Origin: Candidatus Zhuqueibacterota bacterium
GTDB lineage: Bacteria > Zhuqueibacterota > Zhuqueibacteria > Thermofontimicrobiales > Thiofontviventaceae
Direction: 5' to 3'
NCBI GenBank assembly: GCA_016931935.1
Contig: JAFGDW010000100.1
Coordinates: 1-64,000, forward strand
Length of the DNA stretch: 64,000 bases
A program made the position numbers and the translations under genes. Shown piece after piece: positions 1-64,000 of the stretch (position 1 is its first letter; each line of letters opens with the position of its first letter). The notes beneath the pieces are model-generated. The model ran no database searches, was not told the origin of the DNA, and was given only the letters and a program-made list of their open reading frames with translations.

Positions 1-127
1 AAAATGACAAACACCAGACGTTACCTCAATGGAATTACACCGTTTTTAATTGAAAGTTTACCAGTTTATTTTTGAACAGACACTAAGCCACGTTGATCTA
101 CCTTGAAAGACATGTGGTTTAGTAATT

Positions 128-151
128 ACGGGGCAAAACACGGGGCAAAAT
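128..151. repeat. Two tandem copies of a 12-bp unit
   Basis: The 11-mer acggggcaaaa occurs at 128-138 and again at 140-150, so the repeat period is 12 bp. It lies between the window edge and the tRNA terminator. A short open frame from position 1 ends with TGA at 73-75 and could be the tail of an upstream gene, but nothing in it is recognisable. No other gene is supported in 1-160. Confidence 0.6.
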
Positions 152-162
152 GGCTTTAAAGT

Positions 163-196
163 GAAAAAGGGTCTAAAGCAACGCGCTGTAGACCCT
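163..196 (-). terminator. Rho-independent terminator of tRNA-Ala
   Basis: On the minus strand an 8-bp perfect stem (AGGGTCTA/TAGACCCT, 189-196 with 168-175) with a 13-nt loop is followed at once by a run of five T (164-168) and then C. It starts 10 nt after the tRNA 3' end, where a terminator for the tRNA transcript is expected. Confidence 0.8.
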
Positions 197-205
197 GTGT
201 CCGTG

Positions 206-278
206 TGGAGCTAAGGAGGATCGAACTCCTGACCTCTTGACTGCCAGTCAAGCGCTCTCCCAGCTGAGCTATAGCCCC
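206..278 (-). tRNA. tRNA-Ala (anticodon GGC)
   Basis: The minus strand folds into a full cloverleaf of 73 nt. It has a 7-bp acceptor stem with the G3:U70 pair that identifies alanine tRNAs, a D arm GCTC/GAGC, an anticodon loop CTGGCAG with anticodon GGC (reads GCC), a variable loop AGGTC and a T arm AGGAG/CTCCT with TTCGATC. CCA is not encoded: the discriminator A is followed by CACGG. It has its own promoter and terminator and is therefore a single-gene unit. It reads away from the transporter gene at 567. Confidence 0.97.
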
Positions 279-295
279 GTTTTAAAATGTGTATA

Positions 296-324
296 AGAAT
301 ACAAAAAAAAACTAAAAAAGTCAA
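296..324 (-). promoter_or_regulatory. Sigma-70 promoter of tRNA-Ala
   Basis: On the minus strand TTGACT (319-324) and TATTCT (296-301) are separated by exactly 17 nt of T-rich spacer. The tRNA 5' end is 18 nt downstream of the -10 box, a sensible leader. The match is to the canonical primary sigma factor consensus, not to the Bacteroidota TAnnTTTG type. Confidence 0.85.
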
Positions 325-433
325 GAAAAATTTGTCACTACGTTATTTAAAATGTTCGAGAACAGAAAGCTGATATTCTATAATGTGGAGCACAGAATAC
401 AAAGACAAATTCTCGTTTCTTCCGGATTACACA

Positions 434-468
434 TCCATTCTCCATTTTCCGCTTTCCATGTTCCATTC
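434..468. repeat. Degenerate 7-bp tandem repeat (TCCATTC-like, 5 copies)
   Basis: Five consecutive heptamers can be read without gaps: TCCATTC, TCCATTT, TCCGCTT, TCCATGT, TCCATTC. They lie in the spacer between the divergent tRNA-Ala and transporter genes, upstream of the transporter promoter. The spacer holds no other supported gene. Confidence 0.7.
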
Positions 469-493
469 CCGCATTTATCGCTTGCATGTTTGA

Positions 494-522
494 TTGATAT
501 TTTTTAATTTAGTGAGTAATAA
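494..522 (+). promoter_or_regulatory. Sigma-70 promoter for the transporter gene
   Basis: TTGATA (494-499) and TAATAA (517-522) are separated by 17 nt, about 45 nt upstream of the ATG at 567. Both boxes are close to consensus. Confidence 0.65.
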
Positions 523-566
523 AATTTTCATATTGTCATATTCACACCCAAGTGATGGAGTAAATA

Positions 567-2294
567 ATGAGCACAACGCTGCTTGAACGTCCGGATCATT
601 CACCGGCTTTCCGTCTTCGACGTTTTGTTAACTGGTTTCCGATGGGATTGACTTACGCGTTTCTGTATATGGCACGCTATAATCTTACAGTCTCCAAAAA
701 TGCGCTGGGCGAAATGATGTCCAAATCCGATTTCGGAATCATTTTCGCAGCCGGGACTTTTACATATGCTTTTGCCTTTCTTATTAATGGTCCATTAACG
801 GATCGAATTGGGGGCAAGCGTGCCATTTTAATCGGTTCACTTGGGGCGGCAATCGCTAACATTGCCATGGGGGTGATCGTTTACGGGTTGCTAATGTTTG
901 AATGGTCGCTTAATTTGCCATTGGTATTTTCATTATTGTATGCGTGCAATATGTATTTTCAGAGTTATGGCGCTGTTGCAATCGTAAAGGTCAATGCCTC
1001 CTGGTTCCACGTCCGTGAACGTGGTGTCTTCGGTGGAATATTTGGCGTACTCATTTCACTTGGTCTCTATTTCGCTTTTGACTGGGGCGAAGCAATAATC
1101 GATGCCACGAAAGCATCTGCAAGCGATCTCTCCTTTATTGGTACAATGCTCCGAAGTATGCTTGGAGCGACCCATGCCTCAATCGATCAAACATGGTGGA
1201 TATTTTTCCTGCCCGCATTTATTCTGCTGTTCTTTTTTATTATTGAAATATTCATATTACGAGATCGTCCGGGTCAGGCAGGTTACGATGATTTTGAAAC
1301 TGGTGATGCATCGGCCGGCGAAGCAGATACACCTTTCCATTTAAAGACAATCCTCGTCAAAATATTAACAAATCCGATTCTGCTAACAATTGCTTTTATT
1401 GAATTCTGTTCGGGTATTATGCGCAACGGCATTATGCACTGGTACAAAATATTTTCCAACGATGTTGGTTATCTATCCAGTTTTATAATCAATACTCATT
1501 GGGGATTGTTTCTTATGATTGCCGGCGTTACCGGAGGCATTTTTGCTGGATTCATTTCAGATAAAATATTCGGTTCGCGTCGAGGCCCGGTTGCAGCCCT
1601 GCTTTATGGAGTAATGCTTTTATCAACGATAGCTATGTGGCCACTGGTCAGATCAACCACCAGCCAACTTTCGAAAGGAATTGAAGTTCAGGTATCTTAT
1701 GCCAGAATCGCAAAAATGTCCCAATTTACCGATTTAAGTATGGAAAGCATTGATCAATTAATAGCAGAAAGCTATCACGTGACTGAAAAAAAACAGATGA
1801 GTAGTGATAGTGATTCATCGATGATTTTTATGGTGACGAAAAGTAAAAATAGTAATATGAAATTGTTGGCAACAAAAATTGGAAGTATTACGCTTGGATC
1901 ATACGATCGATTTAACAAATACCAACAACGTGATGAACATCATGAAATTAAGTTGAAGGACGTTGCTTCAATTGCCGGTGTACCTTCTGATGGCGTTGCC
2001 TATAGTTTGGGTTTTCTTGTCGTTTTCATGTCGTTATGTGTGATTGGTGTGCATGGTATGTTGTCCGGCACAGCAACTGCGGATTTTGGGGGGCGAAAAG
2101 CGGCAGCTACGGCGGTGGGATTTATCGATGGATTTGTTTATCTTGGAACGGCTGTTCAGTCAATAACACTGGGATTTCTTACCGAGAAGAGCTGGAATTA
2201 TTGGCCTATTTTCCTGATACCATTTGTAATTCTCGGCTTAGTGCTCGCCATTCGTATATGGCACGCTTTTCCCAATGCGTCACGTAAAAAGTAG
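567..2294 (+). CDS. MFS transporter, OPA (GlpT/UhpT-like) family with large periplasmic insert
   Basis: Inner-membrane transporter of the major facilitator superfamily, 575 aa. The first helix (Y-x-x-R-x-N at about 34-39) and the late segment at 480-530 resemble organophosphate:phosphate antiporters, so a sugar-phosphate or glycerol-phosphate substrate is likely but unproven. GlpT-type proteins are about 450 aa. The excess is a hydrophilic stretch of about 115 residues (362-478) between two late helices, probably TM9 and TM10, which puts it in the periplasm. The ATG has a GGAG ribosome site and a good upstream promoter. The following P-loop gene begins 67 bp downstream and may be co-transcribed. 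Confidence 0.85.
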   Translation: MSTTLLERPDHSPAFRLRRFVNWFPMGLTYAFLYMARYNLTVSKNALGEMMSKSDFGIIFAAGTFTYAFAFLINGPLTDRIGGKRAILIGSLGAAIANIAMGVIVYGLLMFEWSLNLPLVFSLLYACNMYFQSYGAVAIVKVNASWFHVRERGVFGGIFGVLISLGLYFAFDWGEAIIDATKASASDLSFIGTMLRSMLGATHASIDQTWWIFFLPAFILLFFFIIEIFILRDRPGQAGYDDFETGDASAGEADTPFHLKTILVKILTNPILLTIAFIEFCSGIMRNGIMHWYKIFSNDVGYLSSFIINTHWGLFLMIAGVTGGIFAGFISDKIFGSRRGPVAALLYGVMLLSTIAMWPLVRSTTSQLSKGIEVQVSYARIAKMSQFTDLSMESIDQLIAESYHVTEKKQMSSDSDSSMIFMVTKSKNSNMKLLATKIGSITLGSYDRFNKYQQRDEHHEIKLKDVASIAGVPSDGVAYSLGFLVVFMSLCVIGVHGMLSGTATADFGGRKAAATAVGFIDGFVYLGTAVQSITLGFLTEKSWNYWPIFLIPFVILGLVLAIRIWHAFPNASRKK

Positions 2295-2361
2295 TATAAT
2301 GACCGTTAAAGTGAAGTAAAGAATATCAGTAATTGGCCCCGAATAAAAAGGAGGGTATATA

Positions 2362-3078
2362 ATGCGTGATACATTTGAAATCATAATCTTAACTGCACGC
2401 CCTGCAGCAGGCAAGTCTGAAATCATCAACTTTCTAAAGAATTCAGATTTGGAGACACGTCGGAAACGGTTTCATATTGGGCAATTTGAAGAAATCGACG
2501 ATTTTCCATTTGTTTGGGATGCATTTGTCGTTGATGATATTTTATCTAGGCACGGCAGACCTCGTTTGCTTACCGATGAGAATTATTATTTTAAAGATCA
2601 TTTTGTTTGGAATCTATTTATCGAAAAAATTAACATCACGTATCTTAAATTGTCGTCTCAAATACAAGATTATTCCACCCAATATACGACCATAATTGAA
2701 TTTGCCCGAGGTGGCGAGAATGGTATTGGAGAAGCTCTGAGTTACCTCGACGACAATATTCTTAAAAAAGCAGGTATTTTTTATATTGATGTACCCTACG
2801 AAGAATCCGTGCGAAAGAATCGGGCACGTGCGAGAGTAGGGCAGGAAGATTCGATTCTTTATCATTCGCTCCCGGACGAGAAAATGGAATATTATTATAA
2901 AATAAATGATTGGGAAAAACTGACATCGAATGATTTAAAATTTATCACGGTCAAAGGAATAAAAGTCCCTTATGTGACTTTTTCAAATATACCGGATATT
3001 ACAACGGCAGGAGGTGAACCACTAGGCAAGGCTATGGAACAATCGCTTGGTAAATTATGGGAAATCAAAAATCGGTAG
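2362..3078 (+). CDS. P-loop NTPase/kinase-like protein of unknown function
   Basis: 238 aa, cytosolic, no signal peptide. A Walker A motif A-R-P-A-A-G-K-S sits at residues 12-19, right after the first strand, as in small-molecule and nucleotide kinases. A basic arginine-rich stretch at about 152-162 (KNRARAR) could be the lid. The C-terminal half carries no motif I recognise. The start has a strong AGGAGG site 7-8 nt upstream. It lies between the OPA transporter and the thioredoxin-like gene, whose start is 18 bp after its stop, so the two are probably one transcript. Substrate unknown. Confidence 0.75.
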   Translation: MRDTFEIIILTARPAAGKSEIINFLKNSDLETRRKRFHIGQFEEIDDFPFVWDAFVVDDILSRHGRPRLLTDENYYFKDHFVWNLFIEKINITYLKLSSQIQDYSTQYTTIIEFARGGENGIGEALSYLDDNILKKAGIFYIDVPYEESVRKNRARARVGQEDSILYHSLPDEKMEYYYKINDWEKLTSNDLKFITVKGIKVPYVTFSNIPDITTAGGEPLGKAMEQSLGKLWEIKNR

Positions 3079-3096
3079 TTAAACGTAGGAGATATC

Positions 3097-4155
3097 ATGA
3101 AACGGTGGTGGTATTTAATTTTCATTTTGTTGTTTAGTGTATGCAGTAAACCACAACAGAAAACTGGTGTTAAATTTGTTGAAGGTTCATTTGAAAATGC
3201 GCAGCAAATATCAAAACAGCAACATAAACTTTTATTAGTCGATTTCTTTTCCGAGACCTGAGGTCCGTGTCAACGATTGGACCAGTTGGTCTTTAAAAGT
3301 GATACTGCAGCACAAACGATTCAAAAATATTTCGTTGCAATTAAAATTGATAAAAAACATACTGAAAGTAATACTTTAAAATCACGCTATAACGTACGTG
3401 GCTATCCTACAATCATCGTCGCAAATGACAACGGGGATGAAATCGATCGGGTGCTAGGATTTGATGGTGATGGAGTAAAATTTTTACAAACCATTGTCGA
3501 TTATGCCAACGGGAAAAATACCCTTGCAGCACTTAATCAGCAGCTAACCAGCTCTCCTGATGATATTGACCTGAATTACCGAATTGCTCAAAAGTACGAT
3601 GATCGCTACGAATTCGAAAAGGCGGGGAAATATTTCGAAGCTGTTTTGAAGCTTGATCCCAAAGATGCAAAAGGATATAATAATGAGTCAAAATATATCC
3701 TGGCCATTTACGCGATTATCACCGATAAAAATTTTCAACCGCTTGAATCATTCCTCCAAAAAACGGATAATCATGAATACCTGCTTGACGGCTATTCCAC
3801 GCTGGCGAATCAATATGCGAAAATTAAACAATTTGATAACGCTGTGGCAGCATATGAAAAGGCGATGCAAAAACTCCCCGATAATGCCAGGCTCATGAAT
3901 GGTTATGCATGGTTTGTTTTCGAAAAGGAGCTAAAAAATAATTATCAACACGCGATTGCTGTGGCCAGAAAGGCCGTTAAGTTGGAAACGAAAGCAGCAT
4001 ACATAAGGGATACACTCGCCCAATTGTTACACGCAAATATCCAACAGGATGAAGCTATTGCTGAAATGCGTAAGGCCGCGGAAACCGCACCTAACGATAA
4101 ATATTATCAAGAAATGCTTGATAAATATTTGAAATCCGGAAAAGCTTCCAAATAA
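3097..4155 (+). CDS. Thioredoxin-fold/TPR protein with in-frame TGA (putative selenocysteine) at the active site
   Basis: Read through the TGA at 3259-3261 (codon 55), this is a 352-residue protein. ATG at 3097 has an AGGAG site 5 nt upstream. Residues 1-16 form a hydrophobic export signal ending F-S-V-C, possibly lipoprotein-type. Residues 45-58 read L-L-V-D-F-F-S-E-T-[TGA]-G-P-C, which aligns exactly with the thioredoxin active site DFWAEWCGPC, TGA falling on the first, nucleophilic cysteine. The resolving cysteine (58), the later cis-proline region GYPT and the thioredoxin core are intact. TPR-like repeats fill about 150-345. The frame stays open for 297 codons after the TGA. TGA is a normal stop in other genes here. 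A SECIS-like hairpin follows the TGA. Seen: TGA in place of Cys with conserved flanks. Inferred: selenocysteine, giving a UGPC redox motif. The alternative is a recent nonsense mutation or sequencing error; translation could then restart only weakly (TTG 3277). Confidence 0.8.
3267..3305 (+). promoter_or_regulatory. Putative bacterial SECIS hairpin
   Basis: Starting 5 nt after the TGA, the RNA can fold with a lower stem GUGUC/GAUAC (3267-3271 with 3301-3305), a U-rich interrupted middle (U3277, U3278 opposite A3295, A3296) and an upper stem GACC/GGUC (3280-3283 with 3288-3291, plus a G-U pair). The tetraloop is AGUU. The apical loop lies 22 nt after the TGA. Bacterial SECIS elements need a short upper stem, a G-U in the loop and an unpaired U below it; the E. 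coli fdhF loop is GGUC. The fold was made by eye. A competing 5-bp stem GGUCC/GGACC (3262-3266 with 3279-3283) also exists. Confidence 0.45.
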
Positions 4156-4173
4156 TTGTATTGTGAGATGTAA

Positions 4174-6516
4174 ATGAAAATAAAATGTATCAGCTTGATT
4201 AGTGCCTGCTTTATCATAATTAGCATCAGTCCATTACATGCAGCAATTCGACCGATTGCTGACGTTCGACAAAACGATGTAAATGGTGTGCCTGTTCTTT
4301 TGGGCCAACAGATGACCATCTCGGGAGAAGTCACTGTCTCAGCACAACATGGTAATCCATCATGCATTCAGGACAGTACCGCTGGCGTGATGGTTTATGA
4401 TTTCAATTTCATGAATGCAGTCTCATTAGGCGATTCAGTTGTTATTTCGGGCACGGTAGATCAATATAATGGACTAACAGAACTGGCAAACGTGACAATC
4501 ATCGAACAATATCAGAAATCGCCTTCAATTGTACCATTAACTATTTCATGCAATAGTATGAAAACTGACGGAAAAAATGGAATTGAAAATTACGAGGGTA
4601 AGCTTGTACGTATCGATGATGTTTCAGTCAATACCGGTTCATGGAGTGTGTCAGGTTCCGGGGCTAATTATGTATTAACCGATGCATCTGGCACGTGTGA
4701 AATTCGCATCGACAAGGATTGTAATATTGCGAATACAAACGCGCCAACAGGATTATTTAGTGTGATTGGTGTTGTCTCTCAATATGATTATTCCAGCCCG
4801 TACAATAGTGGATATCAGTTAATGCCCCGTTTTACGAGTGATATAATTACATCAAGCGGCCCAATGATTCTTGAAGGTCCGCTAGAGACCGAAATCCATC
4901 CTGAATCGATTAGAATTGAGTGGACAACAGATGTTCCTGCGATTGGAATTTTACGATATGGTACAAGCGCCTCCTATGAAATTGATTCTCTGGTAATCGA
5001 AACGGAAACTGTTCAGCACGCAGTTACAATCAGCGATTTAATTCCTGCCACTATTTACCATATTGTAGTAGGCGGAAGCAATTCAGAAGGAATAAATTTA
5101 TCAGGCGATTATATTGTAAGTACGGCATCACCCGATATTTCCACAGGCGTGATGAATGTATATTTTACCCGTAGTGTTGATCAAAGTGTTGCCCTTGATG
5201 AGCATAATCGGGCAAATGGAAATGTTGATGTTGAACAGAAATTTATCGAACGAATAAAGGCTGCAAGCTCATCAATTGATTTATGTTTTTATTCATGGAA
5301 TCTGGAAAAAGCTACAAACGCATTAATTGAAGCATTCCAACATGAAGTGCGTATTCGCTTCATATATGATTCAGAACATGATCAGTATCAATTAAATCGC
5401 TTAAAAGATGCTGGAATCCCTGTGATTGATAATTCGTTTGGTATTAATACCGGTAATGACATTAATCATAACAAATTTGCGATTTTTGATGCTCATCATG
5501 ATTCTGATCCGGCAAATGATTGGGTGTGGACAGGATCGCTTAATATGACGGATGCATCTGGGCTTGGCGTGAATGCAATGCAGAACGTAATTGAGATTCA
5601 GGACCAGGCGCTTGCACGCGCGTATACAATTGAATTTGAAGAAATGTGGGGATCAAATACACAAACTCCGAACGCCAGCTTTGCCCGGTTTAGCACTAAT
5701 AAAACGAACAATACGCCGCATCGGTTTATCATGAACGGATCTCTCGTCGAATCATATTTTAGTCCGAGTGATAAACAAACCGGAGAAATCATTCGCATGA
5801 TTCAAACAGCGGATTATGGTATAAAATTTTGTATTTTTGCATTTACGCGAATTGACATCGAACAGGCGATGCAGGATAAATACAGAAAAATACCAGGTTT
5901 TTTTGTCCAGGGAGTTTTCGATAAAGATTATGATCCGAGCAGTCAGTACCCGGCTATGCACGGCACAGGGACCTATGCATGGGATCCACCTGCGGATGTT
6001 TTTCTTGATACGGAAGCTGGAATTCTTCATCATAAGTACATGTTGATTGATGCAAATCAAAGCAACTCAGATCCAATCGTTATTACCGGATCGGCAAATT
6101 GGTCATCAAGTGCTGAAAACGTTAATGATGAAAATACGCTTATGATTCATAACGAACGTGTTGCGAATCAATATTTGCAGGAATTCAGTGCCCGTTATGT
6201 TGCAGCGGGCGGCGTGATAAATAATGTTGAAAATCAATCGAATGTTGAGCCGACACTTTTCCGTGTAGATGTAAATTATCCGAATCCTTTTAACGCGAGC
6301 ACATTGTTTCCATTCGAGCTTGCAAAATCCGGACTGGTCACAATTCAACTATTCAATATAAACGGCCAACTCGCAACCACTATAATTTCGGAAGTTTTGC
6401 CTGCCGGGCAACACACCATTCGGTTTCATGCTGGCAATCTGCCAAGTGGTATCTATTTTTGTAAGTTTAACTTTTCACAAAGCTTGATTATTAGAAAAAT
6501 TGTGCTTTTACGATAG
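4174..6516 (+). CDS. Secreted phospholipase D-family nuclease with OB-fold, FN3-like and T9SS-type tail
   Basis: 780 aa. Signal peptide at 1-23. Residues about 25-220 look like OB-fold domains of the extracellular nuclease type, 230-315 like a fibronectin III domain. Two HKD catalytic motifs follow: H432-N-K-F-A-I-F-D and H619-H-K-Y-M-L-I-D, each with a downstream G-S-x-N motif (TGSLNMT, TGSANWS). One polypeptide thus carries both half-sites of a phospholipase D-fold active site, as in extracellular endonucleases and phospholipases. The last ~80 residues hold the NYPNPFN box and a beta-rich tail ending I-I-R-K-I-V-L-L-R, a type A type IX sorting domain. It is expected to cleave phosphodiesters outside the cell; DNA is the most likely substrate. 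It starts 18 bp after the thioredoxin-like gene. Confidence 0.85.
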   Translation: MKIKCISLISACFIIISISPLHAAIRPIADVRQNDVNGVPVLLGQQMTISGEVTVSAQHGNPSCIQDSTAGVMVYDFNFMNAVSLGDSVVISGTVDQYNGLTELANVTIIEQYQKSPSIVPLTISCNSMKTDGKNGIENYEGKLVRIDDVSVNTGSWSVSGSGANYVLTDASGTCEIRIDKDCNIANTNAPTGLFSVIGVVSQYDYSSPYNSGYQLMPRFTSDIITSSGPMILEGPLETEIHPESIRIEWTTDVPAIGILRYGTSASYEIDSLVIETETVQHAVTISDLIPATIYHIVVGGSNSEGINLSGDYIVSTASPDISTGVMNVYFTRSVDQSVALDEHNRANGNVDVEQKFIERIKAASSSIDLCFYSWNLEKATNALIEAFQHEVRIRFIYDSEHDQYQLNRLKDAGIPVIDNSFGINTGNDINHNKFAIFDAHHDSDPANDWVWTGSLNMTDASGLGVNAMQNVIEIQDQALARAYTIEFEEMWGSNTQTPNASFARFSTNKTNNTPHRFIMNGSLVESYFSPSDKQTGEIIRMIQTADYGIKFCIFAFTRIDIEQAMQDKYRKIPGFFVQGVFDKDYDPSSQYPAMHGTGTYAWDPPADVFLDTEAGILHHKYMLIDANQSNSDPIVITGSANWSSSAENVNDENTLMIHNERVANQYLQEFSARYVAAGGVINNVENQSNVEPTLFRVDVNYPNPFNASTLFPFELAKSGLVTIQLFNINGQLATTIISEVLPAGQHTIRFHAGNLPSGIYFCKFNFSQSLIIRKIVLLR

Positions 6517-6810
6517 GAATCTGTGGGCGCATAAAGCAGGCTGCACCGGCAAAATAGATGGTGAGTGATGTGTATAATCTTATCAATTATAAGAGATTAT
6601 GTTCCATATTAAAAAAAAGTAATATGTGTTTTTTGCTTGATTTTATTGTATAAATACATTAAGTTCTACTACGCTATCGTTACCTATACGACAGAAAGTT
6701 ATTATCCAAAATGTATACCTATCCACAGAGGATTGATGCAGCGGAGACACCATTTTCTGCTCCACAATTCACATATTGCAACAATGTAGATTCCTCATAG
6801 GAAAGCCAAC

Positions 6811-9800
6811 GTGGAAAGCAATATTCTACAAGAAAATCAGAGCAGAATGTCGATTTTACATACGATCGTTGATGTTGTTGCCACTAAAAACAGCATCATC
6901 GATATATTTAGTGAAATTAGAAAAGATCTAAAATCTGTCATCCCGTGTGATTATGTAACCATCTTATTTAATAATGAAGAATCCCGGCATTTCTACCTTA
7001 TTCCGGCACTCAATTTCGTAAATGACTTACCGCAAGATGAATTAACGATTCCTTATTCTGAAACATCAATTACAGAGTCGTTGCGAACAAAAGCTACCCT
7101 GATTCGTGATGATTTAAATATTCGCGGCAACCTGACACCTGGTGATTTGAAATTCCTACCACAGGGCGTGTCGTCTGATATTTCGGTCCCGATAGTTCAT
7201 CGGAACAGAGTACGTGCAATATTCAACCTGAGCAGTTATAAATCAAAAGCGTTTAATAAGCAACATCAGCAAATCGTCGAAGAAGTGGCGTTATTGCTTT
7301 CGCTGGCAATCGATCGCATTGATCTGTTGAACGGAATTGAATATGCGAATGTGCACAATAACGAATGGAAAACAATGTATCAACAGTTGTTGCGCTATTC
7401 TTCGCATCCGATTGCCATTGTTGATACCAAGCATGATATTATAAACGAAACCAATAGATCGTTTCAGCGATTAACAGGATTTAGTGGTGATGAACTCAAT
7501 GGCATGCGGTTTTCCAACATACATCCGCAATCCAATCTGAGTCACTTACTTGTACAGTCTCAGAGCCCGACAAACGGAAAACATATCACAATTCAAAATT
7601 TGAAATTGCGTCAGAAAAATGGCCAGGAAATAAAAGTAAGAGCACGTCTGGTAAAGGCGGACCAACGTGATGAAGCGGTCAGTCTGGTTTTCTATAAATT
7701 ACCGAATCGGCACGAAAAACGAGTAAACAAAAACAACAACTTTCCTGAAAATGTGATTGATAAACCGACAATGCCGCTCGAGACAATTTACCCGGTCGCG
7801 CCGGAAATGCAGGATACAATTGAAAAGACCGTTTTACCTTTACTCGTTAATATTGGGAAATATCAGGATGCGAAATATGTTGCGTTGCATATTTGGAATG
7901 AAGATCAGCGACGACTTCGCATGCTTACTGCGAGAAAGCTTTCATCGAGTGACAAAGATGTTTTAACGCAACCATGGCTAATCGGATTGAATCAGGGACC
8001 TTTTCTTGATGTAATTAGAAAAAAACAGGCTATTTATTTTGAAAATGTTCTTAATGACATTAATTATGAAAACTGGGTGCCGGTTGCCAAAAAACTGGGG
8101 TATGGCAGTTTGCTTTCAATTCCGCTCAATGCGGACAAATACAAAATTGGTACATTAAGTTTTTTTTATGAAACTGCACGACAATTCAAAAATGACAATA
8201 TCGATTTTTTACAAAGTTATGCAAATTATATCGCCCTGGTTATTGATAATTATAACACACATCGTAATTATCGCAATCGTGTCGAACAGATGGATTCACT
8301 TAATGCAATTGTTAAAGCCATTAATTCAAGTCAGGATATTCTCGCGATTATACAGACGACAGCAATTGCTACACATAAGTTGCTACAGTTTGATACATGT
8401 TCTATAACATTGTTTGATAATAATGACGATCGATATCAGACCTATGCATTGGCGTCGCAAACTACCGTGAAATTGTTTCAATTGAATAGTTGGACACAAA
8501 TTCAGAATTCGACGATCGGTTGGATTGATCCGGTGAGCAATAAAAATGTATTAAATGAGATGTCGGACAAATTCCAATCGCATCTCGATTTGATTCTGAT
8601 TGCTCGCGACAATTATCTTGGCACCATTTCATTGGCCAGCCTGGAACCAAATTGTTATCGTGAGCAGGATCGGTTGTTGTTTGAACAGATCGCCGATCAT
8701 CTAGCTTTTGCCATTGATCAAACTAAGCCTGCAGAATCAGGAAAAAATATTGTCGATCAATCATTACTTGATGAAATAAGTCATGCGGTTAAGAATAGTC
8801 ATAGCTTGGATGAAGCTCTGTTGGGCATTGTCGATATTGTCGCAAACGCAATGTCAACGGATTTGTGTACAATACGATTTCTGGATAGGGGAACAGTACT
8901 GCCTGGCGTAATCAGTACGATGTCTGATGAAAAAGTCCGGATATTGGCAGCTAAGGAAATATCGGAATGGATACCGGTTATTTTAGAAAGTGGGCAACCG
9001 TGTATGATTTCGGAAATTTCCGAGAGTAATGGAAAATCGATTTCGAAATTACAGTATCATGCTTATCTTGGTGTTCCAATTACGCGAAAAGATCAGATTA
9101 TTGGAATTCTTGGCGTATTTTGGCATCAATCGCGCGCTATTTCCCGCAATGATGTTTTATTAGTTTCATCCATTGCTGGATATGCAGCGTTAATAATTGA
9201 AAATGCCCGAATGCAAAAGGAGTTATTATATCATTCAAACGGTGTGAAGAAAACAAATCAGGAACTGGAAAATTTTGTGTACACAGTCTCGCACGATTTG
9301 AAATCTCCAATCGTTTCTATCCAGGGATTTACGTCAATACTCTTGAATGATTTTCAAGCGCTTTTAAATGAAGAAAGTCTTCATTACATTAAACGAATTC
9401 AGTCCAATGCAAATCAAATGGAAGCATTAGTTAAAGATTTGCTCGAATTGTCGCGGATCGGGCGAGTCGTTAGCCCGTTCGAAGATGTTAATATCGGAGA
9501 GATGGTTGCTGCTATTGTTCAGGAACTGATGTATCAGCTAGAAAAGAAAGGTATTAAAGTAATCGTTGAAGAAAACATGCCATCTGTATTCTGCGATAAG
9601 AAACGAATGCATCAGGTTATCTACAATTTACTTGATAACGCAGTAAAATATATCGGTAAAACTAATCCCAGTCCGCGGATTGAAATTGGTTTCAAGGATG
9701 AAACAGACCAGTATATGTTTTATATTAAAGATAATGGTATCGGAATTAGTCCGGAACATCATCAGGATATTTTTGGTCTCTTCCGAGGAGTACCACCACA

Positions 9801-9945
9801 GGAAAATGAAGAAATACAAAGCACAGGAGTTGGATTAGCAATCGTAAAACGAATTATTGAACATCATCAAGGGAAAATTTGGGTAGATTCGGAGCCAGGA
9901 GTAGGATCAACATTTTACTTTACTATTTCCAGGGCTGCAAATTAG
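6811..9945 (+). CDS. Multi-GAF/PAS sensor histidine kinase
   Basis: 1044 aa, soluble, no membrane segments. Domains in order: GAF (about 15-170), PAS (190-300), three further GAF domains (about 345-490, 500-645, 660-805), a HisKA dimerisation domain with phospho-accepting H828 (S-H-D-L-K-S-P-I) and a HATPase domain (N-box NLLDNAVKY, G1 DNGIGI, G2 GVGLAI). The start is GTG at 6811, preceded by an AGGAAA site. The kinase probably senses a cytosolic small molecule or redox/light cue; the ligand cannot be read. It heads a run of four signalling genes with spacings of 2 to about 26 bp. The 294-bp leader (6517-6810) shows no convincing promoter. Confidence 0.92.
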   Translation: MESNILQENQSRMSILHTIVDVVATKNSIIDIFSEIRKDLKSVIPCDYVTILFNNEESRHFYLIPALNFVNDLPQDELTIPYSETSITESLRTKATLIRDDLNIRGNLTPGDLKFLPQGVSSDISVPIVHRNRVRAIFNLSSYKSKAFNKQHQQIVEEVALLLSLAIDRIDLLNGIEYANVHNNEWKTMYQQLLRYSSHPIAIVDTKHDIINETNRSFQRLTGFSGDELNGMRFSNIHPQSNLSHLLVQSQSPTNGKHITIQNLKLRQKNGQEIKVRARLVKADQRDEAVSLVFYKLPNRHEKRVNKNNNFPENVIDKPTMPLETIYPVAPEMQDTIEKTVLPLLVNIGKYQDAKYVALHIWNEDQRRLRMLTARKLSSSDKDVLTQPWLIGLNQGPFLDVIRKKQAIYFENVLNDINYENWVPVAKKLGYGSLLSIPLNADKYKIGTLSFFYETARQFKNDNIDFLQSYANYIALVIDNYNTHRNYRNRVEQMDSLNAIVKAINSSQDILAIIQTTAIATHKLLQFDTCSITLFDNNDDRYQTYALASQTTVKLFQLNSWTQIQNSTIGWIDPVSNKNVLNEMSDKFQSHLDLILIARDNYLGTISLASLEPNCYREQDRLLFEQIADHLAFAIDQTKPAESGKNIVDQSLLDEISHAVKNSHSLDEALLGIVDIVANAMSTDLCTIRFLDRGTVLPGVISTMSDEKVRILAAKEISEWIPVILESGQPCMISEISESNGKSISKLQYHAYLGVPITRKDQIIGILGVFWHQSRAISRNDVLLVSSIAGYAALIIENARMQKELLYHSNGVKKTNQELENFVYTVSHDLKSPIVSIQGFTSILLNDFQALLNEESLHYIKRIQSNANQMEALVKDLLELSRIGRVVSPFEDVNIGEMVAAIVQELMYQLEKKGIKVIVEENMPSVFCDKKRMHQVIYNLLDNAVKYIGKTNPSPRIEIGFKDETDQYMFYIKDNGIGISPEHHQDIFGLFRGVPPQENEEIQSTGVGLAIVKRIIEHHQGKIWVDSEPGVGSTFYFTISRAAN

Positions 9946-9971
9946 TGAATATTTAAGGGTGGAGTGTGGAT

Positions 9972-10730
9972 ATGGGCTTGCATCTTAGAAATAAAACAAC
10001 AGAAATTTTACGGTTAAAAAGCGAATTAAAACGAAAAGAAAAACAGCTTGAAGAAAAAAGCACCGAGGTGATGAATTATCTTTACACCATTACCCATGAA
10101 TTGAAAGCGCCAATAATTTCCATACGTGGTTTTTCAAACATACTGCATGATTATCACAAACAATCGCTCGACGAAGAGACAAAGCATTATTTATCTCGCA
10201 TTAGTGATAACATTGATAAGATGGAGCGCTTGATTGATGATCTCGCCAAGTATTCAAAAATAAATGTTCATCGCGAAGAATGTGAATGGACTTATATGCG
10301 CGATATCATTGATGATGCAATTGCGAATGTTCGTTATTTGATGGTGGGAAAGGCCGTCCGAATTGATCTGAATGGAATTTTTCCCAGCATTTTTTGCCAC
10401 AGATTGTTAATGGCTTCAGTGGTTACAAACCTGCTGAGTAATGCTATTAAGTACTCAAAAAAACAGGGAGAAATTGTAATTGAAATTGGCTATAATGATT
10501 CTGAATTATTTCACAAGTTTTATATAAAAGATAATGGTGTCGGAATTCCATCCAACAAACACGACCAATTATTTGAGGTTTTTAAGCGATTACACGACAA
10601 TAAACATATTCAGGGCAGTGGTATTGGACTGGCAGTTACGAAACGAATAATAGAAGGACACGGTGGCGAAATCTGGGCAGACTCCGTTTTTCGAAAAGGT
10701 GCCACATTTTATTTCACCTTACCACGATGA
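9972..10730 (+). CDS. Sensor-less histidine kinase
   Basis: 252 aa from ATG 9972. That start is chosen because GGAG (9961-9964) lies 7 nt upstream; the in-frame GTG at 9966 is too close to it. Residues 1-33 are a charged coiled coil, followed by HisKA with H42 (T-H-E-L-K-A-P-I) and a HATPase domain with complete N and G boxes (NLLSNAIKYS, DNGVGI, GSGIGLAV). No sensor or membrane domain is present, so it must take its input from a partner. The kinase region strongly resembles that of the preceding gene (shared S-I-x-G-F-x-x-I-L and IKDNG segments), which suggests local duplication. It ends 4 bp before the next start. Confidence 0.9.
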   Translation: MGLHLRNKTTEILRLKSELKRKEKQLEEKSTEVMNYLYTITHELKAPIISIRGFSNILHDYHKQSLDEETKHYLSRISDNIDKMERLIDDLAKYSKINVHREECEWTYMRDIIDDAIANVRYLMVGKAVRIDLNGIFPSIFCHRLLMASVVTNLLSNAIKYSKKQGEIVIEIGYNDSELFHKFYIKDNGVGIPSNKHDQLFEVFKRLHDNKHIQGSGIGLAVTKRIIEGHGGEIWADSVFRKGATFYFTLPR

Positions 10731-10734
10731 GATT

Positions 10735-12204
10735 ATGAATAATTTACAAAATTTTGAAAATGAAAGAAAACGGGTGCTTCTGGTCGAAGATAATATCGAT
10801 CATTCCCGGCTGATGGAAATCATGATGAAAAAACATCAGCCGGATGTGGATGTTATCGTTGCCCGTTCCGGAATTGAATGCTTTCAGGTACTCGATAAAA
10901 AGCATGTCGATATTATTGTGCTGGATTATGAACTCCCAATGATGTCCGGCCTGGAAATTTTGACACAAATACAGGAGCGCAAATTGAAGGCGCCGGTGAT
11001 TGTTGTCACTGGCAAAGGGGACGAAAACATCGCAGTTCAGGCAATGAAAAAGGGCGCACACGATTATATCGTCAAAGACAAGGGTTACATGTATGTGCTT
11101 CCCAGAGTTATCATACAGACGCTGGAAAAATATGCTTTGCAAATGAAGCTATTCGAGTCAGAGCGCAAATATCAAACACTATTCGATAGCTTTAAAGATG
11201 TTATTTCTGTGCAGGACCATGATTTAACAATTACGCTAGCTAATGACATCGCTGCTCAAATGTCCCGGACTCCTGTTGATAAACTTGTGGGTGAGAAATG
11301 TTATGAAAAATATTTTGACCGGACTAAACCATGCGAAGATTGTCCTGTTTTAAAAACGTTTAAAACAGGTCAAATTCATCATCTGGAAAAAACCCATAAT
11401 AAAGAAATATTTTCGATTCGCAGTCATCCCATATTTGATATACATGGAAAGCTCATTAATGTCATCGAGGTTGGCCAAATTATTACCGAACAGAAACGAT
11501 TGGAAAAGCAGATCATTCAATCAGAAAAATTGGCAACCATAGGATTATTGTCTTCAGGAATTGCCCATGAACTTCGGAATCCCCTTAATATTATCGAAAC
11601 CGCCCGTTATTTTATCTCTGATACTTATGGAGATACGGTGTCGGGATTAAATGATAAACTGGAAATTATTCATAAAAATGTCACTCGTGCGTCAACAATC
11701 ATTAATAATCTATTAGAGTTTTCCCGCCAATCTGATGTTGAACGAGAAGCGATTGATATTCATACCTTGATTGATAAAACATTGTCATTAATCGGTAAGG
11801 AACTCGTATCAAAAAATATCGATTTGAATAAGTCGTATGAAAAAATTCCACCGGTCTTTTTCAACCTGGATTCGTTGAAACAAGTACTTCTGAATATTAT
11901 TATTAATGCAATACAAGCAATGCCGAACGGTGGTATTCTCGGTATTCGAACACAACAAAATAAGGATAATACTGTTTCTGTTGAAATCCAGGATACGGGT
12001 AGCGGGATAGCTCAAAAAGACTTACCACATATTTTTTCTCCATTCTTTACAACAAAGGAAGTTGGTGTTGGTACAGGATTGGGGCTGTACATATCACATA
12101 CAATCATGCAGCGAGAAGGGGGAGAGATTCTGGTGGAAAGCGAAGAAGGTGTAGGGTCAACGTTTATTATTAAATTACCGGTCGTTGAAACTACAAGGGG
12201 GTAA
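10735..12204 (+). CDS. Receiver-PAS-histidine kinase hybrid
   Basis: 489 aa. ATG 10735 is chosen because it follows the preceding TGA by 4 bp and gives a standard receiver N-terminus; longer frames would overlap the upstream gene. The receiver domain (12-130) has acidic pocket E18-D19 and phospho-acceptor D64. A PAS domain (about 145-260) contains a C-E-D-C-P motif seen in PAS domains of anaerobes and possibly metal- or redox-linked. HisKA (A-H-E-L-R-N-P-L, about 280) and a HATPase domain end the protein. With the receiver at the N-terminus it can be phosphorylated by the two upstream kinases and can pass the signal to the sigma-54 activator that starts 2 bp later. Confidence 0.9.
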   Translation: MNNLQNFENERKRVLLVEDNIDHSRLMEIMMKKHQPDVDVIVARSGIECFQVLDKKHVDIIVLDYELPMMSGLEILTQIQERKLKAPVIVVTGKGDENIAVQAMKKGAHDYIVKDKGYMYVLPRVIIQTLEKYALQMKLFESERKYQTLFDSFKDVISVQDHDLTITLANDIAAQMSRTPVDKLVGEKCYEKYFDRTKPCEDCPVLKTFKTGQIHHLEKTHNKEIFSIRSHPIFDIHGKLINVIEVGQIITEQKRLEKQIIQSEKLATIGLLSSGIAHELRNPLNIIETARYFISDTYGDTVSGLNDKLEIIHKNVTRASTIINNLLEFSRQSDVEREAIDIHTLIDKTLSLIGKELVSKNIDLNKSYEKIPPVFFNLDSLKQVLLNIIINAIQAMPNGGILGIRTQQNKDNTVSVEIQDTGSGIAQKDLPHIFSPFFTTKEVGVGTGLGLYISHTIMQREGGEILVESEEGVGSTFIIKLPVVETTRG

Positions 12205-12206
12205 CA

Positions 12207-13604
12207 ATGCAGGAAAAAAAAGCACACATCCTGATTGCTGATGATGAGTCGAACATCTTGGAATTACTTAAAGGCATCCTGGAAAATAAGGAATTTCAAG
12301 TATCAACTGCTCCAAATGGCGAAGAAGCGCTCAAAGTGATAAGGAAGAAGTCAATCGATATTGCGTTAACGGATTTGTATATGCCTGGGGGAATTGAAGG
12401 TATTGAATTGCTACAAGAAATCAAAAAAATCAAGCCGGAAACACAAATTATCGTTATCACCGGATACGGTACTATCGATTCTGCTGTTGGGGCTATGAAA
12501 ATAGGTGCATATGAATACATTACCAAACCTATTAATTATGATCATATGTTCCTGATCATAGATCGTATCCTGCAACTGAAACAGCTTCAGGATCATAATA
12601 AAAATTTACAGCAACAACTTGAAAGTCGCTTTAAATTTGAGCAGATAATTGGTAAAAGTCCAAAACTGCAAAGTATTTTCGGATTAATTCGGGATGTAGC
12701 GGGAACCGCATCAACTGTTCTTATTCGTGGGGAAAATGGCACTGGCAAGGAACTAATTGCCAATGCAATTTATAAACTAAGCAAGCGATGCGATAAGCCA
12801 ATTATTCGAGTCAACTGCGCAGTTTTCGCTGAACAATTGCTGGAGAGTGAATTATTTGGGCATGTAAAAGGGGCTTATACCGGTGCAATTCGTGATCGTA
12901 AAGGTCGATTTGAATTAGCACATAACGGTACGTTATTTCTCGATGAGATCGGAGAAATTAGTCAAAGTATGCAAGTGAAGTTACTACGCGTTTTGCAGGA
13001 AGGTGAATTTGAACGCGTAGGAAGCACCGATACATTAAAAGTAAACGTTCGAATTATAGCCGCCACAAATAAAAATCTTGAGGAAGCTATAAAAAAAGGT
13101 GAGTTCCGAAAAGACCTGTATTATCGCTTGAACGTCATTCCGCTGGAAATTCCGCCACTCCGGCAGCGACTTGATGATATTCCCCTGCTTGTGGATCATT
13201 TTATTGCCAAATATAATGCAGATAATAATAAAAGTATTAAAGGTATTACTCAGGATGCATTGAGTGTTTTATTACAATATGATTGGCCGGGCAATGTCCG
13301 GGAACTTGAAAATTTGATTGAGCGAGCTGTTGTACTCACAAAATCTGATTATATCGAGAAGGACAAAGTATCGCACCTCAATGGAAGTTCGGATTTTCAG
13401 TCACCGACTCAGATGTTAAAACTAATGCCGTTACCAGAGGTGATGGATAATCTGGAAAAAGAATTAATTGAAAATGCTTACATACAATCGAATTACAATC
13501 AAACCTATACAGCAGAAGCGCTGGGTATTCATCGAAGCACTTTGCTTTCAAAAATGTCTAAATACGGGATAAATGGCAAACGAAAAAATGGGAATGGGCA
13601 TTAA
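12207..13604 (+). CDS. NtrC-family sigma-54-dependent response regulator
   Basis: 465 aa. Receiver domain with D12-D13 and phospho-acceptor D56, then an AAA+ domain with Walker A G175-E-N-G-T-G-K, the sigma-54 contact loop G222-A-Y-T-G-A (Tyr for the usual Phe, a common variant), Walker B FLDEIGE and sensor motifs. A Fis-type helix-turn-helix ends the protein (about 425-460). It activates RpoN-dependent promoters, and rpoN itself is at 49125-50558. AGGGGG lies 5 nt before the ATG. It is the output of the kinase cluster directly upstream. No clear -24/-12 sites were found in the nearby spacers, so the targets are probably elsewhere. Confidence 0.95.
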   Translation: MQEKKAHILIADDESNILELLKGILENKEFQVSTAPNGEEALKVIRKKSIDIALTDLYMPGGIEGIELLQEIKKIKPETQIIVITGYGTIDSAVGAMKIGAYEYITKPINYDHMFLIIDRILQLKQLQDHNKNLQQQLESRFKFEQIIGKSPKLQSIFGLIRDVAGTASTVLIRGENGTGKELIANAIYKLSKRCDKPIIRVNCAVFAEQLLESELFGHVKGAYTGAIRDRKGRFELAHNGTLFLDEIGEISQSMQVKLLRVLQEGEFERVGSTDTLKVNVRIIAATNKNLEEAIKKGEFRKDLYYRLNVIPLEIPPLRQRLDDIPLLVDHFIAKYNADNNKSIKGITQDALSVLLQYDWPGNVRELENLIERAVVLTKSDYIEKDKVSHLNGSSDFQSPTQMLKLMPLPEVMDNLEKELIENAYIQSNYNQTYTAEALGIHRSTLLSKMSKYGINGKRKNGNGH

Positions 13605-13630
13605 ACATTTTATAAGTTAAATCTCATCTT

Positions 13631-15085
13631 ATGATTGAAAAAATCTTAGCATACATGAAACAGCAACATCGACTTGTAACAACGCGTGAATTAATCACGC
13701 GTTTTTTTTATACGGATGATAATTATCCGGAAGCGATGGAGCAAATATTACGAACAATGTTACATCAGGAAAAACAGATAGAATGCGTTAATGAGCATAG
13801 CTGGAAACTCCGGTCTCCGGAAATATTACTTAAAGATATCCAATTTGCTGTCATCGATTTTGAATATATAATTCATGGACACAATCAGCAATTACCGGTG
13901 GGTTTGATTATTCAAACTATGAAAAATGGAAAAACGGATTCTCTACAAAAATTCAATATTCGTTATTCAACCGGTTTATCGAAAGATGCTTCCGTGAAAA
14001 TTTCAAAACTTCAACATGAATTGATGCTAACTGAACCTTTTGATAATCAGCTGAAGTACGTCACTGACTTACTTGCTAACAACGTTCTTGTCCACTTTAC
14101 TCCCAATACAATTCAAACACGATTAAATTATTTACTGCGGCAATTTGGAGCGGATGAGGTTAACTTGTCAGCGATTGCACTGTATGAAGTTGCAAAAATC
14201 ATCTATCCTGAATTAAAAGCTCGGACATTGCAGGCAATCGCAGAAGCCGCGGATGTTCATGAATGCACAGATGTTGAATCTTGCGAACAGCGGATTGAGC
14301 TCGTATCCCAGATTTGGGAGCGAATACAACAACAGCTAAATATACAATCCATTACGACGTGGGCACAGTTTGAGCAATTGCTTGCATCGCGGGAATCCTG
14401 GGTGTCGTTTGATCGCTACGCGTTTTCACGTCAGGATATTGAAAGTCTGCCCGAATCGCCCGGAGTATATCGCATGCTTGACGAGGCCAGAACGGTTTTC
14501 TATGTGGGAAAATCGACCAATCTTCGTCGCCGAGTTCGCTCGTATTTCCTTGACCGATTTGATTGGGATGATAAGCATATAAAAATTCTGGAACGGATTT
14601 TTACGTTGGAATACGAATTGTCAGGAAATGAATTAGACGCCCTTCTGTTCGAAAACCGGACTATTAATAAATCCCAGCCAGAAATTAATACTCAAATGCA
14701 AGTCAGGGAACGTCCAATCGACGTTGCAGATTTGTGGGACAAGCAACTTATTATCATTCTGGCCGGCGTGAATGAATCATTTGTGATTTTTATGCTAAAC
14801 GATGATAAACAAGGAATACGGTTGGAAATACAACAGGGGGAGGAAAATTGGAATACGTGCGAGCGGTTGATTAAAACTCTGTTTTTTGAGAAGCATGGAA
14901 TTGAAGATTCATTATCGAATCAGGAATTAATGATCTGCTGGCGTTGGTGGGCTAAAAACAAAGAATATATCAACACTATTCAGGTGCAAAAATTGCCGGA
15001 TGTATCAGCTTGTCTAACGCAATTAAAGCAACTGATCAATGATCCTGATATTTTTCAAAATAAAATGGTGTTTATTAATGAATAA
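13631..15085 (+). CDS. Degenerate DnaQ-like exonuclease fused to GIY-YIG nuclease
   Basis: 484 aa. Residues 1-65 may form a winged helix. Residues 70-210 follow the DnaQ fold: strand FAVIDFE with D-x-E, a second-motif region (NVLVHFTPN) lacking the usual Asp, and a PELKA helix, but no clear HxAxxD, so the exonuclease is probably inactive. Residues 277-360 are a UvrC/Cho-type GIY-YIG domain: P-G-V-Y, F-Y-V-G-K-S, L-R-R-R-V with catalytic Arg, and L-L-F-E-N with catalytic Glu. DnaQ-UvrC fusions are known, for example in actinobacteria. A role in DNA repair is expected. The gene follows the signalling operon by 26 bp, with a weak ribosome site, and ends 8 bp short of the convergent gene at 15094-15819. 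Confidence 0.75.
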   Translation: MIEKILAYMKQQHRLVTTRELITRFFYTDDNYPEAMEQILRTMLHQEKQIECVNEHSWKLRSPEILLKDIQFAVIDFEYIIHGHNQQLPVGLIIQTMKNGKTDSLQKFNIRYSTGLSKDASVKISKLQHELMLTEPFDNQLKYVTDLLANNVLVHFTPNTIQTRLNYLLRQFGADEVNLSAIALYEVAKIIYPELKARTLQAIAEAADVHECTDVESCEQRIELVSQIWERIQQQLNIQSITTWAQFEQLLASRESWVSFDRYAFSRQDIESLPESPGVYRMLDEARTVFYVGKSTNLRRRVRSYFLDRFDWDDKHIKILERIFTLEYELSGNELDALLFENRTINKSQPEINTQMQVRERPIDVADLWDKQLIIILAGVNESFVIFMLNDDKQGIRLEIQQGEENWNTCERLIKTLFFEKHGIEDSLSNQELMICWRWWAKNKEYINTIQVQKLPDVSACLTQLKQLINDPDIFQNKMVFINE

Positions 15086-15093
15086 GTGACAAA

Positions 15094-15819
15094 TCAAATC
15101 TTACCGAAAATACTCTGCAGTTTGAGTTTCCACACGACAAAAATCGCTTCCCGAATTATCTTTTTATTCATTTTTGAAGTACCAGCGACTCGATCGGTGA
15201 AAACAATTGGAATTTCTTTTAAACGAAATCCTTTCTTAAATGCTTTGAAATGCATTTCGATTTGAAAAGAATAACCATCGGACGAGATATTATTAAGATC
15301 AATCGCACGTAGCACTTCTGCGCGAAAACATTTATACCCACTTGTGCAATCCTGCAACGGCATTCCCGTGATAACGCGGGAATACTTGTTGGCGGTCAGG
15401 CTAAGCATTAAGCGAGATAATGGCCAATTAATAACATTGACACCAACGATATAGCGGGAACCGATAATCAGGTCGAAATCACTCATTTTTCTCAGGAACC
15501 TCGGGATATCGTCCGGGTCATGAGAAAAATCAGCATCCATTTCAAAAATATAATCATAGTCATTTTCAAGCGCATATTTAAAGCCGGTAACATAAGCGGT
15601 TCCCAGGCCGGATTTTTCTTTGCGGGTAATCAGGGAAACATGGCTTTCCTTTTGGGCGATCGATGCAACGATTTCAGATGTTCCGTCCGGAGAGTTATCA
15701 TCAACAATTAGTATATCCAGTCCTTTAATGCCCTGGAATAGGATGCGATCAATCAATTTTTCAATATTCTGAGATTCATTGTAGGTCGGAACGACGACCA
15801 GGGAACGCTTTCCTGTCAT
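15094..15819 (-). CDS. Polyprenol monophosphomannose synthase-like glycosyltransferase (GT2)
   Basis: 241 aa, cytosolic face of the membrane. The GT-A fold shows VVPTYNE, the D-D-N-S-P-D-G-T nucleotide site, the D-A-D metal motif within FEMDADFSHDP and a GSRY segment, all typical of the Dpm1/Ppm1 family that moves mannose or another hexose from an NDP-sugar to polyprenyl phosphate. No C-terminal GtrA or membrane domain is present, as in short Dpm1. It is the last gene of the minus-strand run 28903-15094, which contains two DUF2723 enzymes expected to need such a lipid-linked donor. Sugar identity is inferred from family only. Confidence 0.88.
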   Translation of the reverse strand: MTGKRSLVVVPTYNESQNIEKLIDRILFQGIKGLDILIVDDNSPDGTSEIVASIAQKESHVSLITRKEKSGLGTAYVTGFKYALENDYDYIFEMDADFSHDPDDIPRFLRKMSDFDLIIGSRYIVGVNVINWPLSRLMLSLTANKYSRVITGMPLQDCTSGYKCFRAEVLRAIDLNNISSDGYSFQIEMHFKAFKKGFRLKEIPIVFTDRVAGTSKMNKKIIREAIFVVWKLKLQSIFGKI

Positions 15820-15834
15820 AACTTACCCATTTAA

Positions 15835-16737
15835 TTAAAGAAGCTTTGCCTTTTTAAGTTGTTTTTTAAGAATTTTAAGACTCGTTTCAATTGTCATTGG
15901 ATGGTGATTCAACTCCGTGATTGCCTTCTCCAAAATAAAGCCGGATTTTAGCGGTCGTGGCACCTGTTGATTAAGTGCAGTCGTTGTTGTTCTGTTGATA
16001 AGTTTCGGATCAAGGTCAAAATAACGAGCAATTTCAACTGCAAAGTGGTAGCGATCTATAATTTCCAGGCCGCCAATATGGAACAGATCCCATTTATCGC
16101 GTTCGATGACACAACGAATGGCTTTCGTCAAGTCATCTGCCAATGTTGGATTACCAAACTGGTCATCAACAATTGTGACTTCCTTTTTCTCCTTTAGTGT
16201 TTGAATGAGCCACGTAACAAAATTAAGACGAATGTCGATACCTGTTCCGAATAAAACCATCGTGCGCAGAATGGCAAATGTGGCATCGCTCTTTCTTAAT
16301 GCGTTTTCACCAGCAAGCTTGGATTTTCCGTAATAACCCAACGGTGCCGGAACATCTGTTTCCCGATATGGACCCGATTTGCCATCAAACACATAATCAG
16401 TAGAAACATGCACCAATTTTGCACCAATCTTATGGGCAAAATAGGCGAGATGTTCAACGCTTTCCACATTAACCTTCCAACATAGTTCACGCTGGTTTTC
16501 TGCTCCATCAACATTTGTGAAAGCTGCCATATTTAGAATATAATCCGGTTTCTCATGCAGCAATACTTCTTTGATCTGATTTCGTTGCGTCAAATCAATT
16601 GTATAGTATGAAACTTTTGGGGAAACAATACTACTCGAATGCAAGTCTAATCCAATAATTTCAAAGTCATCTTTAAATTCATAAAAACATCGCTGTCCGA
16701 GCAATCCATTGATCCCGGTAATTAGAATACGTTTCAT
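15835..16737 (-). CDS. dTDP-4-dehydrorhamnose reductase (RmlD)-like NAD(P) reductase
   Basis: 300 aa extended SDR. Rossmann motif G-I-N-G-L-L-G at 8-14, the conserved STDYVFDG segment and catalytic Y-G-K-S-K in the middle are RmlD family hallmarks. The other Rml enzymes are absent here, so the substrate may be another NDP-sugar; MAT2B-like relatives have the same motifs. Its start overlaps the stop of the PfkB kinase gene by 4 bp, a sign of coupled translation, and the GT2 gene follows after 15 bp. Confidence 0.8.
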   Translation of the reverse strand: MKRILITGINGLLGQRCFYEFKDDFEIIGLDLHSSSIVSPKVSYYTIDLTQRNQIKEVLLHEKPDYILNMAAFTNVDGAENQRELCWKVNVESVEHLAYFAHKIGAKLVHVSTDYVFDGKSGPYRETDVPAPLGYYGKSKLAGENALRKSDATFAILRTMVLFGTGIDIRLNFVTWLIQTLKEKKEVTIVDDQFGNPTLADDLTKAIRCVIERDKWDLFHIGGLEIIDRYHFAVEIARYFDLDPKLINRTTTTALNQQVPRPLKSGFILEKAITELNHHPMTIETSLKILKKQLKKAKLL

Positions 16738-17657
16738 TTGATTGTTTTTTCCATGTTATGGGCTCTGAATTTGCCAAGCTTACTCATCATGCTAATTCCC
16801 TGGAGCGTACTTTTAAAGCCGGCAACTTTATTTGCAAAAGCTGCTGCTGCTTCCGGTGAACCGCCATTTAAGATTTGTGAGATATATCCCCCCGCAAAGG
16901 CATCACCACATCCGGTTACATCAACAACATCCGGGTAAGGAACTGATTGAATTGTAAAAGTACGAATACGACCATTATTTTGTTTCGTGAAAAGTAGAGA
17001 CCCATTTTCGCCAAGAGTTACATTTATAATTTTGACACTACCTATCATTGCTTTATGTGCAAATTGTTCAAAATCAGCTATTCCTTTGTTTAGAAGCGTT
17101 GCCTCGTGTTCATTTAATTGGAGGATAGAAATTCCTTCAAGCCATTGCTTCCAATTTTCAGGTTTTCTACGGAAGCGTTTGCCATTTTCGTCAATCCCCA
17201 GGCACAGACTGTGGTAATCCATATATGTCATGGGAGCCAGTTGCTGTACCAGACGATGTGTTTCAATTGACATTTCAAAGCCCGTGATATAATTTAGCAA
17301 AACAAGATCAAATTTACCAGCTTTCGTTATCTGCTTTGGGTTAATAGGTGCAGCCGGAAAGGTTAAAAATTCATCTCGTTCATGCTTGCTATAATAACGA
17401 AGCTTGACACGAGTATTAGGAGCAGCCGATACTTGAATGCCAGTCGTATCGATATTGGGATATCGATCTGTAAATTTTTTAATTTCGTGGTACGCATCGT
17501 GACCAACATTCGCGATCGGATAGATTGTTACCTTTGGATCAATAAGGTTCGCTAACGCCGACAGTGCGTACGTTATTCCACCCAGACTTCGAGAAATTGT
17601 TCCATCTAAAATTTGAATTTCGTCAAGAATAAACGTTCCAATAAGCGCGATTTTCAT
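16734..17657 (-). CDS. PfkB-family carbohydrate/nucleoside kinase
   Basis: 307 aa ribokinase-fold kinase. The C-terminal signature V-D-V-T-G-C-G-D-A-F-A-G-G-Y contains the catalytic Asp and anion hole. The N-terminal substrate motif (S-L-G-G-I-T-Y-A) fits the family's GG motif. The substrate cannot be read; sugar or nucleoside are both possible, the latter suggested only by the purine permease gene 14 bp upstream. The stop overlaps the next start by 4 bp. Confidence 0.85.
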   Translation of the reverse strand: MKIALIGTFILDEIQILDGTISRSLGGITYALSALANLIDPKVTIYPIANVGHDAYHEIKKFTDRYPNIDTTGIQVSAAPNTRVKLRYYSKHERDEFLTFPAAPINPKQITKAGKFDLVLLNYITGFEMSIETHRLVQQLAPMTYMDYHSLCLGIDENGKRFRRKPENWKQWLEGISILQLNEHEATLLNKGIADFEQFAHKAMIGSVKIINVTLGENGSLLFTKQNNGRIRTFTIQSVPYPDVVDVTGCGDAFAGGYISQILNGGSPEAAAAFANKVAGFKSTLQGISMMSKLGKFRAHNMEKTIK

Positions 17658-17671
17658 AGACCCTCAGAGTT

Positions 17672-18973
17672 TTAGTGATATGGATAGAAGATATAAAAGA
17701 TCAATGACAATCCTGCTAAAATCCACATACCCGGATGAATAGCTGATATCCTTCCTTTGAATAGTTGAAATAATGGGTAGAGCAACAACCCGGCTGTCAT
17801 CCCGATACCTAAATTATAGGTAAAACTCATTAGCACAATTGTAACAAATGCAGGAATAAGCTCACTGTAATCATTAAAATCTATTTGCTTAACCGCTGAG
17901 ACCATAATCATCCCTACAATTATTAGAGAAGGACCGTACGCATGTGCAGGAATAACAGTTAGTACCGGTGCGAAAAATAACGCTGCAAGGAAAAGTATCG
18001 CTGTGACAACAGCCGTAAATCCTGAACGTCCACCAGTCTCTACACCTGCGGCTGATTCAATAAATGTACCTGAAGTTGATGTTCCCAAAAGAGCGCCGAA
18101 AACGGTTGCCAAAGAATCCGCAAGCATTGGCTTTTCAATATTTGGCAAATTGCCTTGTTTATCGAGTAAACCTGCTCGTGCTGAAACACCGAGCAACGTT
18201 CCCATTGTATCGATAAAATCCATAATGAAAACGGTGAGAATTACACCAATAAAGCCCCAGCTAAACGCCCCGGCAAAATCAATTTTAAAAAGAATCGGTC
18301 TGATATCCGGGGGTATGCTGATCCACACAGTGGGAAGGGGAGTGAGTTTTAACAAAAACGAAAGTCCTGTTACCATTAAAATACCGATCAGAATGGCTCC
18401 CCGAACTCGGCGTTGCATAAGAACGCCAATAATAAGAAAGCCTATAATTGCCAGCAGCACAGCAGGTTCTGATAAGTTACCGATTTGAACCGGGGCGCCA
18501 GTAACGCCTAATTTTATGATGCCGGTATCGTTCAAACCAATAAATGCCAGAAAAAGTCCAATTCCGCCAGTAAATGCATGTTTCAAGGAATTGGGAATGG
18601 CAGTGGACATCCAACTACGGATGCGCAAAACAGTAAGCAGCGTAAACAGCACGCCGCCGAAGAATATAGCGGCAAGCGCAGTTTGCCAGGTGTATCCCAT
18701 TACTTGAACGACAGTATATGCGATGAATGCATTTTCACCCATGTAGGGTGCAATTGCAAATGGGCGTTTAGCATAAACGCCCATGATTATGGTACCTAAA
18801 AACGCAGTCAAAATAGTGGCGACCATCGAGGGACCACGCGGTATTCCGGCAGCTTCCAAAATTGCCGGATTCACTACGATAATGTAGGCCATCGTGATAA
18901 ACGTGGTCAGGCCAGCAAGAATTTCTGTTCGAAAATTAGTCTTGTGCCTGGCAAATTCAAAATAATGGCGCAT
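17672..18973 (-). CDS. NCS2-type purine (adenine/hypoxanthine/guanine) permease, AzgA family
   Basis: 433 aa, about 12 hydrophobic segments. The N-terminus (T-E-I-L-A-G-L-T-T-F-x-T-M-A-Y) and the segments APYMGENAF and GTSTSGTFIESAAGVE-like are typical of AzgA/PbuG nucleobase:cation symporters. It imports purine bases into the cytosol. It lies 9 bp downstream of purE, so salvage and de novo purine genes share a transcript. No purine riboswitch is visible, and the gene is internal to an operon. Confidence 0.93.
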   Translation of the reverse strand: MRHYFEFARHKTNFRTEILAGLTTFITMAYIIVVNPAILEAAGIPRGPSMVATILTAFLGTIIMGVYAKRPFAIAPYMGENAFIAYTVVQVMGYTWQTALAAIFFGGVLFTLLTVLRIRSWMSTAIPNSLKHAFTGGIGLFLAFIGLNDTGIIKLGVTGAPVQIGNLSEPAVLLAIIGFLIIGVLMQRRVRGAILIGILMVTGLSFLLKLTPLPTVWISIPPDIRPILFKIDFAGAFSWGFIGVILTVFIMDFIDTMGTLLGVSARAGLLDKQGNLPNIEKPMLADSLATVFGALLGTSTSGTFIESAAGVETGGRSGFTAVVTAILFLAALFFAPVLTVIPAHAYGPSLIIVGMIMVSAVKQIDFNDYSELIPAFVTIVLMSFTYNLGIGMTAGLLLYPLFQLFKGRISAIHPGMWILAGLSLIFYIFYPYH

Positions 18974-18982
18974 GCGAGCCTC

Positions 18983-19450
18983 CTAAGGAGTTGGAAGTTT
19001 GCATTTGTTCTTTTTAAATTCCAGCAATTTGGGAGCTATAGCAGAATCAGATAATGCCAATAATTCTGCGGAAAATACGGCGGCGTTAATCGCGCCAGCC
19101 TTTCCTATCGCCATTGTGGCGACAGGTACACCGGAAGGCATTTGCACCATTGAGAGTAATGCATCCATTCCGTTTAAATCGGATGCCGCCAAAGGGACGC
19201 CGATAACTGGTAAAATCGTATGCGCTGTAATTACGCCAGCTAAATGCGCCGCCATACCGGCAGCAGCGATAATAACCGAAAAACCATTTTGTTGCGCCTG
19301 TTTTGCGAAGTCTGCGGTTTCATCGGGAGTGCGGTGCGCAGATAAAATTCGGACGTCGTGCGCAATGCCAAAATAATCGAGGTACTTGATACAATGTTCC
19401 ATGATTGGCATATCTGATGTGCTACCCATTACGATCGCTACTTTGCTCAT
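18983..19450 (-). CDS. purE: N5-carboxyaminoimidazole ribonucleotide mutase
   Basis: 155 aa. Class I PurE with G-S-T-S-D at 9-13, the S-A-H-R-T-P active-site segment and the A-A-A-G-M-A-A-H-L-A-G-V loop. It converts N5-CAIR to CAIR in de novo purine synthesis. Bacteria with class I PurE normally also have PurK, which is not in this window. The start overlaps the stop of the DUF4837 lipoprotein gene by 1 bp. Confidence 0.96.
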   Translation of the reverse strand: MSKVAIVMGSTSDMPIMEHCIKYLDYFGIAHDVRILSAHRTPDETADFAKQAQQNGFSVIIAAAGMAAHLAGVITAHTILPVIGVPLAASDLNGMDALLSMVQMPSGVPVATMAIGKAGAINAAVFSAELLALSDSAIAPKLLEFKKNKCKLPTP

Positions 19451-20496
19451 TATTGTTTCCCTTCAATTTCGCTGCGGGTCTGGAATGTTCGCATGATTAC
19501 TTCGGCCTGTCTTAAGTAGCCACGTTTGCTATCTTTTAATCGCGGCTGGAATATTGCATAATCGAGCATATATATCCGATTGTCGGACTCATTGTAAAAA
19601 GAGTAACTACGAAATGGACCACCAGCCTCTTTGGAATCGTTGCGCCACAAACCTTTTATGTAAATTGCTCGATGGTCTAAAAAGTTAACCGTATCAATTT
19701 CCGGTTGAACAAATTTTTGTTCAACCATATCGCCTTCATAGTATAGTTTACCAAATTTATCTCGTTTTTCCAATATCCAGGTGGGTGTAATTTCCGATGG
19801 ATTATCCGAATCTTCCCAGTATACAAATAACCAACGTTCGGGTAACATTCGTCGCAACATAATGAAATGACTATCAGGCTTGCTGATGAATACTTCATAA
19901 TCGTATGGCACGCGAACTGTCCAGCCATATTTCTCCAGAAACTGATTGGATAATTCTTTCTGCTCGTTACGATGGTACAGCCGTTGCGCGATAACATCCA
20001 ACCAATAATCGTTTAACAATTTGTAAAGGCCGTCTTCATTTTCCTGTATACGCGCTTTCAATTGTTCGACATCAGGAGCAACCAAAAACAGAATAACCTG
20101 TTCGGATGCCCATTTTTCTTTTTGCATAAACAGGTACGATTCATTATTACGAACTTTGTCCATTGCTTCTGAAGAAAGATTGGATTTAACAAGGTCCGAA
20201 ACCGGATCATTGCTGTCCAGGGTTGCCAGAAAAATAAGGTTTTTAAAGCGTTTAAAAGTTTCAATATCCGTTTTTATAAGTGTGAATTCAATTTCATTCT
20301 GCGGAGTGATAATTGGTTTTTCAAATGTTTCCGAGAGAACCGAAGAAAGAGTATTCCAAATTGTAGAATCGGCCAGCACGTGAATATCACCGTCCTGTCC
20401 CCAGCCGGTAATTACACGACTTTCATTACAACTAAGGTTGAACAAAACGAATAGAGTAATGAAAATGCTATAGAGTGCAATTTTCCTATACATCAA
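19450..20496 (-). CDS. DUF4837-family lipoprotein
   Basis: 348 aa. Signal peptide of 22 residues with lipobox L-S-C (C23), followed by a family seen mostly in Bacteroidota and relatives (DUF4837). Two similar halves are rich in aromatic residues (W-x-F-V-Y-W, Y-x-x-D-Y). No catalytic motif is known. It is probably anchored to a periplasm-facing membrane. Its start overlaps the stop of the upstream flippase-like gene by 11 bp and its stop overlaps purE, so it is tightly embedded in the operon. Function unknown. Confidence 0.8.
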   Translation of the reverse strand: MMYRKIALYSIFITLFVLFNLSCNESRVITGWGQDGDIHVLADSTIWNTLSSVLSETFEKPIITPQNEIEFTLIKTDIETFKRFKNLIFLATLDSNDPVSDLVKSNLSSEAMDKVRNNESYLFMQKEKWASEQVILFLVAPDVEQLKARIQENEDGLYKLLNDYWLDVIAQRLYHRNEQKELSNQFLEKYGWTVRVPYDYEVFISKPDSHFIMLRRMLPERWLFVYWEDSDNPSEITPTWILEKRDKFGKLYYEGDMVEQKFVQPEIDTVNFLDHRAIYIKGLWRNDSKEAGGPFRSYSFYNESDNRIYMLDYAIFQPRLKDSKRGYLRQAEVIMRTFQTRSEIEGKQ

Positions 20497-21457
20497 AATT
20501 CTCCTTAGGTATATTTGGTTTATGTTCCTTGCGAATCATAAACAGAATTCCGCCAGGCAACGCGGTAATTACACTGATCAGGAAAGATAAAAATTCAAAC
20601 GCAACAATATCAGCGTGCATCTCCCAAACCGGAGCAAACAGGGCAACGGCACTGCTTTCACGGATACCGATACCGCCAATTGAAATAGGCAAGCTGGAAA
20701 TCAGTGCAATAACCGGAATAAAAATGATAAAGTAAACCAAATCAATATTTACTCCAATCGACCGTGCTGCTGCGAAGTGAACCAATATCCGCAGGAATTG
20801 TGTTATACACGAGATGAGAATAATTATAGTTAACTGCTGCTTATGATGTTTAAAATTATGAATGCCAAGATATATCTCTTTAATTTTCAGTCGCCATTTT
20901 CCCGACAAGAATTTATCAAATATCCAGGCAATACTTTTTACCAATCTCGGATTAAACAGAATGAGAAATAATATTAGCCAGCCAAGAAAGATCAATCCGA
21001 TGATTATAACAATACCATTGGAATCCATAAATTGGCTCCAGTAAAGCGCAGCACAAAGTGCCATCGATGTTAAAATGGCAAAGCCGATGAAGCGATCGAA
21101 GAAAACACTCGAGACTGCAGCTTCACTCTGGCCGCTGGAGCGTGAAATATCGTAAATGCGAAAGGCATCACCGCCGACCTGCCCCATGAGAAAATTGTTA
21201 AAAAACATGCCGACAAAATAGTATGAAATAACACGTCGAAATGGTAAGCCAACCCCTCGCAATTTAAGCAGCATGTGCCATTGCAGACTTGCCAATATGT
21301 TACTTCCCAAGAAAAGTAACGTTCCGGTTAAAAACCAGGATAATCGTGCTGTCTTGACTTGGTTAAGAACATTGGATAATCCTAGTTTATAAAACAAATA
21401 TCCAATTAATCCGACACTGACTACTATTTTTAAAATTGAAATAGCAACACGTCTCAA
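20486..21457 (-). CDS. UPF0104/LPG-synthase-TM-like flippase-type membrane protein
   Basis: 323 aa, about 8 membrane helices. The segment G-Q-V-G-G-D-A-F-R and the late S-I-G-G-I-G-I-R-E match the lysylphosphatidylglycerol synthase transmembrane domain family (AglD/MprF N-terminal type). Members without a transferase domain are often beside glycosyltransferases and are suspected lipid-handling or flippase proteins. Here it lies 14 bp from a DUF2723 glycosyltransferase gene, consistent with a role in a lipid-linked sugar pathway, but this is inference. Confidence 0.82.
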   Translation of the reverse strand: MRRVAISILKIVVSVGLIGYLFYKLGLSNVLNQVKTARLSWFLTGTLLFLGSNILASLQWHMLLKLRGVGLPFRRVISYYFVGMFFNNFLMGQVGGDAFRIYDISRSSGQSEAAVSSVFFDRFIGFAILTSMALCAALYWSQFMDSNGIVIIIGLIFLGWLILFLILFNPRLVKSIAWIFDKFLSGKWRLKIKEIYLGIHNFKHHKQQLTIIILISCITQFLRILVHFAAARSIGVNIDLVYFIIFIPVIALISSLPISIGGIGIRESSAVALFAPVWEMHADIVAFEFLSFLISVITALPGGILFMIRKEHKPNIPKENFDV

Positions 21458-21471
21458 CTAATAAACCCTCA

Positions 21472-24132
21472 CTAATTTTCAATCGATGTTGAGTCACTAT
21501 TTTGTAGCTTTTGAAATCGCTCCAGCCGAACTTTTGCCTGCATATCATTGGCATTCACTGCAAGTAATTCGTTCGCCAGTTCGATACCTTTCTGATATTG
21601 TTTTGTTTGATCGTAAAGTGTGAATAGCCAATAGTAACCGCGGAAATAATTTGGCCGTTCATCGATAATTTCTCGTACAACCTGTTCAGCGCGATTGGCA
21701 TCCTTCAGATAATCATAATAAATTCGCCCTAAATCAAACTTTTCATCAACCGAAACATCGTTTTGATTTAGATAGTAATCCAATCGTTTGGAAAATTCCT
21801 CGGGCTTGCCACCGTCCATATACATTCGACCAACTGAAAAACTCGCGCGAATATCGAACATGGGAATAACTGATTCCGGAATAACTTCTTCCATTTTGTC
21901 TAACACGGTAATCATATCATCGTACATTTTTTCATTATGATAAAAGCTTGCCAAACGCATAAATGCAGCTCGGTAATTTGAAAGAAGCCCCATGATATTA
22001 GTATTATAATATACGTGCGGATTGTTCAAATTTCGATACTGAAATGAATCAAAAATATTTTTTCTGAGTTTCGCTGGCGCTATTTGTTCACCGGGATAGG
22101 TGACCAGCTTCAGTGTCAAGCCATCCATCCGTAAGTAATCATCCATATTGAGCATGTTTTCCGGTGATACTGTTACGGCAAAATAGACCGGGTACTTAAA
22201 TTGGTTGGATGCGATAATATTTAAAACCATCCAATCCTGGACACGAATTGCTTTGCCATAAACAGTCGGTTCAACGTCGAATGTAATTTTCGGAGCAGCA
22301 TCTTTGGGGAAGATTAGACTTTTTTGTTCGCCTAAGTCGGCAATATCCTGCTTATACACATTGGGCGGAACATCCATGATCATGGTACGCTTTTGTGGCC
22401 ACAACTGCAATGATAGCTTGTCGATTTGTGCATCCGTCAAATTGATGGGAACCGGAAAATCACGAGTTTTCAACTGTTTAATATACCAGTGGGTATTGAG
22501 CAGACTTAAATTAATGACACGTACGTCTTTTCGGATACCATATACTTCCTGCAGGAACCACAGCGGAAACGTATCGTTATCGCCATTCGTGAACAAGAGC
22601 GCGTTTTCTTCACATGACTGCAGGATGTTATAGGAGTAATCAAAAGCGACGTAATTACCTGATCGGTCATGGGAATGAAAATTATTAGCCAACAAATTAA
22701 TTGGTATAAAAATAAATGCGAGTAGTGATATTGCTCCCAGAGCAGCTATTTGAATATGTGTGCTGCGTGATTTAAAGGTATCGAGAATGGCTTCCAGCAC
22801 ACCGGCCATCCCAATACCAATCCATAAGGCAAAGGCGAAATAAGACCCTACATAAACATAATCCCGCTCGCGAGGTTGGGGATCAGGTTGGTTAAGGTAC
22901 AGGACGATCGCCAGCCCGGTCATCAGAAATAGAATCATCATGGAAAACGCTCGTTTCCAATCTTTAAAGAAGTGATGAAGAATTCCAAATAAACCAATGA
23001 TGAACGGAAAACCAACGCCCCACAAGCCTTTAAAACTAATCGTTTCCGCAATGAATCCATCCGGCCCGATTGTATCACCTGTACCGATAAATTGCCAGCC
23101 AAGATAACGGATGTACATTTTCTTAATCTGGTATTCCCAAAGCGGCGCCCTGCGTTCAATGTAACTCCAGTCACCATATTGTTCCCGGTTGAGATAGCTT
23201 ACGAGATTTTCCATCGTTTCCGGATCATTTTCATCAATGGCCGGATTTAAGTTTGAACGAATGTAAATCATTGAATAAGTCGAAGTGCCAAGAATAATTA
23301 GCAGAAATGAAGTCAATAGCAGGGTAGACACCCGACGATTGTTTCGAATTGCATAATAACAACCGGCAAAAAGCGCGATGACCACAAATAGAAAAAACCA
23401 GGCGGATAGATGCAGCGCCATATTAGGGAGCACCTTCACAATTCCCGGGTAAATAGCTATAAAAATCAGCGTAGTGAAAATTGCAAAAAACGAGAATGTT
23501 TTTAATTCCAGCTTAAACTTACGGAAGTATATTATCAGAAAAACCGCCGGAAGTGCTAGAATATTGAGCAAATGAATACCGATGGCAATTCCAATGCAGT
23601 AAGCAATTAGCAATAGATAGCGATCGCTTGTAGGGTCATCTGCGTGTTCATTCCAAACAAGAATCAGCCACACAACAATAGCCGTGAAAAATGTACTGAT
23701 TGCATAGACTTCAGCTTCAACACCGTTGAACCAGATGGAATCGGAAAAAGCCAGCGCCAGAGAGCCAATAATACCGCTTCCATAGAGAATAATGCAGTCG
23801 GCTATATTTTGGGGAGCGCCGCGCCACATTTTTATCAGTTGGACAATAATCAGGTAGGTGAACATAATTGTCAACGCAGTGGCGATGGATGAAATTATAT
23901 TTACCCGTAATCCGATATCCGCTGCCCAGGGAATCATGGAAAATACGCGACCTAATAACAAATAAATAGGCGCGCCGGGTGGGTGAGGAACACCAAGAAT
24001 ATAGGAACAGGTAATAAATTCACCACAATCCCAAAAAGATGTTGTTGGCGCGACAGTCATATAATACACCACCAACGAAAATAAAAACACTAAACCAGCG
24101 ATGACTCTATTTAGTTGCTTGTCGATTGCCAT
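21472..24132 (-). CDS. DUF2723 (TMEM260-like) GT-C glycosyltransferase with TPR tail, copy 2
   Basis: 886 aa. About 10-12 membrane helices in the first ~480 residues, then a soluble periplasmic region with TPR-like helices near 740-870. After the first helix comes T-T-S-F-W-D35-C-G-E38-F, the position of the acidic catalytic motif of GT-C enzymes. The family (PF11028) includes human TMEM260, shown to be a protein O-mannosyltransferase. The D-x-x-E, the VPHPPGAP loop and the D-P-Q-P-R-E-R-D-Y-V-Y segment are all kept. It is a tandem paralogue of the gene at 24226, highly similar by eye in the first 100 residues but more divergent in the C-terminal part. Confidence 0.88.
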   Translation of the reverse strand: MAIDKQLNRVIAGLVFLFSLVVYYMTVAPTTSFWDCGEFITCSYILGVPHPPGAPIYLLLGRVFSMIPWAADIGLRVNIISSIATALTIMFTYLIIVQLIKMWRGAPQNIADCIILYGSGIIGSLALAFSDSIWFNGVEAEVYAISTFFTAIVVWLILVWNEHADDPTSDRYLLLIAYCIGIAIGIHLLNILALPAVFLIIYFRKFKLELKTFSFFAIFTTLIFIAIYPGIVKVLPNMALHLSAWFFLFVVIALFAGCYYAIRNNRRVSTLLLTSFLLIILGTSTYSMIYIRSNLNPAIDENDPETMENLVSYLNREQYGDWSYIERRAPLWEYQIKKMYIRYLGWQFIGTGDTIGPDGFIAETISFKGLWGVGFPFIIGLFGILHHFFKDWKRAFSMMILFLMTGLAIVLYLNQPDPQPRERDYVYVGSYFAFALWIGIGMAGVLEAILDTFKSRSTHIQIAALGAISLLAFIFIPINLLANNFHSHDRSGNYVAFDYSYNILQSCEENALLFTNGDNDTFPLWFLQEVYGIRKDVRVINLSLLNTHWYIKQLKTRDFPVPINLTDAQIDKLSLQLWPQKRTMIMDVPPNVYKQDIADLGEQKSLIFPKDAAPKITFDVEPTVYGKAIRVQDWMVLNIIASNQFKYPVYFAVTVSPENMLNMDDYLRMDGLTLKLVTYPGEQIAPAKLRKNIFDSFQYRNLNNPHVYYNTNIMGLLSNYRAAFMRLASFYHNEKMYDDMITVLDKMEEVIPESVIPMFDIRASFSVGRMYMDGGKPEEFSKRLDYYLNQNDVSVDEKFDLGRIYYDYLKDANRAEQVVREIIDERPNYFRGYYWLFTLYDQTKQYQKGIELANELLAVNANDMQAKVRLERFQKLQNSDSTSIEN

Positions 24133-24225
24133 ATAATTCTCCAGTACTCTACCACAACATTAGAAACGATTCTACGTTTCTAATGGCGTGTAACTTGAAC
24201 AAAGTATTTGAACGTCCAAATCGTT

Positions 24226-26913
24226 TTATTTTTTAGTATTCATCGATGTGTCTGTTTTGGATTCGGTGGAATCCTTTTTGGATTTGGATTTAAGATATCG
24301 TTGGAATTGTTCCAATTGAGTTCGTGCTACATTATCATCCGGGTGATCCTGCATCCATTTGGTCAACAATTCAACGCCTTTATCATACTTTTTTTCTTGA
24401 TTATAAAAACTCAACAGCCAATAATATGCATCCATGAAATCGGGTTGTTTTTCGATGATCCCTTTGGCGATAGACTCCGCCTTATCATAATCCTTAAAAA
24501 GTGATGAATAAACATTCGCATATTGCAGCAGTTCCTGATTGTCATCAATTCCTACTTCAAGTGTTTGATCGAGACGTTGACGAAATTTGTCCTTTTGTCC
24601 GGCTTGATAGTACATTAATCCCATCTGATAATTCAAATCAGCGCGCATTGGGATAACATTTTGGGGCATAATACTATTCAACGTATCCAGGACCGCTGTC
24701 ATTTTATCATACTCTTTTTCCTGAGCATAATATTGAGCGAGACTAAAAAATGCTCCGTGATAATTCCGTAATAGTCCTTTAATATTTTCGTTATAATAAA
24801 CGTTAGGATTATTAAGATTTCGATATTGGAATTTGGTCATTAAATTAGTATATAATTTGCTTGGCGAAATTCGTTCATCAGGATACGTGACCAGTTTAAA
24901 CACCAGGCCATCCATACGTAAATATTTATGCAGATTGAGCATATTATCGCGCGATACCGTGAGTGCGAAGGTAACCGGACGGCGGAATTGATTGGCATAT
25001 ATGATATTGAGAACCATAATGTCTTGTACCCGGAGCGCCTGTCCATATAGCGTTGGCTTTACATTAACGCTAATTTCCGGTGGTTTTGTGCTATCATCCA
25101 TGAGGTCAGTATGTTCTGTGGCTTCAGACATATCATGAATATACGTGTCGCGCGGAACCGGAATATTGATTTGCTGGCCCTCTTTTGGCCATAAACGTGG
25201 GCCAATATCATCAATGGCTGAATCTTTCATGTTTATCGGAACTCGTGGCTCCTGATTTTTAAGCTGCTTTATGTACCAGCTTGTATTCAACAGACTTAAA
25301 TTGACCACACGTACATCGGTACGAATGCCGTAGACATATTGCAAGAACCACAGCGGAAATGTATCGTTATCGCCATTTGTGAACAGAATCGAGTTCTCTT
25401 CACAACTTTGCAGAATATTATAGGAGTAATCATAAGCGATATAGTTGCCCGAGCGGTCGTGCGAATGGTAATTAAATGCTAGCACATTCACAGGCAATGC
25501 AACAAAAAGCAGAAGCGATACAATTGCCAACAGCGGTGTTTGCAGGATTTTTACGCTACTCGTTTTTTTACGAATTTTATCCAGAACAAAGTAAAGACCA
25601 ATGCCGATCCAGATAGCAAATGCGTAAAATGAACCGGTATAGACATAATCACGCTCGCGGGGCTGCGGATCGTCCTGATTGAGATAGATAACAATTGCTA
25701 AACCGGTCATTAAAAATAAAACCGATATAAAGGAAGCATGCTTCCAATCTTTACGGAAATGATAAAATAAACCGATTAATCCAAACAGGAAGGGGAGCCC
25801 ATAAAATCCGCGCAGACTAAAATTTTCTACAATGCGACGATCCGGTCCGAGAGTGTCACCCTGACCGATAAATTGCCAACCGAAATAACGCAAATACATT
25901 TTTTTAATCTGGTACTCCCATAGTGGCGCTCGTCGGTCAATATAGCCCCAATCGCCGTATTGATCACGATTCAGATAGCTGGTCATTTGTTCGATCGTTT
26001 CCGGATCGTTTTCATCAATGTCCGGATTCAGGTTCGAACGAATATAGATTGCGGTGTAAAGCGACATGCCAAGAATCACTAAAAAGAATGAAATAGTAGC
26101 AATTGTCATATAACGTCGATTGTTTTTGACCGCATAATAAATTAAACTAAATACGGCAAGTATAACTATCACAAAGACCCAGCCTGAAAAATCATGTGCC
26201 AAATTCGGAATCCATTTCACAGTGCCGGGATAAATAGCAACAAACGAAAGCACAAATATTACCAGCGCCCATAACATCGTCTTCATGCTTATTTCAACGC
26301 GTTTGAAGTAGATCACCAATGCGATAGCCGGCAGCGCCAGAATCATTAACAAGTGCACACCAATCGCCATACCGACGAGATAGGCAATGAGCAATAAGTA
26401 ACGGTCGCTATGCGGATCATCAGCATTATCGTGCCAGACGAGGATTAACCAGACCACCATTGCAGTGATAAACTGACTGATTGCGTACACTTCGGCCTCG
26501 ACAGCGTTAAACCATTGCGTATCAGTAAATGCAAATAACAGCGAACCAATAATACCACTTGCATAAAGTGTAAATTTTTCCGTTGTCGTTTTTGGAGAAC
26601 CACGAAAAATAATGACCAGTCGGATAATGGTGAGATATAACATCATAATCGTTAATCCACTGGTAATGGAAGAAATGGCGTTAACTCGTAAGCCAATATC
26701 TTTGACAAACGGAATCATGGAGAACAATCGACCAATCAAAATATACAAGGGTGCGCCCGGGGGATGTGGTACGCCAAGTGTGTATGAACAGGCAATAAAT
26801 TCACCACAGTCCCAAAATGATGTTGTCGGGGCGACGGTTGTTAGGTAGACAATAGTAGAAATTAGAAACACAACTCCGGCAAAGATGCGATTGAGTTTGT
26901 TTTCATTCAACAT
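24226..26913 (-). CDS. DUF2723 (TMEM260-like) GT-C glycosyltransferase with TPR tail, copy 1
   Basis: 895 aa from ATG 26913, chosen because GGAGG (26921-26925) lies 7 nt upstream and the product then starts in register with its paralogue; a longer frame would overlap the upstream gene. The catalytic D35-C-G-E38 and the segments VPHPPGAP and DPQPRERDYVY are present, and the C-terminal ~170 residues are TPR-like. It probably transfers a sugar from a polyprenyl-phosphate donor to exported proteins. The C-terminus is lysine- and serine-rich (KSKSKKDSTES). The next paralogue follows after 93 bp, a larger gap than elsewhere in the run. Confidence 0.88.
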   Translation of the reverse strand: MLNENKLNRIFAGVVFLISTIVYLTTVAPTTSFWDCGEFIACSYTLGVPHPPGAPLYILIGRLFSMIPFVKDIGLRVNAISSITSGLTIMMLYLTIIRLVIIFRGSPKTTTEKFTLYASGIIGSLLFAFTDTQWFNAVEAEVYAISQFITAMVVWLILVWHDNADDPHSDRYLLLIAYLVGMAIGVHLLMILALPAIALVIYFKRVEISMKTMLWALVIFVLSFVAIYPGTVKWIPNLAHDFSGWVFVIVILAVFSLIYYAVKNNRRYMTIATISFFLVILGMSLYTAIYIRSNLNPDIDENDPETIEQMTSYLNRDQYGDWGYIDRRAPLWEYQIKKMYLRYFGWQFIGQGDTLGPDRRIVENFSLRGFYGLPFLFGLIGLFYHFRKDWKHASFISVLFLMTGLAIVIYLNQDDPQPRERDYVYTGSFYAFAIWIGIGLYFVLDKIRKKTSSVKILQTPLLAIVSLLLFVALPVNVLAFNYHSHDRSGNYIAYDYSYNILQSCEENSILFTNGDNDTFPLWFLQYVYGIRTDVRVVNLSLLNTSWYIKQLKNQEPRVPINMKDSAIDDIGPRLWPKEGQQINIPVPRDTYIHDMSEATEHTDLMDDSTKPPEISVNVKPTLYGQALRVQDIMVLNIIYANQFRRPVTFALTVSRDNMLNLHKYLRMDGLVFKLVTYPDERISPSKLYTNLMTKFQYRNLNNPNVYYNENIKGLLRNYHGAFFSLAQYYAQEKEYDKMTAVLDTLNSIMPQNVIPMRADLNYQMGLMYYQAGQKDKFRQRLDQTLEVGIDDNQELLQYANVYSSLFKDYDKAESIAKGIIEKQPDFMDAYYWLLSFYNQEKKYDKGVELLTKWMQDHPDDNVARTQLEQFQRYLKSKSKKDSTESKTDTSMNTKK

Positions 26914-26950
26914 TCGAAAGCCTCCGCAAAACGATAATATGAAAGCGAAT

Positions 26951-28078
26951 CTAGTTTTCAGGATTATAGCTTGAAACAGTTTCGTGAATAAGGTCCAACA
27001 TTTTTTGGGCAGATACATCCCAACTGAATTGTTGCGCCCAGGGCACGCAATTGTGCCGTAATGCCCGCAATTGGGCGGGATTTTCGATTAATTGGATCAT
27101 CGTATTGGCCAATGCTTCAATATCGCCATAAGGGTAAAGCAGGCCTGAGTGTTCGTTTGCGACTGAGTCGCGCAAACCGGGCGAATCGGCCGCAATAACC
27201 GGACTGCCACACGCATTGGATTCAATGACCGTAAGTCCCCAGCCTTCTTTTGGCGATGGATTTACCGTAAACCAGACATGGTTCAGGTATTCTTGCTTCT
27301 GTTGTTCGTTTGCAGCACCTGCAAAGGTCACAGCATGTGAAAGTTCCAGGCTATCTGTTAACTCATGCAACGTATGCAGATAATCTCCGTCACCGATTAT
27401 AACCAATTGGGCGTCAGGAATTTTATTTCGCACACGTTTGAAGGCAAGCAGCAGATGGTCTACACTTTTATATTTTTTAATACGTCCGAGATACCCGATA
27501 TATGGAAATTCACTGCGTTTTTTGGGAATTGTTTTATAAGCTGCTGTGTCCACACCATTGTGAATGATGTGGATATTTTGTTCATGGAATCCCTTTGCCA
27601 GTAGTTCATTCTTTGTGCTTTGGGAGACAACCGTCATTGGAATTGTGCGATATACCCATGGTACCAGGCGTTCAGCGGTGTTAACATACATTGCCGCCGG
27701 CAGCGATGCCTCAATAAAAATACTTTTACCGAACAAATGATGAATAATTCCAATAAGCGGCCGCCTGACATATAAAGGCGTATAAAATGGTATTTTGTTA
27801 ATATCATCAATTACAATATCAACATGCATTGTTTTAACGATCTTCCGGCACATCCACGGGACATGAAAATTAAACATCGAACGTGAACCCCGACGGATGA
27901 TGTGAATCCCGTCAATGGTTTTTTCTTCTGCTGCACCGGCATAGGAGCTACATAGCAATGTTACCGTGTGGCCCTGCTGTGCAATACGTTTGAAAATTTC
28001 ATGTAAATGAACTTCAGCTCCGCCACCAAACGGATTCGATATATCCTGCCAATTAATTACAAGTATGGAATATGTCAT
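26951..28078 (-). CDS. GT4-family glycosyltransferase
   Basis: 375 aa, GT-B fold. N-terminal N-P-F-G-G-G-A-E-V-H acceptor loop and C-terminal E-G-W-G-L-T-V-I-E donor-binding E-x7-E motif are those of GT4 (retaining, NDP-sugar). ATG 28078 is chosen, as the product then begins directly at the Rossmann strand (MTYSILVINW); a TTG at 28105 would add nine residues. Cytosolic. Acceptor unknown; the neighbours suggest a lipid-linked glycan or surface polysaccharide. Confidence 0.86.
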   Translation of the reverse strand: MTYSILVINWQDISNPFGGGAEVHLHEIFKRIAQQGHTVTLLCSSYAGAAEEKTIDGIHIIRRGSRSMFNFHVPWMCRKIVKTMHVDIVIDDINKIPFYTPLYVRRPLIGIIHHLFGKSIFIEASLPAAMYVNTAERLVPWVYRTIPMTVVSQSTKNELLAKGFHEQNIHIIHNGVDTAAYKTIPKKRSEFPYIGYLGRIKKYKSVDHLLLAFKRVRNKIPDAQLVIIGDGDYLHTLHELTDSLELSHAVTFAGAANEQQKQEYLNHVWFTVNPSPKEGWGLTVIESNACGSPVIAADSPGLRDSVANEHSGLLYPYGDIEALANTMIQLIENPAQLRALRHNCVPWAQQFSWDVSAQKMLDLIHETVSSYNPEN

Positions 28079-28126
28079 GCAACCTGTCTTGTTAAGCTCT
28101 ATCAATGCTTCTTAAATAAAACTTGA

Positions 28127-28903
28127 TCACTCATTTTTCGAAGCAATAATTCCAATATCTAAAAATGTATAAAACGCCCATTTTCGCACGATCCAGCGGT
28201 TACGGATTTTATCACGAATTCGTCGGAGAGGGCCAAATCCATTAGGATAGAGTGGGAGTTTGATTTTAATTTTTAGCAATAGCTCCCTTACCATTCGATA
28301 AAACAGACTTGGTCGCATCCAGTCTCCGTATCGGTGTACCACCTGTGCGCCGGATTGCTCAACCAATGATTCTAACTCACGAATAGTAAATTCGGTTTCC
28401 CAACCGGCAAACCATTTATTCAGAAAAATTAAAATATGTTTTATTACTGTATAAATGTGATACCGTTGAGGCACGTCCACCAGCAATAATCCATCTTTTT
28501 TTAACACACGAACGTTTTCTTTTAGCAATTCCACCGGATTGGTAAAATGTTCCAATAATCCCTGATGGAACACGATGTCGAATGTATTTTCAGCAACCGG
28601 TATTTTAAAGGTATCGGCCAATATCGGGTATACACCCGACGACCGTTGTTGGTTCAACCGTTTAATGATGTGAAATGCCGGCATTGAATAATCGAGCACA
28701 AATACATCCGCGCCAGCATCGATCATTGCAAAGCTGTCGCGGGCGGTGCCGGCGCCAACTTCAAGGATTTGTTTGCCATTTAATTCAGTTATCTGCGTCA
28801 GATTTGTGATAATGCGGTCGGTGTTATCGTAGACATCTTCAACACGATGTTTACGAATCCAGAATTCGTCCCAGTTCTCTTTTGTTGATATTCGTTTTGT
28901 CAT
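28127..28903 (-). CDS. Class I SAM-dependent methyltransferase
   Basis: 258 aa. SAM motif I I-L-E-V-G-A-G-T-A at about 46-54, the acidic residue at the end of strand 2 (V-L-D-Y) and motif F-D-I-V-F-H-Q-G-L-L-E-H. A basic C-terminus (RRIRDKIRNRW) may touch a membrane or glycan lipid. Methyl acceptor not known. It is the first gene of the long minus-strand glycosylation/purine run, 29 bp after a probable start of transcription. Confidence 0.85.
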   Translation of the reverse strand: MTKRISTKENWDEFWIRKHRVEDVYDNTDRIITNLTQITELNGKQILEVGAGTARDSFAMIDAGADVFVLDYSMPAFHIIKRLNQQRSSGVYPILADTFKIPVAENTFDIVFHQGLLEHFTNPVELLKENVRVLKKDGLLLVDVPQRYHIYTVIKHILIFLNKWFAGWETEFTIRELESLVEQSGAQVVHRYGDWMRPSLFYRMVRELLLKIKIKLPLYPNGFGPLRRIRDKIRNRWIVRKWAFYTFLDIGIIASKNE

Positions 28904-28938
28904 AACAGGTCGCGATTATTTCAATTTTTTAAACCACT

Positions 28939-28967
28939 AAGATAATGAAAAAATATATTTAAATCAA
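28939..28967 (-). promoter_or_regulatory. Sigma-70 promoter of the methyltransferase/glycosylation operon
   Basis: On the minus strand TTGATT (28962-28967) and TATCTT (28939-28944) are spaced by 17 nt. The -10 box ends 36 bp before the ATG of the methyltransferase gene. Confidence 0.55.
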
Positions 28968-29139
28968 GGAAAAAGCGTTTGAGTATCAATGTTATTGTAC
29001 TACTGAATTCTGAACAAACTTATTTGACATGAAATCGCTAACGCGAAGTATTTATTAGTTTTTTGCCATCAAGGCACAAAGAACACAACGATAAGATAAC
29101 ACATTAAATAAATATTTGCTTAGGAAAAACTGTCAGTAC

Positions 29140-29277
29140 CTATTCAACAATCTGTCATTCCGGTTTTCTCACCCTGCTTTTTGTGTGATCCCGACGCGTC
29201 GGGACAAAAAACGCGGAATCCAGTCCCGCCTTGCGGGATGCGCCTTGGCGTGCCGGAATGACAACACGACTAAATAG
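29140..29277. mobile_element. MITE-like palindromic repeat, copy A
   Basis: 138 bp with terminal inverted repeats: CTATTCA...TGTCATTCCGG at the left (29140-29163) and CCGGAATGACA...TAAATAG at the right (29253-29277); the 11-bp inner part is a perfect inverted repeat. Two GC-rich palindromes lie inside: a perfect 16-mer at 29189-29204 and a TCCCGC/GCGGGA hairpin at 29224-29238. A second copy without these inserts is at 48787-48897. No coding capacity, so any movement must use a transposase from elsewhere. Confidence 0.7.
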
Positions 29278-29360
29278 TCATAAAATATCACTACAATAAG
29301 ACTATTCAAAAGTAAAGATATGTGCAAATCTTTTTTGTAATATGCGTGCGACTTTGTGAT

Positions 29361-29645
29361 CTATTTGCTATTTTGTTCGGACTGCGAATTCTTTACTTTA
29401 ACATATATTAAACGCAGTTCCCGTAAAACATCTTCAATAAATGTGGTTTCTTCGGGCGTGCGGTTTCCCTCGGTTTTCTTCCGGATCATATCAATCATAT
29501 CAATGGCAATACGGGCCTGCTCCAAATCATATTCAATTTTATTGGAGAACATATTTTCAATCTGCCCCAAATGTTGCATTGCCGCAGCCTGGAAAGACAT
29601 AATCATTTGAAAGAATAGGGCCTGTTGCTGTCGATCATTAGTCAT
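29361..29645 (-). CDS. DUF1844-family protein
   Basis: 94 aa, helical. The family pattern is clear: F-F-Q-M-I-M-S-F-Q-A-A-A-M-Q-H-L-G at the start, L-E-Q-A-R-I-A-I-D-M-I-D-M-I, then K-T-E-G-N-R-T-P-E-E and a C-terminal L-R-E-L-R-L-I-Y-V. Its function is unknown in all species. The ATG is preceded by an AGGAGA-type site and it follows recG by 17 bp, so it is the last gene of the recG unit. Confidence 0.85.
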   Translation of the reverse strand: MTNDRQQQALFFQMIMSFQAAAMQHLGQIENMFSNKIEYDLEQARIAIDMIDMIRKKTEGNRTPEETTFIEDVLRELRLIYVKVKNSQSEQNSK

Positions 29646-29662
29646 GGAAAATTCTCCTGAAT

Positions 29663-31804
29663 TTACCCAACCTGAATCAGTTTCATGCGTTCGGCATAGT
29701 GATGTTTGAAATGATGGTGTACCATTTCATTTTGCGGCGCCAATAAGTGCGGATCATCATTAATCAGCTCGAATGCTGCTTCCCGCGCCTTAACAAGTAC
29801 GTTCATATCTTCCAGCGGATTTGCGATGCGCAATTCCGGCATACCGTGCTGGCGTGTCCCGAAAAATTCCCCAGGGCCGCGCAATTTTAAGTCAACTTCA
29901 GAAATTTTAAAACCATCGTTGGTTTGCGCCATCGTATTTAATCGAACCATGCCATCATCGCTGATCGGTGGTGTGGCAATTAGAATGCAATATGATTGTT
30001 CTGTACCGCGTCCAACGCGACCGCGTAACTGATGCAATTGCGTTAGTCCAAAGCGTTCGGCGTGCTCTACCACCATAATCGTGGCATTGGGTACATCGAC
30101 ACCGACCTCAATCACAGTCGTGCTAACCAGCACATCGATCTCCCCGCGTTTAAATGAGGTCATGACAGAATCTTTTTCATCATTTGTCATGCGGCCATGG
30201 AGCAGCGCCAATTTATTATTAGCAAAAACACCATTGGATAATTCCTCATAACTTTCGCTTGCGGCCTGCAAGTCAAGCTTTTCGGACTCTTCCACTAATG
30301 GATATACGATGTAAGCCTGCTGTCCTTTATATAAATGATCTTTTACAAAATCAAAAATTTGTGGGCGCTTGTTCGCGTAGCGCCAGGATGTATTGATCGG
30401 TTTACGGCCTTGAGGAAGCTCATCAATAATCGATACATCTAAATCGCCATAAAGTGTGAGTGACAGGGTACGGGGAATAGGGGTCGCGGTCATTACTAGA
30501 ACATCCGGAGTATTTTGTGTGGATGATATGCCTTTTTCCATCAACGACGCACGCTGCAACACCCCAAACCGGTGTTGCTCATCAATCACTATTACTCCCA
30601 GATTTTTGAAAACGACTTGATCCTGAATCAATGCATGTGTGCCAATGGCAATATTGCATTCACCATTTTGCAGACGCTCTAAAATTGCATTCCGTTCTGC
30701 AGATTTTTGGGCGCCAATCAATAATTCAACATTCACGCCCACCGATTGCAGAAACGTTCTGGATGTTAAAAAATGTTGCTCTGCCAAAATTTCAGTTGGG
30801 GCCATCAGGGCGGCCTGGTAGCCGTTTTCGACGGCAATCAACATGGTGATTAGTGAAATAATAGTTTTGCCGGAACCAACATCGCCCTGGAGTAAACGAA
30901 ACATTGGATGCGGTTTTTTCATGTCGGCGCGAATTTCGTGCAGCACACGTTTTTGCGCATTCGTTAGTTCAAATGGTAACTGCTCGGCAAGTTTATGGAT
31001 TCGTTCCCCCACATACGTGAATTCGATCCCCTTCTGTTGATGAACAATCCTGTTCTTTCTGAGAGCAAGCATTAATTCGAGATAAAAAAGTTCATCGAAT
31101 TTAAGTCGAGACTGAGCCGCATGCAATTGGTGCATGGATTCCGGGAAGTGAATATGCCAGAGCGCGGCATGTAGTTTGAGTAATTGATAATGCGAGATAA
31201 TTGTTTCCGGTAAAATATCATGAACCTCAGCGACAAATCGTTCCAGCGCCGGCCGGATAACCTTGCGCAGACCGCGAGTGTCAAGTCCGACCTTTTTGAG
31301 AAATTCGGAAGATGGATAAAGCGGAATGATACTGCCGGTATTAATAAGTTGATCTTCAGTATCGGTGGAGTCGTCTGTCAACCTGTCGTATTCAGGATGC
31401 ACCATCTGATAGCCTGCAAAGTAACCTACCTTGCCACTGACAGCAAGCATTTCACCGATCATGAATTGCTTCTCCCAATATTTGGTTTGATTGAACCACA
31501 CACAACTTAGCACGCCGGTTTCATCGGTGAGTTGTATGACAAAACGGGATTTGCCGCGACCACCCTGAATACCTTTTGCCGCCACTTTACCAATAACCGT
31601 TACTGTTTGATCTTTCTTTAATTCCCGCATTTTGAGCATGGTAGTACGGTCGAGATAGCGGCGGGGAAAATAGTAAAGCAGATCATAAACAGTAAAAATC
31701 CCCGATTGGTTCAGTGCTTCGGCCCGTTTTTCACCAATACCTTTAAGGTACTGAATCGCGGTTGACAGTATATTTGGGGAACGATCTGTTGCAGATGAGC
31801 TCAT
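29663..31804 (-). CDS. recG: ATP-dependent DNA helicase RecG
   Basis: 713 aa, full length for the family. N-terminal wedge/OB-fold domain (about 15-190) that splits branched DNA, then superfamily 2 helicase motifs: Walker A G-D-V-G-S-G-K-T, D-E-Q-H box with R-F-G, T-A-T-P-I-P-R-T and the C-terminal Q-L-H-Q-L-R-G-R-V-G-R-G motif VI. It reverses stalled forks and branch-migrates recombination intermediates. It starts 1 bp after the DUF4139 gene stop and is probably co-transcribed with it. Confidence 0.97.
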   Translation of the reverse strand: MSSSATDRSPNILSTAIQYLKGIGEKRAEALNQSGIFTVYDLLYYFPRRYLDRTTMLKMRELKKDQTVTVIGKVAAKGIQGGRGKSRFVIQLTDETGVLSCVWFNQTKYWEKQFMIGEMLAVSGKVGYFAGYQMVHPEYDRLTDDSTDTEDQLINTGSIIPLYPSSEFLKKVGLDTRGLRKVIRPALERFVAEVHDILPETIISHYQLLKLHAALWHIHFPESMHQLHAAQSRLKFDELFYLELMLALRKNRIVHQQKGIEFTYVGERIHKLAEQLPFELTNAQKRVLHEIRADMKKPHPMFRLLQGDVGSGKTIISLITMLIAVENGYQAALMAPTEILAEQHFLTSRTFLQSVGVNVELLIGAQKSAERNAILERLQNGECNIAIGTHALIQDQVVFKNLGVIVIDEQHRFGVLQRASLMEKGISSTQNTPDVLVMTATPIPRTLSLTLYGDLDVSIIDELPQGRKPINTSWRYANKRPQIFDFVKDHLYKGQQAYIVYPLVEESEKLDLQAASESYEELSNGVFANNKLALLHGRMTNDEKDSVMTSFKRGEIDVLVSTTVIEVGVDVPNATIMVVEHAERFGLTQLHQLRGRVGRGTEQSYCILIATPPISDDGMVRLNTMAQTNDGFKISEVDLKLRGPGEFFGTRQHGMPELRIANPLEDMNVLVKAREAAFELINDDPHLLAPQNEMVHHHFKHHYAERMKLIQVG

Positions 31805-31805
31805 T

Positions 31806-33170
31806 TTACCATGTCACTTGGGCTGTATACGTAACTGTTACTTCGCCATCGGTTGGAACCGAAATTTCGAATTCGATTGTGTGGGCGTTTTTTTTATGAT
31901 AGGGATGGCTGTGTTGTATCATTGACCAATCGCCCCAGAGATGTTCAATCACTGTCACTGTCACATCCGATTTTTTGTGATTGCGCAATTTTACTTCCCA
32001 ACTTTCCTGGCGTGTGCGATCACTGATTCGTTTCGTCTCTTTTTGTGAGCGTTCTCCCTGGATGTCGAACGCGTTGCCCAAAAATACACGCACCATCTCA
32101 TCGATTGGTGTGTGATCAATTAAATCTTCACCAACAAATTCCAGTGAGCCATTATTGTCCGTATCTTCTTTATAAACTCGAATTTTACCTTTGGGCAGGG
32201 GAATACCGGTTCCGGTTTTTTTGCTATTTTTGAACTCAAGATTAATCCGCACATCATTGGAATTTGCCGCGCCTTCATAGGTATATTTTTTGACGACTGG
32301 CGTTTCTACCGACGGAAACAGCATAATTTGCTTGATTTGTTTATCGCGAAGCGTCGTTGTGTTTTGCAACGTATACATGTGATATTCAAAAAATGACTTT
32401 TCTTCGAATTGAGGCTGCACACGTTTGGCTTCAGCGACCGCCATATCGTATCGGGGACGTGCCATTGGCGGTGGTTGAACCGTGTGTACGTCGCCGGCAA
32501 CCAGCTTCAAATGAGCATCGGGATAATCCCCACCGGATTGATTGTCGATTGATACCCAACTACTTATTTCGAGCTTTTTATCATCATCTCGGGAAACAGC
32601 AACATACTCAGCATGCCAATTCATGCCATTTGTAAGATAGCTTAATTCAGTTTGATGATTCGTGGTTTTGCTGGTATTATCCAGTTTCCAGACAAGTGTT
32701 GGTTTGGTCAACAAGCCGGATGGAAGTTTCGGAAAATCCAGATCGATGACAGCATCCATGCGAATAATCTTAATACTGCCGTCCGCCATTTGGAGCGTAA
32801 GATTATCATGCGTGTTGCTTAGCAATTTGCCCTGAAACGGACCATCCTGGTTTGTGAAAACAGAGATTTTATTATCTACATATTTTTTCAGAATTCGATC
32901 TGACGAGGCGAGATCGTATTGGTAATTTTGCTCTAATATTGCAACATCCGAAGGCGCTGTTTTGGAGATAAAATGAACGGATGTTGGATCAATTTGCGTT
33001 GGTACATCGGAAATCAGCACATCGGTCACGCCGGATGGCACCTGTAAATTCCGTTGTTCGCGCACAAGGGCAAGATCATTATTGTAAATGGTAAGGGCAA
33101 TGTCGTTGCGATCCCCGGCAAACAGCGTCGTTCCCCAAAGTAAAATCATGAAACGTGCAAAATGTCGCAT
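31806..33170 (-). CDS. Exported DUF4139-domain protein
   Basis: 454 aa from ATG 33170, chosen because GGGAG lies 8 nt upstream and the product then starts with a clean signal peptide (about 1-20, cleaved near F-A-G). The mature part is beta-rich. The A-L-T-I-Y-N-N-D-L-A-L-V-R-E start and the large C-terminal block with K-x-Y-x-Y-E and E-V-K-L-R-N-H-K are typical of DUF4139 proteins, which occur in bacteria and eukaryotes without a settled biochemical role. Periplasmic or outer-membrane location is expected. A terminator separates it from valS upstream, so it should have its own promoter in the short 68-bp gap. Confidence 0.82.
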   Translation of the reverse strand: MRHFARFMILLWGTTLFAGDRNDIALTIYNNDLALVREQRNLQVPSGVTDVLISDVPTQIDPTSVHFISKTAPSDVAILEQNYQYDLASSDRILKKYVDNKISVFTNQDGPFQGKLLSNTHDNLTLQMADGSIKIIRMDAVIDLDFPKLPSGLLTKPTLVWKLDNTSKTTNHQTELSYLTNGMNWHAEYVAVSRDDDKKLEISSWVSIDNQSGGDYPDAHLKLVAGDVHTVQPPPMARPRYDMAVAEAKRVQPQFEEKSFFEYHMYTLQNTTTLRDKQIKQIMLFPSVETPVVKKYTYEGAANSNDVRINLEFKNSKKTGTGIPLPKGKIRVYKEDTDNNGSLEFVGEDLIDHTPIDEMVRVFLGNAFDIQGERSQKETKRISDRTRQESWEVKLRNHKKSDVTVTVIEHLWGDWSMIQHSHPYHKKNAHTIEFEISVPTDGEVTVTYTAQVTW

Positions 33171-33185
33171 CGCAAGTACTCCCAT

Positions 33186-33223
33186 GTTAAAAAGTGAAAG
33201 TCGGCACACGTGTACCGACTTTT
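33186..33223 (-). terminator. Rho-independent terminator after valS
   Basis: AAAGTCGGTACAC/GTGTGCCGACTTT (33197-33222) is a near-perfect palindrome about 16 bp after the valS stop, followed on the minus strand by TTTCACTTTTT. It directly precedes the ribosome site of the DUF4139 gene. Confidence 0.7.
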
Positions 33224-33238
33224 ATTTTATTGATTATT

Positions 33239-35902
33239 TTAAACGTCACTGAGTGACTTCAGGTTCACTCGGAGCTTCTCAAGATTGTCCTGAAAGTCAC
33301 GGCTTTTTAGTCGTTCGCGCTCGATAACATCTTTCGGAGCTCGGCCAAGAAAATCTTTGTTCAGCAATTTTTTCTCGGTGCCTTCAATCTGCTTTTCGAG
33401 TCGGATTATTTCCTTTTGCATTCGTGATCGTTCAATGCCGATATCTATTAATCCCTCAAGTGGAATAAAAATTTCAATATCTTTGAGCACTGCACTGGCA
33501 GAAAATTTCGGCTTCGTCAGATCCGGTGCGACATCAATGCCATCCACTTGCGCTAAACTGCGGATAACAATCGCATGGCGATGGAAAAATTCACCATTCG
33601 GACTTTTAATACAAAGGGTAGCCCTTTTCGATGGTGGAATATTCATTTCACCGCGAATATTACGAATGGCGCCTATTACCGCCTGAAGTGTCGTCATTTC
33701 CTGTTCAATATCGTCATGGAAAAAGGATGGATTGTGAACAGGCCATTCGGCAATGATAATATCCGATTCTGCCGGTAATTTTACCAAATTCCATATTTCT
33801 TCGGTGATAAATGGTACAATCGGGTGCAACAGTTTGAGAATGCCGCGCAAAATATATAAAGCGATTCCCAGCACAAATCGTTTCCGGGCAGGATCATCGC
33901 TGTACAGCCGTGGTTTAATTAATTCCAGATACCAGTCACAGAATTCACGCCAGAAGAAACCGTAGAGACTGCTAACGGCATCGTTCAATTTCATTGCCTT
34001 TAAATTGACAGTTACAGCATCAATTGTTTTATGATAACGACTCAGAATCCAGATATCACTGACTTCAAAAAAATTCGTATCGTTTAATACATTTTCAGAT
34101 GCGGCAAATTCGCGAATATCTTCGTTCAAATGCATCCCCAACATACGAAATGCATTCCAGAGTTTATTGCAAAAGTTGCGGCCAATTTCAAAGCTGGATT
34201 CAGCCAGGTTAATGTCCTGTCCTTCGGCCGTCAACATAAGCAGTGAGAAGCGTACGGAATCAGCGCTGTACTGATCAATCATTGCCAACGGATCAATACC
34301 ATTGCCAAGCGATTTACTCATTTTGCGTCCCTGGTCGTCTCGGATCAGCCCGTTAAAATAAACAAAGTGGAAGGGGATTTCACCCATAAATTCCATTCCC
34401 GCCATCACCATTCGGGCAACCCAGAAGAAGATAATGTCGGGCGCCGTTACCAACACCGATGTCGGATAAAATTTCTCCAGCGTTGCCGTCTTTTCTGGCC
34501 AACCCATCGTTGAGAAAGGCCACAGCCACGATGAAAACCATGTATCGAGCACATCTTCATCCTGGTAAATATTTGTACTCTGACATTTCTCGCACGTTGT
34601 GGGAGCCTCGCGCAATACCATCATGTGATTACAATCCTGGCAATAATATACCGGAATGCGATGTCCCCACCACAATTGCCGGGAGATACACCAGTCACGA
34701 ATATTTTCCATCCAGTGTTGATAGACTTTTATCCATTTTTCCGGATGAATTTTGATGTCGCCATCCAACACCGCTTTTAAGGCAGGCTTGGCAAGCGGTT
34801 TTGCTTTCACAAACCATTGGCGCGATAAATATGGTTCCACTGTCGTATCGCAACGCTGGCAATGGGCAACAGAATGATTGTGTTTCTCGATTTTTTCCAG
34901 CAGTCCCGCCGTTTCTAACTCATCCACCACGCCTTCACGGCATTTTTCACGCGTCATCCTATTGTAATGTCCGGCATTCTCGTTCATTGTGCCATTGCCA
35001 TTCATCACATTGATAAACGGCAAATTGTGACGTTTACCCATTTCAAAGTCATTGGGATCGTGCGCCGGTGTTACTTTGACAGCACCGGTGCCGAATTCGG
35101 AATCCACATATTCATCGGCAATGATCGGGATCTCCCGGTTCATTATCGGCAGGATGATTGTTTTACCGACGAGTTTTGTGTAGCGTTTATCGGATGGATT
35201 AACGGCAACTGCTGTATCACCCAGCATGGTCTCGGGGCGTGTGGTTGCCACAATCACATATTGGTCGCTGTCCTTTATCGGATATTTAATGTGCCACAGT
35301 TTGCCTTCCCGATCGTCATGAATCGCTTCTTCATCCGAAAGTGCCGTTTCACAACGTGGGCACCAATTTATAATATATTCGCCTCGGTAAATAAGTCCTT
35401 TTTCATATAATTGATAAAACACCTCGACAACCGCACGTGAAAGGCCGTCATCCATCGTAAACCGCTCGCGTTCCCAATCGCAGGCGCAGCCCATTTTTTG
35501 GAGTTGCTCAATAATGATATTCCCATGCTTGTGCTTCCATTCCCACACGCGCTCAACAAATTTTTCACGTCCTAAATCGTGTCGGGTAAGGTTTTCTTCT
35601 TTCTTTAGAAATCGCTCAACAACGTTCTGTGTGGCGATGCCCGCATGGTCAGTTCCCGGCATCCACAATGTATTATAACCGAGCATTTTGTGAAATCGGA
35701 TAAATATATCCTGAACGGTATTATTGTAGGCATGACCCATATGCAAAACTGAAGTTACATTTGGGGGAGGAATAACAATCGAATATGTAGGTCTATCGGA
35801 TGATTCATCAGCATGGAAATAACGATTGTCAAGCCAATGCTGAAACCACTTCGACTCAACTGTCCTGGGATCGTAAGTTTTTGGAATATCCGGTGTACTC
35901 AT
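33239..35902 (-). CDS. valS: Valine--tRNA ligase
   Basis: 887 aa from ATG 35902; an upstream in-frame extension is AT-rich and not protein-like. Class I synthetase with P-P-P-N-V-T-S-V-L-H-M-G-H (HIGH motif), editing domain, zinc-like CxxC pairs (CPRC; CQRC and CQDC, CEKC) and G-R-K-M-S-K-S (KMSKS). A C-terminal coiled coil (about 820-885, leucine/lysine rich) is the tRNA-binding arm of ValS. It charges tRNA-Val in the cytosol. It is transcribed divergently from the lipoprotein gene at 36145. Confidence 0.98.
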   Translation of the reverse strand: MSTPDIPKTYDPRTVESKWFQHWLDNRYFHADESSDRPTYSIVIPPPNVTSVLHMGHAYNNTVQDIFIRFHKMLGYNTLWMPGTDHAGIATQNVVERFLKKEENLTRHDLGREKFVERVWEWKHKHGNIIIEQLQKMGCACDWERERFTMDDGLSRAVVEVFYQLYEKGLIYRGEYIINWCPRCETALSDEEAIHDDREGKLWHIKYPIKDSDQYVIVATTRPETMLGDTAVAVNPSDKRYTKLVGKTIILPIMNREIPIIADEYVDSEFGTGAVKVTPAHDPNDFEMGKRHNLPFINVMNGNGTMNENAGHYNRMTREKCREGVVDELETAGLLEKIEKHNHSVAHCQRCDTTVEPYLSRQWFVKAKPLAKPALKAVLDGDIKIHPEKWIKVYQHWMENIRDWCISRQLWWGHRIPVYYCQDCNHMMVLREAPTTCEKCQSTNIYQDEDVLDTWFSSWLWPFSTMGWPEKTATLEKFYPTSVLVTAPDIIFFWVARMVMAGMEFMGEIPFHFVYFNGLIRDDQGRKMSKSLGNGIDPLAMIDQYSADSVRFSLLMLTAEGQDINLAESSFEIGRNFCNKLWNAFRMLGMHLNEDIREFAASENVLNDTNFFEVSDIWILSRYHKTIDAVTVNLKAMKLNDAVSSLYGFFWREFCDWYLELIKPRLYSDDPARKRFVLGIALYILRGILKLLHPIVPFITEEIWNLVKLPAESDIIIAEWPVHNPSFFHDDIEQEMTTLQAVIGAIRNIRGEMNIPPSKRATLCIKSPNGEFFHRHAIVIRSLAQVDGIDVAPDLTKPKFSASAVLKDIEIFIPLEGLIDIGIERSRMQKEIIRLEKQIEGTEKKLLNKDFLGRAPKDVIERERLKSRDFQDNLEKLRVNLKSLSDV

Positions 35903-36001
35903 GATAAAAAATTCACTTCCTTCTTGGTTCAATTTCTTATTAAAATAGGGAAATATACTAAACTTTACCCTAAAATGAAAGACTTTTTTTGAAAGAATTC
36001 C

Positions 36002-36030
36002 TTGATTTTTATTGAAAAGAGATTTATATT
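36002..36030 (+). promoter_or_regulatory. Sigma-70 promoter for the lipoprotein gene at 36145
   Basis: TTGATT (36002-36007) and TATATT (36025-36030) with a 17-nt spacer, in the spacer divergent from valS. The leader would be about 107 nt. Confidence 0.55.
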
Positions 36031-36144
36031 CAAACCGTAAATACGAGTTAGTAACGGGAATTGCAGGAAAAATAATTATAAAAATTGAATTCCTGCTCAA
36101 CTAATTTTAAATGTTTCATTAATGTGCGTCAGACGAGGTAACCG

Positions 36145-36504
36145 ATGAAAAAACACAGTTTGGTTCTACTGTTACTCTTTCTCTTATCTTGTCACAAAGA
36201 TCCAATGATTAAGCAAGGATTCAAGGAAGTTAAGCTGTTCCAGTGGACAGTGAATGAAGGCCTTAACCAACTGACGATTAAATTTTCACCCGCCGATGTG
36301 CCTGTAGAATCCATCGAAACGATGATCATTCGTATTCAGGTCGATGAAATTGAGCTGGAAAATATTTATCGTACCCCGACCGTGAAGATTGATAATGATG
36401 AAGACTCACCATATCATGGTCGGAAAGTGGTTGAAAAGACATGGATTCCTTCTCTGGAAATTAGTGCGACGACGCTTGAATATGTAAGCGTGTATATCAA
36501 ATAA
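36145..36504 (+). CDS. Small hypothetical lipoprotein
   Basis: 119 aa. Signal peptide with lipobox F-L-L-S-C (C16). The mature ~103 residues are predicted to be beta-rich, acidic in the centre (KIDNDEDSPYHG) and match no family I recognise. Weak ribosome site (GAGGTAACCG before ATG). It stands alone, with a 236-bp spacer before the next gene, in which nothing definite was found apart from a possible TTGTCG-18-TATAAC promoter. Confidence 0.65.
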   Translation: MKKHSLVLLLLFLLSCHKDPMIKQGFKEVKLFQWTVNEGLNQLTIKFSPADVPVESIETMIIRIQVDEIELENIYRTPTVKIDNDEDSPYHGRKVVEKTWIPSLEISATTLEYVSVYIK

Positions 36505-36740
36505 TATAGGAGGGCCAAAAAAAATTTGGATTATTTGTCGAGTTTAATTTTTCATCTGTATAACCGCTTATGAAGATGTCAGTTGGCAGAAGGTCAGATT
36601 TATTGAGACGGATTATGCAGATGAATTGGAAATTTGCTCTCAAAATTAATCTGAATTTATATGCAGTGTTTCAAACAATATGGGGGATGATCACTTAAAT
36701 TAGCAACATATAAAATCAACCAGAATGTGTGGAGGTGTTT

Positions 36741-39368
36741 ATGGCTGGATTAAGAAGCAGGGCTGGACTTTTAAGTTGTATTTTGTTGGTATTTGTATCA
36801 GTGATCTTTTCGATAAATATATCGACCGCAGATGCAACCGGATTTTATGTTTCCTCAACAACGCCAGGAAATGGTGACGTACAATTTCCCTCAGATGGCA
36901 CCCTATCAATAATCTTTTCTAAATCCGTTAATGACGAAATTACGTTCGATTATCCAAATGATTTTTTCCTTAACCTTACAATGGAGCCAGATTCGCTCAT
37001 AGGTGAGCCGGATTCTATTTGGTTAAGTGAAGACAAAACGACTGTGTTTGTCCAAAATTTGCATTTGGAAAGCAATCAATCCTATCTAATGATTATCAAT
37101 AAAGCCGTAAGTCAGGACGGCGACACACTTGATGCCCCGTACGTCATGACCTTCACCACTGGAGATGCGTTACCATCAGCTACGATATCTGGGAACGTCG
37201 AACTCTCGGATGGCGGCAATCCTGTCGGTACATTGATAATGCTAATGGATGGTCCGATTTTTGAAGATCAAGGCATGCCCGCGGCCGGGCTGGTTTCTGC
37301 TGAAGGTGGCAGTTATAATGTTTCGTATATTCCTCCCGGCGTGTATTGGCCGGTTGCACTTCATGGATTTGTCATTGATGAACATGGTGATATAAATCCG
37401 GATATAAATTCCTATGCGGGAATTTATGATGCGGATGGGAACATGACACAGGATAGTGTGGTTATTGAAGAAGGTACCAATTTAGAAAATATTAATTTTG
37501 TTCTCAGTAAACTATTTGAAGCCACCGCTCGTCAAAATTATGATGCTGTCTTGACAATTGCACAGCAATGGGCATCCGATGCCAAGTTAGTTGCGGTCGT
37601 TTCGCCTGATGTAAATAGTACGGGCGAATCCCTGTTTTGGGGGTACGGATTTTATTCTCTTAGTGAAGATAGCATTAACGGTTATATGGCGCTGGGTGAA
37701 TTGGTAATTCCCACTTTACCAATGGAAATATCAGATATTGAACCAGTAGAAATACCAGCAGAATGGATTGATAGCGATGTCGTTCTTGATTCCGCAGAAG
37801 CAAATGGCGGCAGCGGTTTTCGCGAACTTTATAGTGGTGGTTCGGTTGAAACGTTCGCTATGCTTGGTTATGTTTTCCCATTTTTCTCTGATAGCGACGA
37901 AAATGATGGGAATGAACTATTAAAAATTTCTGGCGATTTGCACGCCTGGGAAAAACTTCCTCAAAAATTGGTTCATGATATAAGCAGAAACCTTGAAACA
38001 CCGAATCCATACTGGTTCGTGATGTATCAAGGTTATTCCGACTCATCATATTCAGAATTTCCGTTTTTTGCAATTGTTGATGCTATTACTGGTGAAGTAT
38101 ACGGCAAAGTGACTGCAAAAGAAGCAGAAGCAAATGCCGCGATAGCCGCTACTGAATGGGCACCGGATGCAACATTACTCGGAATACTCTCTCTTGGATT
38201 CGGTGATGGATTAACAATCGATGGTAAAGCAAGTCTATGGATTTGTCTCTATAATTCCCAGGCCTATGATTCGTCCCTGGCTTTTATCACCCTTAATAGT
38301 ATTGTGCTGGGTCCTCAAAGTGGTCTTGATATGTCACTTCCGGCATTTATTAGTGTACCGGAAAATTGGCTGAATTCCGATGCAATCATGACAATTGCTG
38401 AAACCAATGGCGGTTCGGAGTATCGCAATACGTACGGTGAGGGCATGATCGGAGCGATGATGGCACCGGGAATTTATATGAATAATCCTTTGCTGACCGT
38501 ATGGCAGATCATCTATTACAGCGATTGGGCTGAGCCATTGTTAATGACGCTCGATGCAGTTACCGGGGAAGTATTATCAGGGCTTTCAGTTACTGCCGCA
38601 GAAGCTGCCGATGCCGCCCAGGATACAGCAATGGCGTGGGCAAACGATGCTGTTTTATCCGGAATATTAACGGGACCGGGCGAATCGTTATCCGCGGAAG
38701 GAACTTGTGTTTCGTGGGATGTGAGATATTTCTCCGCATCGCTGCGGCGATCGCTTCATGTTTATACACGCGGTACAGATGTTTACATGACGCTTCCGTA
38801 TTTAGAACCAGACCCTGTAAAGAAACAGGAATTGCCCGAAGGCTGGATCGATAGTGATTCGGCAGTGGTGATCGCAGGACAAAATGGAGGCCTGTTATTC
38901 TTCGTTTCTCATGCGCCAGTTCATTTAACGGCAGAATTGAATTATGGGCTTTATCAGGAAGAGTCGAACCGTGCCGTATGGATGTTAAATTTCGAGGCGC
39001 TGGACGATAGTTTGCTGATGATCATCGATGCTGTCACCGGAGAAGCGATTATTACCGATGTTACTGAAACATTACAAAATAATCTGCCAACGCAATTTCG
39101 GTTGTTGCCCAATTATCCCAATCCATTTAATCCGGAAACTGTGATTCATTATGAATTACCTGAACAAGCACAGGTGAAACTTACTATTTATAATTTATTG
39201 GGACAATCCGTAAGGACGTTGGTAAATGAAATCAAGCCAACCGGATATTATCAGGTCAAATGGGACGGACTTAACGGCAAGTCACGGCCTTCGCCATCCG
39301 GTGTCTATCTATGCCGTATGGAAACCCCGTCCTATCGTTCAGTCATAAAAATGATGTTAATACGCTGA
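36741..39368 (+). CDS. Large secreted protein: Ig-like domain, three PepSY-like repeats, T9SS-type tail
   Basis: 875 aa from ATG 36741, preceded by GGAGG at 5 nt; a GTG at 36729 is inside the ribosome site. After a signal peptide (~1-33) comes a Big_5 Ig-like domain (35-140) and a carboxypeptidase-regulatory-like beta domain (143-260). Three repeats of roughly 170-200 residues follow, each opening with A-x-x-W-A-x-D-A-x-L, carrying W-I-D-S-D...A-x-x-N-G-G and closing with I-D-A-V-T-G-E, similar to PepSY-type domains. The last 85 residues are a sorting tail (NYPNPFNP ... GVYLCRM ... MLIR). Surface-exposed or released; ligand unknown. Confidence 0.8.
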   Translation: MAGLRSRAGLLSCILLVFVSVIFSINISTADATGFYVSSTTPGNGDVQFPSDGTLSIIFSKSVNDEITFDYPNDFFLNLTMEPDSLIGEPDSIWLSEDKTTVFVQNLHLESNQSYLMIINKAVSQDGDTLDAPYVMTFTTGDALPSATISGNVELSDGGNPVGTLIMLMDGPIFEDQGMPAAGLVSAEGGSYNVSYIPPGVYWPVALHGFVIDEHGDINPDINSYAGIYDADGNMTQDSVVIEEGTNLENINFVLSKLFEATARQNYDAVLTIAQQWASDAKLVAVVSPDVNSTGESLFWGYGFYSLSEDSINGYMALGELVIPTLPMEISDIEPVEIPAEWIDSDVVLDSAEANGGSGFRELYSGGSVETFAMLGYVFPFFSDSDENDGNELLKISGDLHAWEKLPQKLVHDISRNLETPNPYWFVMYQGYSDSSYSEFPFFAIVDAITGEVYGKVTAKEAEANAAIAATEWAPDATLLGILSLGFGDGLTIDGKASLWICLYNSQAYDSSLAFITLNSIVLGPQSGLDMSLPAFISVPENWLNSDAIMTIAETNGGSEYRNTYGEGMIGAMMAPGIYMNNPLLTVWQIIYYSDWAEPLLMTLDAVTGEVLSGLSVTAAEAADAAQDTAMAWANDAVLSGILTGPGESLSAEGTCVSWDVRYFSASLRRSLHVYTRGTDVYMTLPYLEPDPVKKQELPEGWIDSDSAVVIAGQNGGLLFFVSHAPVHLTAELNYGLYQEESNRAVWMLNFEALDDSLLMIIDAVTGEAIITDVTETLQNNLPTQFRLLPNYPNPFNPETVIHYELPEQAQVKLTIYNLLGQSVRTLVNEIKPTGYYQVKWDGLNGKSRPSPSGVYLCRMETPSYRSVIKMMLIR

Positions 39369-39414
39369 GTGGTGATTTCTCCGAACAGCAAATCCCACCG
39401 GCTAAAAATACATA

Positions 39415-39446
39415 CCGGTGCACTATCGCAATTGGTGGTGCACCGG
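39415..39446. terminator. Hairpin after the secreted-protein gene
   Basis: CCGGTGCAC (39415-39423) and GTGCACCGG (39438-39446) form a perfect 9-bp stem with a 14-nt loop 46 bp after the stop. There is no T run, so its action as a terminator is uncertain. Confidence 0.4.
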
Positions 39447-39505
39447 CTAATTCCTGCAAAATAAACCAACCGTGCATAACCCACAATTGTTGGGAGGAGA
39501 ATGAA

Positions 39506-40006
39506 ATGAAATCGTATTATATTATTGTTGGCATAATAGTTCTTGTCGCGCTGTCAGTGTCGCAGTGCAGCTGGAACCGTCAGATTAATCAGGATGAAAC
39601 GTATGATGCAATAAAACCGGTGGCGCCGCTGCCGGAATACGAACGATCCGGGCTGCCGGTCAATGTGGAAGTGTCGATTAAAAATGTGGCTGACATGAAC
39701 AATAGCTACAAAAATACAATTGATCTTTATGTGAATGATTATATCATTAATCCGGACAATGTGTTCAACTACAAAAGTAACTACACCTATCAAATGCGTC
39801 TGCAACCAGGTATTTATAAAATTAAAGCCGTCTATCATGCAAATACTGGCTGGCAGGAAAAGAAATTTACCATTTCCACGCAAGAACCCGTCAAAGTATA
39901 TCTGGATAAAAAACTGGAATTGTCGTTAACGCTGGAAAAAAACTGGTGGGGGGCGCCGCAGGAAAAGCACCCGAAATTTAATGTGGAATATGCGTCGCTT
40001 GAGTGA
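39506..40006 (+). CDS. Hypothetical exported lipoprotein
   Basis: 166 aa. ATG 39506 is chosen because GGAGGAG (39493-39499) lies 6 nt upstream and the product starts with a signal peptide (MKSYYIIVGIIVL...) and a weak lipobox V-S-Q-C. The mature part looks like one beta-sandwich domain (a PEGA-like fold is possible: D-L-Y-V-N-D-Y and L-Q-P-G-I-Y-K-I-K-A). No named family recognised. It follows the large secreted protein gene by 137 bp and faces the convergent GT9 gene. Confidence 0.7.
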   Translation: MKSYYIIVGIIVLVALSVSQCSWNRQINQDETYDAIKPVAPLPEYERSGLPVNVEVSIKNVADMNNSYKNTIDLYVNDYIINPDNVFNYKSNYTYQMRLQPGIYKIKAVYHANTGWQEKKFTISTQEPVKVYLDKKLELSLTLEKNWWGAPQEKHPKFNVEYASLE

Positions 40007-40053
40007 TCCAGATTTGATAGGGGAATTCAGTAAATAAAAAGACTACGTTTTTA

Positions 40054-40193
40054 ATGATTTTGTTGAAATCTGCTCTTGCGAAGGTTTTAGAGATAGTAAT
40101 GTAAAAAATATCGATTAGTACGTTTACCTCATCAAAAAATTATGGTATCCAAAGCCTTCGCAAGGATATGATGGATAAAATCAACAGAATCAT
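40054..40193. mobile_element. Small inverted-repeat element (MITE-like)
   Basis: A 140-bp element in the spacer of two convergent genes. Its ends are imperfect inverted repeats ATGATTTTGTTGA (40054-40066) and TCAACAGAATCAT (40181-40193). An inner perfect 10-bp pair CTTGCGAAGG/CCTTCGCAAG (40075-40084 and 40155-40164) is included. It has no coding capacity. Transcribed, it would form a long hairpin that might stop both convergent transcripts. Confidence 0.55.
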
Positions 40194-40213
40194 GAATGAA
40201 TTTCCCACATTTT

Positions 40214-41317
40214 TTACTTACTTTTAATATCCATAATCTTCGTTATCCGCTCAATTACATTGTCAACCTTTACCGAAGCAACAGTCCCATCCTTTCCCTG
40301 AATTGCATGAAATTTGTCACCCAAGGGTTTCCATTGACTAATGTCTGTAGGACCAAATAATGAAAGCAGGGGAGTACCGGCTGCAGCGGCGACATGTAAC
40401 ACACCGGTATCGTTACAAAGAAAAAATGGTAACCTGGAAATCACCGCGGCAAATTGCCGCAAGTTTACATTAGTTAATTCGATAGGTTGAAACGAGAGCT
40501 GCTTTTTTAAATCTTTCCCCAAATTCTTCTCCTTTGGCCCCCATGTCACCAGCCAGCGAATGCCATACGTTTCATAAAAATGATTAAGTACTGCAGCGAA
40601 ACGTTCCACCGGCCAGCGATTCTCCAGTTTCCCGGCGCCGGGGTGGAGTCCGAATATAATTTCAGTTGGTGAATTTGTGTGTTCATTTAACCACTGAGTT
40701 GCCCATGCTGCTTCGAGCGGTGTGATCGTCATATTTTCAGACGGATCGGCAGTATCGATTCCGAGATAACGAACAATATCCAAATTACGCTGGGATTGAT
40801 GTTTGGGGGCCGGATCGTACGGCGCAGCTAAATTATAAAGAAAATTTCGTTTGCATCCTGGGAAAATCCGATGTTCGCTTCCCAAAATATATCGTGGTCG
40901 GGATAACGCGGCAAGAATATCGCTACTGAGTGAATGCGAAACCGTATTAAGCACAATTGTTAGGTCATATCCTGCGCGCAATTTCGACCACAATTCTTTG
41001 AACCATTGCCAGGAATACTGATGACCGGAATCGTGGAGAAACAATAAATCGTTGATGAATTGATTATGCCGGGCGACATCTGTCGTGTAGCTGCGTGTAA
41101 GCAACGCAATATGTGCAAAAGGGAAGTGCTGGCGTAATGCACGGAGTACTGGAGTCGACAGCAGAAAATCGCCAAGTTGATCGTGTTGACGGATGACCAG
41201 AATTCGTTTAATAGTCGAAAGATCAGTGTCATTGGGAGAAAGTTGCTTTCGACTTAACAACAATTCGAATAACCGCATACTACGATGCTTCATAAATATT
41301 TCAATTTTATTCCACAC
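40214..41317 (-). CDS. GT9-family (heptosyltransferase-like) glycosyltransferase
   Basis: 367 aa. R-Q-H-D-Q-L-G-D-F-L-L near residue 45 (the usual LGD acceptor motif) and the C-terminal C-N-D-T-G-V-L-H-V-A-A-A-A-G-T-P block are diagnostic of ADP-heptose:LPS transferases. It adds a heptose or related sugar to the LPS core at the inner membrane. The GTG start at 41317 is supported by AGGA 8 nt upstream; an ATG at 41293 lacks a ribosome site. It is 4 bp downstream of another glycosyltransferase gene, so both act in one pathway. Confidence 0.88.
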   Translation of the reverse strand: MWNKIEIFMKHRSMRLFELLLSRKQLSPNDTDLSTIKRILVIRQHDQLGDFLLSTPVLRALRQHFPFAHIALLTRSYTTDVARHNQFINDLLFLHDSGHQYSWQWFKELWSKLRAGYDLTIVLNTVSHSLSSDILAALSRPRYILGSEHRIFPGCKRNFLYNLAAPYDPAPKHQSQRNLDIVRYLGIDTADPSENMTITPLEAAWATQWLNEHTNSPTEIIFGLHPGAGKLENRWPVERFAAVLNHFYETYGIRWLVTWGPKEKNLGKDLKKQLSFQPIELTNVNLRQFAAVISRLPFFLCNDTGVLHVAAAAGTPLLSLFGPTDISQWKPLGDKFHAIQGKDGTVASVKVDNVIERITKIMDIKSK

Positions 41318-41321
41318 AATG

Positions 41322-42413
41322 TTATTCCTGTACGTTAATCAGTCCCGCCAGTTTGTGAATTTTCTGAACAACCTGCTTTGCGTCATGATGTTTTTGCACC
41401 CACGTACGTGCATTGTCTCCGGATTTGTTTCTTAATACAACTGACTGGATGTAGGGGATAAGCTGATCAATTATATTTTCTCCATTAATTTCAATAAACG
41501 GATGATCGGGGTACTGCTCGGCAAATCCGGATGCCAAACAGGAAGCCGATGGAATGCCCATTGCCATCGCCTCAAGTGAATTAATTCCGTAACCAAGATC
41601 ACCGATTTGATCCACAAAAATATCACAACTTGCCTTCACTGCAAGTGCTTCCTTATAAGTCATATTTTCAATTAGTACAATTTCGATGGGATATTGGGAG
41701 CGGAGTTTTTCCAATGCGGGAATTATAATATCACTCCCTTTGGCAGCACGATATGTTGGAGCATGGCCGATGCGTATTGTTTCTGATGAGTTTTGCTTTT
41801 TTGTTGGCATACTTTTCCAGTCAAATGGAAAAAAAACATGATGAATATTTGGATGAAATAGTTGATGGTCGAATTCAACCGTGACGTTCAGATCAGCAAT
41901 TGTATCAATTGCTGGAATTACGCCGCGAACACGCAAATCACTACCCGTATAACAGCAAATGATTTTCTTCCCGCATTGTTTCATATCAGTGATTAAATGT
42001 CCATCACGATAAAAATCGAGCCCACCATCGAGTTGGATCACGTCGGCATCTGCGAGTTTCACTTGAGAAATAGCGTCCTTAATTTTTGAACTCCAGATTG
42101 TTTCCCGCAAACGGATGAACAATTTTTCAAGTGAGCCGTGCGGTTTCCAGTACAGGGGAATTTTATTCGGGGGAGCGACTGTATTTGAAATAGTAATCCG
42201 GTTGCGATCACTAATTAATTTTTTCAGAGTATATAAGCCGGGAAAATTGAATAATGGCAGATTGAGACAGATATCCTCTTCATAGCCACGGTGATGGCGG
42301 GAGAACGTGATTAAACGACTATTGTGCCCAATTTCACGCTCTGTTTTAATGAACGTAATCGGAACACCAGCTACATTCAAGGGAGCAATATGAACTATTT
42401 TTAGCGGTTTCAA
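41322..42413 (-). CDS. Glycosyltransferase (GT-B fold, GT1/GT4 type)
   Basis: 363 aa. The N-terminus M-K-P-L-K-I-V-H-I-A-P-L-N-V-A-G-V-P opens a GT-B Rossmann domain, and the C-terminal D-L-G-Y-G-I-N-S-L-E-A-M-A-M-G-I-P-S matches the donor-sugar site of GT4-like enzymes, with E in place of the second acidic residue. Donor and acceptor unknown. It precedes the GT9 gene by 4 bp, which suggests work on the LPS core or a surface glycan. Confidence 0.8.
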   Translation of the reverse strand: MKPLKIVHIAPLNVAGVPITFIKTEREIGHNSRLITFSRHHRGYEEDICLNLPLFNFPGLYTLKKLISDRNRITISNTVAPPNKIPLYWKPHGSLEKLFIRLRETIWSSKIKDAISQVKLADADVIQLDGGLDFYRDGHLITDMKQCGKKIICCYTGSDLRVRGVIPAIDTIADLNVTVEFDHQLFHPNIHHVFFPFDWKSMPTKKQNSSETIRIGHAPTYRAAKGSDIIIPALEKLRSQYPIEIVLIENMTYKEALAVKASCDIFVDQIGDLGYGINSLEAMAMGIPSASCLASGFAEQYPDHPFIEINGENIIDQLIPYIQSVVLRNKSGDNARTWVQKHHDAKQVVQKIHKLAGLINVQE

Positions 42414-42489
42414 ATTTATAATTGGGTAAGAGTCACTAATTTAAGAATAGACGGCGTATTTGCTCAAAGAAATTCGCTAATAAGTTTAT

Positions 42490-42548
42490 CGCGGCAGAGC
42501 CGCGAAACAGGCGTTACCAGCAAGATGATCACTGATAACTGCTCACTG
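42490..42548. repeat. Short hairpin and NNNACTG heptamer repeat
   Basis: CGCGGC-AGA-GCCGCG (42490-42504) is a perfect 6-bp hairpin, and ATCACTG/ATAACTG/CTCACTG (42528-42548) is a gapless 7-bp tandem repeat. Both lie in the 137-bp spacer after the FemAB-like gene. The hairpin lacks a T run. Confidence 0.5.
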
Positions 42549-42550
42549 AA

Positions 42551-43522
42551 TCAGTCCCACAATTTCATCCATGTATCGCGGAATACGCCCTGGGCGCCAA
42601 AGCTTTCCTTAAAACGGCCCAATCCCCAATTGGGGTCCATATTCACGGTAAAAATACCATAATCGAGATAGCCAAATCCCTGGCGAATCGACCAGCGAAT
42701 GATTTCATAAAACAGATAATTGACGCCGCGATATTGTTGAAAGTCTTCATTGTGACTGATATAAAACGCCAACGTTACCCGTTCATTGCAATCGAACATC
42801 ACTACACCGGCAACCATATTATCGTCAGCCATAGCAGCAAACAGACGAATGCGTTCCGGGAATAATTGCTTTAAAAGTAGTAATTCATTTAATGAATGAG
42901 TCGGTTGCACATTATGCCGCATTTTCAGGTTCCGCTTGAGGATTCCATAAAAGGTGGCATAATCATCCGATTCCTGAATTGTAACACCAAGTTTAACCGC
43001 GCGGCGCACTGCACGCCGGGATTCCGGGATAAATGTGTTCAATACATCGTCTTCACCAAATGTCAATGGGATAACACTTGAAATTTCGCGCTTTTTATAA
43101 CCGAAGCCCGATTTCATCAACGCAAAATCGATGTAATTACTGGGACGGCCAAAATAAATTTGTGGCGGCGGTGTTAAATCAATGCCTTTGAATCCGGAGT
43201 CGACTGCATATTCTTCCAATATTTCCACCAAACGAAATGCATCACGAATACCGAGATAAAAATGAGTAACAAAACCACCGTATGAAGCTCCTCTGTGGGA
43301 CGTAAGAATCTTGCGATGTTCTTCATGCCGGATGGTTGCTGGCATAACAGCCACAATGCGATCATCTTTTTTGAAAATGAGTGAATTGTCTTCAAAACGT
43401 CCTTCCGGATGGTAGCTGAGGAACTGTCGAGTGTGAAAAATCGTGCCATTATTTGCTTGCCAGACAAATGTGTCCCATGTATCGCGCTGCTCAGGTGTAT
43501 ATCGTTCAATGGTCAGTTCCAT
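42551..43522 (-). CDS. FemAB-like/GNAT acyltransferase
   Basis: 323 aa from ATG 43522, chosen for its GAGGG site 8 nt upstream; a longer frame would run into the argF terminator. Two GNAT-fold halves as in FemAB and CelD-like proteins: R-R-A-V-R-R-A-V-K-L-G-V at about 170 and a C-terminal R-G-V-N-Y-L-F-Y-E-x-I-x-W-x-I-R with L-D-Y-G-I. Such proteins transfer aminoacyl or acyl groups to peptidoglycan, exopolysaccharide or lipid intermediates. Substrate not known. It lies between glycosyltransferase genes and argF. Confidence 0.8.
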   Translation of the reverse strand: MELTIERYTPEQRDTWDTFVWQANNGTIFHTRQFLSYHPEGRFEDNSLIFKKDDRIVAVMPATIRHEEHRKILTSHRGASYGGFVTHFYLGIRDAFRLVEILEEYAVDSGFKGIDLTPPPQIYFGRPSNYIDFALMKSGFGYKKREISSVIPLTFGEDDVLNTFIPESRRAVRRAVKLGVTIQESDDYATFYGILKRNLKMRHNVQPTHSLNELLLLKQLFPERIRLFAAMADDNMVAGVVMFDCNERVTLAFYISHNEDFQQYRGVNYLFYEIIRWSIRQGFGYLDYGIFTVNMDPNWGLGRFKESFGAQGVFRDTWMKLWD

Positions 43523-43565
43523 TGGCTGTTCCCTCTTGAAAAAAGTTTGGCTGGATGAATTACAG

Positions 43566-43600
43566 GAAAAATGCCACGTATTGATTTCAACACGTGGCAT
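43566..43600 (-). terminator. Rho-independent terminator of argF
   Basis: ATGCCACGT (43592-43600) and ACGTGGCAT (43571-43579) form a 9-bp perfect stem with a 12-nt loop, followed on the minus strand by TTTTCC. It is 37 bp after the argF stop. Confidence 0.75.
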
Positions 43601-43637
43601 AAAATATTTTTGATTATCATATGATGAAACGATAACT

Positions 43638-44558
43638 TTATTTACTCTGTTCCATCAATGCTACCATAATTGCTTTTTGTACATGCAACCGATTTTCGGC
43701 TTCGTCGAACACAATGGAGTGCGGCCCTTCAATCACACTGTTGGTGATTTCTTCACCGCGATGTGCAGGTAAACAATGCATCACCAGTACACCGGGTTTG
43801 GCGGCAGCAACCAGTGCATCGTTCACCTGGTACGATTTAAATATTGCTTTACGTGATTCAGCCTCGGCTTCCTGCCCCATGCTTGCCCATACGTCGGTAT
43901 AAATCACGTCTGCATCTTTTACGCCCTCAAACGGATCGTTAACGACTTCCACTTCACTGACAGGATTCTTCTGTGCGTTTGCCACCATGTCAGCATTTGG
44001 TTCATATCCTTTGGGAACGGCTATCGTTAATTTCAACGGATATTGCGCAGCAAAATTGAGCCAGGAATTGGCGACATTGTTACCATCGCCGACATACGTC
44101 ACCTTTATTCCGTCCAATGAACCACGATGTTCAATAATAGTGAACGCGTCCGCCAAAATTTGGCAAGGATGTGTTAAGTCAGTCAATCCATTAATAACCG
44201 GGACGCTCGAATATTTAGCCAGTTCTTCGATACCATCATGACCAAATAACCGCGCCATGATGATGTCATTATAGCGCGAAAGCACGCGGCCAATATCTGC
44301 CGCCGATTCGCGAGTGCCGAATCCCATTTCGCTGGGGGAAATATACAGGGCATGCCCGCCAAGCTGGAACATGCCAGTCTCAAACGAAATACGTGTCCGG
44401 GTCGATGGTTTCTGAAAAATCATCGCCAATGTATTACCTTTGAGCGGGTGATAGGTTTCGCCGCGTTTTAGTTTATCTTTAATATCTTTTGTCAGTTGAA
44501 AGAGAGCATCGATTTCCTTTTTGTCAATATCCGTTATTTTAAGAAAATCCTTTTTCAT
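43638..44558 (-). CDS. argF: Ornithine carbamoyltransferase
   Basis: 306 aa. Carbamoyl-phosphate site S-T-R-T-R (~53-57), H-P-C-Q (~131) and the ornithine-specific H-C-L-P-A-H-R-G-E-E late motif; the latter separates it from aspartate carbamoyltransferase. It makes citrulline in arginine synthesis in the cytosol. It is a single gene with its own terminator; no other arg genes are near. The ATG has an AGGAG site. Confidence 0.97.
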   Translation of the reverse strand: MKKDFLKITDIDKKEIDALFQLTKDIKDKLKRGETYHPLKGNTLAMIFQKPSTRTRISFETGMFQLGGHALYISPSEMGFGTRESAADIGRVLSRYNDIIMARLFGHDGIEELAKYSSVPVINGLTDLTHPCQILADAFTIIEHRGSLDGIKVTYVGDGNNVANSWLNFAAQYPLKLTIAVPKGYEPNADMVANAQKNPVSEVEVVNDPFEGVKDADVIYTDVWASMGQEAEAESRKAIFKSYQVNDALVAAAKPGVLVMHCLPAHRGEEITNSVIEGPHSIVFDEAENRLHVQKAIMVALMEQSK

Positions 44559-44613
44559 ATTCGGTACTCCTGCGATAAATAGCCGATGTTGCTAATTCTC
44601 TAATATTATGACA

Positions 44614-44640
44614 GTCCAGGTTTCTCAAAGAAACCTGGAC
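44614..44640. terminator. Perfect 11-bp hairpin between hslU and argF
   Basis: GTCCAGGTTTC and GAAACCTGGAC pair perfectly with a 5-nt loop, 52 bp after the hslU stop and 55 bp before the argF start. No T run follows on either strand, so it may be an attenuating or mRNA-stabilising structure instead of a classical terminator. Confidence 0.5.
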
Positions 44641-44692
44641 GGTGAGATTTTAATGGTCGTAAAATATTTTGTAGTAGGTCGTTTGGAAAGTT

Positions 44693-46051
44693 TTATAAAA
44701 TGTATCTGCTTAAATCTTCATCTTCTACAATTTCTTTGAGCCGGTCATGAACAGTTTCTTGCGTGATTTCAATCTGCTTCTTTTTCATTTCAGGAACTTC
44801 AAACAGAATATCTTCAAGCAGAGTTGTCATAATTGTGTGCAAACGACGTGCGCCAATGTTTTCGGCTTTTTCATTTACATCGCTAGCGGTACGAGCAATT
44901 TCCCAATAAGAATCTTCGCTGAAATTCAGAACAACATCTTCGGTTTTCAACAATGCGATGTACTGTTTAATCAGCGCGTTTTCCGGCTCAGTCAATATTC
45001 GGACGAAATCTTCGGTGGTCAGGCTATTCAGTTCCACACGAATCGGAAAACGTCCCTGTAATTCAGGTATCAAATCCGATGGCTTGGAGACATGAAACGC
45101 CCCGGACGCGATGAACAACACATGATCGGTTTTCACCATGCCGTACTTGGTCATGACATTAGTGCCTTCCACCACCGGCAGCAGATCGCGCTGCACGCCC
45201 TGGCGGGAAACATCCGGACCATGGCCGTCGTCATCACCGGCGATTTTATCGATCTCATCAAGAAAAACAATTCCGGAATTTTCCACACGCTGAATTGCTT
45301 CTTTAATAACATCTTCCATATCAATCAGTTTTTGCGACTCTTCCTGAATCAAATACTTCTTGGCTTCAGGAATAGTAAGTTTACGCTTTTTGGTTTTCTT
45401 CGGCAACATTGGACCGAATAATTCCTGAATATTTAAGCCCATCTCTTCGATGCCAATTGGTGAAATAACCTGCATCATCGGAAATGAATCGGATGGTGTT
45501 TCCAGTTCGACCGTGCGTTTGTCGAGCAGACCTTCGCGTAGTTGTTCTTTTAATTTTTCACGAGTGCGATTCATTTTTTGAACAAGCTCATCTTCATCGC
45601 TATCGCTAAAAGCGTCTTTGTCCTTGTTTGGTTTTAATGGTGGCAAAAGTAAATCGAGCAGTCGTTCTTCAGCTAATTGTTCGGCTTTTTCCTGCACAAT
45701 GGCTGTTTGTTCGGCACGTACCATTGAAACGGCAAGGTCAACCAAATCGCGAATAATAGATTCCACATCACGGCCAACGTAACCGACTTCGGTAAATTTG
45801 GACGCTTCCACTTTAATAAACGGAGCGCCTGCCAGTTTGGCTAACCGCCGGGCAATCTCAGTTTTACCAACGCCGGTTGGGCCAATTAAAATTATATTAT
45901 TCGGCATGATTTCTTCACGAATATCGCCTTCCACTTGTTGACGGCGCCAACGGTTACGTAGGGCAATTGCAACAGATTTTTTCGCCTTATCCTGTCCAAT
46001 AATATATTTATCTAATTCTTGTACTATTTGCTTTGGAGTTAATTCTTCCAT
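44693..46051 (-). CDS. hslU: ATP-dependent protease ATPase subunit HslU
   Basis: 452 aa. AAA+ unfoldase with Walker A G-P-T-G-V-G-K-T at about 52-59, Walker B V-F-L-D-E-I-D-K and the inserted I domain between them (about 105-240). The C-terminus ends L-S-R-Y-I-L, the tail that docks into HslV and switches on the protease. It forms the cytosolic HslVU protease with the product of the gene 9 bp upstream. Confidence 0.98.
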
Positions 46052-46060
46052 ATAAAGCCT

Positions 46061-46588
46061 CTACAATGTTTCAATCATAATATTCGTATTCGTATATATA
46101 CAAATCGAGCCGGCAATTTCCATTGATTTTTGCACAATATCTTTTGCCTTAAGATCTGTATTACGCGTAAGTGCGCGCGCAGCAGCAAGCGCATACCCGC
46201 CGCCGGAACCGAGTGCGATAATATTATCATCGGGTTCAATCACATCCCCGTTGCCGGAGATGAGAAAAATATTTTCTTTATTAACAACGGCGAGTTGTGC
46301 TTCAAGTCGCCGAAGGTATTTATCCGTACGCCATTCTTTGGCCAATTCAACCACCGAGCGATTCAAATTGCCCCGGTACTGGTCGAGTTTTGCCTCAAAT
46401 TTTTCGAACAGAGTGAAGGCATCGGCAGAAGCACCGGCAAAGCCAGCTAATACGGTATCGTTATGCAATTTACGTATTTTTCGCGCATTGGCTTTGAGTA
46501 CTGTATCACCGAACGTTACCTGTCCATCGCCACCCATCGCGACCTGTTCCGCGATGCGAACAGCTAAAATTGTTGTTGCTCTAAACAT
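46061..46588 (-). CDS. hslV: ATP-dependent protease peptidase subunit HslV
   Basis: 175 aa. Proteasome beta-type fold; M-F-R-A precedes T-T-I-L-A-V, so removal of a short propeptide should expose the catalytic N-terminal Thr. [12 protein letters not shown] and the [10 protein letters not shown] segment are typical. Cytosolic partner of HslU. It lies 5 bp after hflC and 9 bp before hslU. Confidence 0.97.
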
Positions 46589-46593
46589 ATATT

Positions 46594-47538
46594 TTATTTT
46601 CCTTCGGTCGAATTGATATATTTTAAAAATTCATTATCTGTCGTGAGTAACAGCCAGGTCTTCTCGTCGACAGTATTTTTGTATGTTTCCAGGGTTCTGG
46701 TGAAGGAGTAGAATTCAGGATCTTGCTCGTATGCCGAAGCGTATATTTTTATAGCTTCTGCATCGGCTTTACCTTCGATTTCTTGAGCCTGTTTATACGC
46801 TTCTGAGGTAATTTTTTGTAACTCTTTTTCCATTTCCCCTTCAATTTCCGCACGCTTCCCCTGGCCTTCGGAACGATATTTCTCGGCAATACGTAGCCGT
46901 TCTGCAATCATTCGTTCGAATACTTTATTCCGGACGGATTCAATATAATTCATCCGTTTAATCCGCACGTCAATCAATTCAATTCCGTACTCCGAAACCT
47001 TGTCAGAAGCCGCTTTCAATATGCCTTTTGCTATTTTGTCTCTTCCAGTATAAATAGAGTCAACTCCGGAAGTAGATGTTTCAAGCTCTGTTTCGATAAC
47101 ATCCATTTTGCGATTGCTGCTACGAACAACCTCAATCAACACATTGCTTGTGATATAATCTCTGGCCGCAGCATCAATAATATTATCAAGACGAGCTTGT
47201 GCACCGGACTCGCTTCGAACAGAACGGAAGAACTTTAGCGGTTCAACAATCCGCCAACGCGCATAGGTATCGATTTCAATAAATACTTTATCTTTTGCCG
47301 ATATTTCTGTTGGTATGCCATCCCATTCCAGAATACGCTTATCAAATTTATTAACTTGATGGATAACCGGTATTTTCATTTTCAGGCCTGCTGTGGTTAT
47401 CGTCCGTACCGGTTTACCAAATTTTGTGATAACAACCTGTTCGGTTTCATCGACCACAAAAAATATACCGCTAAATATTGAAATAATAACGAGAATTACA
47501 ATCGCAATGAATAATCCGGCAAATTGTTGTGTTTTCAT
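46594..47538 (-). CDS. hflC: Protease modulator HflC
   Basis: 314 aa SPFH/Band 7 protein. One N-terminal membrane helix (about 8-28), then [18 protein letters not shown] opening the SPFH domain, and a charged coiled coil (about 215-270). With HflK it forms a large membrane cage that holds and modulates the FtsH protease. The start overlaps the stop of hflK by 4 bp. Confidence 0.95.
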
Positions 47539-48554
47539 TTGTTTCCTCCCCCCTGGTTATTTAGCTGGAGAAGAGGCAGAATCCCCTTCATGTCTTCATC
47601 AACAATATATTTCTGTTGAATTTTGGGAAGTATGTCATTCATCGTTTCAATGTACATTCGTCGACGTGTAACATCTTTGGAACTGCGATAGGCCTGGTAG
47701 ACCGCAATAAATTTATTTGCATCCCCCTGTGCCCGGTTCACCCGGTCGAGGGCATAGCCTTCGGCTTGTTTGATTGTTTTTTCCGCCTCGCCTTTTGCTT
47801 TTGGTATAACTTTATTATATGCCTCATACGCCTGGTTGAGAGCCTTTTCCATTTCCTGGCGTGAAGCGTTTACTTCATTAAACGATGGTTTCACCGGATC
47901 CGGTGGATTGACGTCCTGCAATTCCACATTTTCAACCGCAACGCCCATTTCATATTGATTAAAAATTTCCTGCATTTCCTCTTTTACTTGTTGGGCAATC
48001 TGGCGACGCTTCAGGATGATTACTTCATCGACACTATGATCACCAACGATTTTGCGCATAACCGCTTCGGAAACATCGCGGAATGTGTTGATGGGGCCTT
48101 CGCGTGGCGTCCCACGAACCTTGAATAAATAATTGGCCGGATCGGTAATTCTGTATTGCACAACCCAGGTTACAACTGCACAATTCAAATCGCCGGTCAG
48201 CATCAGTGATTCCTGTTCAAAACGACGACCTTTTTGGATTTCCGATTGAACGCCCGGACGTACTGTTCGATATCCAAACTCTACCGGGAAAATAAAATTG
48301 CTTCCCTTAAGTTTAATAATCGTGTCGATTCCAAATGGTAATTTAAAATGAAGTCCGGGATTAGCTGTGTTTAGATACTTTCCGAACCGTTTGATAACAC
48401 CTATTTCATCAGTCTTAATTGTATAAAATGAAGAAAAAATAAAGATTGCCAGAATAACAATAATGGCGACCGAGATGATCGCCTGTTTATTAAACTGGGG
48501 GAGATGAAACTGATCATCTCCAAATTGAACTTTACCATCTTTTCCGACTTGCAT
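47535..48554 (-). CDS. hflK: Protease modulator HflK
   Basis: 339 aa SPFH/Band 7 protein. A short cytosolic N-terminus, a membrane helix (about 25-47), F-Y-T-I-K-T-D-E-I-G-V-I-K-R-F-G-K-Y, and the HflK-typical V-E-N-V-E-L-Q-D-V-N-P-P with a long coiled coil after it. GGAGG lies 9 nt before the ATG. It is first in hflK-hflC-hslV-hslU, so a membrane FtsH regulator and a cytosolic protease share one transcript. TTGACA stands at about 48587-48592 (minus strand), but no -10 box at proper spacing was found. Confidence 0.95.
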   Translation of the reverse strand: MQVGKDGKVQFGDDQFHLPQFNKQAIISVAIIVILAIFIFSSFYTIKTDEIGVIKRFGKYLNTANPGLHFKLPFGIDTIIKLKGSNFIFPVEFGYRTVRPGVQSEIQKGRRFEQESLMLTGDLNCAVVTWVVQYRITDPANYLFKVRGTPREGPINTFRDVSEAVMRKIVGDHSVDEVIILKRRQIAQQVKEEMQEIFNQYEMGVAVENVELQDVNPPDPVKPSFNEVNASRQEMEKALNQAYEAYNKVIPKAKGEAEKTIKQAEGYALDRVNRAQGDANKFIAVYQAYRSSKDVTRRRMYIETMNDILPKIQQKYIVDEDMKGILPLLQLNNQGGGNK

Positions 48555-48700
48555 GATTTCATGCCTCCTGTATTATGGATGTATTGTCAACTCCTTACGG
48601 AATGAAATTTCTAATGTTGCAATGTCTCCTTTTTGATTGAGTTGCAATCCTTAAAATAAAAACATAACATTTTTCGTAAGCAATCACAGGGCAGCTTTTC

Positions 48701-48733
48701 GACAGGACAGGATTGCAGGATGTGTCAGATTTA
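48701..48733 (+). repeat. CAGGAT-type degenerate repeat, forward copy
   Basis: CAGGAC, CAGGAT, CAGGAT and CAGATT recur at 5- to 9-bp steps. The same motif returns in opposite orientation at 49003-49039. Confidence 0.5.
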
Positions 48734-48786
48734 CGAGATAATTATTATTTCGATCAATCAAATTTTGGCAATTACTTTAATAGCTA

Positions 48787-48897
48787 CTATTCAGCCACCT
48801 GTCATTCCGGTTTTGATCTACTGTTTTTTTGTGAGAAATAGCGGAATCCAGTCGTAAATGCGCCGTGGCGTGCAGGAATGGCAACACGGGTGAATAG
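48787..48897. mobile_element. MITE-like palindromic repeat, copy B
   Basis: 111 bp. Ends CTATTCA...TGTCATTCCGG (48787-48810) and CAGGAATGGCA...TGAATAG (48873-48897) are imperfect inverted repeats. The internal blocks GCGGAATCCAGTC and TGGCGTGC are shared with copy A at 29140-29277. It lacks the two GC-rich palindromes of copy A. Confidence 0.65.
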
Positions 48898-49002
48898 ATA
48901 CCTTTAATATTTTGTAAATCTAAAGTTCTTAATATATAATCTCGTGATCCCCATCGACAGTGAAATTCGTTTCATATTAAATTGAAATTTGTAATGAAAA
49001 AT

Positions 49003-49039
49003 AAATCCTGTTCATCCTGAATATCATGTAATCCTGTCA
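49003..49039 (-). repeat. CAGGAT-type degenerate repeat, inverted copy
   Basis: On the minus strand GACAGGATTACATGAT and later CAGGATGAACAGGATT give CAGGAT/CATGAT units at 8- to 9-bp steps. It pairs in orientation with the copy at 48701-48733. Confidence 0.5.
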
Positions 49040-49124
49040 ATAATATCCTACTTTATTTAGAAGTCCCGTAAACGTTCACCAATTTATTTCATAGTTTATT
49101 ATAGCAAATATTAAAAAAACAGCC

Positions 49125-50558
49125 TTAAATCTTCCGCCGTAATCTTGATACCGGAATCATCATTTGTTCACGGTATTTGGCAACGGTTCGTCGAGCAACC
49201 TGAAAGCCGTCGGTTTTGAGCATATCGGCAATGCGTTGGTCATTTAGCGGTTTCTGTGGATCTTCAGCGTCGATAATTTTCTTAATGCGATTGCGGATTT
49301 TCTTGTTGGAAACATCATCACCACCATCGCGTTTGATTTTTTCGGAGAAGAAATATTTCAACTCGAACACGCCATAATCGGTCTGTACATATTTTCCGCT
49401 GGTCACGCGGCTGACGGTTGAGATGTCCATGCCGATTTCATCAGCGATATCTTTCAGAATCATCGGTTTGATGTATTCTTTGCCGCGTTCGAAAAATTCG
49501 TTTTGACGCTCGATAATTGCTTCCATAACCTTAAGGATCGTGATGCGACGTTGGTGAATTGAATTAATAAGCCAACGCGCTGATTCCAGGCGTTGTTTAA
49601 TATAATCTTTGGTCTCTTTCGTCGTTTTCTTTTTATCAAGTAATAATTGCTTGTACGAATGATTGATGCGAAGGTGGGGGACGTTCCAGTCGTTTAAAAC
49701 CGGGCGGTATTCGCCATCTTCTTTGATGACTGCCAAATCCGGAATGATGTAATTCTGGTTCATGTTAATATAACCTTCACCCGGCTTGGGATTCAATTTT
49801 ACGATTTCATCAAGAACGACTTTAAAATCGTCCAGGCTGATGTTCATTTTTTTGGTAATTCGTTCGAACCGTTTGTTTTTAAAATCATCGAAATGATCGC
49901 GCAATACTTCGATCGCTAACTGGTTTGGTTCTTCTTCCTCAAGTAGTTGAATGAGCAGACATTCCTGTAAATTGCGCGCACCAATGCCGACCGGATCAAA
50001 TCGTTGCACGACTTGCAGCACCTTTTCAACATCATCCTCGGTAACATTGAAATTCTGAGCGATAATTTCCACATCCACCGAAAGATAGCCATCATCGCCA
50101 ATATTCCAGATGATGTATTCGCCGATTGCCAGTTCCAGTTCTGATAATCGGGACATATGCATCTGACTTAGTAAATGTTCCGGCAGTGATGATTCGTACA
50201 CATCGGGACGGTCGAATTCTTCAGCGCTGTTATCTTTTTGCGGCTTTATTTCATAGTTATTTTCATCGTTGAGAATTGTATCCCAGTCGACTTCCTGTTC
50301 TTCCTTTTCATCCCGAATAGCCTCAAGATCGACTTCTTCATCTTCATATTCAGAATCGTCTTCGCGCTCTTTCATCTCCATTTCCTGCTCGATTTCCTGT
50401 TCGAGCTCCTCTTCGAGGAATGGATTTTGTTCCAATTCGAGTTTGATGCGCTGTTCCAAACTTACCATTGGCAGTTGTAGCAGCGATGATAATAACACTT
50501 GTTGTGGCGACTGCTTCATGTGCAGTCCCATTTTTTGAGCTAAGCCGATGTTCATCAT
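49125..50558 (-). CDS. rpoN: RNA polymerase sigma-54 factor
   Basis: 477 aa. Glutamine-rich region I at 1-50 with the Q-N-P-F-L-E-E core, a very acidic region II (about 50-95), the core-binding domain, and the C-terminal RpoN box A-R-R-T-V-A-K-Y-R-E that reads the -24 element. It directs transcription that needs NtrC-type activators such as the one at 12207-13604. It is the last gene of the kds/lpt operon, after lptB, the same order as in many proteobacteria. Confidence 0.98.
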   Translation of the reverse strand: MMNIGLAQKMGLHMKQSPQQVLLSSLLQLPMVSLEQRIKLELEQNPFLEEELEQEIEQEMEMKEREDDSEYEDEEVDLEAIRDEKEEQEVDWDTILNDENNYEIKPQKDNSAEEFDRPDVYESSLPEHLLSQMHMSRLSELELAIGEYIIWNIGDDGYLSVDVEIIAQNFNVTEDDVEKVLQVVQRFDPVGIGARNLQECLLIQLLEEEEPNQLAIEVLRDHFDDFKNKRFERITKKMNISLDDFKVVLDEIVKLNPKPGEGYINMNQNYIIPDLAVIKEDGEYRPVLNDWNVPHLRINHSYKQLLLDKKKTTKETKDYIKQRLESARWLINSIHQRRITILKVMEAIIERQNEFFERGKEYIKPMILKDIADEIGMDISTVSRVTSGKYVQTDYGVFELKYFFSEKIKRDGGDDVSNKKIRNRIKKIIDAEDPQKPLNDQRIADMLKTDGFQVARRTVAKYREQMMIPVSRLRRKI

Positions 50559-50582
50559 AAGATCGTCACTCCGTAATCAGTA

Positions 50583-51314
50583 TTACCGATTTAACCTGAA
50601 TTTTTCTCCCAAATACAGCTTACGTGTTTCCGGATCATTGGCCAAAAACTCCGATGTTCCGGTCTTCAACACAACCCCTTCATAAAGCAGGTACGCACGA
50701 TCTGTAATGTTTAGCGTTTCGTGCACATTGTGATCGGTAATTAACACACCAATACCTTTTTCTTTTAAGCTGTGTACAATCTTTTGGATCTCTTCTACTG
50801 CAATGGGATCGATACCCGCGAAGGGTTCATCCAATAATATGAACTTGGGTTTGGTTACCAGCACCCGGGTAATTTCCGTACGCCGCCGTTCACCGCCGGA
50901 CAATGTATATGCTTTACTTTTAGCAATATGGCTGATGTTCAATTCATCGAGTAATTCGCGCAATCTTTTTTCACGTTCAAATCGTGTGATTTTCATTGTT
51001 TCCAATATTGCGCGGATATTATCTTCAACCGACAGCTTACGGAAAATTGATGATTCCTGAGCCAGGTACCCTAAACCCATTTGCGCCCGTTTGTACATTG
51101 GCAGCTTGGTAATTTCCTGATCATCCAGGGTGATACGCCCCCGATTTGGTCGAATCATTCCGGTGATCATGTAGAAAGACGTTGTTTTGCCTGCGCCATT
51201 GGGCCCAAGCAGGCCGACAATTTCTCCCTGTTTTACTTCCAGACTGACATCATTGACGACGGTACGCTTCCGGTAAACCTTAACTATATGTTCGGCACGT
51301 AAAGTTGATTTCAT
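50583..51314 (-). CDS. lptB: LPS export ABC transporter ATP-binding protein LptB
   Basis: 243 aa. Walker A G-P-N-G-A-G-K-T, signature L-S-G-G-E-R-R-R, Walker [14 protein letters not shown] and the H-loop T-D-H-N-V-H-E-T, all typical of LptB. It powers removal of LPS from the inner membrane together with LptF/LptG, which are not in the window. It follows the OstA-domain gene by 12 bp. Confidence 0.97.
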
Positions 51315-51326
51315 GTGTACTTTTTT

Positions 51327-52418
51327 CTATTCCTGTGCAGGTACTTTATCCGGCGGATAATATTTCCCGTTCGATGTGCCCGGAGTACTTTCAAATATGA
51401 TTTGCTGTATGTTATTATCCTTTAAGTGCATCGTGATGTTATCACCGATAACTTCATTTAAACCTTTGTATTCATCTTTTTCCACAACGTGATAATAGCT
51501 TGTGGCTCGCCCTTCCACTAAAACTGTTTTTAGCTTTCTACCTTCAAGGTCAAGCGTAATTTTTTCGCCTGTCAGTCGATTCATTAAACCTTTCGGGTCC
51601 AAAGTATCGACCGGAGAAATGACGGTCGCGTTTTTTGAAATGATCGCCTGTTTCAATTCCTGGCCAGTGAAGTAGAGTTCGACCTGTTCGCCGGTCAATT
51701 TATCATAACGCTGAACCATCACCGGTTGCTGCTGAAGAAGCGCATACTCATTATCCTTGTAAAATTCAGCCCGTTGGCAAGTGGCGAAACCATCTTTATG
51801 AATAATGCGGACGCTATCTGTTACAATTGCCTTATTACCGCTGCCAAGTACTTCCATTGTCAGTCCGAGTATTTTAAGCTCCTGAACACCGTTTGAATCA
51901 ACTTTCGTCAGTACAGGATGGCCGGTGATGATTGCATATTTATCATCGCTGCGATACTCTACATGATCACCGGTTAGTTTTATCTCGCGTTCATCATCGG
52001 TGAGTACCACGTCTTTATCGGCAATTATTTTCTGATCATGTTGGTAATAAAAAATTTCATGCGCCGTTAGCGTATAAATCGAATCAACCATGGATACCCG
52101 GCCGATGGCGTGTGCGATCCGCTGAGTATCATCATAAATAATCTTGTCTGCTTTTAACGATTTTTCCGAATCGATATAGCGAACGTTTTTATCGAGAATC
52201 ACTTCATCTTTATTCTGATACAGGCGAACGTGATCGCAAAACAGTTCAGCATCGGCCTGCCGCAAATGCACATTCCAGTTGAGAACGCGGACCGGGCCAT
52301 CCGGAGTCATGGCGCTGGTGATGGAATCCGACCAGACAATTTCCAACTTGTCACCGGCAAAACCATTCGCTGCAATGCAGCAAAACCACATAAAAAGAAC
52401 GAATCGACAATGTTTCAT
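51327..52418 (-). CDS. lptA: Periplasmic LPS-bridge protein, LptA/OstA-like
   Basis: 363 aa, about twice E. coli LptA. Signal peptide at 1-21 (F-A-G), then repeating beta-strand units such as V-I-L-D-K-N-V-R-Y-I, I-T-G-H-P-V-L-T-K and A-I-I-S-K-N-A-T-V-I of the OstA/LptA jelly-roll fold, which passes LPS through the periplasm. The length suggests a longer bridge or two OstA units; an LptD N-terminal fragment is excluded since no barrel follows. The start overlaps lptC by 4 bp. Confidence 0.85.
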   Translation of the reverse strand: MKHCRFVLFMWFCCIAANGFAGDKLEIVWSDSITSAMTPDGPVRVLNWNVHLRQADAELFCDHVRLYQNKDEVILDKNVRYIDSEKSLKADKIIYDDTQRIAHAIGRVSMVDSIYTLTAHEIFYYQHDQKIIADKDVVLTDDEREIKLTGDHVEYRSDDKYAIITGHPVLTKVDSNGVQELKILGLTMEVLGSGNKAIVTDSVRIIHKDGFATCQRAEFYKDNEYALLQQQPVMVQRYDKLTGEQVELYFTGQELKQAIISKNATVISPVDTLDPKGLMNRLTGEKITLDLEGRKLKTVLVEGRATSYYHVVEKDEYKGLNEVIGDNITMHLKDNNIQQIIFESTPGTSNGKYYPPDKVPAQE

Positions 52419-53029
52419 TTGCCATCCCCTTTGTGAGAAGATGACGATTTCTTTGATTTCCCATTTTTCAGATTCAAATTAACCTGTTTGCTGGTTTTCC
52501 CGCGGAATTCCTTCATCGTCCAATTATTCAGAGATTGATCTGACTCGAAACCAACGCCGTAAAATGTATCCTGTTCGGCTGTTGTAATTGTGACAAATTG
52601 ATCGGTGACCACTTTTTCGATGCCGCTGTCCCACCACAACTTATCTGTATGTAATGTAATACCACTATCCGAAACAACTTCAACATTGCCGATTGCTTCA
52701 ACGTTATTGTTATTTTCATCAAACCGGCCGCTGTCAGCAATAAGTTTTGACGTATGCTTGCCCTGGGTATCGTAAAAATCCACTGCAACAGTATCGCTGA
52801 ACAGAGCAATTTTTTGAGCGTTGAAACGCTGCATGTAACCGTACTTAATTTTAGCGGACATCTGACCATTGGTCGTTGAAATAAGCGTTGAATTCCAAAC
52901 TTCCTGATCGGGAATTTCTTTATGATCAGTAACCGTATATGTTTCTGCTTGTTGCTTCCGACATGAGCTGGCAAGCAGGCAGATGAAAATAAGTAGTGTC
53001 CAGTATTTATATTTGGAAAATTGAATCAT
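52415..53029 (-). CDS. lptC: LPS export protein LptC, lipoprotein form
   Basis: 204 aa from ATG 53029; an ATG at 53062 is possible but would bury the signal peptide. The N-terminal signal ends L-L-A-S-S-C, a lipobox, where E. coli LptC has a plain membrane anchor. The mature domain matches the LptC beta-jelly roll (L-I-A-D-S-G-R-F-D, V-E-A-I-G-N-V-E-V-V, L-W-W-D-S). It receives LPS from LptBFG and hands it to LptA. Confidence 0.85.
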   Translation of the reverse strand: MIQFSKYKYWTLLIFICLLASSCRKQQAETYTVTDHKEIPDQEVWNSTLISTTNGQMSAKIKYGYMQRFNAQKIALFSDTVAVDFYDTQGKHTSKLIADSGRFDENNNNVEAIGNVEVVSDSGITLHTDKLWWDSGIEKVVTDQFVTITTAEQDTFYGVGFESDQSLNNWTMKEFRGKTSKQVNLNLKNGKSKKSSSSHKGDGK

Positions 53030-53118
53030 TTTCTGAAATCCGATAATTCCAATTATAGTCATCCCGTTGTTCAGGAAGCACGTCTTCTTACTTACAAACC
53101 TGTAACCATTAACGCATA

Positions 53119-54042
53119 TTAGGTTTTTATATCCGCTGGTTTTGTTTTCCAGCGTTCATGCATCCATACCCATTGAGTGGGGGAGTCGAGAATAAATTCT
53201 TCAAGCGCTTTGGAACACTGAAGGGTATTCTCATAAATATCACGATTCTCATCACCGGTGCGTATTAATGGCAATTCCGGTTTAATATTAACCACATGCG
53301 TGTTATCCCGTTTTATATGGATCGCCATCGGGACGATCGATGCATTGGTTTTGAGCGCTAATATAATTGGCCCCACTGGTGTATAAGCATCGATGCCGAG
53401 GAAATCAACAAAAATACCATCATTCTTACGAGAGTCCTGATCAATTAAAATTCCGATGACTCCATTGCGTTTCAGCGTCCGAAGAATCTCACGAGTGGCG
53501 CGCCCCCTTGCAATGTAACCTGCCCCCGAAGCCATCCGGTTTTTCACAACCATTTCATCCAATCGCGGATCATAAATCGGAGCACCAATGACGTACAGCG
53601 GATAACCTTTAAATGCCAAATAAGCACCGAATAACTCCCAATTGCCAATATGCCCGGTAATTGCCAGTACTCCATTACCTTTAGCCATCGCTGCATCGAG
53701 ATGTTCAAGTCCGTTAGCTGTGACAAAGCCGTCAATAATGGTCGAATTCATCGTACCAATACGAAACGCATCGACCATATTTCGTCCCAAATTCCGGAAC
53801 ACCAATTTTGCAATTTTCTCTATTTTTTGATGAGAATGGCTTTCGCCGAGCACCTGCGTCAGGTGGGTAATTGTTTTTCGCCGTTCTCCCGGTGTTACGA
53901 AATACGCCAGTGTTCCAAGAGTGGTAAAAATGCGAAAAGCAGTATCACGCTGAATTCGATTGATGAATCGAAATACAAATGATACAATGACAAAGATCAG
54001 GTCGTTTTTTAACTTCTTTCTAAGGCGCCGGAACGATGACAT
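53119..54042 (-). CDS. Lipid A biosynthesis acyltransferase (LpxL/HtrB family)
   Basis: 307 aa. One N-terminal membrane helix, catalytic H-I-G-N-W-E (HxxxxE dyad), and the late I-D-Q-D-S-R and G-P-I-I-L-A-L-K-T segments typical of late acyltransferases. It acylates Kdo-lipid IVA at the inner membrane. LpxL and LpxM cannot be told apart by eye. Its start overlaps the kdsD stop by 1 bp and lptC follows. Confidence 0.9.
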   Translation of the reverse strand: MSSFRRLRKKLKNDLIFVIVSFVFRFINRIQRDTAFRIFTTLGTLAYFVTPGERRKTITHLTQVLGESHSHQKIEKIAKLVFRNLGRNMVDAFRIGTMNSTIIDGFVTANGLEHLDAAMAKGNGVLAITGHIGNWELFGAYLAFKGYPLYVIGAPIYDPRLDEMVVKNRMASGAGYIARGRATREILRTLKRNGVIGILIDQDSRKNDGIFVDFLGIDAYTPVGPIILALKTNASIVPMAIHIKRDNTHVVNIKPELPLIRTGDENRDIYENTLQCSKALEEFILDSPTQWVWMHERWKTKPADIKT

Positions 54043-55010
54043 TAATAGATACCTGCCTCGAGCAAATCATGAAGATGAACAATTCCGATTGGGGAATTCG
54101 TTGCATTTACAATCACAATCTGCATGATGCTAAATTCGGTTAACAGTTTATATGCATTGTATGCGAAATCGCCTTCGTGCATGGTACGGGGATTTCGATT
54201 CATTATATCTACAGCTTTGAGCGCCCAGATATCTTTTTTATCTTCCAGTAAACGCCTGATGTCACCATCGGTAATCAGGCCCACTAATGTTTTACTATCA
54301 TCAATAACGCAGGTTGATCCGAAACGCTTGGACGTCATCTCCAGGATCACATTTTCGAACGTTGTTGTTTCATGAACAATTGGCAATCGATCGCCGGTAA
54401 ACATCACATCATCAATCGGTGTTAATTTTTTTCCGAGATTTCCACCGGGATGGAGTTTCGCAAAATCCTTCTCCCGGAAGTGACGCCTTTCGAGTAACGC
54501 GACTGCGAGTGCATCCCCCATGGCCAATGCCGCGGTTGTGCTTGATGTCGGCGCAAGGTTGTTCGGACATGCCTCTTCATCAACAGAAACATTCAACACA
54601 ATATCGCTACGTTCAGCCATGCGTGAGCGGGGATTCCCGGTCATCGCAATAATCTTGACACCCAACCGTTTAAGAATTGGCAAAATGGTGTTTATTTCAT
54701 GAGTATCACCACTTTTGGAAATAATGATCACCACATCATTTTTATGAACAATCCCTAAATCGCCATGAATACTTTCTGCCGGATGTAGAAAGAACGCTGC
54801 TGTTCCGGTACTGGTGAGTGTCGCCGCAATTTTCTTCCCAATGATACCCGATTTGCCCATGCCTGAAATGACGACGCGACCGGTCGATTTATAAATAACA
54901 TTGACCGCATCAGCGAACGATTCATCAATTTTGTCAAGTAATCCATAAACGGCATCCGCTTCTTTGCGAATCACGCGCTTCCCGATTTCAATGCATTCGC
55001 TGGTCGTCAT
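54042..55010 (-). CDS. kdsD: Arabinose-5-phosphate isomerase
   Basis: 322 aa. SIS domain (about 35-170) with V-I-S-G-M-G-K-S-G-I-I-G-K-K-I and S-K-S-G-D-T-H-E, then two CBS domains (about 200-320). It converts ribulose-5-phosphate to arabinose-5-phosphate, the first committed step to Kdo. The gene overlaps kdsC by 23 bp. Confidence 0.96.
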   Translation of the reverse strand: MTTSECIEIGKRVIRKEADAVYGLLDKIDESFADAVNVIYKSTGRVVISGMGKSGIIGKKIAATLTSTGTAAFFLHPAESIHGDLGIVHKNDVVIIISKSGDTHEINTILPILKRLGVKIIAMTGNPRSRMAERSDIVLNVSVDEEACPNNLAPTSSTTAALAMGDALAVALLERRHFREKDFAKLHPGGNLGKKLTPIDDVMFTGDRLPIVHETTTFENVILEMTSKRFGSTCVIDDSKTLVGLITDGDIRRLLEDKKDIWALKAVDIMNRNPRTMHEGDFAYNAYKLLTEFSIMQIVIVNATNSPIGIVHLHDLLEAGIY

Positions 55011-55533
55011 AATCCGTGATGGTTTTTAAAAGATCATTCCATTTATGCTGCGCTTTTAATATCATATCAATTACTTCCCGAACTGCACCATGCCCACCTT
55101 TTGCCTGCGTAACATAATCGACATGCTGTTTTACTTCGTCGCGAGCATTTGCAACGGCAACACTAAATCCTACGCGCTGTAACAGCGGCATGTCAAAAAG
55201 ATCGTCCCCGATATAAGCGATTTTACCTGGTGTTAGTTCAAGGCGTAATAATATGTCTGCAAATGGCTCTAGTTTATTGAAATATCCTTGATGAACTTCG
55301 GAAATGCCAAGGTCACGGGCACGAAAAGCTACGATTTCCGATTGACGTCCGGTAATAATTCCAACATTAATGCCATTCTCAATGGCCATGCGAATTCCAA
55401 AACCATCCTGTGCGTTAAATGTTTTGAACATTTCGCCGGCAGAACCAACAACAATACTGCCATCAGTTAGTACACCATCTACATCTAGCAGCAGCATTTC
55501 AATATAGCACAATTTATTGTTTAAATCCATCAA
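54988..55533 (-). CDS. kdsC: Kdo-8-phosphate phosphatase
   Basis: 181 aa, HAD superfamily without a cap. D-V-D-G-V-L-T-D-G (nucleophile Asp at about 16), I-T-G-R-Q-S and Y-I-G-D-D-L-F-D-M-P-L are the HAD motifs of KdsC. It removes the phosphate from Kdo-8-P. It follows kdsA by 4 bp. Confidence 0.95.
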   Translation of the reverse strand: MMDLNNKLCYIEMLLLDVDGVLTDGSIVVGSAGEMFKTFNAQDGFGIRMAIENGINVGIITGRQSEIVAFRARDLGISEVHQGYFNKLEPFADILLRLELTPGKIAYIGDDLFDMPLLQRVGFSVAVANARDEVKQHVDYVTQAKGGHGAVREVIDMILKAQHKWNDLLKTITDYDDQRMH

Positions 55534-55537
55534 TTTA

Positions 55538-56362
55538 TCAACTAAAATTTTTCATTGCATGTTGAATTTCCATGAGCTGTTTTAGCAATTCTTCAAGCCG
55601 TTGAAGCGGTAACATATTCGCTGCATCACAAAGCGCCTCTTCCACACAGGGATGTGTTTCCAGAAATATCGCATCACATCCCGCGGCAATTGCGGCGCGT
55701 GTCATTGGGAAAATAAATTGTGGCTGTCCCCCGGATTTATTGCCAGCGCCACCTGGCAATTGCAAGCTGTGGGTACCGTCGAATACAACGGGGTAGCCTA
55801 AATTCCGTATGATGGTCAATGATCGAAAATCGACGACCAGATTGTGATAACCAAATGTTGTGCCTCGTTCAGTCAGCATAATCTTCATATTGCCGGTGGA
55901 TTCCGCCTTCTTGGCAATGCTGTCCATGTCTTCCGGCGCCATGAATTGGCCCTTTTTAATGTTCACGACTTTTTCGGTTTTGGCTGCTGCAACAACAATA
56001 TCTGTCTGGCGGCAAAGAAACGCTGGTATTTGAATCACATCGGCAACATCAGCAATCGCGTCAGCTTCGCTGGCATTGTGGATGTCTGTTAAAATCGGCA
56101 CATCGAATGTGGTCTTCACTTTTTCGAGACTTTTCAGTCCGGCATCCAGGCCGGGGCCGGTAAACGATGTGACACTCTGGCGATTCGCCTTCAAAAACGA
56201 AGATTTGAAAATATATGGAATCTTCAAATCATCCGTTAATTTTTTGATTGTTTCAGCGGTTTCCATAATAAGTGATTCGGATTCAATCACACATGGCCCG
56301 GCAATCAAGGCAAATGGCTGTCCCTGACCGATTTTTATGTGATTAATTTCAACTATTCGCAT
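55538..56362 (-). CDS. kdsA: Kdo-8-phosphate synthase
   Basis: 274 aa from ATG 56362; this start gives a standard N-terminus ([12 protein letters not shown]), while longer frames run deep into pyr[13 protein letters not shown]-x-K-A-N-R and [11 protein letters not shown] mark the TIM-barrel DAHP/KDOPS family. It condenses PEP with arabinose-5-phosphate. It overlaps pyrG by 14 bp. Confidence 0.97.
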
Positions 56363-57989
56363 TGGTATTCTTTTGTTTAAATTTGAGCGCTGCTGCAACA
56401 AATTCCCTGAATAATGGATGAACTTCAAGCACGCGCGATTGTAATTCGGGATGAAACTGGCCGCCGACAAACCAGGGATGTTCCGGCAGCTCAATCATTT
56501 CCACGAGATCGAGTTCGGGATTAATGCCGCTTAATATCATACCGCGCGATTCCAATAGCTCGCGATAATCATTATTAACTTCAAACCGGTGACGATGTCG
56601 TTCCATAATTTCGGTTTTGCCGTAAATTTTATGTGCCAGTGTTCCTTCGGTTATTTTGCACATCGATGAACCCAATCGCATGGTGCCGCCTTTGGACTTG
56701 ACTCGTTTTTGCTGTTCCATCAAATCGATGACGGGATAGGGAGTCTCCGAATTAAATTCCATACTGTTGGCATTTTCCAATTTGCAGATGTTACGGGCGA
56801 ATTCAATTACTGCGCACTGAAGTCCCAAACAAATTCCGAAAAACGGAATTTTGTTCTCACGTGCGTATGAGACAGCGTTGATTTTCCCCTCTATCCCACG
56901 ATCACCAAATCCACCAGGGATGAGCAGGCCAGCAACATCACTAAGATATTCGCTGGGGTGTTGTTTTTCAAGGATTTCAGAAGAAATCCATTTCAATTTA
57001 ACTTTTGCATCGTTCGAAACACCTGCGTGAACAAACGATTCGATAATACTTTTATATGAGTCCTGCAAGTCGACATATTTGCCACACATCGCGATTGTTA
57101 CTTCGTGCTGCGGATTGCGAAGTTTTTCAATAACTTTATTCCATTTGGCTAATTTGGGCTGACCACATTTGAGATTGAGCCGTTCTACAACCAGATCGTC
57201 AAGTTTTTGAGCGTTAAAATACAATGGGACTTCGTATATAGAACTGACATCAGCAGCGCTAATTACACTGTCGATAGGGACATTACAAAACAACGCTATT
57301 TTAGCTTTTAAATCTTCCGGCAACGCTCGCTCGGTGCGGCAGAGCAAGATGTCGGGCTGAATACCGATTTCCCGCAATCGCATGACTGAATGTTGCGTCG
57401 GCTTTGTTTTTAATTCGCCAGCAGAAGCAATGTAAGGAACGAGGGTTAAATGAATATTAAGCACATTGTCTTTGCCAATATCCAGCCGATATTGACGAAT
57501 TGCTTCAAGGAAGGGGAGGCTTTCAATGTCGCCGACTGTGCCACCGACTTCCGTAATCACGACATCAAGATCTGGCTCACTGAGCGCAACAGCCGAAATA
57601 TGGCGCTTAATTTCGTCGGTGATGTGTGGGATGACCTGTACGGTCTTTCCGAGATAGTCGCCACGACGTTCACGTGTAATAACTTCAAAGTAAATTTGGC
57701 CGGTGGTAGTGTTGTTGAGTTGACTTGTACTTTTATTGAGGAAGCGTTCGTAGTGACCAAGATCGAGGTCCGTTTCCGCACCATCCTCGGTCACGTAAAC
57801 TTCGCCATGCTGGAATGGACTCATCGTGCCGGGGTCGACATTGATATATGGATCCATTTTCATGATCGTCACTTTTAATCCGCGCGATTGCAGTAACATT
57901 CCTAGCGATGCTGATGCAATGCCTTTACCAAGTGATGAAACAACCCCACCTGTAACAAATATGTGCTTTACTTTATGATTATTTTCCAA
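56349..57989 (-). CDS. pyrG: CTP synthase (glutamine-hydrolysing)
   Basis: 546 aa. N-terminal synthetase domain with [12 protein letters not shown] and [13 protein letters not shown]-terminal class I glutaminase with P-G-G-F-G-D-R-G, nucleophile in F-G-I-C-L-G-L-Q and F-H-P-E. It makes CTP, the co-substrate of KdsB, whose gene overlaps it by 11 bp, so nucleotide supply and Kdo activation are coupled. Confidence 0.98.
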
Positions 57990-58746
57990 TCTCGTTTTCC
58001 TTCAGCTTGTAGATGAGTGTCTGTAAATCGTCGGGAGTATCAATCCCTTCAGGGGCGTGCTCCACAATAGCAACTTTTATTCGATAACCATTTTCAATCG
58101 CGCGTAGCTGTTCGAGCTTTTCCGCGCGCTCCAGCGGTGTTTCCGGTAATGAAATATAAATCGGTAAAAATGAATTCCGATAGACATATAATCCAATATG
58201 ACGATAATAACGATGATGGTTTAACCATTCATTCGTTGATGCAACATCCCGAATAAAAGGAATCGGTGAACGCGAAAAGTATATCGCCTGCTGCTGTTGA
58301 TCGAGAATAACTTTCGGTAAATTTTTATTTACTAGTTCATCGATCGTATCAATCGGCTTTACAAGCGTTCCCATTTGTGCGGATGAATCTTGAATCAATA
58401 ATGATACTGCGGCATCAATGGCATCTGGATCAATGAAAGGCTCATCACCCTGTACGTTGACGACAATGTCATAATTAAACTTGCTGGCAACCGCGGCCAC
58501 CCGTTCAGTCCCGTTTCGTAAATCCGATGAAGTCATTTCAACTTCACCGCCAAATTGCTCCACTGTATCGAATATTCGCTGGTCATCTGTTGCGACAATA
58601 ACATGATCCAGGGTACGCGCCTTTTCCGCCTGTTCGTAAACTCGCTGAATCATTGGTTTACCCAAAATCTCCACGAGCGGTTTCCCCGGAAAACGCGTGG
58701 ATGCATAACGGGCTGGAATAACGGCAAGCACCTTGTTATTAGTCAT
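57979..58746 (-). CDS. kdsB: CMP-Kdo synthetase
   Basis: 255 aa from ATG 58746, which overlaps the gatC stop by 8 bp. [16 protein letters not shown] at the start, V-Q-G-D-E-P-F-I and Y-F-S-R-S-P-I-P are hallmark KdsB segments. It activates Kdo with CTP for transfer to lipid A in the cytosol. Confidence 0.97.
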
Positions 58747-59032
58747 TGGAAATGACCTTGGGTACGCTGAAATATCCGCGTTTTGATACCGGCGCATTAC
58801 TTAAAGCAATATCCTGCGGTAAAGATTCCCGGACTTCATCCGGTCGCATTCGGTTTGTAATATCCAGAACATGCGAAAGAGGCGCCACATCGTCCGTATT
58901 CAGTTCAGATAGTTTCTCAAAGTATGAAATGATCGATGACATTTGCTGGCGAAGCTGATCGATTTCGTCGTCATCGAATTTCAACTTGGCTAACTGCGCG
59001 ACATTTTCCACATCGCTGCGCGTAATTTCCAT
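58739..59032 (-). CDS. gatC: Asp-tRNA(Asn)/Glu-tRNA(Gln) amidotransferase subunit C
   Basis: 97 aa. Pattern V-x-x-V-A-x-L-A-K-L-K-F-D-D-D-E, the central helix and M-R-P-D-E-V near 60 are those of GatC, the linker subunit of the GatCAB complex. gatA and gatB are not in the window. It is the first gene of the kds/lpt operon, 36-44 nt after a near-consensus promoter. Confidence 0.93.
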   Translation of the reverse strand: MEITRSDVENVAQLAKLKFDDDEIDQLRQQMSSIISYFEKLSELNTDDVAPLSHVLDITNRMRPDEVRESLPQDIALSNAPVSKRGYFSVPKVISND

Positions 59033-59075
59033 AATTCGCTTCCAAATCCATTAGTCGGTATTAAAAACAGTCTAA

Positions 59076-59104
59076 AATATAAAATAATTGAATGACATTG
59101 TCAA
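59076..59104 (-). promoter_or_regulatory. Near-consensus sigma-70 promoter of the gatC-kds-lpt-rpoN operon
   Basis: On the minus strand TTGACA (59099-59104, perfect) and TATATT (59076-59081) are separated by 17 nt. The gatC ATG is 44 bp downstream of the -10 box. With no other promoter or terminator seen for 10 kb and overlapping genes throughout, it probably drives all eleven genes. Confidence 0.85.
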
Positions 59105-59252
59105 GACTAAACTTAACTAATTTGGCATAATTTTTGAACCAATGTGTTTCATTTCAATTTGGTCAAAAATTGATCACTATTTGATGAAGTTTACGTAACT
59201 ATGTAACTGTTAATTGGTCAAAATCTTGGGGGAAATTGGAAATGAACTTTTT

Positions 59253-59280
59253 TTGACGCATAACGTCTAATCTCTAATAT
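59253..59280 (+). promoter_or_regulatory. Probable promoter for the L7Ae-like/mvaD/idi genes
   Basis: TTGACG (59253-59258) and TAATAT (59275-59280) with a 16-nt spacer. Upstream, ATTGGTCAAAA occurs twice in direct orientation (59158-59170, 59213-59225) and once inverted with one extra base (59131-59143), which could be operator sites. Confidence 0.45.
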
Positions 59281-59311
59281 CTGTTGTCCGGGGGAATTTA
59301 ATTTAAAATTG

Positions 59312-59602
59312 ATGAGTAAACAGGTGAATTTATCTTACCTTGGTTTGGCGTTGCGAGCCCGCAAATTAACGATAGGTCGATATGCAACAATTAATGGCTG
59401 TAAACGAAAACAGGTAAAACTGATCCTTTTTGCTCGGGATGCATCGGATAAATTGCAAAATGAAATTGGAATATTTAGTGTGCCGATGCAAATAGTGAAT
59501 GATGCAAACAAAATTATGTTAGGAAAGATGATCAATCGCCATGAGGTCGCTGTAATTGGCATTTGTGATGATCATTTTGTAAAAGCAATTTTACAAAAAT
59601 AA
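59312..59602 (+). CDS. L7Ae/L30e-like RNA-binding protein (YlxQ type)
   Basis: 96 aa. Size and pattern fit the L7Ae/L30e family: Y-L-G-L-A-L-R-A-R-K-L-T-I-G, the lysine-rich C-K-R-K-Q-V-K-L-I-L-F-A-R-D-A-S and the late V-A-V-I-G-I. YlxQ-type members bind kink-turn RNA and associate with ribosomes. ATG 59312 is used; TTG 59309 is adjacent. The GGGGGA site is rather far. mvaD follows after 12 bp. Confidence 0.75.
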   Translation: MSKQVNLSYLGLALRARKLTIGRYATINGCKRKQVKLILFARDASDKLQNEIGIFSVPMQIVNDANKIMLGKMINRHEVAVIGICDDHFVKAILQK

Positions 59603-59614
59603 AGAAAAATTCCC

Positions 59615-60637
59615 ATGGAATACGACTTGGCCAAAGCATCAGCGATCGCACATTCCAATATTGCGCTTATAAAATATTGGGGACGATCCGCGAAATTTCC
59701 GCCCGAATTAAATATGCCGTTGAATGACACTATTAGTATGACGAAACGGGGTGTCACTCACGACACTGCATTAACGACACACACAACAATTGAATTTTCA
59801 CCCCATCTGGATTACGATGAGGCAGTAATTAATGATGAGCCAGCGGACGAACGTACGATGGATAGAATCTGCTTCATTATCAATGCCCTGCGAAAACAGG
59901 TCAAAATGGACTGGAGTTTTTTCTTACGGAGTTATAATGATTTCCCTACCCAGGCAGGACTTGCTTCATCAGCCTCCGGATTTGCTGCACTGACGCTTGC
60001 AGCGACTGAAGCCTTACAGTTGAATGTTTCCAAACAAGCATTGAGCAGAATTGCCCGACTCGGTTCCGGTTCAGCGTGCCGTTCGATTCATGGGGGGATT
60101 GTATTTGCCCATCGCGGAGAAAGTCATGAAACGGCATTTGCGGAGCAACTTTGTGCACCGGATGATTTTGATATTGCGGCGGTCATTGCGGTAGTTGATC
60201 AACATCCCAAAAAGATTACGTCGGATGTTGGCCACGATCTGGCGAAAACAAGTCTGTTTAATGATGTTCGGATTGAACAGTCGCAAATCCATGCCATTCG
60301 CATTAAACGAGCCGTTCTTGGTAAGGATTTTGCAACTGTCGGCCAGGTCGCTGAATTAAACTGTTTAATGATGCACGCCGTGATGATGACATCCTCCGAA
60401 TCGCTACTGTATTGGCAGCCGGCAACCCTTGCTGTCATCCATCGGATTCATGCACTCCGGGAAGAGGGGATCGAATGTTACTTTACAATCGATGCCGGAC
60501 CGAATGTCCACTGCTTGTGCCAGTACAACGACATCGAACGCGTGCAACAAGCCATTCAGGATGTAAAGGGCGTATTGAAAACGTTTGTTGCAATTCCCGG
60601 TGGTGATGCTTATATTACTGAAGCCCATCTGTTTTAA
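59615..60637 (+). CDS. mvaD: Diphosphomevalonate decarboxylase
   Basis: 340 aa GHMP kinase-fold enzyme. A-x-A-H-S-N-I-A-L-I-K-Y-W-G near the start (substrate motif), P-T-Q-A-G-L-A-S-S-A-S-G (ATP loop), G-S-G-S-A-C-R-S and a late Asp in T-I-D-A-G-P-N-V-H. It makes isopentenyl diphosphate, the last step of the mevalonate pathway, which is uncommon in bacteria. idi follows after 36 bp. A phosphomevalonate decarboxylase cannot be fully excluded by eye. Confidence 0.93.
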   Translation: MEYDLAKASAIAHSNIALIKYWGRSAKFPPELNMPLNDTISMTKRGVTHDTALTTHTTIEFSPHLDYDEAVINDEPADERTMDRICFIINALRKQVKMDWSFFLRSYNDFPTQAGLASSASGFAALTLAATEALQLNVSKQALSRIARLGSGSACRSIHGGIVFAHRGESHETAFAEQLCAPDDFDIAAVIAVVDQHPKKITSDVGHDLAKTSLFNDVRIEQSQIHAIRIKRAVLGKDFATVGQVAELNCLMMHAVMMTSSESLLYWQPATLAVIHRIHALREEGIECYFTIDAGPNVHCLCQYNDIERVQQAIQDVKGVLKTFVAIPGGDAYITEAHLF

Positions 60638-60673
60638 TTGACTTTATAACTATTACTTGTGAAGGGGGTATGA

Positions 60674-61204
60674 ATGAATGATCTGGTTATCCTTGTTGAT
60701 GAAAAGGATAATAACGTCGGCAAGCAGGAAAAAATGAAAGCACACGAAGATGCACAACTCCACCGTGCATTTTCCATTTTTGTTTATAATAGTACCGGCG
60801 ATATGTTACTACAGCAACGCGCCGACGAGAAATATCATTCCGGTGGATTATGGACGAATACATGCTGCAGCCATCCACGGCCTGATGAATCTGTTGAACA
60901 GGCAGCGCATCGACGCTTACAGGAAGAGATGGGATTTGATACACAATTAGAAGAAAAATTTACGTTTATCTATAAAGCGGCTCTCGACCATGAGCTGACT
61001 GAGCATGAACTGGATCATGTGCTTGTCGGATTCTATGACGGAGAGATTCACATTAATAAAAACGAAGCCAAATCCTACCGTTGGGTAAATACTGATTGGT
61101 TGATGGAAGACATCGAACAACACCCGGAACGCTATACAGTCTGGTTTAAAATTGCATTTGCCGAATTATTAAAACGAGATAAAAAAAGTCAAAATCAGAC
61201 TTGA
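60674..61204 (+). CDS. idi: Isopentenyl-diphosphate delta-isomerase, type 1
   Basis: 176 aa, Nudix fold. H-R-A-F-S-I-F near 30, W-T-N-T-C-C-S-H-P with catalytic Cys, the Nudix-like R-R-L-Q-E-E-M-G and E-H-E-L-D-H-V with the catalytic Glu. It balances IPP and DMAPP. The AGGGGG site lies well placed before the ATG. It ends with TGA, showing that TGA is a stop codon here. The following 134 bp have no clear feature. Confidence 0.96.
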   Translation: MNDLVILVDEKDNNVGKQEKMKAHEDAQLHRAFSIFVYNSTGDMLLQQRADEKYHSGGLWTNTCCSHPRPDESVEQAAHRRLQEEMGFDTQLEEKFTFIYKAALDHELTEHELDHVLVGFYDGEIHINKNEAKSYRWVNTDWLMEDIEQHPERYTVWFKIAFAELLKRDKKSQNQT

Positions 61205-61338
61205 TTTATCTATCAATACTGTGACATAAGAATTCGTAAGTATTATATCGCGTCTTGTCGCATTATATCAGACGTTTCAATTTATAATCCATTCATTTTA
61301 AAACTTATAACTCTTTGTGAATAATTGAGGAGAAAAGG

Positions 61339-62232
61339 GTGAAGCTGTTCAATTATTATACTGCAAAACGGGAACCCCGAATAGGTATTAATCTTGATGA
61401 AAAAATCTATAACTTTTCACAACTGTGGGAATTTTACAAAGACATAAAAGGTTTTCATCAATCACCACAATTGTATTTTCTGCAAATGATGATCGAACTT
61501 GACGTATTTAATCAGGCAGATATTCAGGAAGTTATTTCTACGGTCAAAGAATTTCGCACACTGGATGATATTCTAATAGACGAGAAAATCACCTACGATG
61601 TACCGATTGCCCGTCCGCAAAAAATTCTTTGCATTGGTCGCAATTATAGCGAACATGCCAAAGAGTTAGGCAACGAAGCGCCCAGCGAACCGATCTTCTT
61701 CGCCAAAATGCCATCTTCGATGTTACCGCATGAAGGCACCATCATGATACCGCATAATGTCGGTCGGGTGGATCATGAAATTGAATTGGCCGTGATCATC
61801 GGAAAGACGACTAAACACGTACCTGTCATACAGGCACACGAAATGATTGCCGGCTACACAATTGTCAACGACGTAACCGCACGCGCCATGCAAAAAGGTG
61901 ACATCGAACGAAAACAACCGTGGTTACGATCAAAAAGTTTTGATACCTTTTGCCCGATTGGACCGTACCTGATTCCGGCAGAGGTCATCGGCAATCCACA
62001 AAATCTGCAATTGACATTGCGCGTTAATGGGGAAATTCGACAACAATCGAACACGGCGAACATGATTTTCCCGGTTGATGAATTGATTGCGTATATTTCA
62101 CGACATATGACATTATTGCCGGGCGATATTATTGCCACCGGCACACCGGAAGGGATTTCTCCAATCCAATCCGGGGATCAGGTTACCGCTGAAGTTGAAT
62201 CAATCGGAACGCTTATTAATTCGGTTCATTAA
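61339..62232 (+). CDS. Fumarylacetoacetate hydrolase-family protein
   Basis: 297 aa. GTG start at 61339 with GAGGAG 8 nt upstream. An N-terminal ~85-residue domain precedes the FAH fold with I-G-R-N-Y-S-E-H-A-K-E, metal ligands in D-H-E-I-E-L-A-V-I-I-G and N-D-V-T-A-R-A-M, K-S-F-D-T-F-C-P-I-G-P, and G-T-P-E-G. Members are acylpyruvases, oxaloacetate tautomerases or hydratases of aromatic breakdown; the precise reaction is unknown. The next gene starts 1 bp later. Confidence 0.88.
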   Translation: MKLFNYYTAKREPRIGINLDEKIYNFSQLWEFYKDIKGFHQSPQLYFLQMMIELDVFNQADIQEVISTVKEFRTLDDILIDEKITYDVPIARPQKILCIGRNYSEHAKELGNEAPSEPIFFAKMPSSMLPHEGTIMIPHNVGRVDHEIELAVIIGKTTKHVPVIQAHEMIAGYTIVNDVTARAMQKGDIERKQPWLRSKSFDTFCPIGPYLIPAEVIGNPQNLQLTLRVNGEIRQQSNTANMIFPVDELIAYISRHMTLLPGDIIATGTPEGISPIQSGDQVTAEVESIGTLINSVH

Positions 62233-62233
62233 A

Positions 62234-63154
62234 ATGACAATTGAGTATGGATTATCAACATCATGGTGTTCGTCTCGTCATCACGATGGCAACGCACTGC
62301 TGGAAGAACTGCTTGCGACTGAAATTCCGGCGTTCGAACTCGACTATCGAATAACCGCTGATATGGCGCCAGTAATTGTAAAGGGTATATTGAAGCACAA
62401 CCGAAATGTATTGAGCCTGCATCATCCGTTTCCACATCCCGAAATATTAGATCCATCGAAAGTAAGTGGTGATGCGATTTTATTGTCATCCCTTGATGAA
62501 ACCGAGCGGGTGCTGGGCGTCAAATATGCGATTAGAACGATCCAGCGAGCCCATGATCTTGAAGCGAACGCAGTTGTGTTTCATCTTGGCCATGTCAATG
62601 TTAATAGTGATCAGAATGATTGGCTGGACCAATACGATCGCGATCAGATGAATTCGGATGCTAGCAAACAATTCATCGAAAAAAGGCAGCAAGAACGGCA
62701 TTCAAATCAGCCGCCGCATTTTGATGCTGTGCTCAAAAGTCTCGACGCCATTCATGAAGAAGCAATTCGACTCAACATCCGTATGGGAATTGAAAATCGT
62801 TATTTCCCGGACCAAATACCCAATCATAAAGAGATAGGCCTGATCCTTGACGAATTCGAAGGCGGGAACATCGGCTATTGGCACGATTGTGGACATGCAC
62901 AAGCATCCGAAGCGTTTGGACTAGATAAGCATGTACATTATTTGGAAGCATATGGCGCATATCTGGTGGGTACACATTTACACGATTGCCTCGGGTATAA
63001 CGATCACAAACCACCGGGACAAGGAACCATTGATTATAAAATGATTCAGTCATACCTTAAAAAAGACACAATCCGAATTTTGGAAGTCCATCACGCAACA
63101 CTCGATGAATTGTATGATGGAATAAATGTTCTTACAGCACGGGGGATAGTATAA
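62234..63154 (+). CDS. TIM-barrel sugar phosphate isomerase/epimerase-like protein
   Basis: 306 aa from ATG 62234, which begins 1 bp after the upstream stop; a longer frame would overlap that gene. Metal-binding pattern of the AP endonuclease 2/xylose isomerase-like barrel: L-H-H-P-F (~61), V-V-F-H-L-G-H (~110), I-E-N-R-Y (~190), D-C-G-H-A (~223), G-T-H-L-H-D (~252) and L-E-V-H-H-A (~285). Substrate unknown; pairing with an FAH-family gene suggests one catabolic step pair. Confidence 0.82.
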   Translation: MTIEYGLSTSWCSSRHHDGNALLEELLATEIPAFELDYRITADMAPVIVKGILKHNRNVLSLHHPFPHPEILDPSKVSGDAILLSSLDETERVLGVKYAIRTIQRAHDLEANAVVFHLGHVNVNSDQNDWLDQYDRDQMNSDASKQFIEKRQQERHSNQPPHFDAVLKSLDAIHEEAIRLNIRMGIENRYFPDQIPNHKEIGLILDEFEGGNIGYWHDCGHAQASEAFGLDKHVHYLEAYGAYLVGTHLHDCLGYNDHKPPGQGTIDYKMIQSYLKKDTIRILEVHHATLDELYDGINVLTARGIV

Positions 63155-63185
63155 GGTTCAGCATCGAAACAGGGAGAATTCATTC

Positions 63186-64000
63186 ATGAACCACATCAGG
63201 AAAATGTGTGTCGTGTGGGGTATACTTGTTTTTTATTGTATTTACGGAACTACATTGGGAGCCGCGCAAACCGATTCAACCGTGGTGGAAGATTCTACGA
63301 CTACGGCTGCCGATACATCAGTGGTTGTCAATGTCGACTCATCTGCGATAACAGCACCTGATTCATCGTTATTCGTCCAGCCGGAAACGGAATTCTTTAC
63401 TGCAGATACCGCTGCTGTTATGAAAATGAAAATTAGTTATCTGCAATATCCGCCTCGTTTCGTTATTAATAATAATGATGATTATTGCAAGAGCGCTGAT
63501 GTGACGCTAACGGTTGATTCGCCGCATGCACTATTCATAAAAATTAGTAATGATGAAAATTTCAAAGATGCCGAATGGGGAGATGCGCTTACCGAATATA
63601 AATGGAAACTGGAACCCGGGGATGGCGATAAAGAAGTATACTTGAAAGCGTATTACCCCGATTCCACCGAATCTATCACCGTCAGTGATGACATAAAATT
63701 GGTTGAGCACGCCCCCGTACCGTTATTTGATGTTATTCCAGATTCCGGGATCGCCGGAGAAACCGAGTTCATCGTGGATGCAACCAGAAGTGAACATCCG
63801 TATGAAATTTTCTTCCGTTGGGATTGGGAAAATGATGGCCGGTACGATACTTACTGGTCACTGTCGCGCAAAGAGAAACATGTCTACAGCGAAGGTGGTG
63901 GAGTAAAGACAATCACATTGGAAGTGAAGGATACTGCAGGTTGGCGCGTCGTCACATCGAAGGATATTCTTGTGTATTCTCGCCCGAAAGCCAGTTTTGA
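63186..64000 (+). CDS. Secreted PKD-domain protein, cut by the window end
   Basis: 271 codons are open from ATG 63186 (GGGAG 9 nt upstream) to the edge, with no stop. Signal peptide at about 1-26 (L-G-A-A cleavage), then an acidic threonine/serine-rich linker (27-70), a beta domain and a PKD-like domain (about 175-260) with F-F-R-W-D-W-E-N-D-G-R-Y-D-T and T-L-E-V-K-D-T-A-G. A further PKD-like unit seems to start at the edge. It is probably a cell-surface or secreted protein like the two with T9SS tails, but its C-terminus is not visible. It follows the TIM-barrel gene by 31 bp. Confidence 0.78.
   Translation, partial: MNHIRKMCVVWGILVFYCIYGTTLGAAQTDSTVVEDSTTTAADTSVVVNVDSSAITAPDSSLFVQPETEFFTADTAAVMKMKISYLQYPPRFVINNNDDYCKSADVTLTVDSPHALFIKISNDENFKDAEWGDALTEYKWKLEPGDGDKEVYLKAYYPDSTESITVSDDIKLVEHAPVPLFDVIPDSGIAGETEFIVDATRSEHPYEIFFRWDWENDGRYDTYWSLSRKEKHVYSEGGGVKTITLEVKDTAGWRVVTSKDILVYSRPKASF

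Follow-up and report, generated by a model that had tools for sequence, protein, structure and literature searches.

A UGA-interrupted gene predicted to encode an exported selenocysteine thioredoxin with a TPR domain, and its relatives in KSB1 and Neomarinimicrobiota

Layout of the locus

The window, i.e. the whole stretch of 64,000 nt analyzed here (contig JAFGDW010000100.1 of assembly GCA_016931935.1, forward strand, positions 1 to 64,000), contains a 352-residue reading frame whose sole interruption is a TGA at codon 55 (Table 1). From the ATG at 3097, located 5 nt downstream of an AGGAG sequence, the frame runs through 54 codons, the TGA at 3259–3261 and 297 further sense codons to a TAA at 4153–4155, and the TGA coincides with the first Cys of the thioredoxin CxxC site. 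Given the composition of the window (41% GC), an open run of 297 codons would arise by chance with P ~8e-9, and all other TGAs in the window that have at least 50 open codons upstream are followed by no more than 97 open codons. TGA ends 10 of the 40 long ORFs of the window and is an ordinary stop here, implying that there is no change of the genetic code. Pfam searches with the read-through product returned thioredoxin (7e-13) and TPR (2e-11) matches, while the standard ORF list holds only a 292-aa piece starting at TTG 3277. These results agree with the original prediction, which had described a single in-frame TGA followed by a 297-codon continuation, TGA as a normal stop elsewhere, a thioredoxin fold fused to TPRs and a gene that standard callers would truncate.

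The upstream gene, at 2362–3078, encodes a protein of 238 aa that begins with a P-loop-like sequence (ARPAAGKS) and matches nothing in Pfam. The downstream gene, at 4174–6516, encodes a secreted protein in which DUF5689 and a pair of PLD-like domains occur together with a Por secretion tail; it is a candidate phospholipase D-like protein exported by type IX secretion.

Table 1. Features of the locus, with positions counted from the first nucleotide of the window
Feature	Position	Strand	Evidence
Ribosome-binding site AGGAG, 5 nt upstream of ATG	3087..3091	+	sequence
Whole gene, predicted 352-residue exported Sec-thioredoxin/TPR protein with TGA55 read as Sec	3097..4155	+	sequence; full-length collinear orthologues
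Predicted signal sequence MKRWWYLIFILLFSVC, weak lipobox ending at Cys16	3097..3144	+	sequence
Thioredoxin-fold domain, residues 25-137, U55-G-P-C58, cis-Pro104 (3406-3408)	3169..3507	+	Pfam, alignment, model
Predicted Sec-encoding TGA, codon 55, nucleophilic position of UGPC	3259..3261	+	89 homologues
Candidate bacterial SECIS hairpin GGACC-AGUU-GGUCU	3279..3292	+	PMC13188914 criteria
TPR superhelix, residues 143-350	3523..4146	+	Pfam, AlphaFold model, Foldseek
Truncated ORF, TTG start, 292 aa, expected from a standard gene caller	3277..4155	+	ORF list

Codon usage at the site and selection across it

The search for homologues covered the species genome collection together with two phyla, Neomarinimicrobiota (245 genomes) and KSB1 (82 genomes), in the latter of which relatives of the same order and class place the organism of the window. 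In scanning the site, every TGA was rendered as Cys, which made the scan equally tolerant of a TGA at any position. The 89 homologues covering the site, which come from KSB1, Neomarinimicrobiota and one Caldithrix MAG, carry TGA in 73 cases, TGT in 10 and TGC in 6, with no other codon represented, and none of them shows a further TGA within the part that was matched. The in-frame TGA thus aligns with a conserved redox Cys, and the expectation that relatives would have either Cys or TGA at codon 55 held for all 89. Matches with E ≤1e-30 occur in 76 of the 245 Neomarinimicrobiota genomes, and most of them bear TGA. No full-length homologue was found in a search of plasmids.

The orthologues are collinear with the window protein along its full length, and the positions C/U55, C58, P104 and T105 are invariant in their alignment. 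Active-site motifs include UGPC, UGGC, UGSC, USWC and UTWC, and for the Cys forms CSPC, CVWC and CIPC. A divergent paralogue (L068 1420–3207), found in a genome that has two TGA-containing homologues (G055), reads UGSQ, keeping the TGA with no resolving Cys at +3. In another homologue (L062, G060 C259) the TGA is at the site and the TPR part lies in a different frame, owing to a frameshift or an assembly error.

Downstream of the TGA, dN/dS is ~0.04–0.2 in close pairs, many of which have dS near or above 1. Purifying selection acts on either side of the TGA, and the TGA itself is kept; the random disruptions that would mark a decaying gene, named in the original prediction as a reason to abandon it, are not seen in the relatives. 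A maximum-likelihood tree of 85 sequences requires nine changes between Sec and Cys, in either direction, at least eight of them on well-supported branches.

Selenocysteine machinery

All four components expected of a bacterial selenoprotein producer (selA, selB, selD and tRNA-Sec), whose presence the original prediction had proposed to check, are encoded in the genome of the window, a 7.9 Mb draft of 381 contigs. The tRNA-Sec (64.3 bits; locus L001 1500–1595) has the anticodon TCA (UCA) according to ARAGORN, and selA (554 bits) adjoins selB (360 bits) on contig C27. There are two copies of selD. In one (L048, C62:797–1717, minus strand), the catalytic position (AAGUAAK) is occupied by an in-frame TGA, implying that SelD is itself a selenoprotein; the other (L047, C135) encodes a 749-aa NifS-like/SelD fusion with Cys.

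Within the KSB1 phylum, selA is present in 9 of the 10 genomes carrying the Sec form, and the tenth (G011) is 56% complete and has tRNA-Sec. Three genomes with the Cys form (G014, G019 and G043) also carry selA, indicating that presence of the machinery alone does not dictate the form. Several draft Neomarinimicrobiota genomes have only a partial selB. tRNA-Sec occurs in 49 of the 82 KSB1-phylum genomes, in contrast to a published survey of KSB1 in which selC was reported absent (PMC9012183).

A SECIS-like hairpin downstream of the UGA

Bacterial SECIS elements are defined by a stem of 4–16 bp, a loop of 3–9 nt with a G in the first two positions, a distance of 16–37 nt after the UGA and an MFE ≤ −7.5 (PMC13188914). 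The hairpin of the window gene falls within these limits: its apical loop is 22 nt after the UGA with a G at the second loop position, and the 52-nt segment folds with −13 kcal/mol. Taken alone it is weak (fold z −1.27; synonymous-codon control p ~0.12), and a SECIS claim from this single gene was dropped for that reason. Across the family, 99% of the 72 Sec genes, compared with 56% of the 16 Cys homologues, have a SECIS-like loop on a stem of 4 bp or longer; the stem reaches 5 bp or more in 89% of the Sec genes, and the mean longest stem in Sec genes is 5.5, compared with 4.1 in synonymous shuffles, although these statistics are not independent because the genes are related. Compensatory changes in one hairpin register gave a covariation score that was reached by 4 of 500 shuffles, which is suggestive; in the register that the window gene adopts, where there is too little variation for the test, covariation was not significant. 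One Cys homologue (L058 1501–2550, from G019; CTVC) retains a 10-bp SECIS-like hairpin after its Cys codon, possibly a relic of a recent Sec-to-Cys conversion.

Predicted structure, export and functional context

AlphaFold2 (ten sequences) predicted, with a mean pLDDT of 91 and a pTM of 0.81, a thioredoxin fold with cis-Pro104 followed by a TPR superhelix. Residue 55 is placed immediately before the active-site helix, which follows the first long strand. Foldseek matched the model to TPR arrays, E. coli YbbN (3qou), its Salmonella counterpart (3qdn) and Bacteroides 2kuc. A profile search had the DsbD C-terminal domain among its thioredoxin-domain matches, and this domain and 2kuc are the nearest characterized thioredoxin sequences.

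The original prediction had also placed the protein outside the cytoplasm, exported or lipid-anchored. A signal sequence is indeed seen, and such sequences are general among the orthologues, which, as far as sequence can tell, argues against a cytoplasmic location. Lipid anchoring is plausible. The lipobox is canonical in many orthologues (LFAC, LSAC, LAAC, FMGC), but that of the window protein itself, F-S-V-C16, is non-canonical, and the KSB1 orthologues L069 and L072 have no Cys at that position. The genome encodes one DsbD that itself includes a thioredoxin domain. No conserved gene neighbor or operon partner was found across 19 loci, so that any assignment of the electron donor and of the clients is a guess.

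Weighing the alternatives

A pseudogene, or a sequencing or assembly error affecting TGC or TGT, would call for a difference of one nucleotide in a draft assembled into 381 contigs. However, because the TGA recurs in dozens of independent assemblies, sequencing error is excluded, and the presence of TGA-bearing homologues on contigs as long as 3.1 and 3.4 Mb (L144 and L145) means that low assembly quality does not explain it; with other stops absent and the downstream dN/dS as low as it is, the chance of this explanation is negligible. Equally little credence goes to a split gene, in which a short secreted peptide would end at the UGA and a separate TPR protein would start at TTG 3277. Although such an ORF mechanically exists, the division would cut the thioredoxin fold at its active site, and the Cys homologues (L073, L058, L094 and others) are single continuous proteins of equal length. 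Insertion of Trp or Cys at the UGA, through suppression or a modified code, is slightly less far-fetched, as Cys occupies the site in homologues and there are known cases elsewhere of cysteine being inserted at UGA, but it is still very improbable in a genome that has tRNA-Sec, SelA, SelB and SelD, ends ORFs at TGA in the normal way and carries a TGA at the catalytic position of its own SelD. Code change, split gene, pseudogene and sequencing error were all rejected on the basis of homologue codons, dN/dS and the use of TGA as a stop. We therefore favor the reading of UGA codon 55 as Sec, to which, judging from sequence, we assign a probability of about 97%; the joint claim that the product is a selenoprotein and an exported thioredoxin-fold oxidoreductase is held with confidence only slightly lower.

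The function of the predicted Sec protein is less constrained. One possibility is that it acts as an envelope chaperedoxin, combining holdase and reductase activities, rather than mainly as a docked thiol-disulfide reductase. The order of domains, thioredoxin then TPR, is shared with CnoX/YbbN, the two YbbN structures are among the Foldseek matches, and Caulobacter CnoX unites reductase and holdase in one protein (PMC6282202). On the other hand, CnoX is described as working on cytoplasmic proteins together with GroEL and DnaK, whereas the window protein has a signal peptide; whole-protein superposition on YbbN is poor (TM 0.26–0.32, rmsd 21), and the thioredoxin domain is DsbD-like. We consider the chaperedoxin alternative rather unlikely.

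Proposed mechanism and significance

From the reading frame, the pairing of TGA with Cys, the Sec machinery, the selection across the TGA and the predicted fold, all obtained computationally, we infer how the protein may be made and used. SelB and tRNA-Sec would decode UGA 55 as selenocysteine, aided by the stem-loop closely downstream, and the signal peptide would export the product, probably to the periplasm, or to a membrane face if it is a lipoprotein. The Sec of UGPC would serve as the nucleophile and Cys58 as the resolving residue, such that the thioredoxin domain could reduce or exchange disulfides (or selenenylsulfides) of envelope proteins, with electrons probably supplied via a DsbD-type membrane reductase, and the TPR superhelix could hold clients or a partner complex in the manner of the thioredoxin-TPR chaperedoxins. 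Because it rests on fold and location, the view of a Sec-using envelope oxidoreductase with TPR docking and possible chaperedoxin activity is offered as a hypothesis. A DsbD-fed, TPR-docking role has about an even chance of being right. More tentative, with the odds somewhat against it, is the broadest version, i.e. a family of exported Sec chaperedoxins, widespread in Neomarinimicrobiota and KSB1 and switching repeatedly between Sec and Cys, in which a DsbD-like UxxC thioredoxin domain and a TPR superhelix would bind and reduce envelope clients.

Among the 119 families and subfamilies of prokaryotic selenoproteins compiled in a 2026 review there is no thioredoxin-TPR fusion; nor did full-text searches of non-subscription papers find a description of a Sec thioredoxin-TPR fusion, in general or under the names Marinimicrobia, Neomarinimicrobiota, SAR406 or KSB1. 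Ocean surveys based on short reads (PMC2398784) could earlier have counted members within their 'Trx-like' families. As standard callers truncate or lose the gene, an envelope redox protein has probably been overlooked in about one-third of the searched Neomarinimicrobiota genomes, in KSB1 and in one Caldithrix MAG. A Sec-based thioredoxin-TPR fusion would be absent from the current catalogue and would connect the supply of selenium with redox homeostasis of the envelope in major uncultured lineages. The Sec/Cys switches, at least eight within one family, provide material for asking why Sec is kept or lost.

Comparison with known systems

Thioredoxin-fold selenoproteins with extra sequence or domains are already represented by Trx7/PDZ (NF041199) and the Omp28-type GOS_C (NF045500). 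The former differs in having CxxU, and the window protein scores 20 bits against its cut-off of 300. NF045500 has no match in the genome of the window and none above the cut-off in the 10 genomes searched, the matches in other genomes being mostly C-terminal and below the cut-off. Identity with the marine hypothetical selenoprotein GOS_C was rejected, as its cited NCBIfam model is the Omp28-type one, with no match.

The verified Sec-containing thioredoxin (PF00085, UxxC; PMC13188914 Table 1) shares the thioredoxin fold with UxxC, but its entry gives a thioredoxin domain only, whereas the window protein adds a signal peptide and TPRs, and scores 42.6 bits, below the cut-off of 96.8, with the stand-alone TrxA model TIGR01068. 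The window protein shares a DsbD-C-terminal-like thioredoxin domain with the thiol:disulfide interchange selenoprotein (PF13098, UxxC) and with TsoB (NF045694). Unlike TsoB, a rhodanese/DsbD fusion, the window protein has neither rhodanese nor DsbD membrane part, and a TPR superhelix instead; the TsoB model gives 53.8 bits, from the thioredoxin part only, against a cut-off of 805. The closest solved thioredoxin domain is 2kuc, a putative disulfide isomerase of Bacteroides thetaiotaomicron (phmmer E 1.5e-18, Foldseek TMt 0.81, 34% identity), which is a lone 130-residue domain without TPRs.

The nearest overall architecture is that of CnoX/YbbN (E. coli 3qou, Salmonella 3qdn), which likewise places a thioredoxin domain at the N terminus and a TPR domain after it. 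PF14561 (TPR_20), which we take to be the CnoX-type C-terminal TPR domain, is not among the Pfam matches of the window protein, whose TPRs match as canonical arrays and whose thioredoxin domain is DsbD-like. While CnoX acts on cytoplasmic proteins with SxxC (E. coli) or WCGPC (Caulobacter) at the active site, the window protein is predicted to be exported and to carry UxxC.
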